A stretch of DNA of 64,000 nucleotides from the NCBI GenBank assembly GCA_017541465.1, contig JAFXYZ010000009.1, positions 1 through 64,000 on the forward strand, in the 5' to 3' direction. The position numbers and the translations under genes were made by a program. The notes below the pieces were generated by a model. It made no database searches and was not told the DNA's origin. It saw nothing but the letters and a program-made list of their open reading frames with translations. Positions 1 through 64,000 of the stretch are shown piece by piece. The number at the start of each line of letters is the position of its first letter. Position 1 is the first letter of the stretch. Source of the DNA: a bacterium (GTDB taxonomy: Bacteria; Cyanobacteriota; Vampirovibrionia; Gastranaerophilales; Gastranaerophilaceae).

Positions 1-70
1 AGGGCGAAGTTGACGACAACGAAGTGAAGTCAACGGCAGCAACGAGCGAGAAGTTTTTTCAAGACAGTCT
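1..70. repeat. Palindromic repeat element E, left copy (truncated by window edge)
   Basis: Contains an inverted repeat GTTGAC (9-14) / GTCAAC (29-34) with loop gacaacgaagtgaa, then cggcagcaacgagcg and a tail ending caagacagtct. Positions 9-48 match 25329-25368 with a single mismatch, so this is a second copy of the element next to tRNA-Ala. No coding capacity seen. Confidence 0.8.
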
Positions 71-82
71 ACCGATAAAACT

Positions 83-106
83 GTAAGTTGGGCATTCCTG
101 CCCGAC
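83..106 (+). repeat. Mini-palindrome family D, copy 1
   Basis: GTAAGT head followed by a TTGGGCA / TGCCCGA hairpin. It lies directly upstream of the -35 box of the first prepilin locus, the same position a family member occupies at the 19.2 kb prepilin locus. Confidence 0.75.
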
Positions 107-124
107 AAAGAACATTGTTATAAA

Positions 125-153
125 TTTACAAAATCGGGAATATTTGATAATAT
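125..153 (+). promoter_or_regulatory. Promoter of prepilin locus 1
   Basis: TTTACA (125-130), 17-nt spacer, TAATAT (148-153). The surrounding sequence from the preceding tgttataaa through the spacer ...gggaatatttga is nearly identical in the promoter of the 19.2 kb prepilin (19227-19255), which supports function. A GAGAGG ribosome site follows just upstream of the ATG at 189. Confidence 0.7.
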
Positions 154-188
154 GAATATTAATCAGAGAATTAAGAGAGGTTTTTAGT

Positions 189-945
189 ATGTTTAATTTC
201 AAAAATAAACTTGTTCCTACCCCCCCCCTACTTCTTTTGGAAAAGAAGTAGGCAAGAAAACTTTCATAGTTTGCCAAGTTCTATCTGGAACTTATTAAAT
301 CAATGTTTTGGTAAAGAAAAAGCTTTTACCCTCGCCGAGGTCTTAATTACTCTCGTTATCATCGGAGTTATTGCAGCAATAACCATTCCAAGCCTGATCA
401 ACAAAACAAATAATCAGGAAACTGTTTCAAGATTAAAAAAAGCATATTCTTCACTTTCTCAAGCAACAAACCTTATAATTCTAGAAGAAGGACCCGTAAC
501 TTCTTGGGCGACTTCACTTGATAATATTTATAATTTATATATGAAAAAATTAATTAATACAAAAAAATGTAATAGAGAAATAGGTTGCTTTGAACAAGGG
601 ACAATTCATTGGTTAAGTTCACGTACGGAAGATTTTAATTCATCAACCTGGAGAAAATTTGTATTACAAGATGGAAGTCAAATATTAATTGCACCGCAAC
701 TGAGCCAAAATTGTACATTGGATAATGAAGTTAATGATGGTTCGAAAAATCATTGTGCACGAATAGTTGTAGATATAAATGGGGCAAAGAAACCTAATAC
801 TTTCGGACGTGATATTTTTATGTTTGTACTAAAAAAAGATGGTCTTTATCCTGCAGGTTGTGATTATGATAATCAATGTAACAATAATAGTTGTGGTTCA
901 GCTTGCACATGCAAAGTTCTTCGAGAGGGTGCTATGAATTACTAA
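189..945 (+). CDS. Type IV prepilin-like protein, locus 1, poly-C tract out of frame
   Basis: Secreted pilin/pseudopilin-like protein. The body has a class III prepilin signal (KAFTLAEV) followed by one hydrophobic helix (ITLVIIGVIAAIT), a variable globular region, and a Cys-rich C-terminus ending CKVLREGAMNY shared with the loci at 18.4 and 63.1 kb. The expected start is ATG 189 (GAGAGG ribosome site), encoding MFNFKNKLVPTPP up to a run of nine C (220-228). With nine C this frame reaches a stop at 249. With eight C it runs straight into the pilin frame, which is open from TTG 211 to 945. The frame after the C run translates a palindromic repeat (227-265) as leader. TTG 211 could initiate weakly but has no ribosome site. 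Prepilin fold is sure; ligand and assembly system are unknown. Confidence 0.8.
227..265 (+). repeat. Palindromic repeat A inside prepilin leader
   Basis: A 26-bp near-perfect palindrome (CCTACTTCTTTT-GG-AAAAGAAGTAGG) plus a ggcaagaaaactttc arm. The same unit sits at 63120-63158 inside another prepilin leader and, inverted and diverged, at 63862-63897 outside any gene. It stays open in the pilin frame and encodes YFFWKRSRQENF. Confidence 0.8.
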
Positions 946-970
946 AAAGATAAGTCGAACTTTAGCAATA

Positions 971-989
971 GGTCGGGCTTTAGCCCGAC
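971..989. repeat. Mini-palindrome family D, copy 2
   Basis: GGTCGGGC / GCCCGAC hairpin with a short TTTA loop, between the prepilin stop and the terminator. Confidence 0.6.
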
Positions 990-1001
990 AATTATAATAA
1001 G

Positions 1002-1046
1002 AAAAGGTCTAAAATTCTGAAACAAGTTCAGAATGACAGACCTTTT
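1002..1046. terminator. Bidirectional terminator containing a nested repeat
   Basis: Outer stem AAAAGGTCT (1002-1010) / AGACCTTTT (1038-1046) encloses a second inverted repeat, ATTCTGA...TCAGAAT (1014-1034). It separates convergent prepilin (+) and minE (-). The inner part resembles the widespread attctgaac-ttgtttcagaat intergenic repeat of many bacteria. Confidence 0.75.
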
Positions 1047-1062
1047 CTTTTAACATAAAAAT

Positions 1063-1575
1063 CTATTTTGTTTTTTTATTGTTTTTTTCTTCCGTTTTTG
1101 GCTCTTCTACTTCGGTTTCAGTAATTTCTTCTACTGTTTCTTCCTGCTCGTCGTCGCTGTTTTCGGAAGTTTCTTCGTCTTTTTCCTCTTCGCCTTGTTC
1201 TTCTTCAGAAGTTTCTTCTTCAGTTTCCTCAACGGTTTCGTCAGCGTGTTCGTCTTCTTCCTGTTCTTTAAGTGCCTCTGCGAGTTCTTCTTCGGTTTTT
1301 GCTCTGATAATAGGAATATTGAGCATCAAAGCAACGGAATCACCCTCACTTTTTAAACCGATTTCGAGTTCTTCCTTATCAATAATGACGTATTTAGAGA
1401 AAACCTCTATCAACTCTTCTCTCATCTTGCCCATAGTGACGGCATCAAGTTTAGTTCTGTCGTGCATCAGGATGACCTGAAGTCTGTTTGCTGCGCATTG
1501 GCTTGTCTGCTCACCTTTTTCACCCTGGAAAAAGTCCATTATTCTTGAGTATAATTGTGCAAAAATTGTTTTCAT
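1063..1575 (-). CDS. minE: Cell division topological specificity factor MinE with long acidic tail
   Basis: MinE displaces MinC from membrane-bound MinD and drives placement of the division septum. Residues 1-30 fit the anti-MinCD region, and 31-92 the topological-specificity domain (RLQVILMHDR, then IDKEELEI). Typical MinE is about 80-95 aa. This one is 170 aa because residues ~93-165 form a Glu-rich, low-complexity tail ending in a basic KNNKKTK. It is the last gene of a minC-minD-minE operon, 11 nt after minD. The family call is firm from sequence and order; the function of the tail is unknown. Confidence 0.93.
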   Translation of the reverse strand: MKTIFAQLYSRIMDFFQGEKGEQTSQCAANRLQVILMHDRTKLDAVTMGKMREELIEVFSKYVIIDKEELEIGLKSEGDSVALMLNIPIIRAKTEEELAEALKEQEEDEHADETVEETEEETSEEEQGEEEKDEETSENSDDEQEETVEEITETEVEEPKTEEKNNKKTK

Positions 1576-1586
1576 CTCTGAGCCCC

Positions 1587-2393
1587 CTATCTCTTCAAGC
1601 CCATAACGAACTTTTTAATTTTTGAGATAATATCCTGAGGCTCATCTATATCAAGGAAGGGAATCTCCTCGCCCTCAATACGTCTTGCAACATTTCTGTA
1701 TGCCTTTGAAGCGAGTGATTTATCATCATGAACAATGGGTTCACCTTTGTTTGTAGAAGTGATAATACCCGTATCCTCGGGGATAATGCCGATTAAATCG
1801 CAGGAAAGAATGTTAACAACATCTTCAACACTCATCATATCTTTTGATTTAATCATACTCGGTCTGACGCGGTTCAGAAGGAGTTTATAGCTCTTGATTT
1901 CCTCTTTTGCCTCTAATAATCCGATAATTCTGTCGGCATCTCGAACCGCAGACATTTCGGGAGTTGTAACAACGATAGCTTCTGAAGCACCTGCAACGGC
2001 ATTCTGAAAGCCCTGTTCAATACCCGCGGGGCAGTCAACAAGTATAAAATCAAAGTCTTTCTTTAATTCATCGGTAATTTCTTTGACCTGTTCGGCATTA
2101 ACGGAGGTTTTATCTCTTGTCTGCGCCGCTGCAAGAAGACAAAGATTAGGGTATTTCTTATCCTTAACGAGTGCCTGCTTTAATTTACACCTACCCTCAA
2201 CAACATCTACAAGTGTATAAACTATCCTGTTTTCAAGCCCCAGTAATAAATCGAGGTTACGAAGTCCGATATCGGTATCTATCAAAACAACCGAGTGTCC
2301 GTTTTTAGCCAAAGCAGCGCCGATATTGGCATTACTTGTTGTCTTACCTACTCCGCCCTTTCCTGAGGTGATTACTATTACTCTCCCTGTCAT
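1587..2393 (-). CDS. minD: Septum site-determining ATPase MinD
   Basis: Membrane-cycling ParA/MinD ATPase that recruits MinC and is stimulated by MinE. The deviant Walker A is clear (SGKGGVGKTT, residues 10-19). Switch and Walker B regions are recognisable (DTDIGLRNLDLLLGLENR; FILVDCPAGIE). The C-terminus ends in an amphipathic helix (IISKIKKFVMGLKR) typical of the membrane-targeting sequence. Its 268 aa are normal for the family. It lies 14 nt after minC and 11 nt before minE, so it is cotranscribed. Confidence 0.97.
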   Translation of the reverse strand: MTGRVIVITSGKGGVGKTTSNANIGAALAKNGHSVVLIDTDIGLRNLDLLLGLENRIVYTLVDVVEGRCKLKQALVKDKKYPNLCLLAAAQTRDKTSVNAEQVKEITDELKKDFDFILVDCPAGIEQGFQNAVAGASEAIVVTTPEMSAVRDADRIIGLLEAKEEIKSYKLLLNRVRPSMIKSKDMMSVEDVVNILSCDLIGIIPEDTGIITSTNKGEPIVHDDKSLASKAYRNVARRIEGEEIPFLDIDEPQDIISKIKKFVMGLKR

Positions 2394-2407
2394 GAATTCC
2401 TCACTCC

Positions 2408-3334
2408 TTAATCATTCATTTTAAATACTACAATTTCGTTATTAATTATTCTTGCCTCTTCAGGTGTATATTCGTTTGATTTATCTACCAAAATAACGTT
2501 TCCACCATCGGGCTTTCTTGAAAAGAGCCCTGCTATCCTGATTTGGATAGGATTTAATTTTAAGGCTCTTACTCTTGCTTTTGTGTTACCGTAACAGCCT
2601 GCGTGAACAATGCCGTTCAGAGTACCCCAAACGGTAACATCACCGCCTGCGTTGATTTCACAACCGCTGTGGCAGTCACCGATAATAACCAGGTTGCCTT
2701 CGCAGTTGATTAATTGCCCCGAGCGAAGTGTCTGCTTGATATATTTTGTCGAGAACTCGTCAATTTCCTTATCCTCTTTTGTATATTCGCTCTCGGGAAT
2801 ATCAATATCAATCGTGCCGTTCTTTTCGGAATAAACATTATTCGCTTCAAGTGAATTAATCATCTTCTCCATTTTCTTATCGTCATCAAAAATGACATCA
2901 AGCTCGTTTGAAACATCAGCCTCTTCTTCTGTTTTTGTTTCGGCTTCTTCAACTACTCCCTCCTGCTCTTCAGCCTGCTGAACGAGTTCGGGGGCATCCT
3001 CTGCCTTTATGTATTCCTTTTCGGGTACTTCAATTTCTTCGCTGCTGCTGTCCTGAGTTTTATTAATGATTAACCCGATGGCAAGTGCCGCGGCTTCCGT
3101 CTGTTTTGAAAGTGTTTCAAGAGAAACAAGGGCCGATTCTCTGCTGTTGATTAACGATTTAACGGATAAAATCTGAGCCTGGTTGAGGTCCACCTTACCG
3201 AGTTTTAAACAAATTCTCTTATTTGAAGATTCTTCTGTGTCAAGAAATCTGCTCAAATCGAACACAATATCCGAAGCGCTCTTTGACTGGCTCAAATCCA
3301 GCAAATAAATATTTCCGTCAATTAATTTACTCAT
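2408..3334 (-). CDS. minC: Septum site-determining protein MinC with acidic linker
   Basis: FtsZ-assembly inhibitor. The C-terminal half (residues ~205-308) has the MinC beta-helix signature (GNLVIIGDCHSGCEINAGGDV, then VWGTLNGIVHAG, then RIAG). The N-terminal ~105 residues fit the FtsZ-binding domain (LDLSQSKSASDIVFDLSRFL). The linker between them (~106-200) is unusually long and Glu-rich, lengthening the protein to 308 aa against about 230 in E. coli. It is first in the operon; a promoter TTGAAG-17-TATTCT lies at 3376-3404. Confidence 0.93.
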   Translation of the reverse strand: MSKLIDGNIYLLDLSQSKSASDIVFDLSRFLDTEESSNKRICLKLGKVDLNQAQILSVKSLINSRESALVSLETLSKQTEAAALAIGLIINKTQDSSSEEIEVPEKEYIKAEDAPELVQQAEEQEGVVEEAETKTEEEADVSNELDVIFDDDKKMEKMINSLEANNVYSEKNGTIDIDIPESEYTKEDKEIDEFSTKYIKQTLRSGQLINCEGNLVIIGDCHSGCEINAGGDVTVWGTLNGIVHAGCYGNTKARVRALKLNPIQIRIAGLFSRKPDGGNVILVDKSNEYTPEEARIINNEIVVFKMND

Positions 3335-3375
3335 TTATCCCATTCCCTCGTATAAAACAACTCAGACTTGAGTTA

Positions 3376-3404
3376 AGAATACCTTAAACAGAGCATGACT
3401 TCAA
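3376..3404 (-). promoter_or_regulatory. Predicted promoter of minCDE
   Basis: On the minus strand TTGAAG (3404-3399), 17-nt spacer, TATTCT (3381-3376). A GAGGGA ribosome site precedes the minC ATG at 3334. Confidence 0.5.
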
Positions 3405-3495
3405 TTAATTTTAACTATTTGTTAACCGTTGTAAAATTGAATTTAAAAGATTTGTCCTTATAAAGAAAATAGGTAATAATGTTTTTATAAAGAAG

Positions 3496-3578
3496 TCCGA
3501 GCAAAATTCGCGATATGGAACGTGAGCGAATTTTGGGAGTGGCGCGTCAGAAAAGGTGAGCAATTATGACGGCTCGGA
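3496..3578 (+). other. Structured, GC-richer element upstream of a secreted protein gene
   Basis: An outer stem TCCGAG (3496-3501) / CTCGGA (3573-3578) encloses two further hairpins: CAAAATTCGC (3502-3511) / GCGAATTTTG (3526-3535), and CGTCA (3545-3549) / TGACG (3567-3571). This would form a three-way junction. It is GC-richer than its surroundings, lacks a T run, and ends ~45 nt before the start of the downstream gene. It may be a 5' UTR element or a mobile palindromic repeat; no other copy was found in the window. Confidence 0.5.
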
Positions 3579-3623
3579 TGACGAGGCGGCATAATGCGAC
3601 ACTAGATTAAATGAGTGAGTAAT

Positions 3624-4313
3624 ATGAATAAAAAAAGTTTAATAATTTTCTCGGCAATATGTGTTTTATTTTTCCCTTCCGCTCAGGCAGCGAAAGAAGC
3701 GGATATGCCCAAAATCGAGCTTGAACAAAGTTCAAAAACCCAGGCGGAGGAATTTGATATAAAGAAATATTCAAAGGTTTATAAGGGTGTCACCAAAGAC
3801 GGCGTTGTTATGCAGGCGCTTGAGATGATGAAGGGCACTATCGCTGATTTTTCCTATAAAGCGATTATGGGAAACAACCTCACCCACTCAAAAATCAATA
3901 TTAAATTCAGAAACCTAGCTGAAATCAAGCCCGAATATGAATCTTTTGATGCTTTAGGCTGGAAATCAAAAGGAAAACTCTATATTTATATCAACTCTAA
4001 ACATCAGGAGGCACCACCCGAAGCTATTGCCGCGGTGCTCGCCCACGAAGCAATACATCAGGACGAATTTGCTTCTCTGAACGAAGAAACTTATGCCTGG
4101 ACACTTGAAGCCGCAACCTGGATGCAGCTGAGCGAGGGTAACGATTTTGCGACCTCGAGCGGTTCTGCGCTTGTTCAGAGGGAGGAAATGCTCAAAAAAT
4201 TGTTTATTAAAGGGAATTATACCGATAAATACATCAAAAAAGCGGTCTGGACTAACCCCGGCTACGCAAATATGCCCTCCCGCTCACCCGGATTTGAAGA
4301 CGAACACTTATAA
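3624..4313 (+). CDS. Secreted HExxH-motif protein (putative zinc metallopeptidase)
   Basis: Exported protein of unknown substrate. A basic n-region and hydrophobic stretch (MNKKSLIIFSAICVLFFPSAQA) form a signal peptide cleaved near residue 22. A HEAIH sequence within AAVLAHEAIHQDE fits the HExxH zinc-binding/catalytic motif, and a Glu-rich helix follows (NEETYAWTLEAATW), giving possible third ligands. ATG 3624 is preferred over GTG 3615 because it puts the signal peptide at the N-terminus. It lies downstream of the structured element at 3496-3578. No named family was recognised; the peptidase role is inferred from the motif. Confidence 0.75.
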   Translation: MNKKSLIIFSAICVLFFPSAQAAKEADMPKIELEQSSKTQAEEFDIKKYSKVYKGVTKDGVVMQALEMMKGTIADFSYKAIMGNNLTHSKINIKFRNLAEIKPEYESFDALGWKSKGKLYIYINSKHQEAPPEAIAAVLAHEAIHQDEFASLNEETYAWTLEAATWMQLSEGNDFATSSGSALVQREEMLKKLFIKGNYTDKYIKKAVWTNPGYANMPSRSPGFEDEHL

Positions 4314-4419
4314 AAACAAATATTACATATTGTAAACAATTTAAACATAAAACCTAAAGAAAACTTGTCATCCCTCCGATACAAATTATATAGGAAATAA
4401 CAATATAAGGGTTTCAGGG

Positions 4420-4575
4420 ATGAACAAGAAAACAGATTTGATGATAAACAATATCTCGGAAGGTGTCGGATTTTTATTAAGAGGTGCAAAGAAAAGACGC
4501 GCTATGGCAATTACGGGTGTCAGAGAAGTCAATTCAGACCTTGGAGTCAACCTCAAATTAATCGCCTCGAAATAA
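4420..4575 (+). CDS. Small basic hypothetical protein (51 aa)
   Basis: A short open frame, MNKKTDLMINNISEG..., with a basic patch (GAKKRRAM) and a C-terminus ending LGVNLKLIASK. It fills the gap between the HExxH gene and the terminator at 4603-4636 and has neighbour-like codon use. The ribosome site is weak (AAGGGTTTCAGGG upstream). No family was recognised. It could be a real lineage-specific small protein or chance; the termination right after it favours a transcribed unit. Confidence 0.45.
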   Translation: MNKKTDLMINNISEGVGFLLRGAKKRRAMAITGVREVNSDLGVNLKLIASK

Positions 4576-4602
4576 TAAGTATAGTGTAGTGGTTTTATGT
4601 AT

Positions 4603-4636
4603 AAAAAAATCCGCCCTGTTTCAGAGCGGATTTTTT
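4603..4636. terminator. Bidirectional intrinsic terminator
   Basis: AAAAAAATCCGC...GCGGATTTTTT hairpin with A and T runs on both sides, between the convergent small ORF (+) and the ftsB-like gene (-). It overlaps the ftsB-like stop codon by two bases. Confidence 0.85.
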
Positions 4637-4991
4637 AGTGCTTATCTTCTTCCTTCGATTTCTTTTCATCGTCTTTGTTAATAATAATCAAAACCTCATC
4701 GCCCTCCGCCATTTTGAGGTTATTCCTCGCTATGGCTTCAGAGTTTTTGGCTGAATTAAAATTATCCACCTGATCCTTTAACATCAGGTATTTATTATAT
4801 TCTTCATCTCTTCTCTGCTCCATTTTTTTGATTTTGGAAGAGAAATTGACGTTTTTGTGAAAATTTCTGAACGAGCTGAAGCAGAGCTGGGTAACAATAA
4901 CAAGAAAGACAATAGTCAGAAACGATGCTCTGAATTTCCTTTGTCTCTTTTGTCTGCCGTCAATCTGAGATACTTTTTCGCTCAACTTCAC
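4635..4991 (-). CDS. FtsB/DivIC family septum formation initiator
   Basis: Bitopic division protein of the FtsB/DivIC family, which forms a periplasmic coiled coil with FtsL and FtsQ in the divisome. Residues 1-22 are basic and cytoplasmic, ~24-42 form one membrane helix (FLTIVFLVIVTQLCF), ~50-85 form a coiled coil, and the ARNNLKMAEGDEVLIII segment matches the conserved C-terminal box. The extreme C-terminus is charged. At 118 aa it has the usual size. Its position near minCDE is consistent with a division role. Confidence 0.85.
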   Translation of the reverse strand: MKLSEKVSQIDGRQKRQRKFRASFLTIVFLVIVTQLCFSSFRNFHKNVNFSSKIKKMEQRRDEEYNKYLMLKDQVDNFNSAKNSEAIARNNLKMAEGDEVLIIINKDDEKKSKEEDKH

Positions 4992-5098
4992 ATCCCCAAT
5001 TTTCTGGATTTCATAGTTGAATTATAACTTATAATCGGATTTATATACAGTGTTTATGAAAAAAATTTAAGGTAACTGATTACAATGTTACTACAGAT

Positions 5099-5120
5099 GT
5101 CGGCTTGGTAAAGCCGACCT
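5099..5120. repeat. Mini-palindrome family D, copy 3
   Basis: GTCGGCTT / AAGCCGACCT hairpin with a GGTA loop, immediately downstream of the diguanylate cyclase stop on the minus strand. The gene between 4992 and 5098 is absent; only AT-rich sequence is seen there. Confidence 0.65.
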
Positions 5121-5121
5121 G

Positions 5122-6621
5122 CTATTCTTCACTCTTATAGACAATAACTCTGTTTCTTCCGTTGCGTTTTGCTTCATAAAGCGCTTTGTCGGCATTATTT
5201 GAAAAGTCCTCGGCACTAATATCGTTCTCGTATTTGCTTACACCTATACTGATAGTGACCTTTAGTGTCTTAACCTGTTTTGTGTCATTATCTTCAAAAT
5301 TAATCTTATAATTTTCAATGGTTTTTCTTAAACGTTGGGCAACCAGAGAGGCTTCTTCAAGAGTGGTCTGGGGAAGTATTACAAAAAACTCTTCACCGCC
5401 ATAGCGGCAGGGAATATCATATTCACGAATTTCATTCGTTATTAACTGTGCAACCGTCTTTAACACAAAGTCACCGACATTGTGCCCGTAAGTATCATTG
5501 ACCTTTTTAAAGTAATCAACATCAATCATCATAGCGCAAAGCGGAGTATTTTTTCTCTTTGTCGTTGCTATTTCCTGACTTAAACGAATTTCAAACTGGC
5601 GTCTGTTGTTGAGTCCGGTCAGAGCATCAAGAGTTGCATACTTCAGAACCTCTGCATAAACATTAGCCCTCTGGATTGTCGTACTCGACTGCTGGCTCAG
5701 TTGAACAAGATAATCAACATCTCTCTCTGAAAGCTCATCAATATTACTGAACGCAGCAATAGCCCCCATCAGACCTTCATCGCCTTTAAGAGGGAAAACA
5801 CCTATTCTTCTGTCATCAGAGAGGATAAATTCTTTATCAGGGTTATCTATCATCTCTTTGAGCCTGTTATAAACCTCTTTATCGTTGCAGGCTTTGGGCC
5901 AGATGAGTTCAAAACGGTTCTTATTGTTTTTGTCAATGATAAATATATAAATCAAATGCGCAGAAATAAACCTGTCAATCATTTCACCGATAATCGGGAT
6001 AATATAAGAGAGTTCATACTGACTTTCGATAATCTTTGCTATATCCTTCATCGCTGCATAGAAATTGAGGGAAATTTCCATCTGCTCCCTTAAAGTCAAA
6101 CTCAGCAAAGTTCCCGAAATCATTCTTGAAACTATCTGAAGAAGCCTGATAAACACCTCGGTCGCATACTGGGACTTTTTAGACTCCTTTAATTTATATT
6201 CAATAAGCCCGAACTTCTCATCAGAGAACGCAAGAGGGAAATATAAAAATGCTCTTCCCTCAGTTTCATCGAGCATTTCGGTTTTTATAAAATAATCCTC
6301 CAGACTTTTAAGAGAAACCATATCCTCATTAAAAAAGAAAATATTGTCCTTCACAAGCGCAAAGTCACTGTAAATATTGTTCAGAGAATGGTGCACCGTC
6401 TTTTTCTGCGTCTGAGACCAGCTGCTCTCAAAATTCCTGAGCCCCGTAATATTATTATCCCAGATATAAATATTGACCTTTGAAACAGGAAGATATTCCG
6501 AAAAAACCCTCGTCAGCTTATGAAGAATATTATTAGGATAAGTCTCGGTGGAAAGTATTTCGGTTACTTCCCTCAAAAACTCTATATCGTTATTTTCTGT
6601 TTTGTCTTTTACGGAACTCAT
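5122..6621 (-). CDS. GAF-domain diguanylate cyclase (GGDEF)
   Basis: Makes the second messenger c-di-GMP from two GTP. The C-terminal GGDEF domain (residues ~330-497) begins with DALTGLNNRRQFE and carries the active-site RYGGEEFFVILP. An inhibitory I-site RxxD (REYD) sits five residues before GGEEF. Two GAF-like sensory segments occupy the N-terminal 320 residues, with no membrane helix. It is 3 nt downstream of the membrane TPR gene, so the two are likely cotranscribed and may act together. The input signal is unknown. Confidence 0.92.
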   Translation of the reverse strand: MSSVKDKTENNDIEFLREVTEILSTETYPNNILHKLTRVFSEYLPVSKVNIYIWDNNITGLRNFESSWSQTQKKTVHHSLNNIYSDFALVKDNIFFFNEDMVSLKSLEDYFIKTEMLDETEGRAFLYFPLAFSDEKFGLIEYKLKESKKSQYATEVFIRLLQIVSRMISGTLLSLTLREQMEISLNFYAAMKDIAKIIESQYELSYIIPIIGEMIDRFISAHLIYIFIIDKNNKNRFELIWPKACNDKEVYNRLKEMIDNPDKEFILSDDRRIGVFPLKGDEGLMGAIAAFSNIDELSERDVDYLVQLSQQSSTTIQRANVYAEVLKYATLDALTGLNNRRQFEIRLSQEIATTKRKNTPLCAMMIDVDYFKKVNDTYGHNVGDFVLKTVAQLITNEIREYDIPCRYGGEEFFVILPQTTLEEASLVAQRLRKTIENYKINFEDNDTKQVKTLKVTISIGVSKYENDISAEDFSNNADKALYEAKRNGRNRVIVYKSEE

Positions 6622-6624
6622 CCT

Positions 6625-7686
6625 CTACATTTCCTCAAAAGTTTTCTTATACGGACAGTCTTTTAAAATCTTGGTAAAGTCGTTGTTTTTTGTCTTTTCC
6701 AAATCAACAACCCCGTTTTTATAAGCCAGCTCTGAATCACCGTGAGCCGTTATATCCGTTCTCTTTACAAGATAATCGTAATCACCCTTGCTTATAAGAC
6801 TGTGTTTTACCTCGTTCAGAACACCATATATATATTTATTTTTATTTATATCACCCGAATTGTCAAGCAGCATCCCCGTCTTTTCAAACTCACCGAGAGA
6901 TTCTTTTTGCATATTCATTGTGCGCAAAAGAAGGGCTAGATTAAAATGCGCATCATATTCATAAGGATTACTCTGAATTGCGTTACAGTATTCTATCCCC
7001 GCATTTTTGAAGTCACCCAAAAGATGATTAGTCAGAGCAAGGTTATAGAGAATGTCATAATCGGTCGGAAGAATTTCTTTTGCCGCTCTGTAGGCTTCTC
7101 TTGCGTATCTCAGGTTCTGGTAATAGTTCTCTGTTCCTTCCCCGAGATACATCGCCTTACCCTTATAGGCAAGCCCCATATTATAATAAGCACGTCCTTT
7201 GTTTGTTTTTGTTGAATCTTTACTGTTATAAACCATCGGAATATGTATCTGAAGCGGTTTTGAGTTTACGACTTTTCGGTATTCCCTTATAGCACCGTCA
7301 AAATCGGCAAGTTTTTCCGCCAGAATTATCCCCAAATCCATTCTGCAAACGTTATAATTAGGGCTGTATTCGAGCGCCTTTCTGTAGGAATTGACCGCCT
7401 CATTATAGTTTTCAAAGGTGACATAAATATTTCCGAGGTTGCACCCTGCTCTTGAGTGCCCCGGGTAATATTCCAGCGCCTTTTTATAATAATCAACAGC
7501 CTCCTGGTATTTCGTGAGTTTATATGCCTTATCGCCCTTGCTGACATAATAAAATCCCCAAATCTTATTGAACTGACGTTCCCACCAGGTCCAATAATAA
7601 AACAGAGAAGCAATAAACAGACACAAAAGTATGAAAAGTATTACTTTTGTTGCTGTTTGCTTAAATAATTTAATCAGGAATTTCAA
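6625..7686 (-). CDS. Membrane-anchored TPR protein
   Basis: Protein-interaction scaffold. One N-terminal membrane helix (residues ~14-32) is followed by tandem tetratricopeptide repeats; clear units are YQEAVDYYKKALEYYPGHSRA and YNEAVNSYRKALEYSPNYNVC, then degenerate units to ~275. The C-terminal 70 residues lack repeats. It is first in a two-gene unit with the diguanylate cyclase. The binding partner cannot be told from sequence. Confidence 0.8.
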   Translation of the reverse strand: MKFLIKLFKQTATKVILFILLCLFIASLFYYWTWWERQFNKIWGFYYVSKGDKAYKLTKYQEAVDYYKKALEYYPGHSRAGCNLGNIYVTFENYNEAVNSYRKALEYSPNYNVCRMDLGIILAEKLADFDGAIREYRKVVNSKPLQIHIPMVYNSKDSTKTNKGRAYYNMGLAYKGKAMYLGEGTENYYQNLRYAREAYRAAKEILPTDYDILYNLALTNHLLGDFKNAGIEYCNAIQSNPYEYDAHFNLALLLRTMNMQKESLGEFEKTGMLLDNSGDINKNKYIYGVLNEVKHSLISKGDYDYLVKRTDITAHGDSELAYKNGVVDLEKTKNNDFTKILKDCPYKKTFEEM

Positions 7687-7767
7687 GCTCTATCCTCTTT
7701 ATTTCCCTCTCTGCTGAGAGGGCATTTTCAATACCCCAGGAAATAGGTTAATAACCCGACACCTGAC

Positions 7768-10299
<2,532 letters not shown>

Positions 10300-10310
10300 T
10301 TATATCGCTG

Positions 10311-10339
10311 TTGCATACAGTTTTTGTTCATGATAATTT
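10311..10339 (+). promoter_or_regulatory. Predicted promoter of ispH-rpsA
   Basis: TTGCAT (10311-10316), 17-nt spacer, TAATTT (10334-10339), in the intergenic region between divergent gyrB and ispH. Confidence 0.45.
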
Positions 10340-10408
10340 TTAATTACAGCAATAATAGTGCAGAGCATAAATTTATTGCAAGTCTAAAGAAACGGAAGTA
10401 ACCAAACA

Positions 10409-11275
10409 CTGAGCAGAAATATAAAACTCGCTAAATATGCAGGCTTTTGTTACGGAGTCAAGCGGGCAGTCGAAACGGTTAAAAAACTAAAACTTGAAAA
10501 CAGTTCAAAAAATGTATGGGTTCTCGGCGAATTAATCCATAATTCGCATGTTATCAGTGAGCTCGAGGGAATGGGCATCAAAACGGTTGATGAATTGCCC
10601 GATAATGAAACAGGCGTGTGCGTAATAAGAAGCCACGGAGCTTCGCCCGAGGTATTGGAAAATGCCAAAAATAAAGGGTTTGAAGTTGTTGATTTAACCT
10701 GCCCCGACGTTAAGAAGGTTCAGCAAAAAGCAATCCAGCTTGCTCAGGAGGGCTTTTTGCTTTTGATTCTGGGCAAACCAGAACACCCTGAAGTTCTTGC
10801 TATCAAAGCAAATGCACAGTTATATTCCGACAAAGTATTTGTTATTCCCGATATTGAGACTTTAAAAAGTATTGAAAAAGAGATAAAAGAAAACAAAAGA
10901 GTGGGTGTAGTTATCCAGACAACCCAGAAAATAGAGTTTTTGCAGGAAACGGTCAATACGCTTCTTCCCCTTACGCAGGAATTAAAGGTATTTAATACCA
11001 TTTGCGCCTCGACCTCGATGAGACAAAGAGAGGCAAGAGAACTTGCCTTGAATTCAGATTTAGTCATTGTTGTAGGAAGTAAGAAGAGCGCAAACACGAC
11101 TCATTTGGCGGAAATTCTTTCACCTATTACAAAAACCATCCATATAGAAACCCAGGATGAGCTTAAAGATTATTCCGATTTAATCAAAAAATCAGAAAAC
11201 ATTGGTATAACGGCAGGAGCATCAACTCCCGATAACATCATAAAAAGCGTTATAGAAGAAATTGAAAAATACTAA
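10409..11275 (+). CDS. ispH: 4-hydroxy-3-methylbut-2-enyl diphosphate reductase (IspH/LytB), non-ATG start
   Basis: Last enzyme of the MEP pathway: it reduces HMBPP to IPP and DMAPP with a [4Fe-4S] cluster. The three cluster cysteines are present: AGFCYGVKRAV, DLTCPDV, and ICASTSMRQ. The first cysteine lies upstream of the first ATG of the frame (10571), so translation must start earlier. The frame is open from 10388 without any ATG, GTG or TTG before AKYAGFC. CTG 10409 (giving MSRNIKLAKYAGFC) with GGAAG 10 nt upstream is the best candidate; ATA 10421 is the alternative. This gives a normal 288 aa. It precedes rpsA by 18 nt. Confidence 0.93.
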   Translation: MSRNIKLAKYAGFCYGVKRAVETVKKLKLENSSKNVWVLGELIHNSHVISELEGMGIKTVDELPDNETGVCVIRSHGASPEVLENAKNKGFEVVDLTCPDVKKVQQKAIQLAQEGFLLLILGKPEHPEVLAIKANAQLYSDKVFVIPDIETLKSIEKEIKENKRVGVVIQTTQKIEFLQETVNTLLPLTQELKVFNTICASTSMRQREARELALNSDLVIVVGSKKSANTTHLAEILSPITKTIHIETQDELKDYSDLIKKSENIGITAGASTPDNIIKSVIEEIEKY

Positions 11276-11293
11276 AGAAAGGACATAAAAAAA

Positions 11294-12373
11294 ATGGCAA
11301 ACACAACAGCAAATGACGATTTCGTCAAACTTTTGGAAGAAAGCTACAGCTACAGTTTTTCAGTAGCTGACGTTATCAAAGGTATCGTCTTAAAAAAAGA
11401 AAATGACGGATATTTGGTTGACATCGGTGCTAAAACGGAAGCATTTTTGTCAAACAGAGAAATCACAAACAACCAGGTACAGGATAAAGACTATTCTCAG
11501 TACATCAACATCGGCGACATCAAAGAATTTTATATTCTGAGAGAAGAAGCAGATGACGAGGACGGCAGAATTGCACTTTCACTCAAAAGATTATCCTGCG
11601 CTAAGGCCTGGCAGGAGCTTCAAAATGCTAAATTCAACAACGAAACTATCAAAGTTAAAGTTGTTTCTATCGTCAGAGGCGGCGTAATCGTTGAAACTAA
11701 CGATTTAAGAGGATTTATCCCCGCAAGCCAGTTAAGAACAGCTGCACCTTTTGACAGCTTAATCGGACAGGAAATCGAGGTTAAAGTTCTCGAATCAGAC
11801 GCAAAACGCAACAAACTCATTATGTCACAAAGACAGGCAGTTGCAGAACAGAGAGAAGCGGTTGTTGATGAAGTTCTCTCAAAACTCGAACCCGACACTG
11901 TTGTTAAGGGTGAAGTAGTAAGAATAGCAGACTTTGGTGCATTTGTTGACATCAACGGTATAGACGGACTTCTTCCTATCTCTGAAATTTCATGGCAGAG
12001 AATTAAACACCCCTCTGATGTTATTTCACTCGGACAGGAAATTGAGGTTAAAATTCTCAAGATTGATACCGTTCTCAAGAGAATTTCTCTGAGTTTAAAG
12101 AGAATGGGCGATAATCCGTGGGAAGAAATCGAAAGCAAATTCGAGGAAGGACAGGTTATTAAAGGTACTGTTAATAAAGTAACTTCTTTTGGTGCTTTCA
12201 TTAACATTTTCCCGGGTGTTGAAGCATTATTGCCTTCAGCAGAAATGGAACCTCAGAATGCTAACCCGTTCCAAATCTACAATGTCGGTGATGAAATTGA
12301 AGTATTAATCAAAAAATTCACACCGCAGGAACACAGAATTGCATTGAGTGTAAAAGATTTACCGAAAGCATAG
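11294..12373 (+). CDS. rpsA: 30S ribosomal protein S1-like, four S1 domains
   Basis: RNA-binding protein that helps load mRNA on the 30S subunit. Four OB-fold S1 repeats are visible at about residues 22-90, 106-170, 190-258 and 275-345; the third is the most canonical (GEVVRIADFGAFVDINGIDGLLP...). It is shorter than the six-domain E. coli S1, like those of Cyanobacteria and Firmicutes. It is in the same frame as ispH with only one stop codon between them. In some Clostridia these two are fused in a single protein. GGA of aaaggac is the likely ribosome site. Confidence 0.93.
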   Translation: MANTTANDDFVKLLEESYSYSFSVADVIKGIVLKKENDGYLVDIGAKTEAFLSNREITNNQVQDKDYSQYINIGDIKEFYILREEADDEDGRIALSLKRLSCAKAWQELQNAKFNNETIKVKVVSIVRGGVIVETNDLRGFIPASQLRTAAPFDSLIGQEIEVKVLESDAKRNKLIMSQRQAVAEQREAVVDEVLSKLEPDTVVKGEVVRIADFGAFVDINGIDGLLPISEISWQRIKHPSDVISLGQEIEVKILKIDTVLKRISLSLKRMGDNPWEEIESKFEEGQVIKGTVNKVTSFGAFINIFPGVEALLPSAEMEPQNANPFQIYNVGDEIEVLIKKFTPQEHRIALSVKDLPKA

Positions 12374-12379
12374 CATTTT

Positions 12380-12403
12380 GGTGCGTCAAACGACGCACCC
12401 TAC
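12380..12403. repeat. Mini-palindrome family D, copy 4
   Basis: GGTGCGTC-AAA-CGACGCACC followed by the complement of the GTAGGGT head (ACCCTAC). Located just after rpsA. Confidence 0.7.
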
Positions 12404-12433
12404 ACGCTTTTTTGTAAAAAAGTAACCAAAGTC

Positions 12434-12455
12434 GTAGGGTAGACTTTAGTCTACC
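12434..12455. repeat. Mini-palindrome family D, copy 5
   Basis: GTAGGGTAGAC-TTTA-GTCTACC: the constant head on a stem different from copy 4, which lies only 30 nt away. The same stem recurs inverted at 17662-17683. Confidence 0.7.
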
Positions 12456-12470
12456 GAACATAAAATACAC

Positions 12471-12502
12471 AAAAAAATCCTCCGAGAAATCGGAGGATTT
12501 TT
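12471..12502. terminator. Bidirectional intrinsic terminator
   Basis: AAAAAAATCCTCCGA-GAAA-TCGGAGGATTTTT, strong stem with A/T runs, between convergent rpsA (+) and the hypothetical gene at 12512 (-). Confidence 0.9.
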
Positions 12503-12511
12503 GGTTCTTAA

Positions 12512-13060
12512 TTATTGTTTTACACCTGACGGTTTTGTACCGAGGAAATTATCTCCGTAGGTTCTTGCACTTTCACCGTTTAAGAGCAAAACAGCAGTTA
12601 AAATATCCTGAATATCTTTTTCTTCAGGAATTTTATCGCCTTTCAGGTTAAATTCAACTTCCTTACGGTTAATTGTTCCTTTAATAAGTTCCGTACCTCT
12701 AAAAATTGAGTTTTTTTCTAAATGCAAATTAAATTCGTTATTGCCATATCTGCCGACATAGTTATTGTTACTATAGTTAATGAAAATCGGAATATCTCCG
12801 ATAATACCTTTAGCCATACTTTTGCCTCTACCTTTAGAGAGGCTGACTATAATTTCGGAAGGACTTGTATTTAATTCTCCATAGAATTTATCATAGCGAT
12901 TAAGTCCGCCTTTATTCTTAAATTTCATATTTTCTGACATTCTACGGGAAAAAAGTAAAGTGTCGGTTATTATTTTAGTATCAAAAAAAGGACTTTTCCT
13001 TTTTTGTTTGGAAACCTCGGAACAATTAACTTCGCTAACTGCAGGGATAGAATTTATCAT
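12512..13060 (-). CDS. Hypothetical protein (182 aa)
   Basis: No family recognised. It has no signal peptide or membrane helix. The central part is rich in beta-prone and Asn/Gly segments (INYSNNNYVGRYGNNEFNLHLEKN) with repeated short strands (IIGDIPIFI; TELIKGTINRKEVEFNLKG), suggesting an all-beta fold. The C-terminal 40 residues contain a helix (DIQDILTAVLLLNGESARTYG). It is a lone gene whose upstream region (13061-13246) is AT-rich without recognisable elements beyond possible divergent promoters. Confidence 0.6.
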   Translation of the reverse strand: MINSIPAVSEVNCSEVSKQKRKSPFFDTKIITDTLLFSRRMSENMKFKNKGGLNRYDKFYGELNTSPSEIIVSLSKGRGKSMAKGIIGDIPIFINYSNNNYVGRYGNNEFNLHLEKNSIFRGTELIKGTINRKEVEFNLKGDKIPEEKDIQDILTAVLLLNGESARTYGDNFLGTKPSGVKQ

Positions 13061-13246
13061 TATTATTTTACTCCTTACCTTAAATAAGAATTTTTATACA
13101 AGAGGAAAAATACAAGTATTAATTTTTTTGCTATACACGTAACAAATTGTAATAACCTTAAAAATCAAATGGTATCGCGAAAGACAATAATATGAGATTT
13201 TTTGTTTTTATATATATAAGTTAAACAAATTTTCACAGAGGATAAA

Positions 13247-14968
13247 TTGATTAGGTTAAACAAAACTGCCCAATATCTGCTCGGGAATATTTTTCAGCAG
13301 GAACAGGCAACAGGAGAACAGAGCACTACTCCTGATGTTTCGTTGTTCTCTGAAATCCAAAATTTGTTCTCAGAGGGAATGACGGAAGAAAGTTTTATCA
13401 GTCAGTATAAAGCAATTATGTCAGGCTCTTTGTTTGCTTCTGAAGATAATAAATTATCCTTGTCCTCTGATGATTTAAAGAATATTGAAGATGTTGCAAA
13501 ACAATATTTTAAGTTTGTTGATAAAGACGGAAACGGAATTATTTCGGGCGATGAGGTCAAAGAAATAGCTTCAAGCGACGGGAATGAAGAGTCCATATCG
13601 GAGGAAGATATTAAAACTCTAACCTCAAATATCTTTACGGAAGAAACTCCCGAAACCGCACCTATCGAAGTATCAAAACCTACGCCGACAGTTTCGACCT
13701 ATAATCCCGGCAGCGGTTCATACAACCCCGGGGGAAGTCAAAAAACGCAGGGTGCAAGCGAAACAATGACGCTTGAACAGTTGCAGCAGCAAAAAACACA
13801 AAAACAAAACGAGCTAACAACTGCGCAGAGCAGTTTAAAATCAGTTTATGCGCAGGGGAATGAGAATGTAAATAGCGCAAGAGATAACTATAACAGCGCA
13901 GTTCAGAATGATGAAAGCATTTCAAAGGAACTGAAAGAACAAAATTCAAAGGTTCAGCAGGCTTATTCGGCGAAAGAAGCTGAACTCGGTGGCTTGAAAT
14001 CAAGCCTTGTTGATGTGAACGGAAATATATCAAATTATAACAGTATAATATCCGCTAAAAATTCTGATATTTCGGCGTTAAAATCCGCCTTGAGTAATAT
14101 TGACGAGTCAAAAGATGACGGGGCACAAAAGAAAACTGAAATTCAGAGCAAAATAACTCAGGCGGAAGCAGAGCTTAAAGATGCGCAGGATAAATTAAAA
14201 GAAGCAGAAACGCAAAAAACTGAACTTGAGGGCAAAATCACAACTGCACAATCTGAACTTACGGAACTCGGAACTCAAAAGAGCGAAGTAGAAAGCCTGA
14301 TTGCAAGCTCGGGAAGTGATGAAACAAAGAAAGCACTCGAAGCATACCAAAGCGCACAAACAGAAGCAGATAAGGCAGTAAAAACCGCTGAAGCAAACAT
14401 TGTGACTTTGCAGGGCGAAGTTGATAAACTCGATAAACAAATTAACGACAAGAATGCAAGCAAAATTCAGACGGATTACAGACAGACTAAATTAGACAAA
14501 ACATATACTTTAAACGGCGAAGAATATCTGAGTTTGTTGTCACAGGACGAACTTGACGCTTTTCTGAAGGGTGAATACAGCAGAGGAAACTATAACCACG
14601 ACAGTAATTGTTTGGATATGTCCTATGTATATTCAAAAGACCTTATGAAGCAGCTCGGTATTTCAGGCTCCTGCACGGACTTTATCAATGACGACCAAGC
14701 ATCTGTTGAGGAAAAGGCAAGACAGGCACTTGATAACGGCTATCCTGTTATTATGCATGTCAGCACACAAAGAGGAACAAGACATTTTGCAACGGCAGTA
14801 GGTTACAGAGTAACAAATGAAGGCAAACTCGTATTCCTGCTCGCAGATAATGTACAGGGAGTAGGGATAACAGCCTGCGGCGAGGGTGAAAGACGCCACA
14901 TGATAACAGGGTACTCAACACCCTATAAAAACCAAAACTACGGCTTCAGATGTATGGTTTATGGTTAA
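13247..14968 (+). CDS. EF-hand, coiled-coil protein with C-terminal C39-like cysteine peptidase domain
   Basis: A 573-aa protein built like that at 60960-62930. Residues ~85-105 carry a Ca-binding loop (DKDGNGIISGDEV). A Pro/Gly linker (YNPGSGSYNPGG) leads to a long coiled coil (~175-405) rich in Gln, Lys and Glu. The C-terminal 150 residues contain an NCLDMSYVYSK helix and a HFATAVGYR strand with a following ADN, giving Cys, His and Asn spaced like papain/C39 folds. No signal peptide. The TTG start is supported by AGAGGA five to six nt upstream; no better start exists. Substrate unknown; peptidase role is inference. Confidence 0.75.
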   Translation: MIRLNKTAQYLLGNIFQQEQATGEQSTTPDVSLFSEIQNLFSEGMTEESFISQYKAIMSGSLFASEDNKLSLSSDDLKNIEDVAKQYFKFVDKDGNGIISGDEVKEIASSDGNEESISEEDIKTLTSNIFTEETPETAPIEVSKPTPTVSTYNPGSGSYNPGGSQKTQGASETMTLEQLQQQKTQKQNELTTAQSSLKSVYAQGNENVNSARDNYNSAVQNDESISKELKEQNSKVQQAYSAKEAELGGLKSSLVDVNGNISNYNSIISAKNSDISALKSALSNIDESKDDGAQKKTEIQSKITQAEAELKDAQDKLKEAETQKTELEGKITTAQSELTELGTQKSEVESLIASSGSDETKKALEAYQSAQTEADKAVKTAEANIVTLQGEVDKLDKQINDKNASKIQTDYRQTKLDKTYTLNGEEYLSLLSQDELDAFLKGEYSRGNYNHDSNCLDMSYVYSKDLMKQLGISGSCTDFINDDQASVEEKARQALDNGYPVIMHVSTQRGTRHFATAVGYRVTNEGKLVFLLADNVQGVGITACGEGERRHMITGYSTPYKNQNYGFRCMVYG

Positions 14969-15008
14969 AAATTAAATTTGTCAGGCACCCCTGACCTTGT
15001 AACTTTCA

Positions 15009-15017
15009 TGTTATAAT
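15009..15017 (+). promoter_or_regulatory. Extended -10 promoter 6 nt upstream of yidD start
   Basis: TGTTATAAT (TGn plus TATAAT at 15012-15017), followed by only 6 nt before ATG 15024. Transcription starting about 7 nt after the -10 box would begin at the start codon (leaderless mRNA). Confidence 0.6.
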
Positions 15018-15023
15018 AATTAC

Positions 15024-15233
15024 ATGTTAAAGAAATTTGTTTTATTTTTAATCGGGATATATCAAAAAATATCGAAATACACTCCAAAGGTATGCCGTTT
15101 TTATCCGACCTGCTCTGAGTATATGAGACAAGCCATCATCAAGTATGGTTTAATCAAAGGGGGATTTTTGGGGATAAAGCGAATTCTAAGGTGCCATCCT
15201 CTCAACGAAGGCGGATATGACCCCGTTCCGTAG
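15024..15233 (+). CDS. yidD: Membrane protein insertion efficiency factor YidD
   Basis: Small membrane-associated protein that assists YidC-dependent insertion. The family signature is complete: an amphipathic N-terminus ([18 protein letters not shown]), the [15 protein letters not shown] box with its conserved cysteines, [14 protein letters not shown], and GGYDPVP at the C-terminus. The length of 69 aa is typical. There is no ribosome site; the promoter position predicts a leaderless transcript. It stands alone here, not in the usual rpmH-rnpA-yidC context. Confidence 0.95.
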
Positions 15234-15251
15234 TATTCCTTAGTAATTGTT

Positions 15252-15287
15252 CTCCCTCCCTGGACGGGGAGGGTTGGGGTGGGGTGA
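15252..15287. repeat. Repeat family C (ctccctccctggacggggag...)
   Basis: Palindromic CTCCC-tccctgga-cGGGGAGGG followed by ttggggtggggtga. A second copy (19071-19103) lies inside the leader of the minus-strand prepilin. This one abuts the thrC stop codon. Confidence 0.75.
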
Positions 15288-16355
15288 TTAAAATTTCATC
15301 ACCTTAATTATCTCATCGAGTTTGGCATCGGTCTTTTTAACCTCGCTCTGGGAGTATTTTATGGCGCTGTCAGGATCTTTCAAACCGTTGCCCGTCAAAA
15401 TGCAGACAAGTTTCTTGTTTTCTTCGATTAACCCGAGTTTTTGAGCCTTTATAACCCCTGCAACGGAAGCACAGGAGGCGGGTTCTGCGAAAATACCTTC
15501 GGTTGAGGCTAAAAGTTTATAAGCATAAATGATTTCGTCATCAGTAACATAATTGATAATGCCTTTTGATAAATCTCTTGCTCTCTCTGCCTGTTTCCAG
15601 CTTGCAGGGTTGCCTATCCTTATTGCCGTTGCTATGGTTTCGGGTTTATAAATTCTTTCGCCCTTAACAATAGCGGCTGCGCCTTCTGCCTCAAACCCCA
15701 TCATCTTAGGAAGATGAGAAGATTTTTTGAGTGCATAAAATTCTTCATACCCTTTAAAGTATGCGGTTATATTTCCTGCATTTCCAACGGGGATAAAGTG
15801 ATAATCAGGCGCATCACCAAGCGCTTCAATGATTTCAAAAGCACCTGTTTTCTGTCCTTCAATTCTGAAAGGGTTAACTGAGTTAACGAGAGTTATCGGA
15901 TAATTTTTTGAAATTTCAATAACCATCTCGAGCGCTTCATCAAAATTGCCTTTGATAGCGATGATTTCAGCCCCGTACATCATCGCCTGAGAGAGTTTTC
16001 CCAAAGCGATATAACCGTCAGGAATTAAAACATAGGCTCTCATCCCTGCTTTTGCAGCATAAGCGGCAGCGGCGGCGCTTGTATTTCCCGTTGAAGCGCA
16101 GATAACAGCCTGAGAGCCGTCCTCTTTTGCTTTGGAAACCGCCATTGTCATACCCCTGTCTTTAAAACTTCCCGTAGGGTTCAAACCTTCGTATTTGAGA
16201 TAAATTTCACAATTCAGCCCGATTTTTTTCGCGAGATTTTCAGCTTTTATTAAAGGTGTGTTACCTTCATTCAAAGTAATAACGGGTGTTTTGTCCGAAA
16301 CCGGCAAAAATTCTCTGTATTTATTTATTAATCCCTGATACATTTTTAACCTCAA
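15288..16355 (-). CDS. thrC: Threonine synthase
   Basis: PLP enzyme converting O-phosphohomoserine to threonine. The PLP lysine motif is clear ([16 protein letters not shown], near residues 60-75), as are the phosphate-binding GNAGN loop and the [18 protein letters not shown] segment. It is 355 aa, the short class of bacterial threonine synthases. Its ATG overlaps the hom stop by 4 bp (ATGA), giving translational coupling in a hom-thrC operon. Together with hom it supplies two steps from aspartate semialdehyde to threonine; thrB is not in the window. Confidence 0.95.
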
Positions 16356-17620
16356 TTCATAACTCTGATTAAACTGTTTATTTCTTTTATGCAGTCAGAT
16401 TTAATAAGTTCTCTGAGTGCGTTTTGGACATCCTGCTCTTTAGAAGTCTCTGTAATGACAACGATTTCTGCGGTGTTGTCGTCGTTTGTTCCCTTCTGCA
16501 TAACGACAGAGAGGTTTATGTTGTTCCTTCCGCAGATAGTACCGATAACACCTATCGCACCGGGGTTATTGCTCGCCGTCAGTGAAATATAATATTCGTT
16601 ATAGGTTTCGTTAATATCCACCTGAACGGCAGATTCTTCGTGCTTGCACCTCATCAGAGGAAGGGGATAGGAAGAATATTTGAGTTCGGTCGCAAGGTCT
16701 AAAATATCACCGACAACAGAACTTGCAGTAGGCATTTCACCTGCGCCCGCTCCCGTAAATACGACTTCGCCGACAGGAAAACCTTTTAAAAGAATTGAAT
16801 TTGTTACACCGTTTATGTTTGCTAACAGTTTATCGGCCTTAACAAACATCGGATGTACCCTCAAATCAAGCCCCTGGGCGATTTCTCTTGCAAGCGCTAT
16901 AAGTTTTATCCTATAGCCGAGCTCTTTTGCAGTCAGAATATCCTCTTTTCTGATTTTGGTTATTCCTTCTCTGTATATCTTTTTATAGTCAACTCTCTTG
17001 TTAAACGAAATAGCAGAAAGAATTGCGAGTTTATAAACAGCGTCAAATCCTTCAACATCGCCCGTAGGATCGGTTTCTGCATACCCTAATTCAGTCGCTT
17101 CTTTTAAAGCCTGCTCATAAGATATTCCGTCCTCGGTCATCTTTGTTAAAATATAATTTGTTGTTCCGTTTACAATACCCGCAAGCTGTTCAACCTTATT
17201 GGCCCCGAGAATTGTTTTAACGGGCATGATAATCGGAATACCTCCTGCAACCGCAGCTTCATAGAGAATAACAACGTTCTTTTCCTTTGCGCTCTCAAAC
17301 AACTCTCTGCCGTGCTTTGCCAAAAGTTCTTTATTCGCGGTAACAATATGTTTTCCGTTGTTTATTGCGGTTTTCAGAAGTTCAAAGGTCGGCTCGACAC
17401 CGCCCATAACCTCGACAACAACATCAATATCGGGGTTATTCACAATTTCAAACGGGTTATCCGTCAGAATAGACTCGTCCAGCCCTTCAATGTTGCGCTT
17501 TTTATTGATGTTTTTAACAGCTATTTTTAAAGTCTTTATCTGAGGGAACTTACCCAAAATCTTAAAAACACCCGTTCCGACAGTACCCAGCCCGATAATA
17601 CCTACGTTAATTTCTTTCAT
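16352..17620 (-). CDS. hom: Homoserine dehydrogenase
   Basis: Reduces aspartate semialdehyde to homoserine. The N-terminal Rossmann motif is [13 protein letters not shown] (residues 8-20). The catalytic domain includes [10 protein letters not shown] and the [12 protein letters not shown] segment. A C-terminal ACT domain (~350-422; [19 protein letters not shown]) is the usual site of threonine feedback. At 422 aa it is the monofunctional type. First gene of the hom-thrC unit; the upstream region holds family D repeats but no obvious attenuator. Confidence 0.95.
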
Positions 17621-17920
17621 GCCTGCTCCGATTTTATATTATTTTATGATATTTTATGTTTGGTAGACTAAAGTCTACCCTACAAGTCTACCCTACGGTC
17701 AACCCTGCAAGTCTATCCTGCATGCCCGATTTATTTTTTAATTTTTTTCGTTTTTAATAATATCACAAATATAAAAATTTGTCTGAAATTCTTTTATTAT
17801 TTGAAGTTTGCGCAATAGTTAAGATATGTAACAAAATGAACACTTTCTGAATTTGAGGGTAAAAAATTGTTTTTATAAAGATGTAACAGGTAAAGCACGA
17901 AGATATTCAAAGGAGCAAGT
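17621..17920. other. Intergenic region with repeats and divergent promoters, no gene
   Basis: About 300 bp without a gene. It holds a family D palindrome (17662-17683), then a run of degenerate 12-13-mers (aagtctaccctac / ggtcaaccctgc / aagtctatcctgc) to about 17722, an AT-rich stretch, and a TTTTATAAAG-type -10 near 17873 ahead of the tandem-repeat gene. Confidence 0.6.
17662..17683. repeat. Mini-palindrome family D, copy 6, followed by degenerate tandem units
   Basis: GGTAGAC-TAAA-GTCTACCCTAC, then partial copies of its right arm (AGTCTACCCTAC, GTCAACCCTGC, AGTCTATCCTGC) in tandem to about 17722. Confidence 0.65.
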
Positions 17921-18328
17921 ATGAATCTCACATTAGGTTCAAACACAACTTCATCATCAAATCAGGGTTATCAAATATTCTCAAGCAACGATAACTCAAA
18001 CTCCACACAAATTTTTGTTGCTCCGTCAGGAAACAATTTTGGTGGTGAGTCAGCAGGTTCTGTAGCCTTCGGTGGCGAATCAGCTGGTTCTGTTGCATTT
18101 GGTGGTGAATCGGCAGGCTCCGTTGCCTTCGGCGGAGAATCAGCAGGTTCTATCGCATTTGGCGGTGAATCAGCGGGTTCAATTGCCTTCGGTGGCGAAT
18201 CGGCAGGCTCTATCGCTGCTATGAGTAATGTATTCAGCGCAATTTCAAGCTTTGGTTCATTTGGCGGTTCATTCGGCGGTGTTTCATCAGTTTCCTCCTG
18301 CGGTTCTTGCTGCTCATTCGTTGCATAA
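17921..18328 (+). CDS. Decapeptide tandem-repeat protein (GGESAGSVAF)
   Basis: A 135-aa protein of unknown family. A Ser/Asn-rich N-terminus (residues 1-40) leads into six perfect or near-perfect decapeptides GGESAGS[VI]A[FA] (residues 41-100; DNA 18041-18220, 30-bp units). Then comes a Gly/Ser/Phe-rich segment (FGSFGGSFGGVSS) and a Cys-rich end (SSCGSCCSFVA). The units differ at many third codon positions yet encode nearly the same peptide, so the peptide is under selection. A strong AAAGGAG ribosome site supports expression. No signal peptide. It could be a structural repeat protein or a multi-core peptide precursor; no modifying enzyme is adjacent. Confidence 0.8.
   Translation: MNLTLGSNTTSSSNQGYQIFSSNDNSNSTQIFVAPSGNNFGGESAGSVAFGGESAGSVAFGGESAGSVAFGGESAGSIAFGGESAGSIAFGGESAGSIAAMSNVFSAISSFGSFGGSFGGVSSVSSCGSCCSFVA
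18041..18220 (+). repeat. Six 30-bp coding tandem repeats
   Basis: Units begin at 18041, 18071, 18101, 18131, 18161 and 18191, each encoding GGESAGS[VI]A[FA]. Substitutions between units are mostly synonymous; the only amino acid changes are V/I in three units and a final F to A. Confidence 0.95.
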
Positions 18329-18350
18329 TAACTAGGATAATAAATATAAA

Positions 18351-18380
18351 AAAAATCCCCGACAAAATCGGGGATTTTTT
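18351..18380. terminator. Bidirectional intrinsic terminator
   Basis: AAAAATCCCCGA-CAAAA-TCGGGGATTTTTT, between the tandem-repeat gene (+) and the prepilin (-). A family D palindrome follows at 18390. Confidence 0.9.
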
Positions 18381-18389
18381 ATTATTGTT

Positions 18390-18413
18390 GTCGGGCAAGA
18401 ATGCCCAAATTAC
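18390..18413. repeat. Mini-palindrome family D, copy 7
   Basis: GTCGGGCA-AGAA-TGCCCAAATTAC, 9 nt after a terminator, the same terminator-plus-palindrome arrangement as at 19757 and 20534. Confidence 0.7.
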
Positions 18414-18428
18414 GATTATTATTTGATA

Positions 18429-19192
18429 TTAATAATTTATTGCATCTTCACGTAATACTTTACAGGTACATCCTAAACCAGAGCCTGTTCCAACGGTACA
18501 ATCTTCAGTACCATCACAACCATAAGGGTATAAACCATTTTCTTTGATAACAAAGCCAAATACATCTTTTCCTAATACATTTGGTTTTCTTGCCCCATTT
18601 ACATCAAAAACTATTTCACCCCCACAACTACCATTAGTACTATATTTAGTACAACTGCAATCAGAACAATTAGTATCATAGTTTAATAATACCTGTGTTC
18701 CGTCTGATAATACAAATTTTCTAAAACCTGTAGAAGTGTTAAAATTCCATCTTTGATTATGCATTGTCATATGAGCAATGGGAAAACAACCCTGTGCCGA
18801 ACCACAATCTTTTGTAATATGCAAATAAGGTTTGTACAATTCATAGATACTATCAACACTTGTAATCCAACCACCTTTATCTGCACGTGGGGTACCTTCT
18901 TCAGCGATTATTCGATTTGTTGCCTGAGCAAAAGTAGAATATGTTTTTTTTAATTTTGCAACATATTCCTGATTATTGGTCTTATTCATTAATGTCGGAA
19001 CTGTTATTGCAGCAATTACACCGATTATGACGAGAGTAATTAAAACCTCGGCAAGGGTAAATGCATTTTTCCTCCCTGGACGGGGAGGATTAAGGTGGGG
19101 TGAATGGATTGCCTCGCAATCTAAAGATTGCTCGCAATGACAATTATTTTTGTGGGGGGGGTAGGAACTACTTTATTTTTCAAATTAAACAT
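18429..19192 (-). CDS. Type IV prepilin-like protein, locus 2, poly-C tract out of frame
   Basis: Pilin/pseudopilin with signal NAFTLAEV, hydrophobic helix ITLVIIGVIAAIT, and the shared tail GLYPYGC...CTCKVLREDAINY. The expected start is ATG 19192 (GAGAGG upstream), reading MFNLKNKVVPTPP to a run of eight C (19154-19161). With eight C it stops 24 codons in; with nine C it would read on without a stop through translated repeats B and C into the pilin body. Without the leader, the first ATG of the body frame is only at 18989, after the signal helix, so that start would give no secretable pilin. It has the same architecture as locus 1, with the opposite C-number. Confidence 0.8.
19071..19103. 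repeat. Repeat family C inside prepilin leader
   Basis: CCTCCCTGGACGGGGAGG then attaaggtggggtga. It matches the intergenic copy at 15252-15287 closely. On the minus strand it is open in the pilin frame and encodes part of the leader (HPPRPGRK-like residues) just before the KNAFTLAEV cleavage motif. Confidence 0.75.
19107..19142. repeat. Palindromic repeat B inside prepilin leader
   Basis: GATTGCCTCGCAATC-taaa-GATTGCTCGCAATGAC, an imperfect palindrome of the type dispersed between genes in many genomes. It lies between the C tract and repeat C in the prepilin leader, in an open frame. Confidence 0.7.
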
Positions 19193-19226
19193 AAAATTAT
19201 CCTCTCATCTCTAATAATATGTAATT

Positions 19227-19255
19227 ATATTATCAAATATTCCCTAATTTGTAAA
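19227..19255 (-). promoter_or_regulatory. Promoter of prepilin locus 2
   Basis: On the minus strand TTTACA (19255-19250), 17-nt spacer, TAATAT (19232-19227). Box and spacer are nearly the same as at 125-153 in locus 1. Confidence 0.7.
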
Positions 19256-19270
19256 TTTATAACATTGTTA

Positions 19271-19293
19271 TTGGGCAAGTATGCCAAACCTAC
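19271..19293. repeat. Mini-palindrome family D, copy 8
   Basis: TTGGGCA-AGTA-TGCCAAACCTAC, read on the minus strand as GTAGGTTTGGCA..., directly upstream of the prepilin locus 2 promoter. Confidence 0.65.
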
Positions 19294-19401
19294 ATTCTTT
19301 CTTGTCGATACAAGAAAGTTAGAACACATTAAAAACCAAAAATGAACCATAATTTTAAATCAATCGTTCTACAAAATGTAATCAGAAAGTGGAGGAACGA
19401 T

Positions 19402-19746
19402 ATGAAAAAAGCATTGTTTAGTTTTACACTTGCCGCAGCGTTAATTTTTGGAGCAGGTTTAGCCTTTGCAGCACCACCTCAAAGACCGATGAATGAACCT
19501 CCGAGAATTTCAAAGCAACAACCGCCAAAACAATTATCAAAATACAAAGTTCCGTCAAGACAGGTGGTCGTTGTTCAGAAAAACAGACATATTGCACCGC
19601 CGCCGCCCAAACACAAAATGGCACCTCCTCCGCCTCTAAGAATAGTACACAAACCACATAAAAAGTATATTGCACACAAACCTTACTATAACAACTACAA
19701 CAAAAATTTTGCACTCAAAGTCGGAAATCTCTTCCTTAGTATTTAA
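19402..19746 (+). CDS. Small secreted proline/basic-rich protein
   Basis: A 114-aa exported protein. The signal peptide (MKKALFSFTLAAALIFGAGLAFA) is followed by a mature region with PP-rich motifs (APPPPKHKMAPPPP) and many Lys, His and Tyr residues (HKPHKKYIAHKPYYNNY), so it is strongly basic and probably disordered, as in wall- or outer-membrane-binding peptides. ATG 19402 is chosen over 19342 because GGAGG lies 7 nt upstream and the signal peptide starts there. A terminator follows. No family recognised. Confidence 0.75.
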   Translation: MKKALFSFTLAAALIFGAGLAFAAPPQRPMNEPPRISKQQPPKQLSKYKVPSRQVVVVQKNRHIAPPPPKHKMAPPPPLRIVHKPHKKYIAHKPYYNNYNKNFALKVGNLFLSI

Positions 19747-19756
19747 ATCACAAAAA

Positions 19757-19806
19757 AATCCCCAAAATTTCGGGGATTTTCTCTTTAGTGTTGGGCAAGA
19801 ATGCCC
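19757..19806 (+). repeat. 50-bp terminator-palindrome module, left copy
   Basis: AATCCCC-AAAATTTC-GGGGATT terminator hairpin followed by ctctttagtg and family D palindrome TTGGGCAAGAATGCCC. It matches 20534-20583 at 49 of 50 positions in the same orientation, and the pair brackets the toxin-antitoxin operon. Confidence 0.85.
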
Positions 19807-19830
19807 GATTTAATATTTATTAAAAATAAA

Positions 19831-20136
19831 TTAAGCAGACTTTAATTGAATTTTTATTTCATACCCAAGCCCATCAAGAATTTTATTAATGGTTGCAATA
19901 GTAGGTGCTTTTGTCCTTCCGTGCAACAAATCAACAAGACTTGTTCTTTGCATTCCTATTGATTGAGCAAATTGTTTAACCGTAGTTCTTGCTTTAATTA
20001 CCTGTTCAAGAGAACGAAAAAATTCGGTATAATCGCCGTCTTGTGTAAATTCAAGCAAACTATCCTTCAAATATATTTTTTGATTTTCTTCGTTTTGCAA
20101 CCAATTATTCACAAAATCTTTATGTTTTATTGTCAT
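19831..20136 (-). CDS. HigA-like antitoxin (XRE family)
   Basis: DNA-binding antitoxin that likely neutralises the toxin encoded just upstream and represses the operon. Residues ~38-95 form a helix-turn-helix (VKQFAQSIGMQRTSLVDLLHGRTKAPTIATINKILDGLGY). The N-terminal 35 residues are charged and probably bind the toxin. It overlaps the toxin gene by 17 bp. This toxin-first order is the HigBA pattern. It lies between 50-bp direct repeats. Confidence 0.85.
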   Translation of the reverse strand: MTIKHKDFVNNWLQNEENQKIYLKDSLLEFTQDGDYTEFFRSLEQVIKARTTVKQFAQSIGMQRTSLVDLLHGRTKAPTIATINKILDGLGYEIKIQLKSA

Positions 20137-20461
20137 TTTGTTCTTTCCTTATTAAATAATCTTTTAAATATTTATCCGCTTGTTTTATTGCCCTTTTTTG
20201 GTCTGATTTATCGCCTGCCGTAACAATTAAGATAATAACCTTATCAAGTTCCTTAAAATAGATTCTGTAACCTTTTCCAAAGAATAATCGAAGTTCGCTC
20301 AGTTCACTGTTTGTTAATTTCTTACAGTCACCCAATAAACCGCTCTCAAGCCTGTTTATTCTTTTGATAACTTTTGACTGATATTCGACCGACAAAGTCG
20401 AGAACCATTCCAGATAAGGACATTTGCCATCTTTGGTAGTATAATATTCTACTTCTTTCAT
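20120..20461 (-). CDS. HigB/RelE-type toxin (phage Gp49-like family)
   Basis: Putative mRNA interferase of a type II toxin-antitoxin pair. The 113-aa sequence has the family layout: an N-terminal CPYLEWFSTLSVEYQSKVIKRI helix pair, an ELRLFFGKGYRIYF strand pair with basic and aromatic residues, and KVIILIVTAGDKSDQKRAIKQADKYL at the end, typical of the Gp49-like killer proteins. Toxin precedes antitoxin. A TTGACA-17-TACACT promoter (20470-20498) ends 8 nt before the ATG and no ribosome site is present, so the mRNA is probably leaderless or nearly so. Confidence 0.87.
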   Translation of the reverse strand: MKEVEYYTTKDGKCPYLEWFSTLSVEYQSKVIKRINRLESGLLGDCKKLTNSELSELRLFFGKGYRIYFKELDKVIILIVTAGDKSDQKRAIKQADKYLKDYLIRKEQNDNKT

Positions 20462-20469
20462 ATATTATT

Positions 20470-20498
20470 AGTGTATCAAATTTACGACACAGTGTCAA
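20470..20498 (-). promoter_or_regulatory. Toxin-antitoxin promoter with near-zero leader
   Basis: On the minus strand TTGACA (20498-20493), 17-nt spacer, TACACT (20475-20470), 8 nt from the toxin ATG (20461). Expected transcription start is at or within two bases of the start codon. Confidence 0.6.
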
Positions 20499-20533
20499 GA
20501 TATACAAAGATTTTATAATTTTTTCTGACAAAA

Positions 20534-20583
20534 AATCCCCGAAATTTCGGGGATTTTCTCTTTAGTGTTGGGCAAGAATGCCC
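20534..20583 (+). repeat. 50-bp terminator-palindrome module, right copy
   Basis: AATCCCC-GAAATTTC-GGGGATT terminator plus family D palindrome; one mismatch to 19757-19806. It also serves as the terminator for clpC on the minus strand. Confidence 0.85.
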
Positions 20584-20595
20584 AACTTACGTTTT

Positions 20596-23055
20596 TTATG
20601 CTTTTGCTTTTTCTGATTTAAAGACTATCTTATCATTTTCAAGCACTAAAGTTATCTTACCGCCGTTTGTGTACATGCCGGCTAAGATTTCCTCAGCAAG
20701 CCCGTCTTCAATTCTCTTCTGAATTAATCTTCTCAGAGGTCTTGCACCATAAGCCTCGGAATATCCCGCTTCGCCGAGATAATCTTTAACCTCATCAGTG
20801 ACCTCGATAACAAGATTTTTAGCTGCAAGTCTCTTAAACAAATCATTGAGCATCAAATCAACAATCTGTCTGATTTCGGGCTTGGACAGATGTGAGAATA
20901 CGATAATTTCATCAATTCTGTTAAGGAACTCGGGGCGGAAGGACTTCTTCATCTCTTCCATAACGGTATCTTTGAGGTGTTCATACTTGCTCTTGCCCTC
21001 GTCATCGGAAACAGCAAAACCGAGTTTGCCCGTTGTCGTAATCTGGCTTGCACCTACGTTACTTGTCATGATGATAATCGTATTTTTAAAGTTAATATGT
21101 CTGCCCTCAGAATCCGTCAGACGGCCGTCATCGAGAATCTGGAGCATTATGTTAAATACATCGGGGTGCGCCTTTTCGATTTCATCAAAAAGAATAACCG
21201 AATAAGGTTTCTTTCTGATAACTTCGGTCAGGTGTCCGCCGTCATCATAGCCGACATAACCCGGAGGTGAACCTATCAGTTTCGCGGTTGAATGCTTTTC
21301 CATAAACTCAGACATATCAACACGAATCATATTGTCTTCGCTTCCAAAAACGGCTTCTGCAAGTGCTTTTGCAAGCTCTGTTTTACCGACACCGGTAGGG
21401 CCTGAGAAAATGAAACTTCCTATCGGTCTGTTAGGACTCTTTAACCCGACTCTTGCACGTCTTATTGCTTTTGAGATAGCCTGAACGGCTGCATCCTGTC
21501 CGATTACTCTTGCGTGGAGCATTTCTTCAAGGTGAAGAAGTTTCTCACTCTCGGTCTCGGTTATTTTTGCAGTCGGGATGCCCGTCATAATACTGACGAC
21601 CTCTGCAATATTTTCCGCAGTAACGGTGGGCTTATTTGAATCGTTTTCATCTCTCCATTTTTGAGTTACTTCTCTGATTTTTTCTTTTAAATCAGCCTCG
21701 TTGTCTCTGAGATTTGAAGCGACTTCAAACTCCTGGTTGCGGATAGCGTCTTCTTTTTTCTTAATAACCGCTTTTAATTCCTTCTCGATTTCTTTTCCCT
21801 CGGGCGGAAGTGCACTGTTTTGAATACGAACCTTAGATGCAGCTTCATCGACAATATCTATCGCCTTATCGGGCAAAAATCTGTCGGGAATGTATTTATA
21901 TGAAAGCTCTGTTGCAGCCTCAATAGCTTCATCACTGATTTTGAGTCTGTGGTGCTCTTCATATTTCGGTCTTAAACCTTTTATAATCTCGATAGTGTCC
22001 TCCATTGAGGGCTCTTCAATAATAATCGGCTGAAATCTTCTCTCTAATGCCGAGTCTTTTTCAACATATTTTCTGTATTCTTCAAGAGTTGTAGCACCTA
22101 TAATCTGGATTTCACCTCTTGAAAGTGCAGGTTTCAATATGTTAGCGGCATCGATAGCACCCTCTGCAGCGCCAGCGCCGATTAAAGTGTGCATTTCATC
22201 GATGATGAGAATAACATTTCCCGCCTGTCTGATTTCGTCCATAATCTTTTTGAGACGTTCTTCAAACTCGCCTCTGTATTTAGTACCTGCAACAAGGAGC
22301 CCCATATCAAGCTGAACAACCTTTTTGCCCTCTAAAATATCGGGGACTTCGGAATTAACAATTCTGATAGCAAGCCCCTGAGCGACTGCCGTTTTACCGA
22401 CGCCCGGCTCACCTATTAAAACAGGGTTATTTTTTGTTCTTCTTGCCAAGATTTGGATAACACGTTCAATCTCTTTTTCTCTGCCGACAACAGGATCAAG
22501 TCTCTGCTCCTGTGCTGCAAGAGTTAAATCAGTACCAAACTCATCAAGGCTCGGTGTTTTTGTTTTTCCTGTTGCCTGAGAGGAAGAAGATGACGATGAC
22601 GAGCTGCCCTGAGTCGGTTTAGTGTCTCCGAGCATTTTAACTACGTTGCTTCTTACCTTATTCAAATCTACACCCAGATTTTCGAGAACTCTTGCGGCAA
22701 CACCCTCGCCCTCTCTGATTAAACCTAAGAGAAGGTGTTCGGTTCCGATATAATTATGTCCTAACTGTCTTGCTTCATCCCAGGAGAGTTCAAGAACTCT
22801 TTTTGCCCTCGGGGTAAACGGTATTTCAACGGCAACAAAGCCAGAGCCTCTGCCGATTATTTTTTCAACTTCAATTCGGGCATCCTTCAAAGTAACACCC
22901 ATTGCTTTTAATGTTTTTGCGGCAACGCCCGTACCCTCGCCGATAAGCCCCAAGAGTACCTGCTCTGTGCCGACAAAGTTATGTCCTAAATGTCTTGCTT
23001 CTTCCTGCGCCAACATTATGACTTTTATTGCCTTTTCAGTAAAGCGTTCAAACAT
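20596..23055 (-). CDS. clpC: ATP-dependent Clp protease ATP-binding subunit ClpC
   Basis: HSP100 unfoldase that feeds substrates to ClpP. Two Clp_N repeats (residues ~1-145) precede AAA-1 (Walker [10 protein letters not shown]), a UVR-like middle region (~425-460) characteristic of ClpC, AAA-2 (Walker [21 protein letters not shown] pore loop region), and the C-terminal D2-small domain ([11 protein letters not shown]). It is 819 aa, normal for ClpC. AGGAGAG lies just upstream of the ATG. The interdomain linker carries a Ser run ([13 protein letters not shown]). Confidence 0.96.
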
Positions 23056-23143
23056 TTATATCTCTCCTGCTAACCTTTTTTATAATAATATTGTACAACA
23101 GAATTAAAATAAAACAAATAGGGGAAATTGAAAATAAGAAATT

Positions 23144-23167
23144 GTCGGCTTGGTAAGGCCGACCTAC
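23144..23167. repeat. Mini-palindrome family D, copy 11
   Basis: GTCGGCTT-GGTA-AGGCCGACCTAC. Its right arm overlaps the stop codon (23164-23166) of the downstream-named TPR-like gene on the minus strand. Confidence 0.65.
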
Positions 23168-23838
23168 TTTATTTGCTGAAGCATGATTTCGGCGGGATAA
23201 TAACCGCCCGAAACATCTATTGCGGTTTTTAAAGACTTCCTCGCCTGAGTTATTTCGTTTTTCAAAACGTATAAACCCGCTATCAGAAAATGAGTTTCGG
23301 GATCTTTGAAGCAAACATCAAGACTCAGCTTTAAAAATTCCCAAGATGCCTCATATTTTTGGTTATGAAAGAGAACCCTTCCGAAAAATTTATAGGCTTC
23401 AGGGTTAATTCTCACAAAAACATCGGCATGCTCAATGAGTTTATTCACATATTCACTTTTGCCGATTTGATAAAACATATTAATATCCTGCTCAAGGAAA
23501 CTTCTTATCTGAAAATAGAGCGGATATTTGAGCCTGTCCCCGTTTAAAAAGCTCAAAAGCGAAAGCCCCCAGGAAATATCAAAAGCATCGGTTGAAGCAG
23601 AGGTCCAAATCTTTTCCGCAAGAAAGAAGAAACCCTTCAAAAGCTGACAATAGCCTGCTTCGTAGTCCATCTTTAGCTGTCTGAACTCAAAGTAGGCATC
23701 GTCAAGTCGTCCCTGGAACAGAAGTGATTTTGCGAAAATCACGTTTGACCAACGGTCACGTTCCTTTGCGGTATAAAGTGCCGCGTTTGTATAATCCTCA
23801 TCCGCATAGAAAAGTTTGCTTATGTAGTCCTTGTTCAT
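23164..23838 (-). CDS. TPR-like helical repeat protein (224 aa)
   Basis: All-helical protein of unknown function with weak tetratricopeptide-like units (for example INPEAYKFFGRVLFHNQKYEASWEFLKLSLDVCFKDP and the following unit ending ARKSLKTAIDVSGGYYPA). No signal peptide or membrane helix. It starts 6 nt after the secreted TPR gene at 23845, so the two are cotranscribed and may act together. Neither belongs to a named family I recognise. Confidence 0.7.
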   Translation of the reverse strand: MNKDYISKLFYADEDYTNAALYTAKERDRWSNVIFAKSLLFQGRLDDAYFEFRQLKMDYEAGYCQLLKGFFFLAEKIWTSASTDAFDISWGLSLLSFLNGDRLKYPLYFQIRSFLEQDINMFYQIGKSEYVNKLIEHADVFVRINPEAYKFFGRVLFHNQKYEASWEFLKLSLDVCFKDPETHFLIAGLYVLKNEITQARKSLKTAIDVSGGYYPAEIMLQQIK

Positions 23839-23844
23839 CGGCGG

Positions 23845-24579
23845 TTATTTTTTGAGTGCCGCCGTTTCAGACATAATAATCAATTCCATTTCGTCAGCAG
23901 TAACTTCTGAAGTAGTGGATTTTGTATTCGGTGCATAAGAAACCGGATATGCCGCTCTTATTGCTTTTGCAAGTTTATTTGAAACAGGAAGCATACTCTT
24001 CTTGTTGAGGTTGAACTGCTTCTGCTTCATTCTCTCATCAAGCAATACCTTTAATGCTTCCGGATGTATTCTGTCAGAATATGCACCGTGGATAAGTTTT
24101 TCAATTTCTTCATCAGAACCCTCAACAGTTTCTTCGGCAAGAAGGTTGTTTCTTACACTGTCAAGATACGCAGAAGGGTTTTCCTGAAGTTCAACGATTT
24201 GTTTCTTTGTAAACTTGTAGTATTCGCAGGGTTCAGGTGTTCTGTCGATACAGTCAACAGCCTGAAGAGAATATGAAGTCAGCTGGGGAACGGTGTTAAT
24301 ATCTGCCGTTCTTTCAAAGCTCTCTTTTGCCTTGTCACTGAGACCAACTCTCATATATGCGCATCCGAGATAATAATATGCCGCTGCGCTGAACTCATGC
24401 TTTTTAACATATTGCGTAAGTACATTGATACACTCAAGATAGTTTTGAGCCTTATAATAGGAAATTGCGCTCTTTACAATAGCAATGTTTTCCTTTAAAT
24501 TCGTGTCATCCGCACTGAAAACAAGATTGTTGGAGAGTACGAATAATGAGAATACCAATATAACAAATAATTTCTTCAT
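23845..24579 (-). CDS. Exported TPR protein
   Basis: An N-terminal signal peptide (MKKLFVILVFSLFVLSNNLVFSA) is followed by tetratricopeptide units around residues 30-105 (AISYYKAQNYLECINVLTQYVKKHEFSAAAYYYLGCAYMRVG). The C-terminal half is helical without clear repeats and contains CDKTPEPCEYY-like paired cysteines that may form a disulfide. AGGA lies upstream of the ATG. First gene of a two-gene unit with the 224-aa protein. Function unknown; probably an extracytoplasmic scaffold. Confidence 0.75.
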   Translation of the reverse strand: MKKLFVILVFSLFVLSNNLVFSADDTNLKENIAIVKSAISYYKAQNYLECINVLTQYVKKHEFSAAAYYYLGCAYMRVGLSDKAKESFERTADINTVPQLTSYSLQAVDCIDRTPEPCEYYKFTKKQIVELQENPSAYLDSVRNNLLAEETVEGSDEEIEKLIHGAYSDRIHPEALKVLLDERMKQKQFNLNKKSMLPVSNKLAKAIRAAYPVSYAPNTKSTTSEVTADEMELIIMSETAALKK

Positions 24580-24785
24580 TAATTTAATCCTATGTAAAAA
24601 CTATATACCTTACGATAATTATATAACTTTTTTTTGAAAAACTCCATAGAAAAAAGCGAAGATTTATCATCTATATGTATGAATTAAAAATACAACCGGC
24701 AAAAACAAAGTTAAATCAGGGGATAAGGGTTTTGTGAAAAACCGGTTTTCATATAACCGAATGAGCAAAAATCAAGAGAGCTATG

Positions 24786-24815
24786 TTAATATTTGTAACA
24801 AAGATAGAATATAAT
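24786..24815 (+). promoter_or_regulatory. Predicted promoter of XRE regulator
   Basis: TTAATA (24786-24791), 18-nt spacer, TATAAT (24810-24815). Upstream at ~24735-24750 is a palindrome (AAAACCGGTTTT core) that could be an operator or a remnant hairpin. The rest of 24580-24852 shows nothing else. Confidence 0.45.
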
Positions 24816-24852
24816 ATTTATTTGTAGAGCAATTACCAAGAGGTGAAAAGCT

Positions 24853-25083
24853 ATGAAAATAAAGATAAAAGAAGCGGTAAAGCAATATAAAGGATGGAGT
24901 TTATACAAACTTGCGAAGGTTTTGCAACTCCCTCAGCAGACGGTATATTCCTGGGCAAGCGGAAGAACACAGCCCTCTTATGAGAACATGGACAGACTTT
25001 GTGAAGCTCTTAGCTGTTCTATAGGTGATTTACTTGAAGCAGAACCTGTTCAACAAAAATTAAACTGGGCAATAAATCAATAA
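24853..25083 (+). CDS. Small XRE-family transcriptional regulator
   Basis: A 76-aa single helix-turn-helix protein (residues 14-66: WSLYKLAKVLQLPQQTVYSWASGRTQPSYENMDRLCEALSCSIGDLLEAE), Cro/C1 type. It has a GAGGTG ribosome site 9 nt upstream and a good -10 box. It stands alone just before tRNA-Ala, with no partner gene, so it may act on a distant operon. A solitary phage-like repressor is possible; no other phage genes are near. Confidence 0.85.
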   Translation: MKIKIKEAVKQYKGWSLYKLAKVLQLPQQTVYSWASGRTQPSYENMDRLCEALSCSIGDLLEAEPVQQKLNWAINQ

Positions 25084-25136
25084 TTGAAATAAAATAATAA
25101 TTATTATATTATTATTTTATAAAAGATGACACAAAT

Positions 25137-25209
25137 GGGGCATTAGCGCAGTTGGTAGCGCACAACACTGGCAGTGTTGGGGTCACGAGTTCGAGTCTCG
25201 TATGCTCCA
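25137..25209 (+). tRNA. tRNA-Ala (GGC anticodon)
   Basis: Full cloverleaf: acceptor GGGGCAT / ATGCTCC, D arm GCGC...GCGC, anticodon stem CAACA/TGTTG with loop CTGGCAG (anticodon GGC), T arm ACGAG-TTCGAGT-CTCGT, discriminator A. The CCA end is not encoded. The 3' 16 nt are repeated at 25466-25481. Confidence 0.95.
25194..25209 (+). other. Attachment-site-like repeat within the tRNA-Ala 3' end
   Basis: AGTCTCGTATGCTCCA, identical to 25466-25481; together they bracket 256 bp of palindrome-rich DNA. Confidence 0.6.
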
Positions 25210-25252
25210 TTTTTTATTGTTTAATAATCTGAGTTTAGAGACGAGAACTCAA

Positions 25253-25465
25253 CCGAACAAAGTTCGGTCAGAGTTCGAGCGAAAAACCGGACGGACGAAG
25301 TGAAACAAGTCCGGTAAGCGAGTGCGTAGTTGACGGCAACGAAGTGAAGTCAACGGCAGCAACGAGCGCAAAGGTTTTTCAAGACAGCGCGAGTGAGCAG
25401 AGGCTGTAGTGACGGAAGCGATGAGCTTTCGGCACGAAATGCCGTTTATCGCGAACGAGCAAGAC
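25253..25465. repeat. Palindromic repeat element E, full copy
   Basis: Serial hairpins: CCGAAC-aaa-GTTCGG (25253-25267), CCGGAC/GTCCGG (25287-25292, 25309-25314), GTTGAC/GTCAAC (25329-25334, 25349-25354), and CGGCA-cgaaa-TGCCG (25430-25444). Loops repeat the theme acgaagtgaa. It is GC-richer than its surroundings. The segment 25329-25368 recurs at 9-48. Confidence 0.75.
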
Positions 25466-25481
25466 AGTCTCGTATGCTCCA
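25466..25481 (+). other. Duplicated tRNA-Ala 3' end (attachment-site-like)
   Basis: AGTCTCGTATGCTCCA, a perfect copy of the last 16 nt of tRNA-Ala, 272 bp downstream in direct orientation. Confidence 0.65.
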
Positions 25482-25634
25482 GTTTTTGTTTAAAAATTGT
25501 AATTTTAATAATAATAACCCCTGTCTGCAACGAACCAAAAGACTTCATTTCGTATGAACACATTATTGAAAGAAAGATTTATAATTTGTATAATTTAAAA
25601 GACCGATATTATAAACGCAATAAGGTGTTTGGCT

Positions 25635-26579
25635 ATGCCGGATGAAGAAAAATCATATTCTCAAATCAGAAGAGATTTTTATGATAAATATACAAATAAA
25701 ATAGTTCCGCTTGTGAAAAGGCATGAACATAAAAGGAAAACCAAATTAGTTCTTGCAATTCTTACTTCCCTGGCTTTGGTTATAGGCGGAAGTTTATTAT
25801 TATATCTTGCGTACCTTAACGGCGGTATTATGGACAAAGCGAATAAAGGGTTATTTAAACTGGCCGTATTATTATATGTAATGTCTGTTTTTTCATGGTC
25901 CTGGATAAAAAAAGATTTTGAAAACTCTATAAAGAAAAAAATCATGCCGACTGTCTGCAAGTGCTTTGGGAATATGAAATGGTCAGAGGGCTGGTATTCA
26001 AACGGGAAGATTTTTTCTGATTCCTGCGTTGTTCCTCAGTTCACATCAGAGAGCTATGATGATGTTTTTAAGGGCTCCTACAAAGATGTTCATATCGAAA
26101 TTGTTGAGCCTGAATTTGAAATAGGAAGCGGAAGAAACAGAAGAACGGTTTTTAACGGTGTTATCATAAAACTTGATATGAATAAAAAGTTTTCAGGTCA
26201 TACAGTAATCAAACCAAACAGTTTAATTCATTCATCACCTTCTTCAAAGCTGCATTTTACCGAATTAGAGGACAGTGAATTTAACAAAAAATTTGATGTC
26301 TATACAAATGACGAGGTCGATGCAAGATACTTAATCACACCCGCCTTTATGGAACGACTGAAAAGGATGAAAACCGCCTTCAATGCAAGCCGTGTCAGTT
26401 GTGCGTTCTATGAAGATTATCTGATTATTGCATTATCGACATTAAAAGACATATTTTCCATTTGCTCTCTGATTAAGCCGATAGATGACAGAAAACAATA
26501 TATTCAGATGTATGATGAAATTATCTCTATAATAAAACTAATCGACCACTTTAAACTTAATCAGAAAACAGGATTGTAA
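25635..26579 (+). CDS. DUF3137 family membrane protein
   Basis: Two membrane helices near residues 32-55 and 65-85 follow a charged N-terminus, and a large C-terminal domain contains the DUF3137 hallmarks (DVFKGSYKDVHIEIVEPEFEIGSGR; HTVIKPN; FNKKFDVYTNDEVDARYLITPAFMERL). Family function is not established. ATG 25635 is preferred to TTG 25629 because AAGG is 9 nt upstream of the ATG. Monocistronic. Confidence 0.85.
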   Translation: MPDEEKSYSQIRRDFYDKYTNKIVPLVKRHEHKRKTKLVLAILTSLALVIGGSLLLYLAYLNGGIMDKANKGLFKLAVLLYVMSVFSWSWIKKDFENSIKKKIMPTVCKCFGNMKWSEGWYSNGKIFSDSCVVPQFTSESYDDVFKGSYKDVHIEIVEPEFEIGSGRNRRTVFNGVIIKLDMNKKFSGHTVIKPNSLIHSSPSSKLHFTELEDSEFNKKFDVYTNDEVDARYLITPAFMERLKRMKTAFNASRVSCAFYEDYLIIALSTLKDIFSICSLIKPIDDRKQYIQMYDEIISIIKLIDHFKLNQKTGL

Positions 26580-26625
26580 AATATTTTGGTTGAGATAATC
26601 AATTTTAAAGTTTATTGGAAACAAA

Positions 26626-27216
26626 CTACCCGAGCAAATTAACAATAGGCTTCCTTGTTCTTTCCTCAAAGGTTTGTACGAAATCAGACATACCCTTCCT
26701 GTCAAGATAGAGTGCTTTTTCCCCTCTTATATCAAACCCGCATTTATCAATATAAAAATTTCTGGCGCTTCTTGCCGGGGCATTAACCGTCATTTCCTGA
26801 TTTACCTTAGAATTAAGCATTTGTTTTGAAAGAGACGCAAGAATACTCTGCCCTGCATATTTATACCTGCGTTCCCCGTCTGTTTCAAGATAGTAAACAT
26901 TTGTACTGTTTCTGAAATCTACTGTTTCGCAAAAACCAACAATACGGTTATCAGGAAGTTCGAGAGAATAAAATTTATTAGCATCTAATACTCTTCTATC
27001 GCCTGTATTATGGCAAAGATGCATAAATTTAATCCTCATATTAGAGATAAACCCTGGCATATAAGTCCATTTATAGACATTATGTTTAAAATGCTGAAGG
27101 TCGGAATAGTCCCTGCAGTCAAATTCATACAGGGTTGCAGGAATAAATGTTTTATTCTGCCTGTCATACACCTGACACTCTGAAACCGGAATTTTTGATT
27201 TAAACGAAATTTTCAT
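26626..27216 (-). CDS. Hypothetical protein, possible GNAT-like acetyltransferase
   Basis: A 196-aa protein (ATG 27216; a GTG start at 27234 is also open). It contains LPDNRIVGFCETVDF, a strand pair typical of the GNAT core, and ends with APARSARNFYIDKCGFDIRGE, which resembles the acceptor-side motif of GNAT N-acetyltransferases (A..FY.k.GF). The acetyl-CoA loop (Q/RxxGxG/A) is not clear (RYKYAGQSIL is the nearest). No partner gene: it diverges from the EamA gene. The call is tentative. Confidence 0.6.
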   Translation of the reverse strand: MKISFKSKIPVSECQVYDRQNKTFIPATLYEFDCRDYSDLQHFKHNVYKWTYMPGFISNMRIKFMHLCHNTGDRRVLDANKFYSLELPDNRIVGFCETVDFRNSTNVYYLETDGERRYKYAGQSILASLSKQMLNSKVNQEMTVNAPARSARNFYIDKCGFDIRGEKALYLDRKGMSDFVQTFEERTRKPIVNLLG

Positions 27217-27278
27217 AGCACTCAATATAAACACGATAAAAAATAAATTTGTTATTTTTCTTATATAATAATCTCATT

Positions 27279-28139
27279 ATGGGCTACATTTTAACAGGGA
27301 TATTAGTTTTAATAAGAATTTTTTCCGTCTCGGCATGCAACGTTTTTCAGAAACGGCTTGCCGAATTTAAGGAAACACCCGTCAGAATTAACTATATCAA
27401 CTATTTTTTCCTGACGGTTTTTTCGCTCTTTTTATTCTTATTTATCAACAAATCGGGGGTAAACGGTGAATTTATTTTTTATTCTCTGCTCGGGGGAATT
27501 TTCGGAGGTCTCGGCAACTATTTTATGGTTGAAGCACTCAAATTCGGCGAACTTTCTGTTCTTGCGCCGATTAATTCCTATAAAGTCCTTGTTGCGATTT
27601 TATTTGGAATAATATTTCTTGGTGAAATACCAAAAACGGCGGGAATTTTAGGTATAATTTTAATTATCCTCGGAAGTTATTTTATTTTTAACTCCTTCAA
27701 TATTCTTGAAATTTTCAGCAAAAAAGAAATACAATTCAGGTTCTTAGCATTGATTTTTACCGGGATAGAGGCAATTTTAATCAAAAAAGTCATTCTTCTT
27801 TCGTCAATAGAGCTGATGTTTTGCGCAAATTGTCTTATGGGGCTTATATTTTCCTTCCTCATTTTAAAAATCAAAAAAGAGAGTTCTGATTTAAGAATTA
27901 AAAAAGAACATCTTCCCCGCTATCTTTTGACTTCACTAAGCTTTGGGGTTATGGCATTTGTGACGGCACTTGTGTTTAAACGTATTCAGGTTGGTTATGC
28001 ACTTTCTCTGTTCCAGCTTTCGATTCTTCTCAACCTTTTCTTCGGGTGGAAGGTTTTCAGGGAAAAAGATATTTTGAGAAAACTCCTCGGCTCAATAATC
28101 ATAATTTTGGGCGCAATACTGGTTATTCTGAAGGGATAA
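27279..28139 (+). CDS. EamA/DMT-superfamily transporter
   Basis: A membrane protein with ten hydrophobic helices in two EamA halves (~residues 1-135 and 150-286). The first half ends with LAPINSYKVLVAILFGIIFLGE, the family's signature region. ATG 27279 is preferred to TTG 27249; a TATAAT box lies 9 nt upstream, and no ribosome site is seen. It immediately precedes the glycan locus. Substrate unknown; family members move small metabolites, and a few (ArnE/F type) move lipid-linked sugars. Confidence 0.85.
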   Translation: MGYILTGILVLIRIFSVSACNVFQKRLAEFKETPVRINYINYFFLTVFSLFLFLFINKSGVNGEFIFYSLLGGIFGGLGNYFMVEALKFGELSVLAPINSYKVLVAILFGIIFLGEIPKTAGILGIILIILGSYFIFNSFNILEIFSKKEIQFRFLALIFTGIEAILIKKVILLSSIELMFCANCLMGLIFSFLILKIKKESSDLRIKKEHLPRYLLTSLSFGVMAFVTALVFKRIQVGYALSLFQLSILLNLFFGWKVFREKDILRKLLGSIIIILGAILVILKG

Positions 28140-28201
28140 TTCCTATGAATTATCTATATGTATATTTTTATTTATAATCTTTTATAGTTTAAATATGTTT
28201 T

Positions 28202-28210
28202 TGTTATAAT
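28202..28210 (+). promoter_or_regulatory. Extended -10 promoter of the glycan locus
   Basis: TG-T-TATAAT (TATAAT at 28205-28210). A leader of about 67 nt follows, with GGAG near the start of the first gene at 28284. Confidence 0.55.
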
Positions 28211-28283
28211 AAAGAAAAATATAAATTTATATTTCAGGGAATGGAGCAAAAGACTAATCCATCGTCCTTTGGAGCAGTAAATA

Positions 28284-29636
28284 ATGCGCAAAAGCCTATC
28301 AAAATCAACATATTTAATGTTTTTATTTGACCTTATGATTTTAACCTCCTCAACTTTTATATGGTCAAACTTCTTCGGCTACACTCAAAAAGCCGTTTCT
28401 CTGCTCTGTCTTATGACGGTTATTGTCGGACTTATAGTCCTCTATCTCAAAGGGAACTACAAAATCAGGGAATTTAACATCAATTTAAAGAACACCTACC
28501 TTCTTTTTGAAGGTGTCGTTATGTCCCATGTACTTCCGGGCTTATATTTACTGTTCTTTGCATCCTCAATGACCAAATCTATCAACTATTTAGCTGTTAA
28601 TATCCTGACAATTTTCATATTTCTCAGGTTGTATCGTGTTTTTTTTCACCTCTATCTTTTTAAACTCAAAAAAGAAAAGAACATTTTAATTTTAGGTTCA
28701 GATGAAAGAGCCAAACTTATAGCAGATGAAATTCAGGGCAAAAAAGCACTCAGAATGAAGGTTGTAGGCTTTATCCATGAGAACAAATCGGATGAAGAAT
28801 ATGTTTCTGACAGTTCGCTTCCGGTCTTTAATGATGTTACCAATCTTGAGCCTGTTATAAACCAAAACGATGTTGATATTGTTGTTATTGCGCAGGCGAC
28901 AGAGCTCATCGTTACAATTCCGCGCGGTGTTTCAATCTACAAAATGCCCGAATTTTATGAGCTCGTAACAGGTAAATACTATATTGACGAAAAAACCATT
29001 ACTGAGCTCTATTATCAGTATGCAACCCACCGCTCGTTCGGTTATGACTTTTGCAAAAGAGCCTATGACATAATAGCAGCACTGATTATTCTTCTTGTTA
29101 CCCTTCCTATAACGGGCTTTACGGCAATAAGAATCTGGCTTACTGACAAAGGAAACCCCATCTATACCCAGCAGAGAGTCGGGATAGGCGGAAAAGTTTT
29201 CCGATGCTATAAACTGCGCACAATGTGGGCAAATAATTATGTTCCGAAGCAGGGAAAAATAAACGAAAATACTGCCTCAATCAACGATGACAGGGTTATT
29301 CCCTGGTGCAAATTCGTTCGCAAAGCAAGATTTGATGAAATTCCCCAAATGATAAACATCTTAAAAGGTGATATGTCAATAGTAGGACCAAGAGCAGAGT
29401 GGGAAGATTTAGTCAATATCTACACAAAAGAAATTCCCTACTACTCAAGCAGAATGTGGGTAAAGACAGGCTGGACAGGCTGGGCGCAAATTAACCAGGG
29501 GCACTGCGTAAACAGTGATGACGTTACTGAAAAACTCCAGTATGACCTTTTTTACCTCGAACACAGAAATATTTTGTGGGAAATTGCCATCCTTGTAAAA
29601 GCCATTTTCCTTGCGCTCGGAGGACGACATGACTAA
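28284..29636 (+). CDS. Initiating sugar-phosphate transferase (polyprenyl glycosylphosphotransferase)
   Basis: Starts glycan assembly by moving a sugar-1-phosphate to undecaprenyl phosphate. Four membrane helices (~residues 10-125) precede a CoA-binding-like cytoplasmic domain (ILILGSDERAKLIADEIQG), then the PssY/WcaJ catalytic domain (~250-450) beginning KRAYDIIAALIILLVTLP, with QQRVGIGGKVFRCYKLRTM, RKARFDEIPQMINILKGDMSIVGPRAE, and the C-terminal GWAQINQG. The 450 aa are normal. It opens a run of seven collinear genes. The sugar is not predictable from sequence. Confidence 0.93.
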   Translation: MRKSLSKSTYLMFLFDLMILTSSTFIWSNFFGYTQKAVSLLCLMTVIVGLIVLYLKGNYKIREFNINLKNTYLLFEGVVMSHVLPGLYLLFFASSMTKSINYLAVNILTIFIFLRLYRVFFHLYLFKLKKEKNILILGSDERAKLIADEIQGKKALRMKVVGFIHENKSDEEYVSDSSLPVFNDVTNLEPVINQNDVDIVVIAQATELIVTIPRGVSIYKMPEFYELVTGKYYIDEKTITELYYQYATHRSFGYDFCKRAYDIIAALIILLVTLPITGFTAIRIWLTDKGNPIYTQQRVGIGGKVFRCYKLRTMWANNYVPKQGKINENTASINDDRVIPWCKFVRKARFDEIPQMINILKGDMSIVGPRAEWEDLVNIYTKEIPYYSSRMWVKTGWTGWAQINQGHCVNSDDVTEKLQYDLFYLEHRNILWEIAILVKAIFLALGGRHD

Positions 29637-30555
29637 TGAAATCATCAAATCTCAATATACTTCAGACACTTTTGATGTTTCAGTCATAATAGTCAATTGG
29701 AATGCGGGGAAATATCTTGAAGAAACAATAAACTCTCTTCACGAAAAAACACAGGATATTTCCTATGAAATTATTGTTATAGACAATAACTCAAGAAAAG
29801 ACGAAGAAAGTTATTTATATCTTGATAACCTTCTCAAATTCATTAACGTAACGGTAATAAAAAGCGATAACAACCCTGGGTTTGCAAAGGCAAACAACCT
29901 CGGAATGGAAATTGCAAAGGGAAGAAACTTTCTTATCCTGAACCCTGACGTTATTATGCACAACAATGTTGTGAAAATTCTCTCCGACTACCTTGATAAC
30001 AATGAAGAAGCCGGAATGGCAGGTCCGAGAATAAACGATATAAACGGAAATTTCCAGATAAATTGTATGAGAGGGAACCCTTACCCTAAAGATACACTGT
30101 TTCACCTCATCGGGCTCGCGAAGATGTTTCCAGATAACCCCCGTTTCAACGGCTATTCGCTTTTACACCTCAACAGAGACGAGATAAACGAATGCGGTGC
30201 ACTCTCAGGGTGTTGTATGATGCTCAAAAAGTCGCTCTATGAAGAAATCGGAGGAATGGATGAGCAATTCTTTATGTACCAGGAGGAAACGGACTGGGGA
30301 CTGAGGACAAAAGAAGCAGGAAAGAAAACCGTTTATAACCCGAATGCCATTGTCACACACTATCAGGGAGTAACAACGAAAAATATTCAGATAAAAAGTA
30401 TCTGGATTTTCACTCAGTCTATGATGAAATTCTTTAAAAAGCACTTCTGGAATAAATATAATATCTTTGAAAAAGCCTTCTGGAGTGTATTAATTTACGG
30501 AAACTTCTTTTTAAAACTGTTTAAATCAATTATCGGAGGGCTTTGTTCAAAATGA
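29629..30555 (+). CDS. Family 2 glycosyltransferase (rhamnosyltransferase-like)
   Basis: GT-A glycosyltransferase with VSVIIVNWNAGKYLEETINSL, the conserved IVIDNNSRKDEE, NPGFAKANNLG, and a metal-binding LNPDV in place of a strict DxD. The later FMYQEETDWGLRTKEAG is the acceptor/catalytic region of WsaF/RfbF-type enzymes. ATG 29629 overlaps the previous gene by 8 bp and has GGAGG upstream; a start at 29611 is less likely. Cytoplasmic, adds one residue to the lipid-linked glycan. Confidence 0.9.
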   Translation: MTNEIIKSQYTSDTFDVSVIIVNWNAGKYLEETINSLHEKTQDISYEIIVIDNNSRKDEESYLYLDNLLKFINVTVIKSDNNPGFAKANNLGMEIAKGRNFLILNPDVIMHNNVVKILSDYLDNNEEAGMAGPRINDINGNFQINCMRGNPYPKDTLFHLIGLAKMFPDNPRFNGYSLLHLNRDEINECGALSGCCMMLKKSLYEEIGGMDEQFFMYQEETDWGLRTKEAGKKTVYNPNAIVTHYQGVTTKNIQIKSIWIFTQSMMKFFKKHFWNKYNIFEKAFWSVLIYGNFFLKLFKSIIGGLCSK

Positions 30556-31742
30556 AATTTCTGTTTTTGACATCGCACCCTCTGATTCCGAATAATGCCG
30601 GAAATACGGTCAGAACATATACCATTATGAAGTGGCTGAAAGAAAACGGGCATACGGTTGACTGGATAACCTTTGCAACCGAAAAAGAACACGAAATTAT
30701 TTTAAACAGCCAGAAAGACCTGAATAATATCTGCGATAAATATACCCCGATAATAATTGACAGAAAAAAGGCTCTCAAGAATTGTATTAAGGCAATTTTT
30801 ACGGGGAAACCCTTTAAAGCGGAATTTTATAATTATAAAGAAGCGAATGACATCATCAAAAAAGAGCTCAGAGAAGGGAATTACGACATCGTCTCAGGAT
30901 ATTTATACCTGACCTCTCAGTTTGTCGATTTTTGCACAAAAGAGACAAAATGGCTCGATATTGTTGATTCCATTTCCTTGTTATATGAAAGACAAATTCC
31001 AAACACGAAGAACCTCCTGAAAAAATTGTTTTTAATCGAGGAAAAGAGAAGAGTATTAAAGGTGGAAGGTCATTCCGTCAGAAACTTTGACCTGATAACA
31101 ATGATTTCGGACACTGATAAAAATCAAATTTCAAAGGTTGCCGATACAGACAAAATCGTTCTTATTAAAAACGGAGTAAACCTTGACGAAAGATTTTCCT
31201 CTGAATATAACAAAAATATGATAGCCTACCTTGGTGATATGGCATATATTCAGAACCACAATGCCGTTATGTGGTTTATAGATAACGTACTTCCCGATTT
31301 AGTTAAAGTAAACCCCGATATTATATTAAAAGTAATCGGAAAAGGACCTAAAGAGGAATTAATCGAAAAATGCAGGGGGAATAAGCACGTTCTGATAACA
31401 GGGCTTGTTGATGACGTAAAAAAAGAATTAATGGAATGCGCTGTTCTTATATGTCCGATTAAAATCTCTTCAGGGCTGCAGAACAAAGTACTTGAGGCGA
31501 TGTCGGTCGGTGTTCCCTCTATCGTTACAGAGCAGATAGCAATTCCGATAACCAAAGACAAAAGCATATTATTGCAGGCAAACAGTGAAAAAGAGTGGAT
31601 AGAGCAAATTCAAAGGGTTTGCGAAAACCCTGAGTACAGGCTTGAGTTATCAGGAAAATCAAAAGAATTTATTGAAAACAATTTTTCGTGGAAATTTTTC
31701 CTTCAGAAATTGGGGGGAGAGTTAAAGAGAATAAGAAGCTGA
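30552..31742 (+). CDS. Family 4-type glycosyltransferase (sugar transferase of PEP-CTERM/EpsH type)
   Basis: GT-B enzyme. The N-terminal SHPLIPNNAGNTVRTYTIMKWL fits GT4 donors-side folds, and the C-terminal half contains the UDP-sugar site (CPIKISSGLQNKVLEAMSVGVPSIVT) with the conserved Glu (NKVLEAM). It resembles the stp1/TIGR03087 sugar transferases. ATG 30552 overlaps the preceding stop as ATGA, and GGAGGG lies 12 nt upstream; TTG 30543 is possible. Third gene of the glycan run. Confidence 0.88.
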   Translation: MKFLFLTSHPLIPNNAGNTVRTYTIMKWLKENGHTVDWITFATEKEHEIILNSQKDLNNICDKYTPIIIDRKKALKNCIKAIFTGKPFKAEFYNYKEANDIIKKELREGNYDIVSGYLYLTSQFVDFCTKETKWLDIVDSISLLYERQIPNTKNLLKKLFLIEEKRRVLKVEGHSVRNFDLITMISDTDKNQISKVADTDKIVLIKNGVNLDERFSSEYNKNMIAYLGDMAYIQNHNAVMWFIDNVLPDLVKVNPDIILKVIGKGPKEELIEKCRGNKHVLITGLVDDVKKELMECAVLICPIKISSGLQNKVLEAMSVGVPSIVTEQIAIPITKDKSILLQANSEKEWIEQIQRVCENPEYRLELSGKSKEFIENNFSWKFFLQKLGGELKRIRS

Positions 31743-31752
31743 GAAGGAACAA

Positions 31753-33171
31753 ATGACAATAGGACCGTTTTTATTATTTTGCATAACATACATTTTTTAT
31801 CTGCTGGGTGATTTTTCGTTCCCTGTCGGAGAAATGGCAATTCCTTTTTATTTTATAATCGGAACAGGTCTTTTAATCATACTTTTTGTAAGAAACCAAA
31901 AAGTTTGTCTGTCTGTTTTGAGAACTGCTTTAAAAACGAAACAGGGAAAACTTCTTTTATATTTTTCTCTTTGGGCAGTTTTAACAATAATAGTTTCCTT
32001 ATTTCAGGGCACCTTCAAATTAGGCTCGTTTTTCTCTAATTTTATAGGAAATTTCTTTAATTCATTTTTATTCCCGGTGCTTCTGGCCTGTATTCTTATA
32101 ACTCAGATAAAGATAAACAGGAAACTCAAAATGTTCCTTTTTATTACAGCTATGACCATTCTTGTTATCGGAATGATAGAATTAATTGCGCTGACCTTTA
32201 ACATCGGTTTTATAAAAGACACCATTAATATGCTGGTCAACAGAACTGCAATAGCTCGTGATTTAGGAAAGGTAGTTTTTGGTGCATTAGAAAACCCGAG
32301 AATTCATTCTCTCTTCAGAGAACCCGGCGAATATGCGGGGTTTTTGGTCGTATCCTCGCCATTATTCTTTTATCTGGGGAATTTAAAAGAAAAGCTCTTT
32401 AAAAATACTTTCATTGATACCTTTTTAAAGAAAACCATGATTCTTTTATGGATTTTCAACTTAATGAAAACACAAAGTCCCATCAACATTGTATTTATAG
32501 GTATTATTTTGGCAGGATGGGCTATTTTAAATATTAAATATATTATTAAACATCTTCTTCATATCAAATATTTTATTGCACTTTGTATTTCACTGATTTT
32601 GCTTATTTCATTAACTGCATATTCAATTGTTAAACAGGAATTGTTTGTTCAGAGAATTGTAACGGCATTAACGAATATAAGCTCTGTTGATGCCATTGTT
32701 GAAAATGAACCGTCACTTGCGACAAGAATATGCACCCATGAAGCACAAATCAGAATGGGACTTCACTATCCCGTTTTTGGTGTCGGATACGCGAATATGA
32801 ACAGTGTCTGGGGACAGTATATATTTAATCTTCCTCATGCACTCACTCCTGAAGTATATAAATATGCCCTTGACGGAAAACAAATGGGCGGTTCTGCATT
32901 TATCTGGAAAATCTTCGCAGAGACGGGTATCCCCGGTGTTATTCTCTTATATGCCTTCTGGATTAGTCTGTTTTTAAAAGCAAGAAAAATTGCGGGAAAA
33001 AGCAGCGATAAGGAATTTATAGAAGCCTTCAATTATTCTCTGTTAATCTATCTTATTTATTCCTGGTACCTGATGCTTGCGCCTGTATTTATGGTTTACT
33101 GCGGAATTTTGCTCGGTATTATCTGTAAAAACAAAAGAAAGAAATTAATTATAATTAAAAAGGCAGAATAA
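31753..33171 (+). CDS. O-antigen ligase/polymerase-like membrane protein (Wzy-like)
   Basis: A 472-aa protein with about 11-12 membrane helices. Its large extracytoplasmic loop (~residues 305-385) contains RICTHEAQIRMGLHYPVFGVGYANM, the characteristic position of the Wzy_C/ligase loop, with Arg and Gly residues, and another arginine in RIHSLFREPGEYAGF. It sits in the middle of the glycosyltransferases, so polymerisation of a repeat unit is the likely task; ligase function cannot be excluded. Confidence 0.85.
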   Translation: MTIGPFLLFCITYIFYLLGDFSFPVGEMAIPFYFIIGTGLLIILFVRNQKVCLSVLRTALKTKQGKLLLYFSLWAVLTIIVSLFQGTFKLGSFFSNFIGNFFNSFLFPVLLACILITQIKINRKLKMFLFITAMTILVIGMIELIALTFNIGFIKDTINMLVNRTAIARDLGKVVFGALENPRIHSLFREPGEYAGFLVVSSPLFFYLGNLKEKLFKNTFIDTFLKKTMILLWIFNLMKTQSPINIVFIGIILAGWAILNIKYIIKHLLHIKYFIALCISLILLISLTAYSIVKQELFVQRIVTALTNISSVDAIVENEPSLATRICTHEAQIRMGLHYPVFGVGYANMNSVWGQYIFNLPHALTPEVYKYALDGKQMGGSAFIWKIFAETGIPGVILLYAFWISLFLKARKIAGKSSDKEFIEAFNYSLLIYLIYSWYLMLAPVFMVYCGILLGIICKNKRKKLIIIKKAE

Positions 33172-34050
33172 ATGGATGTATCAATAGTCTATGTAAATTA
33201 TAAATCTGAAGAGATTACAAAAAACTCTATAAAATCAGTGCTTGAAAAAACGCAGGGTATCGAATTTGAAATTTTTGTCGTGGATAATAACTCTGAAGAT
33301 GGTTCTATTGAAAACATCGAAAAAGAATTTCCACAAATTAACATCATTAAAAATACTGTAAATGCTGGCTTCGGAGCAGCCAACAACCTCGCTATCAGAC
33401 AGGCAAAGGGAAAATATATTCTCTGCCTTAACACTGATACAATTTTATTAAACAATGCAATCAAAATGATGTTTGATTTTATGGAAAAAGAAGAAAATCA
33501 AAACATCGGTGCATGCGGGTGTTATATTACAGGTAAAGACCAGAAGCCGAGCAACTGCGGAGGGTTACTGCCTTCTGTCGGCGCGCTTTTCTGGAAGTTT
33601 GGATTCAGAAAGTTGTGCCCTGAATACTACGAAAAAAAATATGTAGGCAAAATAACCAAAGAAACAAAGGATATTTACTCTGACCTTGGTTACATTACAG
33701 GCGCTGATTTGTTTTTAAGAAAAAAGGTTCTTGATGAAGTTGGTTTATACGATGAAAATATCTTTATGTATTTTGAAGATTCCGATTTATGCAAACGAAT
33801 AAAGGATAAGGGCTATGAACTAACACTTGTTGAAGGGGGAGAAATAGAACACCTCGAAGGGCAATCGACAAAGAACCCTCTGAACAAAAAAATCTGGTTT
33901 AAAACGAGTGAAATGTACTATTTCAGAAAGCATTTTCCCTCTCAGCTTCTGCTTGTTAAACTGATTTATCTCATATTATACCTGTTTGACTGGCTGATTT
34001 TGAGGAATAAAGATTCAAAAGAACTTATAAAGGTTGTTTTAAATGGATAA
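33172..34050 (+). CDS. Family 2 glycosyltransferase
   Basis: GT-A glycosyltransferase closely similar in layout to the gene at 29629: MDVSIVYVNYKSEEITKNSI, VVDNNSEDGS, NAGFGAANNLAIRQAKGKYILCLNTDT, and MYFEDSDLCKRIKDKGYELTLV. Its ATG directly follows the previous stop codon. A C-terminal hydrophobic segment (residues ~265-285) may anchor it to the membrane. Confidence 0.9.
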   Translation: MDVSIVYVNYKSEEITKNSIKSVLEKTQGIEFEIFVVDNNSEDGSIENIEKEFPQINIIKNTVNAGFGAANNLAIRQAKGKYILCLNTDTILLNNAIKMMFDFMEKEENQNIGACGCYITGKDQKPSNCGGLLPSVGALFWKFGFRKLCPEYYEKKYVGKITKETKDIYSDLGYITGADLFLRKKVLDEVGLYDENIFMYFEDSDLCKRIKDKGYELTLVEGGEIEHLEGQSTKNPLNKKIWFKTSEMYYFRKHFPSQLLLVKLIYLILYLFDWLILRNKDSKELIKVVLNG

Positions 34051-35941
34051 AAAAGAGAAGGTTTACTCATTTGATATATTCGATACTCTGATTACAAGAA
34101 AAACAGTATTCCCTGAAGCCGTTTTTCTTGCCGTACAGGAAAAAATCAGAGTTCTTAATCTGCCCGAATTTCTCAAAAATAATTTCTCACTTCTCAGAAA
34201 AGAAGCCGAGAAATACTGTACAGAGCGTGAATTTCAGCTTCATAATAAATTTGACTGCACGATTAACAACATCTATGAGGTCATTAAAAATAATTATCAG
34301 CTCGAAAGCAATACGGTTGAAGCCATAAAACAACTTGAGATAGAGGAAGAAATCAATAACGCATTTCCGATAATTGAGAACATAAACAAAGTGAAAAACC
34401 TCATCAGCGAAAACAAAAAAGTCATTTTAATCTCAGATATGTACTTACCCTCTGAGGTTTTGAGGGAAATTTTGGTTAATATTGACGATGTTTTTAAGTA
34501 TATTGAAATTTATACTTCCTCTGATACAGGGAAAAGAAAGTCAAACGGCTCATTGTATCGTTTAATACAGGAAAAATACAAAATTATAGAACATACAGGG
34601 GACAACGAATTTTCTGATGTCGTTCAGGCAAAATGGAACGGAATTAAGGCAAATAAAGTTATTTGTGAAGGGTTAAAGGAATACGAAAAGAGATTAATCA
34701 AAAAATACCCGAAAAACCTTTACCTTCAAAAATCAGTCGGAATAAGCAGATTATTGAGACAAAATTCAAAGCCGAACGGAGTTTTTGATTTTGCACTTTC
34801 GTTTGCTGCGCCTGTTTTGTACGGTTACACGGATTGGGTTCTTGCGGAATCGCTGAGACGAGGAATTAAAAACCTTTATTTCGTTGCAAGAGACGGGTTT
34901 GTGCCTAAAATAATCGCTGATATAATAATCAGAGAAAAGAATTACGATATTAAAACGCACTATTTTTACAGCTCCCGCAGGGCATCAAGAATTGCGGAAG
35001 AGAAAAACATCGAAGAATACATAACCCAAATTTTCTCGGAGCTTGAGGACAGACAAACAGAAGAATTTATCGCAAAAAGGTTTGAAATAACAAAAGAAGA
35101 ACTCCTCTCTTTTGGGGGCGCAAGCAGGGAAAAACTTCTCTCTAACCCCGAATTTAAGAATTTAATCATAAATAAACACAAAGAGAAAAAATCTCTGTTT
35201 TTATCCTACATCAGACAGGAAATTAATTTCACTGAACCTTTTGCCTTTGTTGATTTAAACGGCTCAGGGAGAACACAGGATAATCTGGCTCATCTCATAA
35301 ACGACAATATTTGTAAAACCGATATTGTATCTTTTTATTTCAGCCTCCAGCCGAATATGGAATACAGAGAAAACTCAATAAAATCAGCCTATATTAATTC
35401 ATATAACTTTAACAGCCTGTTTCTTGAACTTATGTGCAGAACTTTGCATGGTCAGACTTTAGGCTACGGAAGACAAGAAGGCAAAATTGTTCCTCTGCTC
35501 GAATATGACAACAACCCGAATATGGAAAAATGGGGGTTTGAAGTTTATCTTGACGGCTTAAAAGCCTACACAAAACTTATGGCGCAGGAAGAAATTAATA
35601 ATGATGCCGTTTTGCCTTTTGAATACTTAAATTACTTAAAAGGCTTAATTGACAGGGAAACAGCGGACACTATCGGCTCAATTCCTTTTGGGATTTATGG
35701 TGACGAAAAAACGATAAAAGAATTTATCCCGAAATACACTCTTTTTACTCTCTTTCAAAAGAGAGAAATTCCTTCGGTTGCGTCCTCGAGAGCAAATAAA
35801 ATAATAAAACCTTTATCTTTAATAATCAACAAAATCAGAAGCAAAAAGACATACGGGTTTATCTCTAAAAAAAGAGAATTGGCATATTTAAACTTTTTTT
35901 GGTATAAAATTAACCTGTACAACATATTTTGGAAAAAATAA
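34043..35941 (+). CDS. COG5610-type HAD-family protein of glycan loci
   Basis: A 632-aa protein. The N-terminal HAD domain (residues ~1-230) has motif I as FDIFDTLITRK, motif II-like LISDMYLPSEV, and the late motif GDNEFSDV. The C-terminal region (~245-600) starts AAPVLYGYTDWVLAESLRRG, as in predicted hydrolases of COG5610 linked to glycosyltransferase clusters, and contains SRRASRIA and VDLNGSGRTQ. It overlaps the upstream gene by 8 bp and is followed directly by a glycosyltransferase. The nucleophile is DIFDT (Asp-x-Phe-Asp). Substrate unknown. Confidence 0.85.
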   Translation: MDKKEKVYSFDIFDTLITRKTVFPEAVFLAVQEKIRVLNLPEFLKNNFSLLRKEAEKYCTEREFQLHNKFDCTINNIYEVIKNNYQLESNTVEAIKQLEIEEEINNAFPIIENINKVKNLISENKKVILISDMYLPSEVLREILVNIDDVFKYIEIYTSSDTGKRKSNGSLYRLIQEKYKIIEHTGDNEFSDVVQAKWNGIKANKVICEGLKEYEKRLIKKYPKNLYLQKSVGISRLLRQNSKPNGVFDFALSFAAPVLYGYTDWVLAESLRRGIKNLYFVARDGFVPKIIADIIIREKNYDIKTHYFYSSRRASRIAEEKNIEEYITQIFSELEDRQTEEFIAKRFEITKEELLSFGGASREKLLSNPEFKNLIINKHKEKKSLFLSYIRQEINFTEPFAFVDLNGSGRTQDNLAHLINDNICKTDIVSFYFSLQPNMEYRENSIKSAYINSYNFNSLFLELMCRTLHGQTLGYGRQEGKIVPLLEYDNNPNMEKWGFEVYLDGLKAYTKLMAQEEINNDAVLPFEYLNYLKGLIDRETADTIGSIPFGIYGDEKTIKEFIPKYTLFTLFQKREIPSVASSRANKIIKPLSLIINKIRSKKTYGFISKKRELAYLNFFWYKINLYNIFWKK

Positions 35942-37195
35942 ATGAAGATTTTGCTCATCAATATGTATTTTTCGGATAAGTACCCGACAGGGGTAAACCC
36001 CATTGTTTTTGGTACTTACAGAACCCTGAGAGAAAAAGGCGAAGAGGTTTTTGTTTATGCCCACGATGTTAAGCCCTATATTGATGAAGACTATCCCTAT
36101 ACAAAATTTTTCCCTAAATCAACCTTCATCTGGGATGTTGAACAGACGAAAGAGAATAAAAAAATTTATTTAAGAAATATGGTTTATAACTCTGAAGCCG
36201 AAAAGAATTTAGGGGAAATGCTTGACGAAATAAAACCTGATTTAGTCCATATCCATACTGCCTGGAATATGAGTTTTTCGATTTTAAAACCGATAAAAAA
36301 GAGAAAAATTCCGGTTATTTTCACTGTCCACGACATTCAGATTTTTTGTCCGACAATCTTTTCAATAGGCTTAAACTACTGCAGCGATTGCAGGGGCTAT
36401 AATACCCTGCCCTGCCTTTTCAAAAAATGTAAAGGTACTTATCTTAAAAGCGCCTTTTATTCAATAAAATCCTTCACCGAAAGAGTTTTGGGCTCACAAA
36501 GAGATATTGATTTATATATTGCAGTGAGCGAAGCAACTAAACAGTATATGACTAAATCGGGAATAAAAGAGAGCAAAATCAGGGTACTTCCGAATTTTGC
36601 AAATAACGAAATGGTAAAATCCGCCGAAAACTATGAACCCAAGTATGGTGATTTCTTCTTTTACGCCGGGGGCGCAGGGAAAATAAAAGGGATAGAAACC
36701 CTCTTAGAAGCAATAAAACAACTCCCGAAAGACATCTGTTTTCATATTGCAGGGGGCGGAGACTACGAAAGAATAACGGAATTTATCAAAAACAATAATC
36801 TTCAAAACGTCAGAATTTCAGGACCTTTGACAAGAGAGCAGATGGAAGAAGAATATAAAAACTGCCTTTGTGTGCTTATGCCGTCTGAGTGCTTTGAAAC
36901 AATGGGAATGATAAATGTTGAAGGCGCAATTTTCTCTAAACCTTCAATTTCATCAAACATCGGAGGGCTCAGCGATGTCGTGGAAAATGAAAAAACAGGA
37001 CTTCTTTTTGAGCCTGCAAATTCTGAACAATTAAAAGAGTGTGTTTTAAGATATTGGAAAAACAAAGATTTAGCTGTTGAACACGGAAAGCAAGCAAGAG
37101 AGAAGGTTTTGAAGGTATACAGAGAGGACTTGTATTTTGAAAAACTTCTTGAAATTTATAAGGAAGTTATAAATACAAAAAGAGGTAAGAAATAG
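35942..37195 (+). CDS. Family 4 glycosyltransferase
   Basis: GT-B enzyme with an N-terminal acceptor domain (MKILLINMYFSDKYPTGVNPIVFGTYRTL; IHTAWNMSFSIL; FTVHDIQIFCPT, a Cys-rich CSDCRGY insert), and a C-terminal nucleotide-sugar domain (FYAGGAGKIKGIETLLEAI; GPLTREQMEEEYKNC; PSECFETMGMINVEGAIFSKP, the EX7E region; GGLSDVVENEKTGLLFEP). Start codon is immediately after the preceding stop. It closes the collinear run; the heptose genes follow on the other strand. Confidence 0.92.
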   Translation: MKILLINMYFSDKYPTGVNPIVFGTYRTLREKGEEVFVYAHDVKPYIDEDYPYTKFFPKSTFIWDVEQTKENKKIYLRNMVYNSEAEKNLGEMLDEIKPDLVHIHTAWNMSFSILKPIKKRKIPVIFTVHDIQIFCPTIFSIGLNYCSDCRGYNTLPCLFKKCKGTYLKSAFYSIKSFTERVLGSQRDIDLYIAVSEATKQYMTKSGIKESKIRVLPNFANNEMVKSAENYEPKYGDFFFYAGGAGKIKGIETLLEAIKQLPKDICFHIAGGGDYERITEFIKNNNLQNVRISGPLTREQMEEEYKNCLCVLMPSECFETMGMINVEGAIFSKPSISSNIGGLSDVVENEKTGLLFEPANSEQLKECVLRYWKNKDLAVEHGKQAREKVLKVYREDLYFEKLLEIYKEVINTKRGKK

Positions 37196-37210
37196 AAGTT
37201 ATATTTAACT

Positions 37211-38233
37211 CTATTTTACTACCCAGCTCTCAGCCCCGAGGTTAGTGAAACGAAAACGGCGAAACTCTCCGCCGAGTTTCAGAAGCTCCTTCGTAACATT
37301 ATATCTTGTATTATTCGGGCAATAGAACATAAAGAACCCGCCACCGCCTGCACCAGAAATTTTCCCTCCCGTTGCACCTGCGTTGATTGCTGTTTCATAA
37401 ATATTATCTATGACAGGATTTGAGATAGATGAGGACATCTGTTTCTTATATTTCCAGCCGTCATTTAAGAGATTGCCCATTTCATAGAGTTTTCCCGTCA
37501 AAAGCGCCTCTTTCATATCATAAGAATACTGTTTTATTTTGTGCATAGCCTCAATGGCTTTTTCGTTTTTGTTCTTCGCATTCTCTGCCTGACTTTTGAT
37601 GATTTCGGCTGACAGTCTGCTTGTTCCCGTGTAATAGAGAAGAATATTGAGTTCAAGCTCGTTCATATACTCTTTTTTTATTCTGAGAGGATTAACAAGC
37701 ACTTTATCCCCTTTAAATTCCATAAAATTGAACCCGCCAAAGGCTGCAGCATACTGGTCTTGTCTGCCCCCTGCCATTGTCAGGTCTTCTCTTTCAATAC
37801 TCCAGGCCAAATTCGCCATATCATATTCACCCAAAGGCAAATTCAGCCATTCCTGGAAGGCTTTTACTATCGCAACAACAAGCGTTGATGATGAACCAAG
37901 ACCGCTTCCTGCAGGTGCATCCACATAAGTTGTCAGGGTAAAGCCGAGAGGTTTTTTAACAAAATCTTTTACTATTCTGTTATAAACACCCTTTAATAAA
38001 TCGAATTTTCCGTCAATTTCGAGTTCGTTTTTTGAATCAAAAACACCTTTTTCCTCTCTGTCGGCGCAGTAAAATTCGATTTTGCCGTCGTCTCTCGGTT
38101 CAATAGTGGCATAAGCATACATTGTTATGCAGGCATTTAAGATACAGCCGCCATATACATCGCAATAAGGACTTACATCCGTTCCTCCGCCCGCTAAACC
38201 GATTCTTAAAGGTGCTTTTGCTCTGACTATCAT
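37211..38233 (-). CDS. hddA: D-glycero-D-manno-heptose 7-phosphate kinase (GHMP kinase, HddA-like)
   Basis: GHMP-family kinase phosphorylating D-glycero-alpha-D-manno-heptose 7-phosphate at C1. It begins MIVRAKAPLRIGLAGGGTDVSPYCD, has the ATP loop PAGSGLGSSSTLVVAIVKAF, and the C-terminal AGATGGKISGAGGGGFFMF motif 3. The 340 aa and the neighbouring gmhA and gmhB-hddC genes fix the pathway. Third gene of the minus-strand heptose operon, 1 nt from gmhA. Its product feeds GDP-heptose for a capsule- or S-layer-type glycan. Confidence 0.92.
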   Translation of the reverse strand: MIVRAKAPLRIGLAGGGTDVSPYCDVYGGCILNACITMYAYATIEPRDDGKIEFYCADREEKGVFDSKNELEIDGKFDLLKGVYNRIVKDFVKKPLGFTLTTYVDAPAGSGLGSSSTLVVAIVKAFQEWLNLPLGEYDMANLAWSIEREDLTMAGGRQDQYAAAFGGFNFMEFKGDKVLVNPLRIKKEYMNELELNILLYYTGTSRLSAEIIKSQAENAKNKNEKAIEAMHKIKQYSYDMKEALLTGKLYEMGNLLNDGWKYKKQMSSSISNPVIDNIYETAINAGATGGKISGAGGGGFFMFYCPNNTRYNVTKELLKLGGEFRRFRFTNLGAESWVVK

Positions 38234-38234
38234 T

Positions 38235-38828
38235 TTATTTTACTCCTTTAAACATCTCTTCTTCAACCAGCGCACAGATAATATGCCCGAGCATAATGTG
38301 TGATTCCTGTATTGTCGGGGTTGAAGAAGAGGGAACATGGATAATATAATCGCAGTATTTATCCATTTCACACTGTTTTTCGCCGACCAAACCGACTGTT
38401 ATTACCCCTTTTTTCTTCGCTTCTTCAAGCGCAAGAACAATATTTTTTGAGTTTCCGGAGGTTGAAATACCTATAAAAACGTCGCCCTCTTTTGCATTCG
38501 CCTGGATTTGTCTTGAAAATGACTTTTCGTAGCCGTAATCATTCCCTATAGCCGTCAGAATTGAGGTGTCCGTAGAGAGCGCAAAAGCAGTTAAACCGGG
38601 GCGGTCAAAGAAAAATTTTGAAACAAGCTCACCCGCAATATGCTGGGCATCACCTGCCGAGCCGCCGTTTCCCGCCGTCAGAACTTTTCTGTCCTTTTTA
38701 TATGCATCAACTATTTTGTCCGCAATATTTTTTATTACGGATAAAATTTTTTCATCATTTAAAATTTTTGTTTTTGTATCGATTGAGTCCTGAATGTATT
38801 TTTTTATATCCATTTTAGTTGTCTCCAA
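38235..38828 (-). CDS. gmhA: Sedoheptulose-7-phosphate isomerase (GmhA)
   Basis: SIS-domain isomerase converting sedoheptulose 7-phosphate to heptose 7-phosphate. The signature AGNGGSAGDAQHIAGELVSKFFFDRPGL and the SIS loop GISTSGNSKNI are complete, and the conserved QESHIMLGHIICALVE zinc/catalytic helix is near the C-terminus. The 197 aa are typical. It overlaps the upstream fusion gene by 14 bp. Confidence 0.95.
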   Translation of the reverse strand: METTKMDIKKYIQDSIDTKTKILNDEKILSVIKNIADKIVDAYKKDRKVLTAGNGGSAGDAQHIAGELVSKFFFDRPGLTAFALSTDTSILTAIGNDYGYEKSFSRQIQANAKEGDVFIGISTSGNSKNIVLALEEAKKKGVITVGLVGEKQCEMDKYCDYIIHVPSSSTPTIQESHIMLGHIICALVEEEMFKGVK

Positions 38829-39984
38829 GAATAATACATTTTAAATACGGCAGTTTAATATTATCGATTTTTTGGTTATCCCCGAGCATAACCGAAGTTT
38901 TCAGATCAATTCTGAGTTTTTCGCACGCCGTCAAAATCATTCCGGGGTTTGGCTTCCTTAAAATTGTATCATAAGAAAATTCTTTTATAACCCCCTCTTT
39001 ATGATAGGGGCAAAACTCAATATCCGAAAAGGTTATCCCCTTTGAAGAATAAAATTCCTTTATTCCTTCAAACCCCTCTTTCATCTGCTCAGAATTAAAC
39101 TTATTTTTTGCTATCCCTGCCTGGTTTGTAACCATAACGATATGGTAATCTTTTTCAGCATATGATTTAACAATATCAACGGTCGAAGGAATTATTTTAA
39201 AATTTTTCCCGTGAGGGTACTCGGTATTTTCAATTATTGTTCCGTCTTTATCCACAAACAGGGCGGGCTTTGATTTTTTCTCTGTCCAATCGGGAATTAA
39301 ATCCTGAGCCCTGTAGTAGTCCTCAGGGATTCCTATATCAATAAAACAACCGCCTAAAGGAAGAGCGAATAATTGTTTATTTTTTAAGAGCTCGGGGAAA
39401 ATTTGGGTTTCAAGAGAAATAAAGTCACCTTTAAAATTGTCCTTAAAAGGCTTCAGGGCTTGTTTTCTGATATAGTATATTCCCCCGTTTATGTAGCCAT
39501 CGATTCTGTCTTCGGGAAGTTTTCCTTTTTCCGTAAAAGATTTTATTTTGAAATTATCATCAATTTCAACAAAGCCGTACCTTTCAATGTTGTTTGTATA
39601 GCGAAGGGCAAGGGATACAGGCTTATCAGAGCCAAAATCCTCGAGAAGAGAATAATCAATATCAAAAAAAGTATCCCCGTTTATTACAAAAAAATCATCA
39701 GAGAGTTTATCAAAAGCATTGAGAATTGCTCCGCCCGTACCAAGAGCGGTTTCTTCTTTTACAAAAACGGCATTTTTGAGGTTTTTGAAATAATTTTCTA
39801 TGCACTCAGACTTATACCCCGTCAAAAACACGAAACTGTCAAAGCCCTGCTGTCTGAGAGTTTTGATTATATAATCGAGAAACGGAAGATTTTTTATCGG
39901 TGCCATCGGTTTTGGTACATCAGACACAACGTGAGATAACCTTGTTCCGAAACCGCCCGATAAAATTACTGCCTGTCTTTTCAT
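38815..39984 (-). CDS. Fusion of heptose-1-phosphate guanylyltransferase (HddC) and heptose bisphosphatase (GmhB)
   Basis: Two enzymes in one 389-aa chain. Residues 1-232 form a nucleotidyltransferase domain (MKRQAVILSGGFGTRLSHVVSDVPKPMAPI) like HddC, which makes GDP-D-glycero-alpha-D-manno-heptose. Residues ~240-389 form a HAD phosphatase (FVDKDGTIIENTEYPHG; VTNQAGIAKNKF; CPYHKEG; KPNPGMI; MLGDNQKIDNI) like GmhB. It is first of the three-gene operon, which covers the whole pathway from sedoheptulose 7-phosphate. Nucleotide is inferred to be GTP from pathway context. Confidence 0.9.
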   Translation of the reverse strand: MKRQAVILSGGFGTRLSHVVSDVPKPMAPIKNLPFLDYIIKTLRQQGFDSFVFLTGYKSECIENYFKNLKNAVFVKEETALGTGGAILNAFDKLSDDFFVINGDTFFDIDYSLLEDFGSDKPVSLALRYTNNIERYGFVEIDDNFKIKSFTEKGKLPEDRIDGYINGGIYYIRKQALKPFKDNFKGDFISLETQIFPELLKNKQLFALPLGGCFIDIGIPEDYYRAQDLIPDWTEKKSKPALFVDKDGTIIENTEYPHGKNFKIIPSTVDIVKSYAEKDYHIVMVTNQAGIAKNKFNSEQMKEGFEGIKEFYSSKGITFSDIEFCPYHKEGVIKEFSYDTILRKPNPGMILTACEKLRIDLKTSVMLGDNQKIDNIKLPYLKCIILGDN

Positions 39985-40045
39985 TATTTTGTAACTCCTG
40001 TCTGATAAAACAAGTTTATCACAAAATAATTAAAATTAATTTTTA

Positions 40046-40054
40046 TGGTATAAT
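40046..40054 (+). promoter_or_regulatory. Extended -10 promoter 7 nt upstream of wecB
   Basis: TG-G-TATAAT (TATAAT at 40049-40054) followed by 7 nt before ATG 40062 and no ribosome site; predicts a leaderless message. Confidence 0.6.
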
Positions 40055-40061
40055 CTGATTT

Positions 40062-41183
40062 ATGAAGAACATCGCATTTATTTTTGGAACAAGACCTGAA
40101 ATAATAAAGCTTGCGCCTGTGATACTTGAACTCAGGAAGTATAGCGATAATTATAATGTCATCATTATAAACACAGAGCAGCAAAAAGAACTATCTAACC
40201 AGACACTTTCATATTTCGGATTAAAAGCGGATTATAACCTTGACTGTATGAGAGAAAACCAGTCACTTTGCTCTGTTCAGGCAAGAATTTTAAATTCTCT
40301 CGAGAAGGTTTTCTCAGAGAAAAAGATTGACGCAACAATCGTTCAGGGGGACACAATAACCGTTCTTTCTGGCGCACTGACGAGTTTTTATCATAAAATT
40401 CCTGTTTTCCATGTGGAAGCAGGACTTCGCTCATACAATATGTTTGAACCCTTTCCTGAAGAGATTATGCGCCAGATGACTTCAAGAGTTGCCGATTTGC
40501 ATTTTGCCCCGACAAAACAAAATGAAGAAGCACTTTTAAAAGAAAATGTTGATAAAGACAAAATTCATATTGTCGGAAACACAGTTATTGACGCTCTTTT
40601 CTGCCTGTCAGATGAGGTTATGAACAAGGCTGAACAATTCTTCAGAGAAAAAGACATTGAAATCAACGACAAACTTGTTCTTATAACCGCCCACAGAAGA
40701 GAAAACCACGGAGAGCGAATAGACAGAATAATTGAGGCAATTTTATATCTGGCAAATAAATTTAGCGACCACACTTTTATCCTTCCCGTTCACCCGAACC
40801 CGAATGTTCACGATAAAATTCATAATCGTTTGGGCGGTTTAAAAAATATTAAACTGTTACCCCCTCTCGATTACCCTTATTTAGTTTATTTAATGAAGAA
40901 GGCAAAATTAATTCTCACCGATTCAGGGGGAATACAGGAGGAAGCTCCCTCTTTTGCATGCCCCGTACTTGTTATGAGGTATGAAACAGAGAGAAAAGAG
41001 GGTATTGAAGCAGGTGTTTCAAAACTTGTCGGAGCTGATTATGATAAAATCCTCAAGGAAAGCGAAAAAATATTGTCGCTTTCAAAAGAAGAGACCAGAT
41101 TAAAAGCCCAAAATCCTTACGGTGACGGACAAACATCAAGAAAAATCGAAAGCATCATAAGAAAATATTTTACCGAAAAGTAA
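40062..41183 (+). CDS. wecB: UDP-N-acetylglucosamine 2-epimerase (non-hydrolysing)
   Basis: Interconverts UDP-GlcNAc and UDP-ManNAc. The family motifs are complete: FIFGTRPEIIKLAPVI, VQGDTITVLSGALTSFYHKIPVFHVEAGLRSYN, EPFPEEIMRQMTSRVADLHFAPT, ITAHRREN, and TDSGGIQEEAPSFACPVLVMRYETERKEG. Its 373 aa are normal. It is transcribed divergently from the heptose operon. It supplies ManNAc or, with a dehydrogenase not found here, ManNAcA for the glycan. Confidence 0.95.
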   Translation: MKNIAFIFGTRPEIIKLAPVILELRKYSDNYNVIIINTEQQKELSNQTLSYFGLKADYNLDCMRENQSLCSVQARILNSLEKVFSEKKIDATIVQGDTITVLSGALTSFYHKIPVFHVEAGLRSYNMFEPFPEEIMRQMTSRVADLHFAPTKQNEEALLKENVDKDKIHIVGNTVIDALFCLSDEVMNKAEQFFREKDIEINDKLVLITAHRRENHGERIDRIIEAILYLANKFSDHTFILPVHPNPNVHDKIHNRLGGLKNIKLLPPLDYPYLVYLMKKAKLILTDSGGIQEEAPSFACPVLVMRYETERKEGIEAGVSKLVGADYDKILKESEKILSLSKEETRLKAQNPYGDGQTSRKIESIIRKYFTEK

Positions 41184-41265
41184 TAAAAATCTTAAAAAGG
41201 GCAAAATATTTCATGTTTGAATTATAATAGAGATGAAAATTCAAAATTTAAGGAGCAATTATAAA

Positions 41266-42630
41266 ATGCAGCAAGAGGATATTATAATCTGTAATCAGGA
41301 TACAGAGGAAGAAGAAGAACTGACTATTAATTTAAAGAAAATATGGGCAAGTATTGTAAACAGAAAAGATATTCTGGTAAAAATTTTCGGCTATGTTTTA
41401 TTATTCTTCATTCTTTTAACCTTTATCATACCAAAGAAATACACCGTTATTTCGGATATATATATCAATAAATCGAACAATTCAAATTTGGTGGAGTTTA
41501 ACCCTTACGTACTCAACGAAGCGGCATCGGGCTCACTGTTTTCAATGGGTGTTGATAAAGCCATTAACAACGAAATTGAGTTAATGAAATCAGAAATGGT
41601 TCTTGATAAAGTTATCAGGGAAAACAACATAAGAATCGGTAAAAAATTCGGCATAATCCCTATGAAAAGGACAGGCGAATACCTGACCGCAAAAGAATTT
41701 TACGGCAAAGGAAAAGTTTTAAGACTTGAAAATGTCAAAAATACAAACGTAATTTCAATAAGATTTAAAGCCAGAAAACCTGAAGTTGCATACGGAGTTG
41801 TTAATTCACTGATTAATAATTATATTGAGCTTCATAAAGAACTAAACAGTGAAAAATCAAAATTCGATAAAGAATTACTTAAATCCCAGTATGAAAAAGC
41901 AAAAGAAGCACTTGAACTCAAACTTCAAAATGCAAACGGACTTCCGACACAGGCAGGCGGTAATATTACAACTCTGTCAGCAATGAGTGCATATTCCACT
42001 ACTGCAAATAAAGCTATCAATGCCTTTAAAGGGCAATATATGAAAGGTCAACGCACTCAGGCAGAGGTCAGCGAGGAAATACAAAAACTCACTCAGCTTG
42101 CAACGAAACTCGAATGGGCAGAGCTCGTTGATCAGATGTCTGATTCTTCAAAAGTCCTTGTATTAACTGCACCAAGACAATTAAGACCGTTTGAAAATTC
42201 TTCGCCCAATTTAAAGTTAAATATAATTATAGGTATTATTTTCGGACTTATTGCAGATTTAATAGCTTTGATTTATCTTGAATTAACGGATAAAAAGCTG
42301 GCATATTCAACTCTCAGCAACAATATAGTTTACAGCGCAGAAAAAGATTTTGACGGTTTAAAATCGGAAATACTCTGTTTCTCGCCAAAGAAGATACTGC
42401 TTGTATCTCTTGCAAAACTGTCAGATGAATTTTTAGGCAAAATAAAAGAAATTAAAAATGCCGAAGTTATTTATGCTGATTTATCAAGCGATTTTGTTGA
42501 TAAATTATCCCAGGCAGATGAAATTATGCTTATTTCAAAAATCGGTGAAACAAATACTGATGTTTATAAGAAAATTTCAAACATTATCAAAAAGCAGAAA
42601 AAGACTTTATTATATGATGTTTTACTATAA
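41266..42630 (+). CDS. Wzz-like chain-length determinant with degenerate kinase-like tail
   Basis: Polysaccharide co-polymerase controlling glycan length. TM1 (~residues 38-58), a periplasmic coil with PKKYTVISDIYIN, and TM2 (~325-345, preceded by TAPRQLRPFENSSPN) form the standard architecture. The following ~110 residues are cytoplasmic and resemble a bacterial tyrosine kinase fold (KKILLVSLAKLSD; ADEIMLISKIGETNTDVYKK) but lack a Walker A motif and a C-terminal tyrosine cluster. ATG 41266 has AAGGAG upstream and is preferred to 41233, which lies only 4 nt after a TATAAT. Confidence 0.85.
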   Translation: MQQEDIIICNQDTEEEEELTINLKKIWASIVNRKDILVKIFGYVLLFFILLTFIIPKKYTVISDIYINKSNNSNLVEFNPYVLNEAASGSLFSMGVDKAINNEIELMKSEMVLDKVIRENNIRIGKKFGIIPMKRTGEYLTAKEFYGKGKVLRLENVKNTNVISIRFKARKPEVAYGVVNSLINNYIELHKELNSEKSKFDKELLKSQYEKAKEALELKLQNANGLPTQAGGNITTLSAMSAYSTTANKAINAFKGQYMKGQRTQAEVSEEIQKLTQLATKLEWAELVDQMSDSSKVLVLTAPRQLRPFENSSPNLKLNIIIGIIFGLIADLIALIYLELTDKKLAYSTLSNNIVYSAEKDFDGLKSEILCFSPKKILLVSLAKLSDEFLGKIKEIKNAEVIYADLSSDFVDKLSQADEIMLISKIGETNTDVYKKISNIIKKQKKTLLYDVLL

Positions 42631-42646
42631 CAAAATACAATAATAC

Positions 42647-42679
42647 AAAAAGCCGTAATCATCAGATTACGGCTTTTTT
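42647..42679. terminator. Intrinsic terminator of the Wzz gene
   Basis: AAAAAGCCGTAATC-atca-GATTACGGCTTTTTT, between the Wzz-like gene and tRNA-Glu. Confidence 0.9.
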
Positions 42680-42688
42680 AGTGAAAAC

Positions 42689-42760
42689 CGGCGGTAACGG
42701 GATTTGAACCCGTGTCAACAGAATGAGAATCTGCTATCCTGACCCCTAGACGATACCGCT
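42689..42760 (-). tRNA. tRNA-Glu (CTC anticodon)
   Basis: Cloverleaf on the minus strand: acceptor positions 2-7 pair (GCGGTA / TACCGC), anticodon stem GCAGA/TCTGT with loop TTCTCAT (anticodon CTC), T arm ACGGG-TTCAAAT-CCCGT, discriminator G. Position 1 is A opposite C72, so the terminal acceptor pair is a mismatch. CCA is not encoded. Opposite in strand to its neighbours. Confidence 0.88.
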
Positions 42761-42858
42761 TTGGTTCAAAGAAAAATATTTATTTATAAGAATATTATAC
42801 ACACTAATTATTTTTTTCAATAGTTTTTTGTTAAAAATGTAAATTCTACACTCCAATA

Positions 42859-42888
42859 TTGCACTACTACATAAATATGTTGTATAAT
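42859..42888 (+). promoter_or_regulatory. Promoter of the beta-lactamase-like gene
   Basis: TTGCAC (42859-42864), 18-nt spacer, TATAAT (42883-42888); a GAGGGA ribosome site precedes the TTG start at 42920. Confidence 0.6.
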
Positions 42889-42919
42889 TTTTATAAATGA
42901 GGGATGTGAGGGATAATTT

Positions 42920-44149
42920 TTGGCTACTCCAAAATATAATAAAAACTACAACAGTATCTACGGTTCACAAAGCAATGTAAATCCTTTCAATGCTTATATT
43001 GAGCCCGAATACGAGTTTCTTCCGAGAAAAGAAAACAACTTTGAATCGGATTCAAAACCGCTCAACTTAGAACCTCAGGTCATTTTTCCTTATCAGCTTC
43101 AGAAGAAAAAGAAGAAGAAAGTTTCAAAAGTTAAGGTAAAGAAAATCTTATCTTTTATTGTTTCTCTGTTTTTAATTTTCTTTGTTTTTCCTTCTGTTAC
43201 AAAGAATTTCATCATTCCTCTGTTCAAAAAGCCTGTTAAACTGGCAAGAGTTGATTACTATAGAGTTATGTACCCCAGCCGCCAGTATTTATACAACGAT
43301 ATTTTTATGAACCGTCATTTTCTGAGAGCGGCAAACGTAACCTCACCCCTGATGAAGAGGATGAAGGAAAGACAGGAAATGATTTCCCTCAAGCTGGGTT
43401 TATTGACTTTAATGAAGAACTACCCTCAGCTTCAGCCCAGTATCTATGTCTGGGACTACAGAACAGGCAATTATATTGACATTAATTCAACAAAAAGATT
43501 TCCCGCAGCCAGCATAATCAAAATTCCCGTTCTTCTTGATATGTTCAGAAATATTGAGCTTGGCGAAGTCGGTATAAAAGATGAAGTTGAAATAACCGAC
43601 TATTACAGAGCGGAGGGTTCAGGCTCCATCAAACATGCTCCTGCCCACAAGAGTTTTACACTTGATGAACTTGCGGAAGCGATGATAACAATATCCGACA
43701 ACTCCGCAACAAATATGATTATGGCGCAAATCGGGGGCATGCCTGCCGTAAACAGAGCGATAAAGGAATGGGGGTTATCAAACACTTATATCGAAAACTG
43801 GCTTCCCGATTTAGGTGGCACAAACAAAACCACCACAAAAGACCTTGGAATTATGCTCTATAACATAGATAACCCTGACTTTTTAAATCTCCAGTCAAGA
43901 GAAAAAGTTATGGAATATATGACGGATGTAAAAAATAACAGGCTAATTGCTGCAGGCTTGCCTCCTGAGGCAATGTTTGCTCACAAAACAGGTGATATAG
44001 GCTCAACTCTCGGGGATGCAGGCATTGTCTATGGCCCGAATGAAAAGAAATATATCGTTGCAATAATTGTAAATCGTCCTTATAACTCTCAGCAGGGTAA
44101 AGATTTTATCGTTCATGCTTCAAGAATGATTTATAATTCAATTTATTAA
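42920..44149 (+). CDS. Membrane-anchored class A beta-lactamase-like serine hydrolase
   Basis: A 409-aa serine hydrolase of the penicillin-binding fold. A cytoplasmic, Lys-rich N-terminus (~1-75; KKKKKVSKVKVKK) leads to one membrane helix (~78-98), then the extracytoplasmic domain. The catalytic motifs are present: SxxK as SIIK, SDN as SDN (ITISDNSATN), and KTG as HKTGDIGST. The omega-loop carries E in IENWLPDL, but the usual Asn of ExxLN is Pro, which would affect deacylation. It may be a beta-lactamase or a wall-modifying enzyme; resistance is not established. TTG start supported by GAGGGA. Confidence 0.85.
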   Translation: MATPKYNKNYNSIYGSQSNVNPFNAYIEPEYEFLPRKENNFESDSKPLNLEPQVIFPYQLQKKKKKKVSKVKVKKILSFIVSLFLIFFVFPSVTKNFIIPLFKKPVKLARVDYYRVMYPSRQYLYNDIFMNRHFLRAANVTSPLMKRMKERQEMISLKLGLLTLMKNYPQLQPSIYVWDYRTGNYIDINSTKRFPAASIIKIPVLLDMFRNIELGEVGIKDEVEITDYYRAEGSGSIKHAPAHKSFTLDELAEAMITISDNSATNMIMAQIGGMPAVNRAIKEWGLSNTYIENWLPDLGGTNKTTTKDLGIMLYNIDNPDFLNLQSREKVMEYMTDVKNNRLIAAGLPPEAMFAHKTGDIGSTLGDAGIVYGPNEKKYIVAIIVNRPYNSQQGKDFIVHASRMIYNSIY

Positions 44150-44231
44150 TTGTAACTTTTACCTTAATTATTTTATATCGCGGGCAAAATTTTCTTTGTT
44201 TGTTTTATAATAAATCTGGAAGTAAGTGCAA

Positions 44232-45602
44232 ATGAAAACAAACAAACTGACTTTAATGATATTCATCAGTCTGCTTTTGGGCATAGTACTCGGATGGCTG
44301 GCACCTGAGTGGGGTGTTAAAATGAAGCCGTTCGCAACAATGTTTCTGAATATGATTAAAATGATTATTGCGCCCCTGTTGTTTTCCGTTGTCGTTACGG
44401 GTATTGCTTCTCACGGTGATATAAAATCGCTCGGGAAATTAGGGGTAAAGACAATGGTCTATTTTGCCGCCGCTACTTCTATTGCAATGGTTATCGGACT
44501 TACCCTGGGACTTATTATCCAGCCGGGTGTAGGGTTTAATCTCTCTGTTTCAGAAAGCGAATTAAATTCCGTTTCCCAGATGGCGACACAAAATATCCAC
44601 GGTTCTTTCGGGGACTTTTTCGTAAACCTTTTCCCGACAAGTATTGTTCAGGCTATGGCAAGGGGAGATTTACTGCAGATAGTTGTATTTTCAATATTTT
44701 TCGCACTTGCTATTTGCGCAGTCGGTGAAAAAGCAAAGCCTGTTCTGAATGTTCTGTCATCACTTGCCGATATAATGTTCAAATTCACAAACTTTGTTAT
44801 GTACTTTGCACCGCTCGGTGTTTTTGGTGCTATTGCTTATACAATAGGCACAAGCGGAATAGGAATTATGGGAAGCTATATAAAGATTATTCTGGCACTT
44901 TATCTTGCGCTTATTCTTTTTGTATGCGTTATAATGTTTATCGCATCAAGAATAGTCAGAATTTCCCCGATTCCTTTGATGAAGGCAATACGTTCCCCAG
45001 CGATGCTTGCGTTTTCAACAGCAACTTCAGAGGCTGCTCTGCCTGATGCGATGAAGATTATGGAAAGGTTCGGAGTACCTAAGGACATTGTCGGATTTGT
45101 TATGCCTATGGGATATACCTTTAACCTTGACGGCAGTACACTATATCTGGCAATGGCAATGCTCTTTTCACTTCAGATAGTAGGTATTCAGCCTGAGACC
45201 TTTGAACTTATCGCAATAATGCTTACTTTAATGATAACCAGTAAGGGTATTGCCGGAGTACCGAGAGTTGCGCTCATTGTTTTGGCGGGAACGCTTTCGA
45301 GCTTTGGATATCCGTTGATTGGTATTGCTATTTTGCTTGGTATTGACCAGATTCTTGATATGGGAAGAACAACGGTTAATTTAATCGGCAACTGCGTTGC
45401 TACGGTTGTTGTTGCAAAATGGGAAAATGAATTTAACTATTTAAAGATGGAGCAATACATAAGGAGCGAAAAGCGGTCATCAAGATCGACCTTCAGACGT
45501 ATTTCAAAAAAGCTGAAGTTTGAAGACAAAATCACACCCGCCACCCTGCCGATTGAAGAAACCTCTATGGTCGGCATGGGAGAAGAAGAAGCTAATTACT
45601 GA
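44232..45602 (+). CDS. Dicarboxylate/amino acid:cation symporter (DAACS family)
   Basis: Sodium- or proton-coupled carrier like GltP/DctA with about eight membrane helices and two re-entrant hairpins. The hairpin-1 Ser-rich AFSTATSEAALPDAMKIMERFG, the NLDGSTLY motif of TM7 (TFNLDGSTLYLAMAM), the RVALIVLAGTLSSFG hairpin-2 and DQILDMGRTTVNLIGNCVATVVVAKWE of TM8 mark the substrate site. At 458 aa it is normal. ATG 44232 follows GGAAG; the GTG at 44226 is less likely. The C-terminus is cytoplasmic and basic. Confidence 0.93.
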   Translation: MKTNKLTLMIFISLLLGIVLGWLAPEWGVKMKPFATMFLNMIKMIIAPLLFSVVVTGIASHGDIKSLGKLGVKTMVYFAAATSIAMVIGLTLGLIIQPGVGFNLSVSESELNSVSQMATQNIHGSFGDFFVNLFPTSIVQAMARGDLLQIVVFSIFFALAICAVGEKAKPVLNVLSSLADIMFKFTNFVMYFAPLGVFGAIAYTIGTSGIGIMGSYIKIILALYLALILFVCVIMFIASRIVRISPIPLMKAIRSPAMLAFSTATSEAALPDAMKIMERFGVPKDIVGFVMPMGYTFNLDGSTLYLAMAMLFSLQIVGIQPETFELIAIMLTLMITSKGIAGVPRVALIVLAGTLSSFGYPLIGIAILLGIDQILDMGRTTVNLIGNCVATVVVAKWENEFNYLKMEQYIRSEKRSSRSTFRRISKKLKFEDKITPATLPIEETSMVGMGEEEANY

Positions 45603-46423
45603 TATTCCCAGCCTGACTGGGCGATTTTGCTCTTTATTGTTTTGCTCTGGGTTATCAGATATTCCTTATAATTATTCGGAGTAAGAATTTTTTCGCCTTT
45701 TTTGTAGTAATGAGGATGGATTAAAACTTCTGCGGTGCAATCCAAATCTGAAATTGCCATTAATCCGTACCAGACGGCATTTTCGTCCATATACCCCGTA
45801 AAGGTTACACCTACAAAATATTTGTTTGTTGTGAGTTCATATTTTTCGATAATTCGTCTGTTTACTTTTGTATAATCGTTCAAAATCTTACGTTTTATCA
45901 GGTTTATGGGATATTTTATATTGAAAATCTTTGACAGACTTGAGATGTAGGGAACTTCATACTGCGTTCTGACGCGCTCTATCCCGTATTCCTTCGCAAG
46001 TTTGCAGGTTAATTCAAAAATCGGGGTAATTGCGTGGGTATGCACGTGAGAGTCGATATGAGTAACGTTTGAATATTTCAAAATCTTCTCTATCTGTGCT
46101 CTGAACTCAATTTCAATTTGCTGAAGTACCTCAGGTTTTTGTGAGAGCTGCTGAAGCGCCATAAAATCTTTGTTAAATTTCCCGTTTTTATTGCAGATTA
46201 AGGTTGGATTAGTCAGGCTCTGCCCCTCGATGATATTGAGGTGCACACCCAAATCGATATACTGAATTTCTGGGAGGATATTAAAAACGGCATCCTCAAA
46301 GGCAGGACCTGTCGCCATAAGGCTTGTTGAGTTAATAACCTTTGTTATTGCCCCTTTTCTTATTCCCTGATTTAGTGCTGTTGAGTTGCCAAAGTCATCG
46401 GCATTAAAAATTAATTTTTTCAT
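45596..46423 (-). CDS. YdjC/ChbG family polysaccharide deacetylase
   Basis: Metal-dependent deacetylase of the ChbG/HpnK/YdjC family. The N-terminal metal motif NADDFGNSTALNQGI, the LGVHLNIIEG strand, and the HIDSHVHTHAITP motif with its histidines match family active-site positions. The 275 aa are normal. It converges on the symporter with a 7-bp overlap of 3' ends and diverges from the membrane GT2 next to it. Likely acts on N-acetylated sugars. Confidence 0.9.
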   Translation of the reverse strand: MKKLIFNADDFGNSTALNQGIRKGAITKVINSTSLMATGPAFEDAVFNILPEIQYIDLGVHLNIIEGQSLTNPTLICNKNGKFNKDFMALQQLSQKPEVLQQIEIEFRAQIEKILKYSNVTHIDSHVHTHAITPIFELTCKLAKEYGIERVRTQYEVPYISSLSKIFNIKYPINLIKRKILNDYTKVNRRIIEKYELTTNKYFVGVTFTGYMDENAVWYGLMAISDLDCTAEVLIHPHYYKKGEKILTPNNYKEYLITQSKTIKSKIAQSGWEYQ

Positions 46424-46481
46424 TGCATGTTTACTTTATCTATACTATCATCCATTATAGTATCACAATTTTGGATAAAAA

Positions 46482-47438
46482 ATGCAAGTTCCTGTTTTAT
46501 CAATTATAATTCCTTGTTACAACGAAGAAGAAGCGATTGAAAACACCTTAAAAACTCTTCTTGATTACCTTAAAGAGCTGACGGACAGAAATATTGTCAG
46601 TGAAAAGAGCTTTTTATACCTCGTCGATGACGGGAGCAGCGATAAAACTTATTCTATTCTTGAGAAATGGCATAATGAAAACCCTGATAAAATCAAGGTT
46701 TTGAAGTTCAGCAAAAATTTCGGAAATCAAAAAGCCATTCTGGCAGGACTTTTAGAAGTTAGGAAATATAACCCCGACTGCTGTGTCACTATTGACGCGG
46801 ATTTACAGCAGGACGAGAGAACCATTGAAAAATTTCTTGAAGAGTTTAAGAAAGGTAACCAGATAGTCTGCGGTATCAGAAACGACAGAAAGACTGATTC
46901 CTTCTCGAAAAAGTTTACCGCACTTGCGTTTTATAAGTTCATTAATCTTCTGGGTGTTGATATGGAGCCGAACCATTCCGACTTCAGGCTTGTGAGCAAA
47001 GAAGTTCTTGAGGTTTTAAGCCGCTACAGAGAGGTAAACCTCTTTTTAAGAGGGGTTTTTCAGGAATTCGGGTTTAAAAAGCAATATGTCTATTTTGATG
47101 TCAGACCGAGGTTGCAGGGCGAATCAAAGTTCAATTTCTTCTCGCTTATGACCTTAGCGCTTCAGGGGATAACCTCCTTCAGTATTGTTCCACTGCGGTT
47201 TGTATCCGTCACAGGGTTTATAATGTTCTTCACAAGTTTATTGCTCGCTATCCACGCGGTTTATGAAAAAGTCGCAAACCAAAATACCGTTTCAGGTTGG
47301 GCAACCATCGTTATGGCGCTCGCCATTATCGGCGGACTGCAGATTCTCTGTATAGGTATAATCGGGGAATACTTAGGACAATTATTCCAGGAAGTCAAAG
47401 CCCGCCCCAGGTATATTGTTGAAAAAGAACTTGAGTAA
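46482..47438 (+). CDS. Membrane-bound family 2 glycosyltransferase (DPM1/GtrB/ArnC-like)
   Basis: GT-A enzyme loading a sugar onto a polyprenyl phosphate: LSIIIPCYNEEEAIENTLKTLL, LVDDGSSDKTYSIL, KNFGNQKAILAGL, TIDADLQQDERTI, and GESKFNFFSLM are the GtrB/DPM1 signature. Two C-terminal membrane helices (~residues 232-252 and 268-290) complete the usual architecture. Paired with no flippase here. May glycosylate the surface glycan in the periplasm, as in Gtr systems. Confidence 0.9.
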   Translation: MQVPVLSIIIPCYNEEEAIENTLKTLLDYLKELTDRNIVSEKSFLYLVDDGSSDKTYSILEKWHNENPDKIKVLKFSKNFGNQKAILAGLLEVRKYNPDCCVTIDADLQQDERTIEKFLEEFKKGNQIVCGIRNDRKTDSFSKKFTALAFYKFINLLGVDMEPNHSDFRLVSKEVLEVLSRYREVNLFLRGVFQEFGFKKQYVYFDVRPRLQGESKFNFFSLMTLALQGITSFSIVPLRFVSVTGFIMFFTSLLLAIHAVYEKVANQNTVSGWATIVMALAIIGGLQILCIGIIGEYLGQLFQEVKARPRYIVEKELE

Positions 47439-47445
47439 ATTCGGG

Positions 47446-47474
47446 TTGTAAATTTATATTGTTCGCTCTATAAT
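47446..47474 (+). promoter_or_regulatory. Promoter with zero leader for HEAT-like gene
   Basis: TTGTAA (47446-47451), 17-nt spacer, TATAAT (47469-47474), then 6 nt to ATG 47481; predicts a leaderless message. Confidence 0.65.
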
Positions 47475-47480
47475 TTTGTT

Positions 47481-48716
47481 ATGGAAAACTTAGAAGCAGA
47501 AATTAAAGATTTAATCGGAAAAGACGAAAGCAAAGCAAGACCGGTTGCCGAAAAATTAATAAACACCTCGGATATAGAGCTTTTTAAAGCGCTTATCTGC
47601 AAGACCGATTTTTTGTTCGATTTTGTTAAAAATAACGTTGCAAAACGAATTGAAGGGGCTGTAAACAAGAATAATTTTAAAAATATTATCAACTTCTTCA
47701 CCGTTTATTCCTCTGAATATGACGATTTATTTGCAGGTATTCTTGCAAAACACGCAAGCCAGGATTTAACCGATGAAATTTTTGAGATGCTCCAGAGCGG
47801 AACAAATGAGCAAAAGGCATACTGCGCAAAGTATTTCTCGCTCATTCCCGACACTGTTTCTATTGAAGATTTGCAAAAATACGCATTTTCCGATTTTGAA
47901 CCACTTGCTCTGAACTCTGCTCAGGCGCTCGGGATAATGAGAGATGATATTTCTTATGATATAGCATTGAGCAACCTCGAGAGCGAGGATGATTTTGAAA
48001 AACTTCAGGCTGTTAAATTCTTTACGGCTTATGAAAAAAATCCGCCGCTCAATGAAATTTTTGAGGCAATGAAGAAATCCAACATGCCTGAAAACATAGC
48101 AGGCGAAATTCCTTATATTGCAAACCTGACAACACTTTTTAGTCAGGATGAATATAAGAAAAATGTTTTGATAACTTTTGATAATATTTTATCGGGCTTA
48201 GGCGAAATTCTTCCGCTTTCTCAGATTTTCCAGTTTGAACTCTTTGAAGTAACAGAGTTATTAATTAATACAAATAAAACCGAGAATAAATACAGAAGTA
48301 AAATTGCCCAGATTTTACTCAAAGAGCGAGCAAAAATAAAGATGTTCTGCGAAAATGAAGAGTATATCTTTGACGAGGACAAAAACACAAAACAAGAGCT
48401 TTGCGCTGTTCAGAAGCTGCTTCAGAGCCAAAGCAAAGAGTTTTGGCAGGAGCAGTCAAAAGAGGTTCTGAAAGAACTCGACCACTGCCGACACAGAATC
48501 TGCGCCGCACTCGAAGTTATAATTGAATACAATTTAAAAGATGCGGCAGAGAAAATCAAATCTTTATTAACCCACGAAAATGAAATTGTTGTTTGTAAAT
48601 GCACTGAGGCTTTGAAAGAATTTAATATGCTCTCTGAGGTTAATAAAGAGGAAGTTTTATCAAGAATACAAAACGAGAATTTAAAAGCCCTGATTGAAAG
48701 TTATTGGAGAGAATAA
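47481..48716 (+). CDS. HEAT-like repeat protein
   Basis: A 411-aa acidic, all-helical protein without signal peptide or membrane helices. Repeated helix pairs look like degenerate HEAT/Armadillo units (for example EQKAYCAKYFSLIPDTVSIEDLQKYAFSDFEPLALNSAQALGIM and the C-terminal CRHRICAALEVIIEYNLKDAAEKIKSLLTHENEIVVCKCTEALKEFNML, the best unit). Function unknown; a scaffold or lyase-like helper is possible. The promoter ends 6 nt before the ATG. Confidence 0.72.
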   Translation: MENLEAEIKDLIGKDESKARPVAEKLINTSDIELFKALICKTDFLFDFVKNNVAKRIEGAVNKNNFKNIINFFTVYSSEYDDLFAGILAKHASQDLTDEIFEMLQSGTNEQKAYCAKYFSLIPDTVSIEDLQKYAFSDFEPLALNSAQALGIMRDDISYDIALSNLESEDDFEKLQAVKFFTAYEKNPPLNEIFEAMKKSNMPENIAGEIPYIANLTTLFSQDEYKKNVLITFDNILSGLGEILPLSQIFQFELFEVTELLINTNKTENKYRSKIAQILLKERAKIKMFCENEEYIFDEDKNTKQELCAVQKLLQSQSKEFWQEQSKEVLKELDHCRHRICAALEVIIEYNLKDAAEKIKSLLTHENEIVVCKCTEALKEFNMLSEVNKEEVLSRIQNENLKALIESYWRE

Positions 48717-48766
48717 TCACCCGAAAGACTAATATAAAAACCGAAAAGTCGTATTAATATTAAATT

Positions 48767-49159
48767 ATGTACGACAATGATTTTTATAAAAATTTAAGAA
48801 AGCCCCCGTTTTTGCCTAAAGGAAAAGTATTTAAAACAATTTGGGCTGTTTTATATTTTTTGATGCTCGTTTCATTTGTTTTGGTTATTATATCCGGCGA
48901 AGATGAGAAAATACTTGGTATTGCAGCATTTTTTGTTCAGCTTTTTTTCAATATCCTTTGGCCTTTAGTATTTTTTAAATATAAAAACATAAAACTCGCT
49001 TTATGGGTATCCGTTTTACTAATGATTTCAGTATCGGCTATGGTGAGAATTTTCTTTGAAATTTCAGACTTGGCAGGAATACTTCAGATACCATATCTTC
49101 TCTGGACAATTTTCGCAATTTATTTAAACAGTGCAATATATTTTTTGAACAAAAAATAA
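48767..49159 (+). CDS. TspO/MBR family membrane protein
   Basis: A 130-aa membrane protein with four or five helices. The TspO signature is visible: LRKPPFLPKGKVFKTIWAVLYFLM (P-rich loop and W..LY), LFFNILWPLVFF and PYLLWTIFAIYLN. TspO proteins bind tetrapyrroles and related ligands. No ribosome site is seen; a possible TAATAT box lies 6 nt before the ATG, but no good -35 box accompanies it. Confidence 0.85.
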   Translation: MYDNDFYKNLRKPPFLPKGKVFKTIWAVLYFLMLVSFVLVIISGEDEKILGIAAFFVQLFFNILWPLVFFKYKNIKLALWVSVLLMISVSAMVRIFFEISDLAGILQIPYLLWTIFAIYLNSAIYFLNKK

Positions 49160-49160
49160 G

Positions 49161-49180
49161 ATGCATCGTTTGATGCACCT
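49161..49180. repeat. Mini-palindrome family D, copy 12
   Basis: ATGCATCG-TT-TGATGCACCT directly after the TspO stop, a variant stem with a reversed head (AGGTGCATCA...). Confidence 0.5.
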
Positions 49181-49190
49181 TATTTTTATT

Positions 49191-49214
49191 GTAGGTTGGG
49201 CATTCTTGCCCAAC
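49191..49214 (+). repeat. Mini-palindrome family D, copy 13
   Basis: GTAGGTTGGGCA-TTCT-TGCCCAAC, the most canonical member in the window, 10 nt from copy 12. Confidence 0.75.
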
Positions 49215-49231
49215 AATATTTATTGGTTTAA

Positions 49232-51388
49232 TTATACACAAGCAGCACATTCAACATTGAGCGCTTTTTTGGCTTCTTCGAGTCTTACCTTGATTCTGCC
49301 GTCAACTGCAATACCTTCGCCTGTTTTCTCAGAAATGAGAAGCGGGTTAATATCGAGTTCATCGATAAACGGATAATCGTGAACGAGTTGAGACAGTCTC
49401 AGAAGTGTTTCCTGAATTTGTTCCATCTTAGCGGGAGTTGTACCTCTTGCGCCCTTGAGCAAGCCGTAAGCTTTAACTGATTTAATCATTTCGTCAGCAT
49501 CAACGTCAGTCAAAGGTGCAATTCTAAATGTAACGTCCTTCATAGTTTCGATGAATACACCGCCTAAGCCGAACATCATCATAGGACCATACTGAGGATC
49601 TGTTGCGATACCACAAACCATTTCTCTGTTGCCCTTAACCATTTCCTGAATGATAACACCTTCGAGCCCGTCGATTAAGCCTTTTTCGGTTAATTTCTGA
49701 ATTAAGTCTTTGTATTCTGCTCTGAGTTGTTCTTCTGACTGAATGTTAACTCTAACACCACCAACATCTGTTTTGTGTGAAGTTGTTTTTGAAGTCATCT
49801 TCATAACAACGGGGTAGCCGATTGAGTTACCGAGTTCAACAACCTCAGCTTCGTTCTTAGCCAAACCGTATTTGCAGGCTCTTATACCGTAAGCATTTAA
49901 GAGGTCGATGGATTCGAGAGTTGTTAACTGAGCTCTGCCTTCCATTAATGAAGCCTTCATAATTGACTCAGCTTTTGCTCTGTCAACACTGTAAGCGGGA
50001 ATTTTGCCTTCAGGTCTGTTTATCCATTTTCTCTGTTGGTCTAATCTCATAAAGCCTTCTGCAGCTTCTTCTGCGTACATAAAGAACGGCATATTAACGT
50101 TCATATCTGAGAGAGCCGTAAAGAATTCGCTCTTTGTCATAAATACGCCGATAACGGGTTTTTGAGGATACTGTTCTTTAATTTCCATAACGGCTTTAGC
50201 AACATCAATATCCTTTAAGCCCAGGAACGGTAAGTAGATAACCATAATCATATCGACATTTTCATCAGCAATAACTGTCTGAAGTGTTTGCTTGTAGTGT
50301 TCGATAGGAGCAGAAGCTATCATATCGATAGGGTTCTTGACTGATGCGGCTGACGGAAGGAAGCTTCTCAAAGTAGCTTTTGTTTCGTCAGAAATTTTAG
50401 CCATTTCCATACCGTATTCGCAAACTGCGTCAGTAGCCATAATTCCGGGACCGCCTGAGTTTGTGATGATAGCAACTCTGTTTCCTTTCGGAATCGGGCA
50501 GTTAGCAAACACTTTAGCTGTTGAGAAGAGGTTTTTCAGAGAGTATTCTCTGATAACACCTGACTGAGCCAAAAGTGCGTTTGCTGCTTTGTCTGCACCA
50601 GCAAGAGAACCTGTGTGAGATGAAGCTGCGCTTGCACCTGCTGCACTTCTTCCAGCCTTAAGAGCAAGGATAGGTTTCTTTTTTGAAATTCTTGTAGCTA
50701 ATTTTCTGAAGTTAGCAGGGTTTTGGATAGATTCCATATATAAAAGCATCTGCTGAACGTCTTCGTCATCTTCCCAGTATTCAAGAGCGGTTTCAGCGTT
50801 AACGTCTGCCTGGTTACCGATAGAGATAAACTGTGCAAAACCGAGGTTTAAGTCTTTTAAGATGTTTAAAATACCGCCGCCTAAAGCACCTGACTGAGAA
50901 ACAAAACCGATGTGTCCTCTTTCGGGGAGGCTTTCAGCGAAGCAACCATCCATGCTGACAGAGGGAAGTGTGTTAACAACGCCTAAGCAGTTAGGACCAA
51001 CACATCTCATACCGTAATCTTTAACCTTCTGAGCGAGTTGTTTTTCGAGCTCAGCACCTTCAGCGCCTGTTTCTTTAAAGCCTGCAGTAATGATGCAAAG
51101 ACCTTTAATGCCTTTTTCGTGGCATTGGTCAATAGTTTGAAGAACGAATTTAGCGTTAACAACGATGATTGCTAAATCGACTTCACCGGGGATTTCATTG
51201 ACAGAGGTATAAGCCTGAAGTCCTTCAATGATACCGCCTTTAGGGTTAACAGGATAGATTTTACCTGTAAACTTGTATTCCTGAAGTCTTTTCATGATAT
51301 CAGAGCCGATTGTGTGTTCCTTAGTGGAAGCGCCGACAACGGCAATTGATTTTGGTTTCATGATTTTGTCTAAAATTTCTTTTTGCAT
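49232..51388 (-). CDS. ADP-forming acetyl-CoA synthetase (acyl-CoA synthetase, fused alpha-beta)
   Basis: Makes ATP from acetyl-CoA (or other acyl-CoAs), ADP and phosphate. The alpha domains (1-460) include a CoA-binding VVGASTKEHTIGSDI and the catalytic-His region AASSHTGSLAGAD. The ATP-grasp beta domain (~490-718) includes VMKMTSKTTSHKTDVGGVRVN and GLGGVFIETMKDVTFRIAPL. At 718 aa it is the single-chain alpha-beta type. ATG 51388 has AAAGG upstream and MQKEILDKIMKPKSIAVVGAS, so it is preferred to the start at 51451. Suggests acetate fermentation by substrate-level phosphorylation. Confidence 0.92.
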   Translation of the reverse strand: MQKEILDKIMKPKSIAVVGASTKEHTIGSDIMKRLQEYKFTGKIYPVNPKGGIIEGLQAYTSVNEIPGEVDLAIIVVNAKFVLQTIDQCHEKGIKGLCIITAGFKETGAEGAELEKQLAQKVKDYGMRCVGPNCLGVVNTLPSVSMDGCFAESLPERGHIGFVSQSGALGGGILNILKDLNLGFAQFISIGNQADVNAETALEYWEDDEDVQQMLLYMESIQNPANFRKLATRISKKKPILALKAGRSAAGASAASSHTGSLAGADKAANALLAQSGVIREYSLKNLFSTAKVFANCPIPKGNRVAIITNSGGPGIMATDAVCEYGMEMAKISDETKATLRSFLPSAASVKNPIDMIASAPIEHYKQTLQTVIADENVDMIMVIYLPFLGLKDIDVAKAVMEIKEQYPQKPVIGVFMTKSEFFTALSDMNVNMPFFMYAEEAAEGFMRLDQQRKWINRPEGKIPAYSVDRAKAESIMKASLMEGRAQLTTLESIDLLNAYGIRACKYGLAKNEAEVVELGNSIGYPVVMKMTSKTTSHKTDVGGVRVNIQSEEQLRAEYKDLIQKLTEKGLIDGLEGVIIQEMVKGNREMVCGIATDPQYGPMMMFGLGGVFIETMKDVTFRIAPLTDVDADEMIKSVKAYGLLKGARGTTPAKMEQIQETLLRLSQLVHDYPFIDELDINPLLISEKTGEGIAVDGRIKVRLEEAKKALNVECAACV

Positions 51389-51497
51389 GTTTAAACCTTT
51401 CTTTTTATTGCCAGCATAATAATATTGTATCCGTTGAAAGTTTAATTTCAAGAAAACATAAGAAAAAATGACAAAATTTATAAGAAATATTTGAAAA

Positions 51498-52121
51498 TCA
51501 ATACCCGTTCTCTATCCAGGGACGCTCTCTGAACTTTGCGCCCAGAGATTTAGTGATTTCCTCGCAGTTTTTGACGTTGACTTCGTAGCCTTTATACCCT
51601 GAAACTACCGTTGCGGTTGTGTCTATACCTGCTTTTGCGCACTCAGAGATAAAATCTTTTACGGCGCTATAAGTGTTTTTAAGGTTAGGTTTTGATATTC
51701 TCTCGTATTCTTCCTCATTTTCGCCGTTTAAACTTATAGAAACCCTGTCAATAAGCCCAACAAGTTCAGGAACAATATCTCTTTTATGTATCAAATTACC
51801 CTGACCGTTTGTGTTTACTCTGATTTTAACCCCTTTATAGTTTTCTTTGATATATTTTGCAACTTCTTTTAATATGTCAAGTTTAATTATAGGTTCACCA
51901 TAACCACAAAAAACGATTTCTTCTGACATTTGATTTTCAAACTTTTTTAGCTGATTAATAACATCCTGAGCGGTAATGTTTTCGTTATTTAAGAATAAAT
52001 CAGCCCCGACAACGTCATCTTTAATCGCTCTGATACAAAAAACGCAGTTATTTGTGCATTTATTCGTCAGATTAATATAAATCTTGCCCTCTAAGGTATA
52101 AACTAAATTAAAATCAGCCAT
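51498..52121 (-). CDS. Radical SAM protein, TatD-associated family
   Basis: A 207-aa radical SAM enzyme. The CxxxCxxC cluster motif (LTNKCTNNCVFCIRAIKD), GGGEP-like FCGYGEPIIKLDIL, and RVNTNGQGN match the TatD-linked radical SAM family (TIGR04038). ATG 52121 follows AGGAG and is preferred to 52157. No tatD gene is present in the window. Substrate unknown. Confidence 0.88.
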   Translation of the reverse strand: MADFNLVYTLEGKIYINLTNKCTNNCVFCIRAIKDDVVGADLFLNNENITAQDVINQLKKFENQMSEEIVFCGYGEPIIKLDILKEVAKYIKENYKGVKIRVNTNGQGNLIHKRDIVPELVGLIDRVSISLNGENEEEYERISKPNLKNTYSAVKDFISECAKAGIDTTATVVSGYKGYEVNVKNCEEITKSLGAKFRERPWIENGY

Positions 52122-52174
52122 TTTCTTTTCTCCTGAAGAGAATTGTGGCATAAACAAAGTTTTTGGGCAATAAA

Positions 52175-52426
52175 TTATCCTTCCATAAGTTCATCATAAT
52201 TAATATGATGTTCTCGGGCATAATTCAGAAATATTTTTTCCTTTTTTGAGACTCTGACCTGGAATTTCAGAACATTATCTTCATCCTTTTTCTTCCTGCC
52301 AGCACCTTTTCTTGCACCGCCACGGATTTTTTTGACGTCCTGTTCGATTTCCTCCTTTAATTCAGACTGTTCTTCAGGAGTAAGAAGTTCTTTTATTAAG
52401 TCTGAGTTCGTTTTGAGATTATCCAT
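52175..52426 (-). CDS. Putative antitoxin of the second toxin-antitoxin pair
   Basis: An 83-aa protein, acidic at the N-terminus (TPEEQSELKEEIEQDVKK), with a basic central GGARKGAGRKKKDE and a possible C-terminal ribbon-helix-helix (VLKFQVRVSKKEKIFLNYAREHHINYDELM). It overlaps the toxin 3' end by 8 bp (ATG 52426, AAGGA upstream), an arrangement typical of antitoxins. Family not named with certainty. Confidence 0.72.
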   Translation of the reverse strand: MDNLKTNSDLIKELLTPEEQSELKEEIEQDVKKIRGGARKGAGRKKKDEDNVLKFQVRVSKKEKIFLNYAREHHINYDELMEG

Positions 52427-52751
52427 TTTTATCATTCCTTTTTGTTGTATATTTATTAATTCTTGACATTGCCGTTAATTTATATTGCTCCGGTGCTTTT
52501 TGTGTCTTTTTCAGGGTAATAAGTCCTATTATAATAATTGCATTTTGATGATACATAAAATAAATACGAACCTTATCGCATTTAAGTTCAAATAAGCCTT
52601 CTTTGTTTAATGGTCTGCTTTTAACACCTGCCTGACCAAGTTGTTCAAACAGGGCAATAGTTCTTAAAACTCGTTTTATATTTTGTTTGTCAAGCGCCTT
52701 TAATTCCAGCTGCGCTTCAGGTGTATATTTTGCAGTAAATAAGTTTTCCAT
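52419..52751 (-). CDS. RelE/ParE-type toxin
   Basis: A 110-aa toxin of the RelE/ParE superfamily: basic FTAKYTPEAQLELKALDKQNIKRVLRTI, the strand LFELKCDKVRIYFMYHQN, and a C-terminal IIIIGLITLKKTQKAPEQY with conserved basic residues. ATG 52751 is preferred to 52796 because the promoter TTGACA-17-TATAAT is located between the two and ends 6 nt before 52751, so the mRNA is predicted to be leaderless. Toxin precedes antitoxin, as in HigBA. Confidence 0.85.
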   Translation of the reverse strand: MENLFTAKYTPEAQLELKALDKQNIKRVLRTIALFEQLGQAGVKSRPLNKEGLFELKCDKVRIYFMYHQNAIIIIGLITLKKTQKAPEQYKLTAMSRINKYTTKRNDKNG

Positions 52752-52757
52752 AATAAA

Positions 52758-52786
52758 ATTATAATTCAAAATTTGATTTTTGTCAA
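52758..52786 (-). promoter_or_regulatory. Consensus promoter with zero leader for RelE toxin
   Basis: On the minus strand TTGACA (52786-52781), 17-nt spacer, TATAAT (52763-52758), followed by 6 nt to the ATG (52751). A consensus sigma-70 promoter. Confidence 0.75.
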
Positions 52787-52844
52787 CATTTTTCAAATAA
52801 AATGATATTATCTTCTTAACTTATTTTCAAAATCATGGTAAATT

Positions 52845-53369
52845 ATGGTTATGATAGAACTCTTGATTTTATACACTTTAAGAAAAAACGCAAAGACGAT
52901 TTATGCTGTCAGGCGCGATATAATCGAGGTTTTCGGCACGTTCACCACCCCGAGCATCGGCACTATCCACCCTGCGATAAAACGTTTAGAGCAAAAAGGC
53001 TGTTTAACCTGCACTGAGAGAATGTCTGAGGGCGGAAAAAAATCGTCTTACTACAAATTAACGGAAAAAGGTCAGGAATTTTTCAGAGAACTCTTCTTCT
53101 CGGATATAAGCGAAAACCCCTCACTCTTTTACGGACACCTTCAGGCTCGTTTCGGAACTCTTTCAATGCTTAATGTTGAGGACAGAAAAAAATTTATTTC
53201 AGACATAACAAAAAAGCTCGAAATTTATTCTTTTGAGGTCGAGGACAAAATCAATGACGAATTAATCTCTCTCGACTATTTCCAAAAAGCGCTTCTGAAA
53301 AGGACTTTGAACGAAATAAAAGCACTTCAGACCTTCGTTAGGAATTTGAAGGTTGAAAATGACGGCTAA
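52845..53369 (+). CDS. PadR family transcriptional regulator
   Basis: Winged-helix repressor of the PadR family. The N-terminal domain (residues 3-95) includes LLILYTLRKNAKTIYAVRRDI, TPSIGTIHPAIKRLEQKGCLTC, and GGKKSSYYKLTEKGQEFF. A C-terminal coiled region follows (Vtr-AT type, ~110-174). ATG 52851 is also a candidate: TGGTAAATT lies 6 nt ahead of it and would give a leaderless mRNA. It overlaps the DUF512 gene by 11 bp, so the two are coupled. Confidence 0.9.
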   Translation: MVMIELLILYTLRKNAKTIYAVRRDIIEVFGTFTTPSIGTIHPAIKRLEQKGCLTCTERMSEGGKKSSYYKLTEKGQEFFRELFFSDISENPSLFYGHLQARFGTLSMLNVEDRKKFISDITKKLEIYSFEVEDKINDELISLDYFQKALLKRTLNEIKALQTFVRNLKVENDG

Positions 53370-54645
53370 GATTTTATCGGTAAAAAAAGGCTCTATAGCT
53401 GATGAACTCGGTATTAAAAAGGGTGATGAGCTGCTTTCTATTGATAATACAGTATTAAAAGACTATATTGAATACCAGTTTTACAATGCTTCAGACGAAC
53501 TCGAAATTGAGATAAAGAAGAAAAACGGGGATATTGAGGTTTTTGAAATCGAAAAAGATTTTGATGAAGATTTAGGTTTAATCTTTGAATCACTTGTCTT
53601 TGATAAAATCCGTCCGTGCGCAAACCATTGTATATTTTGCTTCGTGGACCAGCAACCAAAAGGTTTGAGAGATACTCTCTACATAAAAGACGATGACTAC
53701 CGCCTGTCTTACCTTCAGGGAACGTATATAACCTTAACAAACCTCACAAACAGAGACAGAGAAAGAATTGCAAGGGAACACTTAGGTCCTCTTTTTATCT
53801 CTGTCCACACAACAAATCCCGAGTTGAGAGAAAAAATGCTGAGGAGTAAAAATGCCCGAAAAATCAACGAAGAGCTTGATTTTCTCAACAAAAACGATAT
53901 TCCTTTCAACTGCCAGATAGTTCTTTGCCCCACCTATAATGACGGAAACGAATTAAAAAAGACACTGAGCGACCTCTCTAAGTATGAAAACCTTCTCTCT
54001 GTTGCGGTTGTACCTTTCGGAGTAACCAAATTCAGAGAAGAAAAAGTCAAAGAGGTGGATGAAAAAATAGCAAAAGAGACTATAAAGATTGTGGACAGTT
54101 TTAATAAAAAGCAAAAACGCCAGCTTGCCTTCTGCTCAGATGAATTTTACCAGAAGGCAAAACTTGAAATACCAGAGCGCGAATACTACGGCGATTTTGC
54201 GCAATTAGATGACGGAGTTGGCGCAATCAGACTTATTCTTGATGATTTTGAAAAAAGATTTAAAAAGTTACCCAAAAAACTAAACACAAAAAAAGAAATT
54301 ATTTTTGCCAATTCCTCCTCTGTTGCCGATATTTTCAGAGGTTTTTGCGCGCGGTTAAACAAAATTGAAAATATAAGCGCAAAAGTAATAGAGGTAAAAA
54401 GCACGTTCTGGGGCGATTCAATTAATATTGCAGGGCTTATAACCGCGCAGGACCTGATAAAAACCCTGAAGGGAAAAACGAAAGGCAAAACAGTCATTAT
54501 CCCTTCTGTCCTTCTTCAGAAATACACAAAAAAATTTCTTGACGGCAAGACTTTAAAAGAAGTGGAGGAAGAACTAAACTGCAAATTCCTTGTCATAAAA
54601 GACAATTACTCAACAAAAGAACTGTTCGCTTATTTAAAAAAATAA
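53359..54645 (+). CDS. DUF512 family protein: PDZ plus radical SAM-like FeS domain
   Basis: A 428-aa protein. An N-terminal PDZ-like segment (residues 1-75; KKGSIADELGIKKGDELLSIDN) precedes a cysteine cluster (RPCANHCIFCFVDQQPKGLRDTLY, CxxxCxxC) and a TIM-barrel-like core (ITLTNLTNRDRERIAREHLGPLFISVHTTNPELREKMLRSKNA), matching the DUF512/TIGR03279 FeS proteins of Cyanobacteria and Clostridia. ATG 53359, GAAGG upstream. Substrate unknown; translation coupled to the PadR gene. Confidence 0.92.
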   Translation: MTAKILSVKKGSIADELGIKKGDELLSIDNTVLKDYIEYQFYNASDELEIEIKKKNGDIEVFEIEKDFDEDLGLIFESLVFDKIRPCANHCIFCFVDQQPKGLRDTLYIKDDDYRLSYLQGTYITLTNLTNRDRERIAREHLGPLFISVHTTNPELREKMLRSKNARKINEELDFLNKNDIPFNCQIVLCPTYNDGNELKKTLSDLSKYENLLSVAVVPFGVTKFREEKVKEVDEKIAKETIKIVDSFNKKQKRQLAFCSDEFYQKAKLEIPEREYYGDFAQLDDGVGAIRLILDDFEKRFKKLPKKLNTKKEIIFANSSSVADIFRGFCARLNKIENISAKVIEVKSTFWGDSINIAGLITAQDLIKTLKGKTKGKTVIIPSVLLQKYTKKFLDGKTLKEVEEELNCKFLVIKDNYSTKELFAYLKK

Positions 54646-54722
54646 ACTACACTTATAGTAACAAAAAATTTTATGTTCGGATTTATGATAGGTAGAGAAT
54701 AAAAATCCAAAAGAGAAGAAAA

Positions 54723-55226
54723 ATGTACAAAGTCAGAGCTTTATATCCGCAATATCAATACTCTCAGGACAGGCGGCAGCAGAATATTCCCGTTGCTTAT
54801 GACAGAAGAAGCGGGGGCGACCGCAGAAATCAGGACCGGGTGCAACTCGATACCAAACTGACGAGAGATATTTTTGAAGTTAAGGGAAAGATTAAGGATA
54901 TTACGGGGACAATCTCTTTTGATTCCGCCCAAAACAACGTTAAAAACCTTGAAAACGTTAAGGCGGTAAGTTCGGTTCAGGCTGATCAGTTTATAAAACA
55001 ACAAAACGCAATTCAGACAAACCAGGAAACAGCCTCAAAATCAGAGGCATCAAATAATTTTCAGACAGGGATACTTGCTCTTGCACTGGCAGGAGTTCTT
55101 TTTACACCCTTCATCGGACCTGTCGGACTTGTTATAGCGGCAAGCGCAACTGTTTATGTCGGCGCAAAAGTATTAAAAGAAGCCGTTTCTCAGCAGGTTA
55201 AAAACGACCATAAAGACGAGAAATAA
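54723..55226 (+). CDS. Hypothetical protein with C-terminal membrane helices
   Basis: A 167-aa protein of unknown family. The N-terminal 40 residues are basic (QYSQDRRQQNIPVAYDRRSGGDRRNQDR), the middle is polar and Gln-rich, and residues ~115-155 form one or two hydrophobic helices (GILALALAGVLFTPFIGPVGLVIAASATVYVG). The Arg-rich Y-RRSGGDRRNQDR resembles the YDRRSGGDRR-type motifs of small signalling-linked proteins but no named family fits. Has GAGAAG upstream. Confidence 0.65.
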   Translation: MYKVRALYPQYQYSQDRRQQNIPVAYDRRSGGDRRNQDRVQLDTKLTRDIFEVKGKIKDITGTISFDSAQNNVKNLENVKAVSSVQADQFIKQQNAIQTNQETASKSEASNNFQTGILALALAGVLFTPFIGPVGLVIAASATVYVGAKVLKEAVSQQVKNDHKDEK

Positions 55227-55292
55227 GAATTTCGCTGTCTTTCAGAACAAGAGAAAAACGTCTTGTCCGTTAAGTCTTACAGAGGTTTTGCT

Positions 55293-56528
55293 TTATGCCG
55301 TTCTGTCAACAGAAGGAAGTCTTAAATAGGCATCATACTCGTCGACAACGAACTTAACCGCAGCAAACTGCCCTGCGCTGACAAAGAAATCTCTGTAGCC
55401 GTTTTTGTAATCCCAATGTTCGTAGCAATAATCGCAAATTGCAGTTTCCAGGTCTTTGCTTATAGCAGAGGCTTTTGCAAGAACAGGTTTTATATCTGCT
55501 TCCATCGGTTCTTTTTCCGTACAAATCCAGGGTTTTCCCGGGAGCGCATTAACCAGCGGCAAACCGTTTGAGGACGGGCGGGCATATCTTTGCGAAATAT
55601 CACAGACGGCATCGAGAAGTTCGGGTGTCGGTGGAGCGGTAAAATACATTGTGATAGGATCATGCCTTACTGTCCATTTATTTGCGCTGTCATAAGTTTT
55701 ATAGTACCCGGGGACTTGTTTATCCTGCGGTACTCTGCATTTGCGTCCTTTTTTATCTGTGTATCTTCCCGTAATCATCAGTTCATCAAGTTCTTTGATT
55801 AAATCAGGGGAAGCCTTAACATTCATTGAAATTCTGTTTGTAATATTTCCCGGGAGCCCATACTGAAATTCTCTGAAATGCCAGCCGTTCTGGGCAAAGA
55901 TTTGTCCGTTTCGGGGTGCGGTCATAATCATTTTCTGAACATCCGCCACTGAAGTTTTGCCAAAGGTTGAACTTTCGCTGTATCTGGCTATTCTTAGGTC
56001 ATTATATTTTTGTTCAAATAAATTTCTGAAATTTTGCTGCGGCTGTCCGTATCTTCCTTTGAGGTATGCGGGATCTACATTGACAAAAGGATTAACCCTT
56101 CTCTGATTAACGGGTTTGGGAAATTGTTTCGGCGCTATTGTCTGATTCGGATTGAGCAGGGTAAACTCTGTTCCGTTGGTCTGGGAAAGGTTGCACAGAT
56201 AGAGAACCTTGTCTATTTTTCTGAGTTCAAACTGCTTTCTTGAAATGTAGGTGTCATCAGGGTTAATATCAGCCCTGCCGATAACAATACTGTCATTTTT
56301 TTTGAGCTTTTTAATCTTCTCTTTTAAAGGACTTTTGGTTAAATCGATTTTATAAGTATCTCTGAAATTGATTATTGATTCCTCGGGAATTGCAATTCTT
56401 GATTCACCGTTAAGAGTGCTCTTTTTTCCGTACGGAAGCATAAAAACATCGGGCTTCTTTTTCCTTGAAAATAAGCCGCTAAAGGAAACCTGTTTATTAT
56501 CATCAATGTTCGGGTAGAAATTAATCAT
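55293..56528 (-). CDS. FHA-domain protein with unknown C-terminal domain
   Basis: A 411-aa protein. Residues ~75-145 form a forkhead-associated (FHA) phosphothreonine-binding domain: IVIGRADINPDDTYISRKQFELR and LYLCNLSQTNGTEFTLLN retain the GR, SRxxF and NGT features. The C-terminal 200 residues are unassigned (RISMNVKASPDLIKELDELM; ITMYFTAPPTPELLDAVCDIS; PGKPWICTEKEP); their order recalls HopA1-like effector domains, but this is weak. No signal peptide. Suggests Ser/Thr-phosphorylation-dependent binding. Monocistronic. Confidence 0.7.
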   Translation of the reverse strand: MINFYPNIDDNKQVSFSGLFSRKKKPDVFMLPYGKKSTLNGESRIAIPEESIINFRDTYKIDLTKSPLKEKIKKLKKNDSIVIGRADINPDDTYISRKQFELRKIDKVLYLCNLSQTNGTEFTLLNPNQTIAPKQFPKPVNQRRVNPFVNVDPAYLKGRYGQPQQNFRNLFEQKYNDLRIARYSESSTFGKTSVADVQKMIMTAPRNGQIFAQNGWHFREFQYGLPGNITNRISMNVKASPDLIKELDELMITGRYTDKKGRKCRVPQDKQVPGYYKTYDSANKWTVRHDPITMYFTAPPTPELLDAVCDISQRYARPSSNGLPLVNALPGKPWICTEKEPMEADIKPVLAKASAISKDLETAICDYCYEHWDYKNGYRDFFVSAGQFAAVKFVVDEYDAYLRLPSVDRTA

Positions 56529-56655
56529 TTTTGCCTCTGAGGTTGCTACATACCCTAATAAAACTCATGAATATTATAAATTAATATTTAATAAGGTTTA
56601 ATTTACATATTTTAATATTAAGAATATATGATATACTTATTTTGAGGTTAATTTT

Positions 56656-57678
56656 ATGTCGATGAACTGGAGTAATTTTATAAATAATTTTCTCAAGCCT
56701 GAAATACAGGATACTTTGAGAAATCTGCAAAATACGGGTTCTTCGTCATCTTCAAGAGCCCAAAATCTTGAAAGCGAAACCCAGCAGACAGGATTATTCA
56801 GGCTTTCGGCATCAACCCCTCAGGCAAATACACCTCAACAAACCACTCAAACCCAGTTCCCTGTCGGTGAGTTTCTTTTTAATGCGGAGGTCAGCCAGCT
56901 TGAACAACAACAGACCACCCAGATGATAAAAGAACTCTTTCAGCTGCCAAAAGAAATAACGGAATTTCTTCAGCAGGCGGTTAATCAGGGTAAAAATTCC
57001 GAGGTTATGGAGCTTTTAGGTGTTCTTATTGACTTAAACCAGCTTTCAAGTATGCTTCAGCAAAACGGAAAAAATGCCCTTTCAAAGCTCTACCAGATTA
57101 TAGCGGAATATAACAGGCTTGGGGTTTCTATGAAGGGGCAGGAAATAACCGAACTTGCGAAGGTGATTAATATGGCAATACGCCAGGTAACCTCAACCGA
57201 TGTTCAGACACTGAAAACAGTTATGCTCCTTTATCTTCCCTGGCTTCCTCTGACGGACAACGAGGCTTTTAAACTCGAAATAACCGAAAAGAAGGAGGAA
57301 AGCGCCTCAGACAGTGAGGATAACATAACTCTTTTGATTTCAACGGTTAATTATTCAAATCTTCAGGCGGCTATCACAAAAACAGGGCAGGACAGTGTAA
57401 ACGTCAACGTTATCTGTTCTGAGGATTTTCCCTCTAACGATTTAAAGAACGGCTTAGATGAAAAATCAATAAAGTTCAATGTTCCGATTAAATTTGAATC
57501 GAAAATTCAGGAAAATGCACCGAAAGAGAAGAATGAAGAGCGAAAGATGAAAATTTTTATGAATACAAGCCCGGGAGTAAACCCGTTCCTGCTTCTTGTT
57601 GCAAATTCTGTGCTGAATATCGTTCATAACATTGACGATATGAACACTCTGAGAGAAAAAAGGAGCCGAAGAATATAA
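56656..57678 (+). CDS. Hypothetical helical protein upstream of radA
   Basis: A 340-aa protein of unknown family, with a Gln/Ser/Thr-rich N-terminus (residues 1-75), a helical core (~95-205; IKELFQLPKEITEFLQQAVNQ, VLIDLNQLSSMLQQ), a beta-rich part (~215-280; ITLLISTVNYSNLQAAITK) and a C-terminal hydrophobic helix region. The beta segment is distantly reminiscent of FliK-type C-terminal domains, but no motif proves it. GAGG lies upstream of the ATG. It ends where radA begins (stop then ATG), so cotranscription is certain. Confidence 0.65.
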   Translation: MSMNWSNFINNFLKPEIQDTLRNLQNTGSSSSSRAQNLESETQQTGLFRLSASTPQANTPQQTTQTQFPVGEFLFNAEVSQLEQQQTTQMIKELFQLPKEITEFLQQAVNQGKNSEVMELLGVLIDLNQLSSMLQQNGKNALSKLYQIIAEYNRLGVSMKGQEITELAKVINMAIRQVTSTDVQTLKTVMLLYLPWLPLTDNEAFKLEITEKKEESASDSEDNITLLISTVNYSNLQAAITKTGQDSVNVNVICSEDFPSNDLKNGLDEKSIKFNVPIKFESKIQENAPKEKNEERKMKIFMNTSPGVNPFLLLVANSVLNIVHNIDDMNTLREKRSRRI

Positions 57679-59049
57679 ATGGCAAAGACAAAGACAAAAT
57701 GGATATGCCAAAACTGCGGTTATGAAACCCCGAGACCGCTCGGCAAATGCCCCGACTGCGGAAGCTGGTCAAGTTTCGTGGAGGAGGTCGAGCAGACAAA
57801 CGCAAAAAATCAGGAAATAGTTATCCTCGATGACGAAAAGGCTTATTCTATCAACGATATAGAATTAAACGAAGAAATCAGGTTTACAACGGGCTATGAA
57901 GAATTTGACAGAATTTTAGGGGGCGGACTGGTTCAGGGCTCTTTGGTTCTGCTGGCAGGCGATCCGGGGATAGGAAAATCAACTCTCGTTCTTCAGATGA
58001 GCAAAAACGTCTGCGCTCAGAATAAAAAACTTCTCTATGTCTGCGCGGAAGAGTCCTCCTCTCAGATAAAATTAAGAGCAAAAAGGCTTGGAGTTGAAGG
58101 GAATAATCTTTTTGTTTACCCGAAAACAGATTTTGAGAGCATAAGACACCAGGCGGAAAAATTATCCCCCGATGTTCTTGTTATAGACAGTATTCAGGCC
58201 ATTTTCACCCAGACCATAACCTCGGGCGCGGGGAGTGTTTCCCAGATACGAGAATGCACGAATCTTCTTCTTGAGTTTGCAAAGAGCAGAAATATCACTG
58301 TTGTTATTGTCGGGCACGTCACAAAAGAGGGAAATATCGCAGGTCCGAAGGTTTTAGAGCACATGGTCGATACCGTCATTTATTTTGAAGGGGACAGATA
58401 TAAGTCCTATCGGCTTTTGAGGGCTATTAAAAACCGCTTCGGCTCAACAAACGAGGTCGGTGTGTTTCTGATGACGGACACGGGACTTGTAGAGGTTACG
58501 AACCCGAATGAACTGTTTTTGCAGGACAGAAATAAGGAAGCAACCCCCGGGAGTGTCACTATTGCAACGACTGAGGGCACAAGAGTGCTCATGGTCGAGC
58601 TTCAGGCACTGGTCGGAACGACTTCTTATCCTTCCCCAAGGCGCGTTGCAACAGGACTTGAATATAACAGAATTTTGCAAATTTTGGCAGTGCTTGAAAA
58701 GAGGATAGGGCTCAATTTGAGCAAGCAGGATGTTTATGTGAATGTCATAGGCGGAATTGAAATCACAGAGCCTGCGGCGGATTTAGGAATTGCACTTGCT
58801 ATAACCGCCTGCGCAAGAGATATTGTCATCAGAAACGACTGCGCAATAGTAGGCGAAATTGCGCTTTCGGGCGAAGTAAGAGCGGTAAACGATGTTGAAA
58901 AGAGGATTTTAGAGGCTCAAAAACTCGGGTTTAAGAGAATTATCGTACCTAAAATACACAAAAAACCGCAGAATAAATACAACATCGAGGTTGTAGAGGT
59001 TTCAAGGGTATCTGAAGCCATCGTCGCCTGCGTGAATAAAGAAAAATAA
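57679..59049 (+). CDS. radA: DNA repair protein RadA (Sms)
   Basis: RecA-like helicase that helps branch migration in recombination. The N-terminal C4 zinc finger (ICQNCGYETPRPLGKCPDCGSW), Walker A (GDPGIGKST), the RadA motif KNRFGSTNE and a Lon-like C-terminal domain (~295-456; GGIEITEPAADLGIALAI) are all present. It is 456 aa, normal. Its ATG is right after the upstream gene's stop; prmC follows 5 nt later. Confidence 0.97.
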   Translation: MAKTKTKWICQNCGYETPRPLGKCPDCGSWSSFVEEVEQTNAKNQEIVILDDEKAYSINDIELNEEIRFTTGYEEFDRILGGGLVQGSLVLLAGDPGIGKSTLVLQMSKNVCAQNKKLLYVCAEESSSQIKLRAKRLGVEGNNLFVYPKTDFESIRHQAEKLSPDVLVIDSIQAIFTQTITSGAGSVSQIRECTNLLLEFAKSRNITVVIVGHVTKEGNIAGPKVLEHMVDTVIYFEGDRYKSYRLLRAIKNRFGSTNEVGVFLMTDTGLVEVTNPNELFLQDRNKEATPGSVTIATTEGTRVLMVELQALVGTTSYPSPRRVATGLEYNRILQILAVLEKRIGLNLSKQDVYVNVIGGIEITEPAADLGIALAITACARDIVIRNDCAIVGEIALSGEVRAVNDVEKRILEAQKLGFKRIIVPKIHKKPQNKYNIEVVEVSRVSEAIVACVNKEK

Positions 59050-59054
59050 TTTTT

Positions 59055-59894
59055 ATGTTCAGAAATAAGCTGATAAATGACTATATAACCGCAGGATTTG
59101 AAAGGGAAACGGCAATATCAGAGCTCGATTTCGTCTGTGATGTCGTCTTTAACCTCACCCCTGTTGATATTTTATTAAACAAAAATATCCCCGAAAACTT
59201 TGAAGAAGAGTTAAAAAAGATTATCACAAAAAGAATTACGACCAAAAGACCTGTCCAGCAGATAGTCGGACGTGCGTATTTTATGAATAAAGTCTATAAG
59301 GTCAGCGAAGATGTTCTGATTCCGCGCCCCGAAACTGAGCTTCTTGTTTTGAAAGCGGAAGAAATTATTAAAAAACACAAAGTCAAAAACTTTCTCGACA
59401 TCGGAACGGGAACAGGGTGCATCGCAATTTCTCTGCTTGAACTCTGCCCTGATTTAAAGGCGCAGGCAGTTGATATATCGGGAAAAGCGCTTGAAATTGC
59501 CCGCCAAAATTCTGATGAACACAGGGTTTCAGAGAGATTAACCCTCAAAAAATCAGATTTGTTTTCAGAGGCTGAAGGAAAATTTGACCTGATAATTTCA
59601 AATCCGCCTTATATTCCGATAAAAGATAAACCCTCTCTTCAGAGCGAGGTCAGAGATTTTGAACCCGAAACAGCACTGTTTACAAACGATGAAGAGGGAA
59701 TTGAGGTTTATAAAAAAATTATCGCACAAGCCCCAAACTATTTGAATAACGGCGGGTATCTGATGTTTGAAATCGGGTATAACCAGAGTGAATTGTTAAG
59801 AGAATTGTTTGAGGTGCAAAAAAACTACAGCGATTTTGAACTCATAAAAGACCTTTCAGAGAATGACAGAGTAGTTTTTGCAAGGTTGGGGTAG
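59055..59894 (+). CDS. prmC: Peptide chain release factor N5-glutamine methyltransferase
   Basis: Methylates the GGQ glutamine of release factors. An N-terminal helical domain (1-85) precedes the Rossmann core with SAM motif FLDIGTGTGCIAISLLEL and the catalytic NPPY motif (IISNPPYIP, which contacts the glutamine). The 279 aa are typical. It follows radA by 5 nt and overlaps nothing else; a short XRE gene starts 4 nt downstream. Confidence 0.96.
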   Translation: MFRNKLINDYITAGFERETAISELDFVCDVVFNLTPVDILLNKNIPENFEEELKKIITKRITTKRPVQQIVGRAYFMNKVYKVSEDVLIPRPETELLVLKAEEIIKKHKVKNFLDIGTGTGCIAISLLELCPDLKAQAVDISGKALEIARQNSDEHRVSERLTLKKSDLFSEAEGKFDLIISNPPYIPIKDKPSLQSEVRDFEPETALFTNDEEGIEVYKKIIAQAPNYLNNGGYLMFEIGYNQSELLRELFEVQKNYSDFELIKDLSENDRVVFARLG

Positions 59895-59898
59895 TCAA

Positions 59899-60114
59899 AT
59901 GGACGAAGGTGTAATATATAAATCTATCGGGCAACGCATTAAATTTCTGAGAGAGCGCAAAGGCTTAACTCAGGAAAAATTAGCAGAATTAACCGGTCTT
60001 AGTTTAGATTACATCGGCAAAATTGAAGTTAATATTAATAAGCCCGGATTAAAAGCATTAATAAAAATCTCAAAAGCCCTCGAAGTCCATATAAAAGAAA
60101 TTTTTAATTTTTAG
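59899..60114 (+). CDS. Small XRE-family regulator
   Basis: A 71-aa Cro/C1 helix-turn-helix protein (residues 8-66: GQRIKFLRERKGLTQEKLAELTGLSLDYIGKIEVNINKPGLKALIKISKALEVHIKEIF). ATG 59899 lies 4 nt after prmC's stop with GGGG upstream; an upstream in-frame start at 59878 would overlap prmC. Probably cotranscribed with radA-prmC. Confidence 0.88.
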   Translation: MDEGVIYKSIGQRIKFLRERKGLTQEKLAELTGLSLDYIGKIEVNINKPGLKALIKISKALEVHIKEIFNF

Positions 60115-60159
60115 CAGGGTTAATTAATAATTCGTTTCTTAAACATGCCCGATTTTTAT

Positions 60160-60167
60160 GATATAAT
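60160..60167 (+). promoter_or_regulatory. Promoter of rubrerythrin
   Basis: Extended -10 TGATATAAT (TG at 60159-60160, TATAAT at 60162-60167) with TTAAAC 17 nt upstream of the -10 hexamer (60139-60144). Confidence 0.55.
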
Positions 60168-60203
60168 TTCGCCTGTTACACGAAATAGAAAGTTAGGTTA
60201 ATT

Positions 60204-60755
60204 ATGGCGAAATTTATTTGTGAAGTTTGCGGTTATGCTCACGAGGGTGATGAAGCGCCCGAGGTTTGTCCTCTTTGCGGCGCACCAAAGGCAAGATTTA
60301 AAAAACTTGATGAAAACGCACCCGAGCAGGGCTGGGCAGATGAGCACAAAATCGGTGTTGCACAAGGCTTAGATGAAGAGGTTGTTAAAGGCTTAAAAGA
60401 ACACTTTGCAGGTGAATGCACAGAAGTCGGCATGTATCTTGCAATGAGCAGACAGGCAGACAGAGAAGGCTATCCCGAAGTTGCAGAAGCCTATAAACGT
60501 ATAGCTATTGAAGAGGCAGAACATGCTTCAAAATTCGCAGAACTTTTGGGCGAAGTTGTTACAGATTCAACAAAGAAAAACCTTCAGATGAGAGCAGAAG
60601 CAGAAGCTGGTGCCTGCGAAGCAAAACTCAACATCGCAAAACGCGCAAAACAGCTTGGTTATGATGCTATCCACGACACAGTTCACGAAATGTGTAAGGA
60701 TGAAGCAAGACACGGCGCAGCTTTCAAAGGTTTACTGAAGAGATATTTCAACTAG
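60204..60755 (+). CDS. Reverse rubrerythrin (NADH peroxidase-type)
   Basis: Non-haem di-iron protein that reduces hydrogen peroxide in anaerobes. The N-terminal rubredoxin-like domain ([21 protein letters not shown], residues 6-25) is followed by the four-helix di-iron domain with ExxH pairs ([33 protein letters not shown]). The rubredoxin domain in front of the di-iron domain is the reverse order characteristic of NADH peroxidase-type rubrerythrins. 183 aa. Own promoter and terminator. Suggests an anaerobe. Confidence 0.94.
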
Positions 60756-60805
60756 CGACAGCGGTTGCGTTGGCAAAGCCAAAAGCACATTCACACAATA
60801 TTTTC

Positions 60806-60838
60806 AAAAAAAGGAACGGCGGAAGTCGTTCTTTTTTT
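60806..60838 (+). terminator. Intrinsic terminator of rubrerythrin
   Basis: AAAAAAGGAACG-gcggaagt-CGTTCTTTTTTT. A further hairpin (gccgac / gtcggt, ~60853-60872) without T run follows. Confidence 0.8.
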
Positions 60839-60959
60839 GTTACATAAAGAAAAAGCCGACATATCTCAGTCGGTCAGTTGGTAATATGTAATATTTTGAT
60901 TATATGTAAAAAAAAAATCAAACATATTAGCCATGTGGGTAATTTTTACCCTAAAACCG

Positions 60960-62930
60960 TTAATTAAAGAGATATGTAAAATCTACGAAATAGTAAACAC
61001 CTTTTAACCCTCTTTGGCTCTGAGCTACTCTGTTGCCGTAGTTTCCTTCAATAGTGTTAAAAGTTCCGTCATCATTGACACTCTCGACAATTCCCGCGTG
61101 GTATCCGCTCTTACCGCCGCCTTTACATACAAACCCCATGCCGGGTTTGACGATATTCTGAAGCTCGGCTTTTGAGTATGCGTTGGTCGGATAGGAATGT
61201 TCTTTGTTCATTGTGTAAAGCGCCATCGGGGAAGGACTTGTATGGTTGTCGAGCTTGTTATAGTCAATATTGTTTTCTTTTCCGACTTCTTTGACTATGT
61301 ATTCAACGAACGCGGCACACCATCCGCCGCCGCCCGAATCGAACATACTGCTTCCGTCACTGTTTCCGTGATAGCCCATATATTTAAGCGCATCCTGAAC
61401 AATCTGCTCGCCTATTGTGTTTGTTTCAAGTTTGCCCTTCTTAGCGCCCTCCGCTCTGCTTTCTTCTATTTCCTGAGCCTTCAGAACATTAATTTGTTCG
61501 TCTATTTTGCCGACTTCAGTTTGTTTATCCGCCTTCAGCTGTTCTATTTGCTCCTTCAGACCTTCTGTCTTATGGCGCTCAGGAAGGGAAAGTGTTTCTT
61601 TCAGAGCCTCAAAAGCTGTATCCATATCGGTTTTAAGTGTTACTGCGTTTTCTTTTAATTGCTTATTTGTTTCTTCCAGCTCATTTTTCTGAGCTTCAAG
61701 AGTTGATTTTTGGGTTTCCAACTCTGAGAGTTCCTGCTGAATTTCGGCAATTCTTGCGGAAACCTTATCGTTTATCTGCTGATTTTGGGTGTTTTCGTTT
61801 ATGGCACTCAGCTCGGCATTAAGAGAGGTGATACCTTTTTCGATATTGTGCAGACTGCCGTCATATTCAAGAAGTTTAGAATCATTGTCCGCTATTGCTT
61901 TTTCGTTTTCCTCATAAGCCTGCTTTGCGGTTTCATAGTTATCCAGCAATTCCTTATCGGCACTGTCCGTCACCTCATCAAGCTCTTTGTTCAGCTTCTC
62001 GATTTCGCCGTCTGCCGTTGATATGATTTCTTTTTTCTGCGCCATTAAATCGGCGACTGTTTCCTTATCCTCCGCCTCGGGAACATCATCTTTTGATGAA
62101 GGGTTATAATGATTTCCACCCCCGCCTGATTTGGAGGATTTTTTGGCTGATTTTGTTTTCTTAACATTTTCAACAGTAATCGACATATCCTCTTCGCTAT
62201 TCACTTCAGGCTGTTCACTTTGAGGCACCTGTGCTGTGGCTTCGGGCTGAGAAACAGGGGTATTCACATCAGGAGTAGTTTCTTCTGAAGGAGTTATTCC
62301 TTCATCATTATTTTCAGCAGGGGTTTCGGGTACAAAAGGTTGCTCATTATGTTCTGAAATTGACTTTAAAATATTTTCCAGTTTTTCTGAAGAAATTGTC
62401 TGACTGCCTTCCTCATCTTTTAAAACAACGATTTCGGAAGGGTTAAGTATTCCGTCATCATTTGTGTCTAAGGCTTCAAAAACGTTTTCCGCCCCAAGTT
62501 CACTGATTTTATTGAGATAGTTGGTTAATTCACTGTTTTCTTCGGTTTCTGAATTAAGATTATTAAATTCTGTTTTAAAACCGTCCTGAGTGATGTTTTC
62601 AGAAAATAATTTATCTATTCCGTTTTCTTCCCCGCCCTCTGTCGGTTGTCCGTTTTCGGTGCCATTTTGAGATGATAATAATTCTTCTAAAATCTGACCG
62701 AGTTCTTCAGGAAGTTCAGCCGTTCCCTCCTCTGTTTCAGAGGACAGATACTGAAGAAGCATTTGAACAATTTCTTCAGATTTCGGGTTATTTTGGAGTA
62801 ATTTTGAGAGAATATTGTTGTTATCAGAGGAAAAATCGAAAACGGACACACCAAAGTCCGAAGTGTCCTCCTTCAGAAGCCACTCTCTGAAATCTTTATT
62901 GTGAAATAAATTCAACTTCGATATAAACAT
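60960..62930 (-). CDS. EF-hand, coiled-coil protein with C-terminal CHAP peptidase domain
   Basis: A 656-aa protein. Residues ~1-150 are acidic and low-complexity, then a Ca loop (DTNDDGILNPSEI, ~152-164), a Thr/Pro/Glu-rich linker, a basic patch (KTKSAKKSSKSGGGG), and a long coiled coil (~285-520). The final 130 residues are a CHAP amidase/peptidase domain: GGGGWCAAFVEYIV (catalytic Cys), YHAGIVESVNDDGT (catalytic His) and TIEGNYG (third residue). No signal peptide. Same architecture as the 13.2-kb protein but with a different C-terminal peptidase. Probably wall-directed; secretion route unknown. Confidence 0.82.
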   Translation of the reverse strand: MFISKLNLFHNKDFREWLLKEDTSDFGVSVFDFSSDNNNILSKLLQNNPKSEEIVQMLLQYLSSETEEGTAELPEELGQILEELLSSQNGTENGQPTEGGEENGIDKLFSENITQDGFKTEFNNLNSETEENSELTNYLNKISELGAENVFEALDTNDDGILNPSEIVVLKDEEGSQTISSEKLENILKSISEHNEQPFVPETPAENNDEGITPSEETTPDVNTPVSQPEATAQVPQSEQPEVNSEEDMSITVENVKKTKSAKKSSKSGGGGNHYNPSSKDDVPEAEDKETVADLMAQKKEIISTADGEIEKLNKELDEVTDSADKELLDNYETAKQAYEENEKAIADNDSKLLEYDGSLHNIEKGITSLNAELSAINENTQNQQINDKVSARIAEIQQELSELETQKSTLEAQKNELEETNKQLKENAVTLKTDMDTAFEALKETLSLPERHKTEGLKEQIEQLKADKQTEVGKIDEQINVLKAQEIEESRAEGAKKGKLETNTIGEQIVQDALKYMGYHGNSDGSSMFDSGGGGWCAAFVEYIVKEVGKENNIDYNKLDNHTSPSPMALYTMNKEHSYPTNAYSKAELQNIVKPGMGFVCKGGGKSGYHAGIVESVNDDGTFNTIEGNYGNRVAQSQRGLKGVYYFVDFTYLFN

Positions 62931-63017
62931 TTATACTCTCTAAATAAAAAAATTTATCCCTGAATATATAAAGTATATTTGTTTATATAAATTGACCTGA
63001 TATTTTGATGTTATTTT

Positions 63018-63046
63018 TTTGCAAATTTTGGGAAAAATGGTATTAT
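63018..63046 (+). promoter_or_regulatory. Promoter of prepilin locus 3
   Basis: TTTGCA (63018-63023), 17-nt spacer containing ttttgggaaaaa, TATTAT (63041-63046). The ribosome site gagagg and leader follow, as at loci 1 and 2. Confidence 0.65.
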
Positions 63047-63081
63047 AAATATTAGATTAATAGAGATGAGAGGTTAGTTTT

Positions 63082-63847
63082 ATGTTCAATTTAAAAAATA
63101 AACTCGTTCCTACCCCCCCCCTACTTCTTTTGGAAAAGAAGTAGGCAAGAAAACTTTCGTAGTTTTTCTAGTTCTATCAGAAAATTACTAAATCATTGTG
63201 ATAGTAAAAATAAAGCTTTTACACTTGCAGAAGTTTTAATAACTCTCGTTATCATCGGCGTTATTGCTGCTATAACCGTTCCGACTTTGATGAATAAAAC
63301 AAATAATCAGGAATTTGTTTCAAAACTAAAAAAGACTTATTCTACACTTGCACAGGCAACTAATTTGATTATTGCAGAAGAAGGAATACCCAGAGCAGAC
63401 AAAGGGGGTTGGTTAGACAGTAGCGAACACATGTATCAACTCTACAAAAAGCATTTGATTAATGCAAAAGAATGTGGTGCAAAAGCCGGTTGTTTTAATC
63501 AACATGGGGATAAAGGATATAAATATTTAACAGGTGGGGCTGAAAATAGTTTTAACGATCCGGTTTCTCCATATAGAAGATTAATCCTAAACGATGGAGT
63601 TCAGGTTAATTTTGAATTTCTTTCTTCCTCTTGTAGTTATAATTGGTTAGATACTGATTTGTGCGGGTTAATTCGTGTTGATTTAAACGGCGAAAAAGGA
63701 CCTAATACATACGGAAGAGATGCTTTTTCGTTTAAAGTAACTGAAAAAGGGCTCTATCCTGTTGGATGCCAAGATATTAATTATTGTCAAACCGATAATC
63801 GTACTTGTGCCTGCAAAGTTCTTCGCGAAAATGCTATGAATTATTAG
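63082..63847 (+). CDS. Type IV prepilin-like protein, locus 3, poly-C tract out of frame
   Basis: Third member of the prepilin family, with signal KAFTLAEVLITLVIIGVIAAIT, a variable body, and the tail GLYPVGC...CACKVLRENAMNY. ATG 63082 (GAGAGG upstream) reads MFNLKNKLVPTPP to a run of nine C (63113-63121), then meets a stop. With eight C it continues into the pilin frame, through the translated palindromic repeat A (63120-63158), without a stop. In the pilin frame there is no ATG, GTG or TTG before the signal, so secretable pilin requires a C-tract change or slippage. The first ATG after the signal is at 63287. Confidence 0.8.
63120..63158 (+). repeat. Palindromic repeat A inside prepilin leader, copy 2
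   Basis: Same 26-bp palindrome and actttc arm as at 227-265, in the same position relative to the C tract and pilin signal. Confidence 0.85.
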
Positions 63848-63861
63848 TATAGTTAGTTACT

Positions 63862-63897
63862 GAAAGTTTTTTGCCTTCTTTTTTACAAAAAAGAAGG
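63862..63897 (-). repeat. Palindromic repeat A, non-coding diverged copy
   Basis: Inverse orientation: gaaagttttttgcc arm then CCTTCTTTTTT-AC-AAAAAAGAAGG. Lies just after the locus 3 stop codon, showing that the repeat is not tied to coding DNA. Confidence 0.65.
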
Positions 63898-64000
63898 TTA
63901 AAACACAATTTTGCTGAAATCTGCGATTTTGTCAAATTTAGCTCTGACCATAAACAGAAGATTAATCTTGTTTTGTTTAACCTTCTCATCTTCGTCCATA
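63898..64000 (-). CDS. C-terminal end of a gene cut by the window edge
   Basis: On the minus strand an open frame runs from the window edge to a TAA at 63898-63900, encoding ...MDEDEKVKQNKINLLFMVRAKFDKIADFSKIVF. Codon use resembles neighbours. It is too short to name the family. Confidence 0.45.
   Translation of the reverse strand, partial: MDEDEKVKQNKINLLFMVRAKFDKIADFSKIVF

Follow-up and report, generated by a model that had tools for sequence, protein, structure and literature searches.

Phase variation driven by simple sequence repeats is known mainly from pathogens, where it extends over many kinds of genes. Homopolymeric tracts located at the 5′ end of genes act as reversible off-switches, as exemplified by inlA (Orsi 2010, PMC2831843). 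In Neisseria, the opa genes carry CTCTT pentamers in the region encoding the leader peptide and switch frame via slipped-strand mispairing (PMC3960869), and type IV pili undergo phase variation through a homopolymer frameshift in pilC (Jonsson 1991, as cited in PMC5084427). The gonococcal pilE/pilS system consists of one expressed gene and a set of donor copies by which it is changed through recombination, and the seven-residue leader carries no tract (PMC4877100). At the scale of a whole genome, the phase-variable repertoire of meningococci comprises 115 genes, with length variation detected at the level of sequencing reads (PMC5084427). Both homopolymer phase variation and leader-borne switching are thus already known.

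The locus described here (locus 2) is located on the minus strand of a stretch of 64,000 nucleotides from a Gastranaerophilaceae genome, hereafter the window, the features of which are collected in Table 1. The leader ATG at 19192, with a GAGAGG-type ribosome site directly upstream, reads through MFNLKNKVVPTPP into C8 and on to the stop TAG at 19123-19121, the leader frame as sequenced being MFNLKNKVVPTPPTKIIVIASNL ahead of that stop. From the tract onwards, the prepilin frame runs open to its stop at 18429 and reads HKNNCHCEQSLDCEAIHSPHLNPPRPGRKNA up to the cleavage point and FTLAEVLITLVIIGVIAAIT...INY beyond it; HKNNCHCEQSLDCEAIHSPHLNPPRPGRKNA followed by FTLAEVLITLVIIGVIAAITVPTLM... matches the cleavage site of a type IV prepilin and the N terminus of a pilin. 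The two frames are offset by one base at the tract, and a change in tract length shifts the reading frame of a surface (pilin-like) protein. Because ATG, GTG and TTG are all absent from the pilin frame between the tract and the core, the pilin of locus 2 has no start codon as sequenced. The spacer is composed of dispersed palindromic repeat modules, ATTGCGAGC..AGATTGCGAGGCAATC and CACCCCACCTTAATCCTCCCCGTCCAGGGAGG, the second of which recurs at 15250-15287, and it ends in ..KNA at the prepilin peptidase site.

Table 1. Features of locus 2, of the two other tract-bearing prepilin genes and of the palindromic repeats (window coordinates)
Feature	Position	Strand	Remark
Prepilin gene 2 (leader, C tract, spacer, pilin)	18429..19192	minus	out of frame by one base as sequenced
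Leader start, from ATG 19192-19190 to the A preceding the C run, MFNLKNKVVP-T	19162..19192	minus	
Eight-cytosine tract, proposed switch	19154..19161	minus	
TAG terminating the leader frame in the OFF state	19121..19123	minus	codon 24 of the leader frame, by codon count
Spacer, 92 bases	19062..19153	minus	no stops in pilin frame
Mature pilin, 210 aa, FTLAEVLITLVIIGVIAAIT.., type IV pilin N terminus	18432..19061	minus	TIGR02532 above cut-off; AlphaFold2
Intrinsic-terminator-like hairpin, 3′ of gene 2	18350..18380	minus	
Promoter-like site 5′ of the leader ATG	19227..19255	minus	weak; not above chance for the region
Prepilin gene 1	189..945	plus	one base over, OFF; C9 at 220-228
Nine-cytosine tract, gene 1	220..228	plus	
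Prepilin gene 3	63082..63847	plus	one base over, OFF; C9 at 63113-63121
Nine-cytosine tract, gene 3	63113..63121	plus	
Palindromic repeats	1014-1038, 15243-15287, 18353-18412, 19268-19300, 19753-19812, 20530-20589, 49187-49217		

Two small elements flank the locus. A short ORF at 17921-18328 (plus strand) contains six FGGESAGS(V/I)A repeats in 30-nt units (repeats 18038-18240) and a cysteine-rich end, SCGSCCSFVA; it has no Pfam match and could encode a precursor peptide or a surface repeat protein. Beside the prepilin gene, a pair of adjacent short ORFs at 19831-20461 (minus strand), one of which weakly matches the Gp49/HigB-like family (PF05973), is a possible toxin-antitoxin pair. Also encoded nearby is a homoserine dehydrogenase, which gave only distant matches when named genomes were scanned with it. 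No cyanobacterial 16S signature was found, and the GyrB is of the long type with an insert.

The original prediction described the ATG at 19192 as reading into eight C with the prepilin frame one C away, and both coordinates and counts proved exact. It likewise held that loci 1 and 3, at C9, are each one C too long and locus 2 one too short, which is what we find. Its further claim that locus 2 needs nine C is true, but this need is not an oddity. In all three loci, a Thr codon begins with the A that precedes the run and is followed by CCC CCC; the codon after these is TAC in loci 1 and 3 but CAC in locus 2. It is this CAC that raises the requirement of locus 2 to nine C: replacing T by C at the edge of the tract adds a C to the run and leaves the register unchanged, and the three loci therefore share one register. 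A different ON length as a peculiarity of locus 2 is ruled out by this codon difference.

The protein carries the hallmark of prepilins, i.e., a leader ending in G or A, then F-T-L-x-E and a hydrophobic stretch. The locus 2 pilin scores 22.3 bits against TIGR02532 (cut-off 16.3) and 19.6 bits against PF07963, just below the cut-off of 21.2, and sequence matches to the PDB, pilins and GspG cover the N-terminal helix only. The AlphaFold2 model (pLDDT 93.5) consists of a 53-residue N-terminal helix (residues 3-55) and a compact mixed globular head; Foldseek against the PDB returned no solved fold at E <= 0.001, and the head domain does not correspond to that of a solved pilin fold. Conservation of the pilin is near complete in residues 1-24, low in the variable middle of the protein and high again near the C terminus, where the motif ..CKVLRE.AMNY is found. 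A prepilin peptidase is encoded in the genome (PF01478 above cut-off, at G000:C61). Among the A1 members of the own-genome pilins, 5 of 39 match DUF6613 (PF20318), and these A1 pilins have a confidently predicted fold with no solved counterpart. Defence libraries searched with the prepilin gave no match.

Using the locus 2 pilin as a query retrieved 87 matching stretches in its own genome; in the sequence of these selected stretches, 74 distinct prepilin cores were counted, and 61 of these 74 prepilins carry a C7-C10 tract in the leader. The enrichment of tracts at this site is well over chance: the whole genome (2.12 Mb) contains 68 runs of C8 or longer, compared with about 5.6 expected from base composition, and 62 of them precede a prepilin core on its own strand at a distance of at most 260 nt. 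Two of the remaining six runs lie at contig ends; counting runs that follow an A along with these gives three. Within the window, no C or G run of at least seven occurs outside the three prepilin tracts; eight-G matches number 5, against 0.34 expected in shuffles.

The reading frames of the 61 tract genes fall into 26 ON and 35 OFF, the latter comprising 21 that are one base over and 14 that are one short, in a comparison of paralogs within one genome and not of one locus across strains. The three frame offsets (26, 21, 14) are compatible with equal thirds (p=0.17). The distance from tract to core is 0 or 2 mod 3 in 61/61 genes and never 1 (chance 2e-11), so that eight or nine is the ON length in every case; 60 of the 61 tracts lie within one base of it. 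Two genes with equal spacer length and leaders that are 86% identical are found in opposite states, L009 (C8) being OFF and L039 (C9) ON. Because tract length tends to follow spacer type (12-nt spacers are mostly C8 and ON, the others mostly OFF; p=0.06), tract lengths cannot be regarded as freely randomised.

In 40 of the 61 genes, 84-198 nt of dispersed palindromic repeats separate the tract from the cleavage site; in the rest, this spacer comprises about four or five codons, with one gene having eight. The same repeats also lie between genes within the window (e.g. GTTGGGCAAGAATGCCCAAC and CCTCCCTGGACGGGGAGG), and they build the prepilin spacers in frame, in which they recall the palindromic elements that occur within Rickettsia genes. 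Such insertions presumably do no harm, since the leader is removed. The resulting leaders, predicted at about 45-100 residues in these 40 genes, would be of unusual length for prepilins; their processing is putative. Moreover, 14 tract genes (nine ON and five OFF) have an in-frame start and a ribosome-site-like motif between tract and core, in some cases directly before the core (..GGAGAGGGAACATGTTTGCT followed by TTT), and their expression may be partly independent of the tract, which would then be bypassed. A repeat module ending in ..GGAGAGGGAACATG or ..GTG supplies a ribosome site and a start directly before the pilin core; loci with a start-supplying module are L023, L028, L032, L003, L031, L051, L056 and L098. 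A start codon 3′ of the tract is absent both in locus 2 and in 25 of the 35 OFF genes.

Related genomes carry tracts at the same site. C runs of at least seven shortly upstream of a pilin core are found in 17 of 191 genomes and 7 of 41 genera of the same family, with zero in the reversed control of this search. A broader search for eight C/G bases identified 71 of the 286 genomes of the order, all in Gastranaerophilaceae, a count in which some non-homopolymeric stretches of mixed GC are included. The leader sequences around the tracts are unrelated between genera. In genome G154, a C or G tract is present in 69 of the 89 prepilins retrieved, mostly of ten bases, nearly all one short and none credibly ON, some genes being unassignable in the automated leader assignment. 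At this leader site, about 50 of its prepilins have poly-G in place of poly-C (e.g. L210, L213, L289), and the G and C tracts share the length of ten. G118 and G171 resemble G154 in having near-constant ten-base tracts that are nearly always one short, and the tracts of G214 are almost always ten and nearly always one base short. G140 has G11 tracts with an offset (+1) opposite to that of genus g7 (-1), and G277 has C9/G9 tracts. The tracts of G060 are C10-C13 and mostly OFF, and several contigs of this genome end inside or beside tracts. In genus g38, tracts are mostly C9 and one short, with two ON. In loci L171 and L191 of G121, C runs of 52-53 lie at the ends of contigs, and the tract was probably misassembled there.

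It appears likely from the sequence that locus 2 belongs to a large prepilin family in which the length of the leader C tract determines, separately for each gene, whether it is expressed. Slipped-strand mispairing during replication would add or remove one C. When the leader is in frame, the full prepilin would be made and cut by the prepilin peptidase between G/A and F, with the tract-encoded leader being discarded; when it is out of frame, only a short peptide would be produced. Because the tract lies in this discarded leader, it would be tolerated in coding sequence without a change of product, and the mature pilin would be identical for every ON length. With 61 tracts varying independently, the cells of one clone would come to carry differing pilin combinations. 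The model presumes that tract length changes in living cells and that ON genes are assembled into pili, the benefit of which would be surface diversification. Slipped-strand switching is the best fit to the mixed states and the intact OFF genes of the own genome.

Several other accounts of the OFF copies have to be weighed. With 35 genes out of frame, these copies might be decaying pseudogenes. However, none of the 35 has a stop in its mature part, and in all 24 OFF genes with a spacer of at least 60 nt, the pilin frame contains 0 stops, compared with 130 and 41 in the other two frames (171 in total). Constraint is equal in both states, pN/pS (raw proportions) being 0.53 for OFF/OFF pairs and 0.57 for ON/ON pairs, with dN/dS of about 0.2-0.4 among the most similar pairs. 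Damage was found in three copies only, L031, L036 and L098, and the tract is in frame in each of them. As a general account, decay is refuted by the stop counts and the constraint, and its probability is minimal; decay with other stop codons, named beforehand as the outcome that would count against the original prediction, was looked for and not found. The view that the loci represent independent OFF states, one of two offered in the original prediction, is well supported by the three offsets in 61 genes together with the stop-free, equally constrained OFF frames. Homopolymer errors of sequencing or assembly, with all genes really in frame, could be suspected in a draft genome of 74 contigs, the more so as several contigs of relatives end in or beside tracts and two G121 tracts are implausibly long at contig ends. 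Yet the offsets occur in both directions at similar rates, A/T runs of 7-8 sit in intact long frames of the window, and the same tract site is found in many independent genomes; such errors are highly improbable as the explanation, and miscalling in one direction, already dismissed in the original prediction, is excluded by the mixed offsets. It is also very unlikely that the OFF copies serve as silent donors for gene conversion into expressed pilins, as pilS does for pilE in Neisseria. Their conserved leader, N terminus and C-terminal motif around a variable middle would suit recombination, and leaders are more alike than mature parts, but OFF copies keep a start codon, a complete leader and often a ribosome site, as well as a tract within one base of ON, none of which a donor needs, and 26 copies are ON simultaneously.

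A further alternative, reading by slippage having been the second view offered in the original prediction, is that the tracts are slippery sites, at which RNA polymerase or ribosome slippage would yield some product at any length, so that OFF genes would be expressed at a low level and not silent. The ten-base tracts of G154, G118, G171 and G214, nearly always one short whether made of C or G, and the constraint on OFF genes speak for slippage. In the own genome, however, the three offsets occur in comparable numbers, and members do not share one offset, as would be expected of a programmed frameshift (26/21/14), although G154 is nearly uniform at -1. The fixed offset also differs by lineage, with -1 in genus g7 and +1 in G140, and this lack of uniformity speaks against one programmed shift, which should prefer one direction. 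Slippage is an unlikely account of the family, which keeps some probability because some relatives have nearly constant, out-of-frame tracts. Such tracts are not predicted by simple random switching: their modal length could be set by mutation bias and be usually OFF, or product could be made via transcriptional or translational slippage. It is conceivable, if rather doubtful, that in this bacterial family the pilin frame is deliberately placed one base off behind a C/G tract of fixed, genome-typical length (ten in G154), prepilins being made only upon RNA polymerase or ribosome slippage or upon a length change. If so, the pilin repertoire would be near-silent by default and sampled randomly and in parallel by dozens of leader homopolymers. 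The fixed out-of-frame tracts of some relatives thus raise a testable question of slippage-based expression.

Under switching by tract length, clonal populations would diversify their pilins combinatorially. Nearly all long C tracts of the genome serve one family of surface-fibre subunits, amounting to about 60 switches at one site, and C/G tracts recur at this site in other genera behind unrelated leaders. One practical consequence would be that many functional pilin genes are labelled as broken, or given misplaced starts, by automated annotation. The literature searched, which was partial, holds no earlier description of some 60 prepilin leaders that take up nearly all long C tracts of a genome, with tracts recurring at that site across genera; nor did it yield a paper linking phase variation with either of two candidate taxa, a negative of little weight.

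The number of opa copies is far below 61. The predicted architecture is that of a contingency locus, with the tract in a part that is absent from the mature protein, as in Neisseria opa (PMC3960869). Both systems consist of a paralogous surface-protein family in which each copy has its own leader-coding repeat outside the mature protein. They differ in the repeat, of one base here and a pentamer in opa, and in the product, prepilins here and outer-membrane barrels with a Sec signal there; the CTCTT pentamers and outer-membrane barrel of the opa type are replaced by a mononucleotide tract and a pilin architecture. As in pilC, to go by the citation of Jonsson 1991, type IV pili would be switched by a homopolymer frameshift, but pilC encodes an assembly or tip protein and comprises few genes, whereas here the genes encode pilin subunits and number in the dozens. 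Like pilE/pilS, the family offers many pilin variants built on a constant N terminus, yet 61 of its genes have a leader tract and 26 copies are ON. The position near the gene start, with early truncation when out of frame, is that of inlA; there, A and T tracts are distributed over many kinds of genes, whereas the tracts here are C/G and belong nearly all to one family. Finally, the proposed simple-repeat switches are of genome scale, as in the meningococcal set, but that set covers many kinds of genes and repeats, with variation seen at read level, whereas here one family would be switched at one site, as read from assembled sequence.
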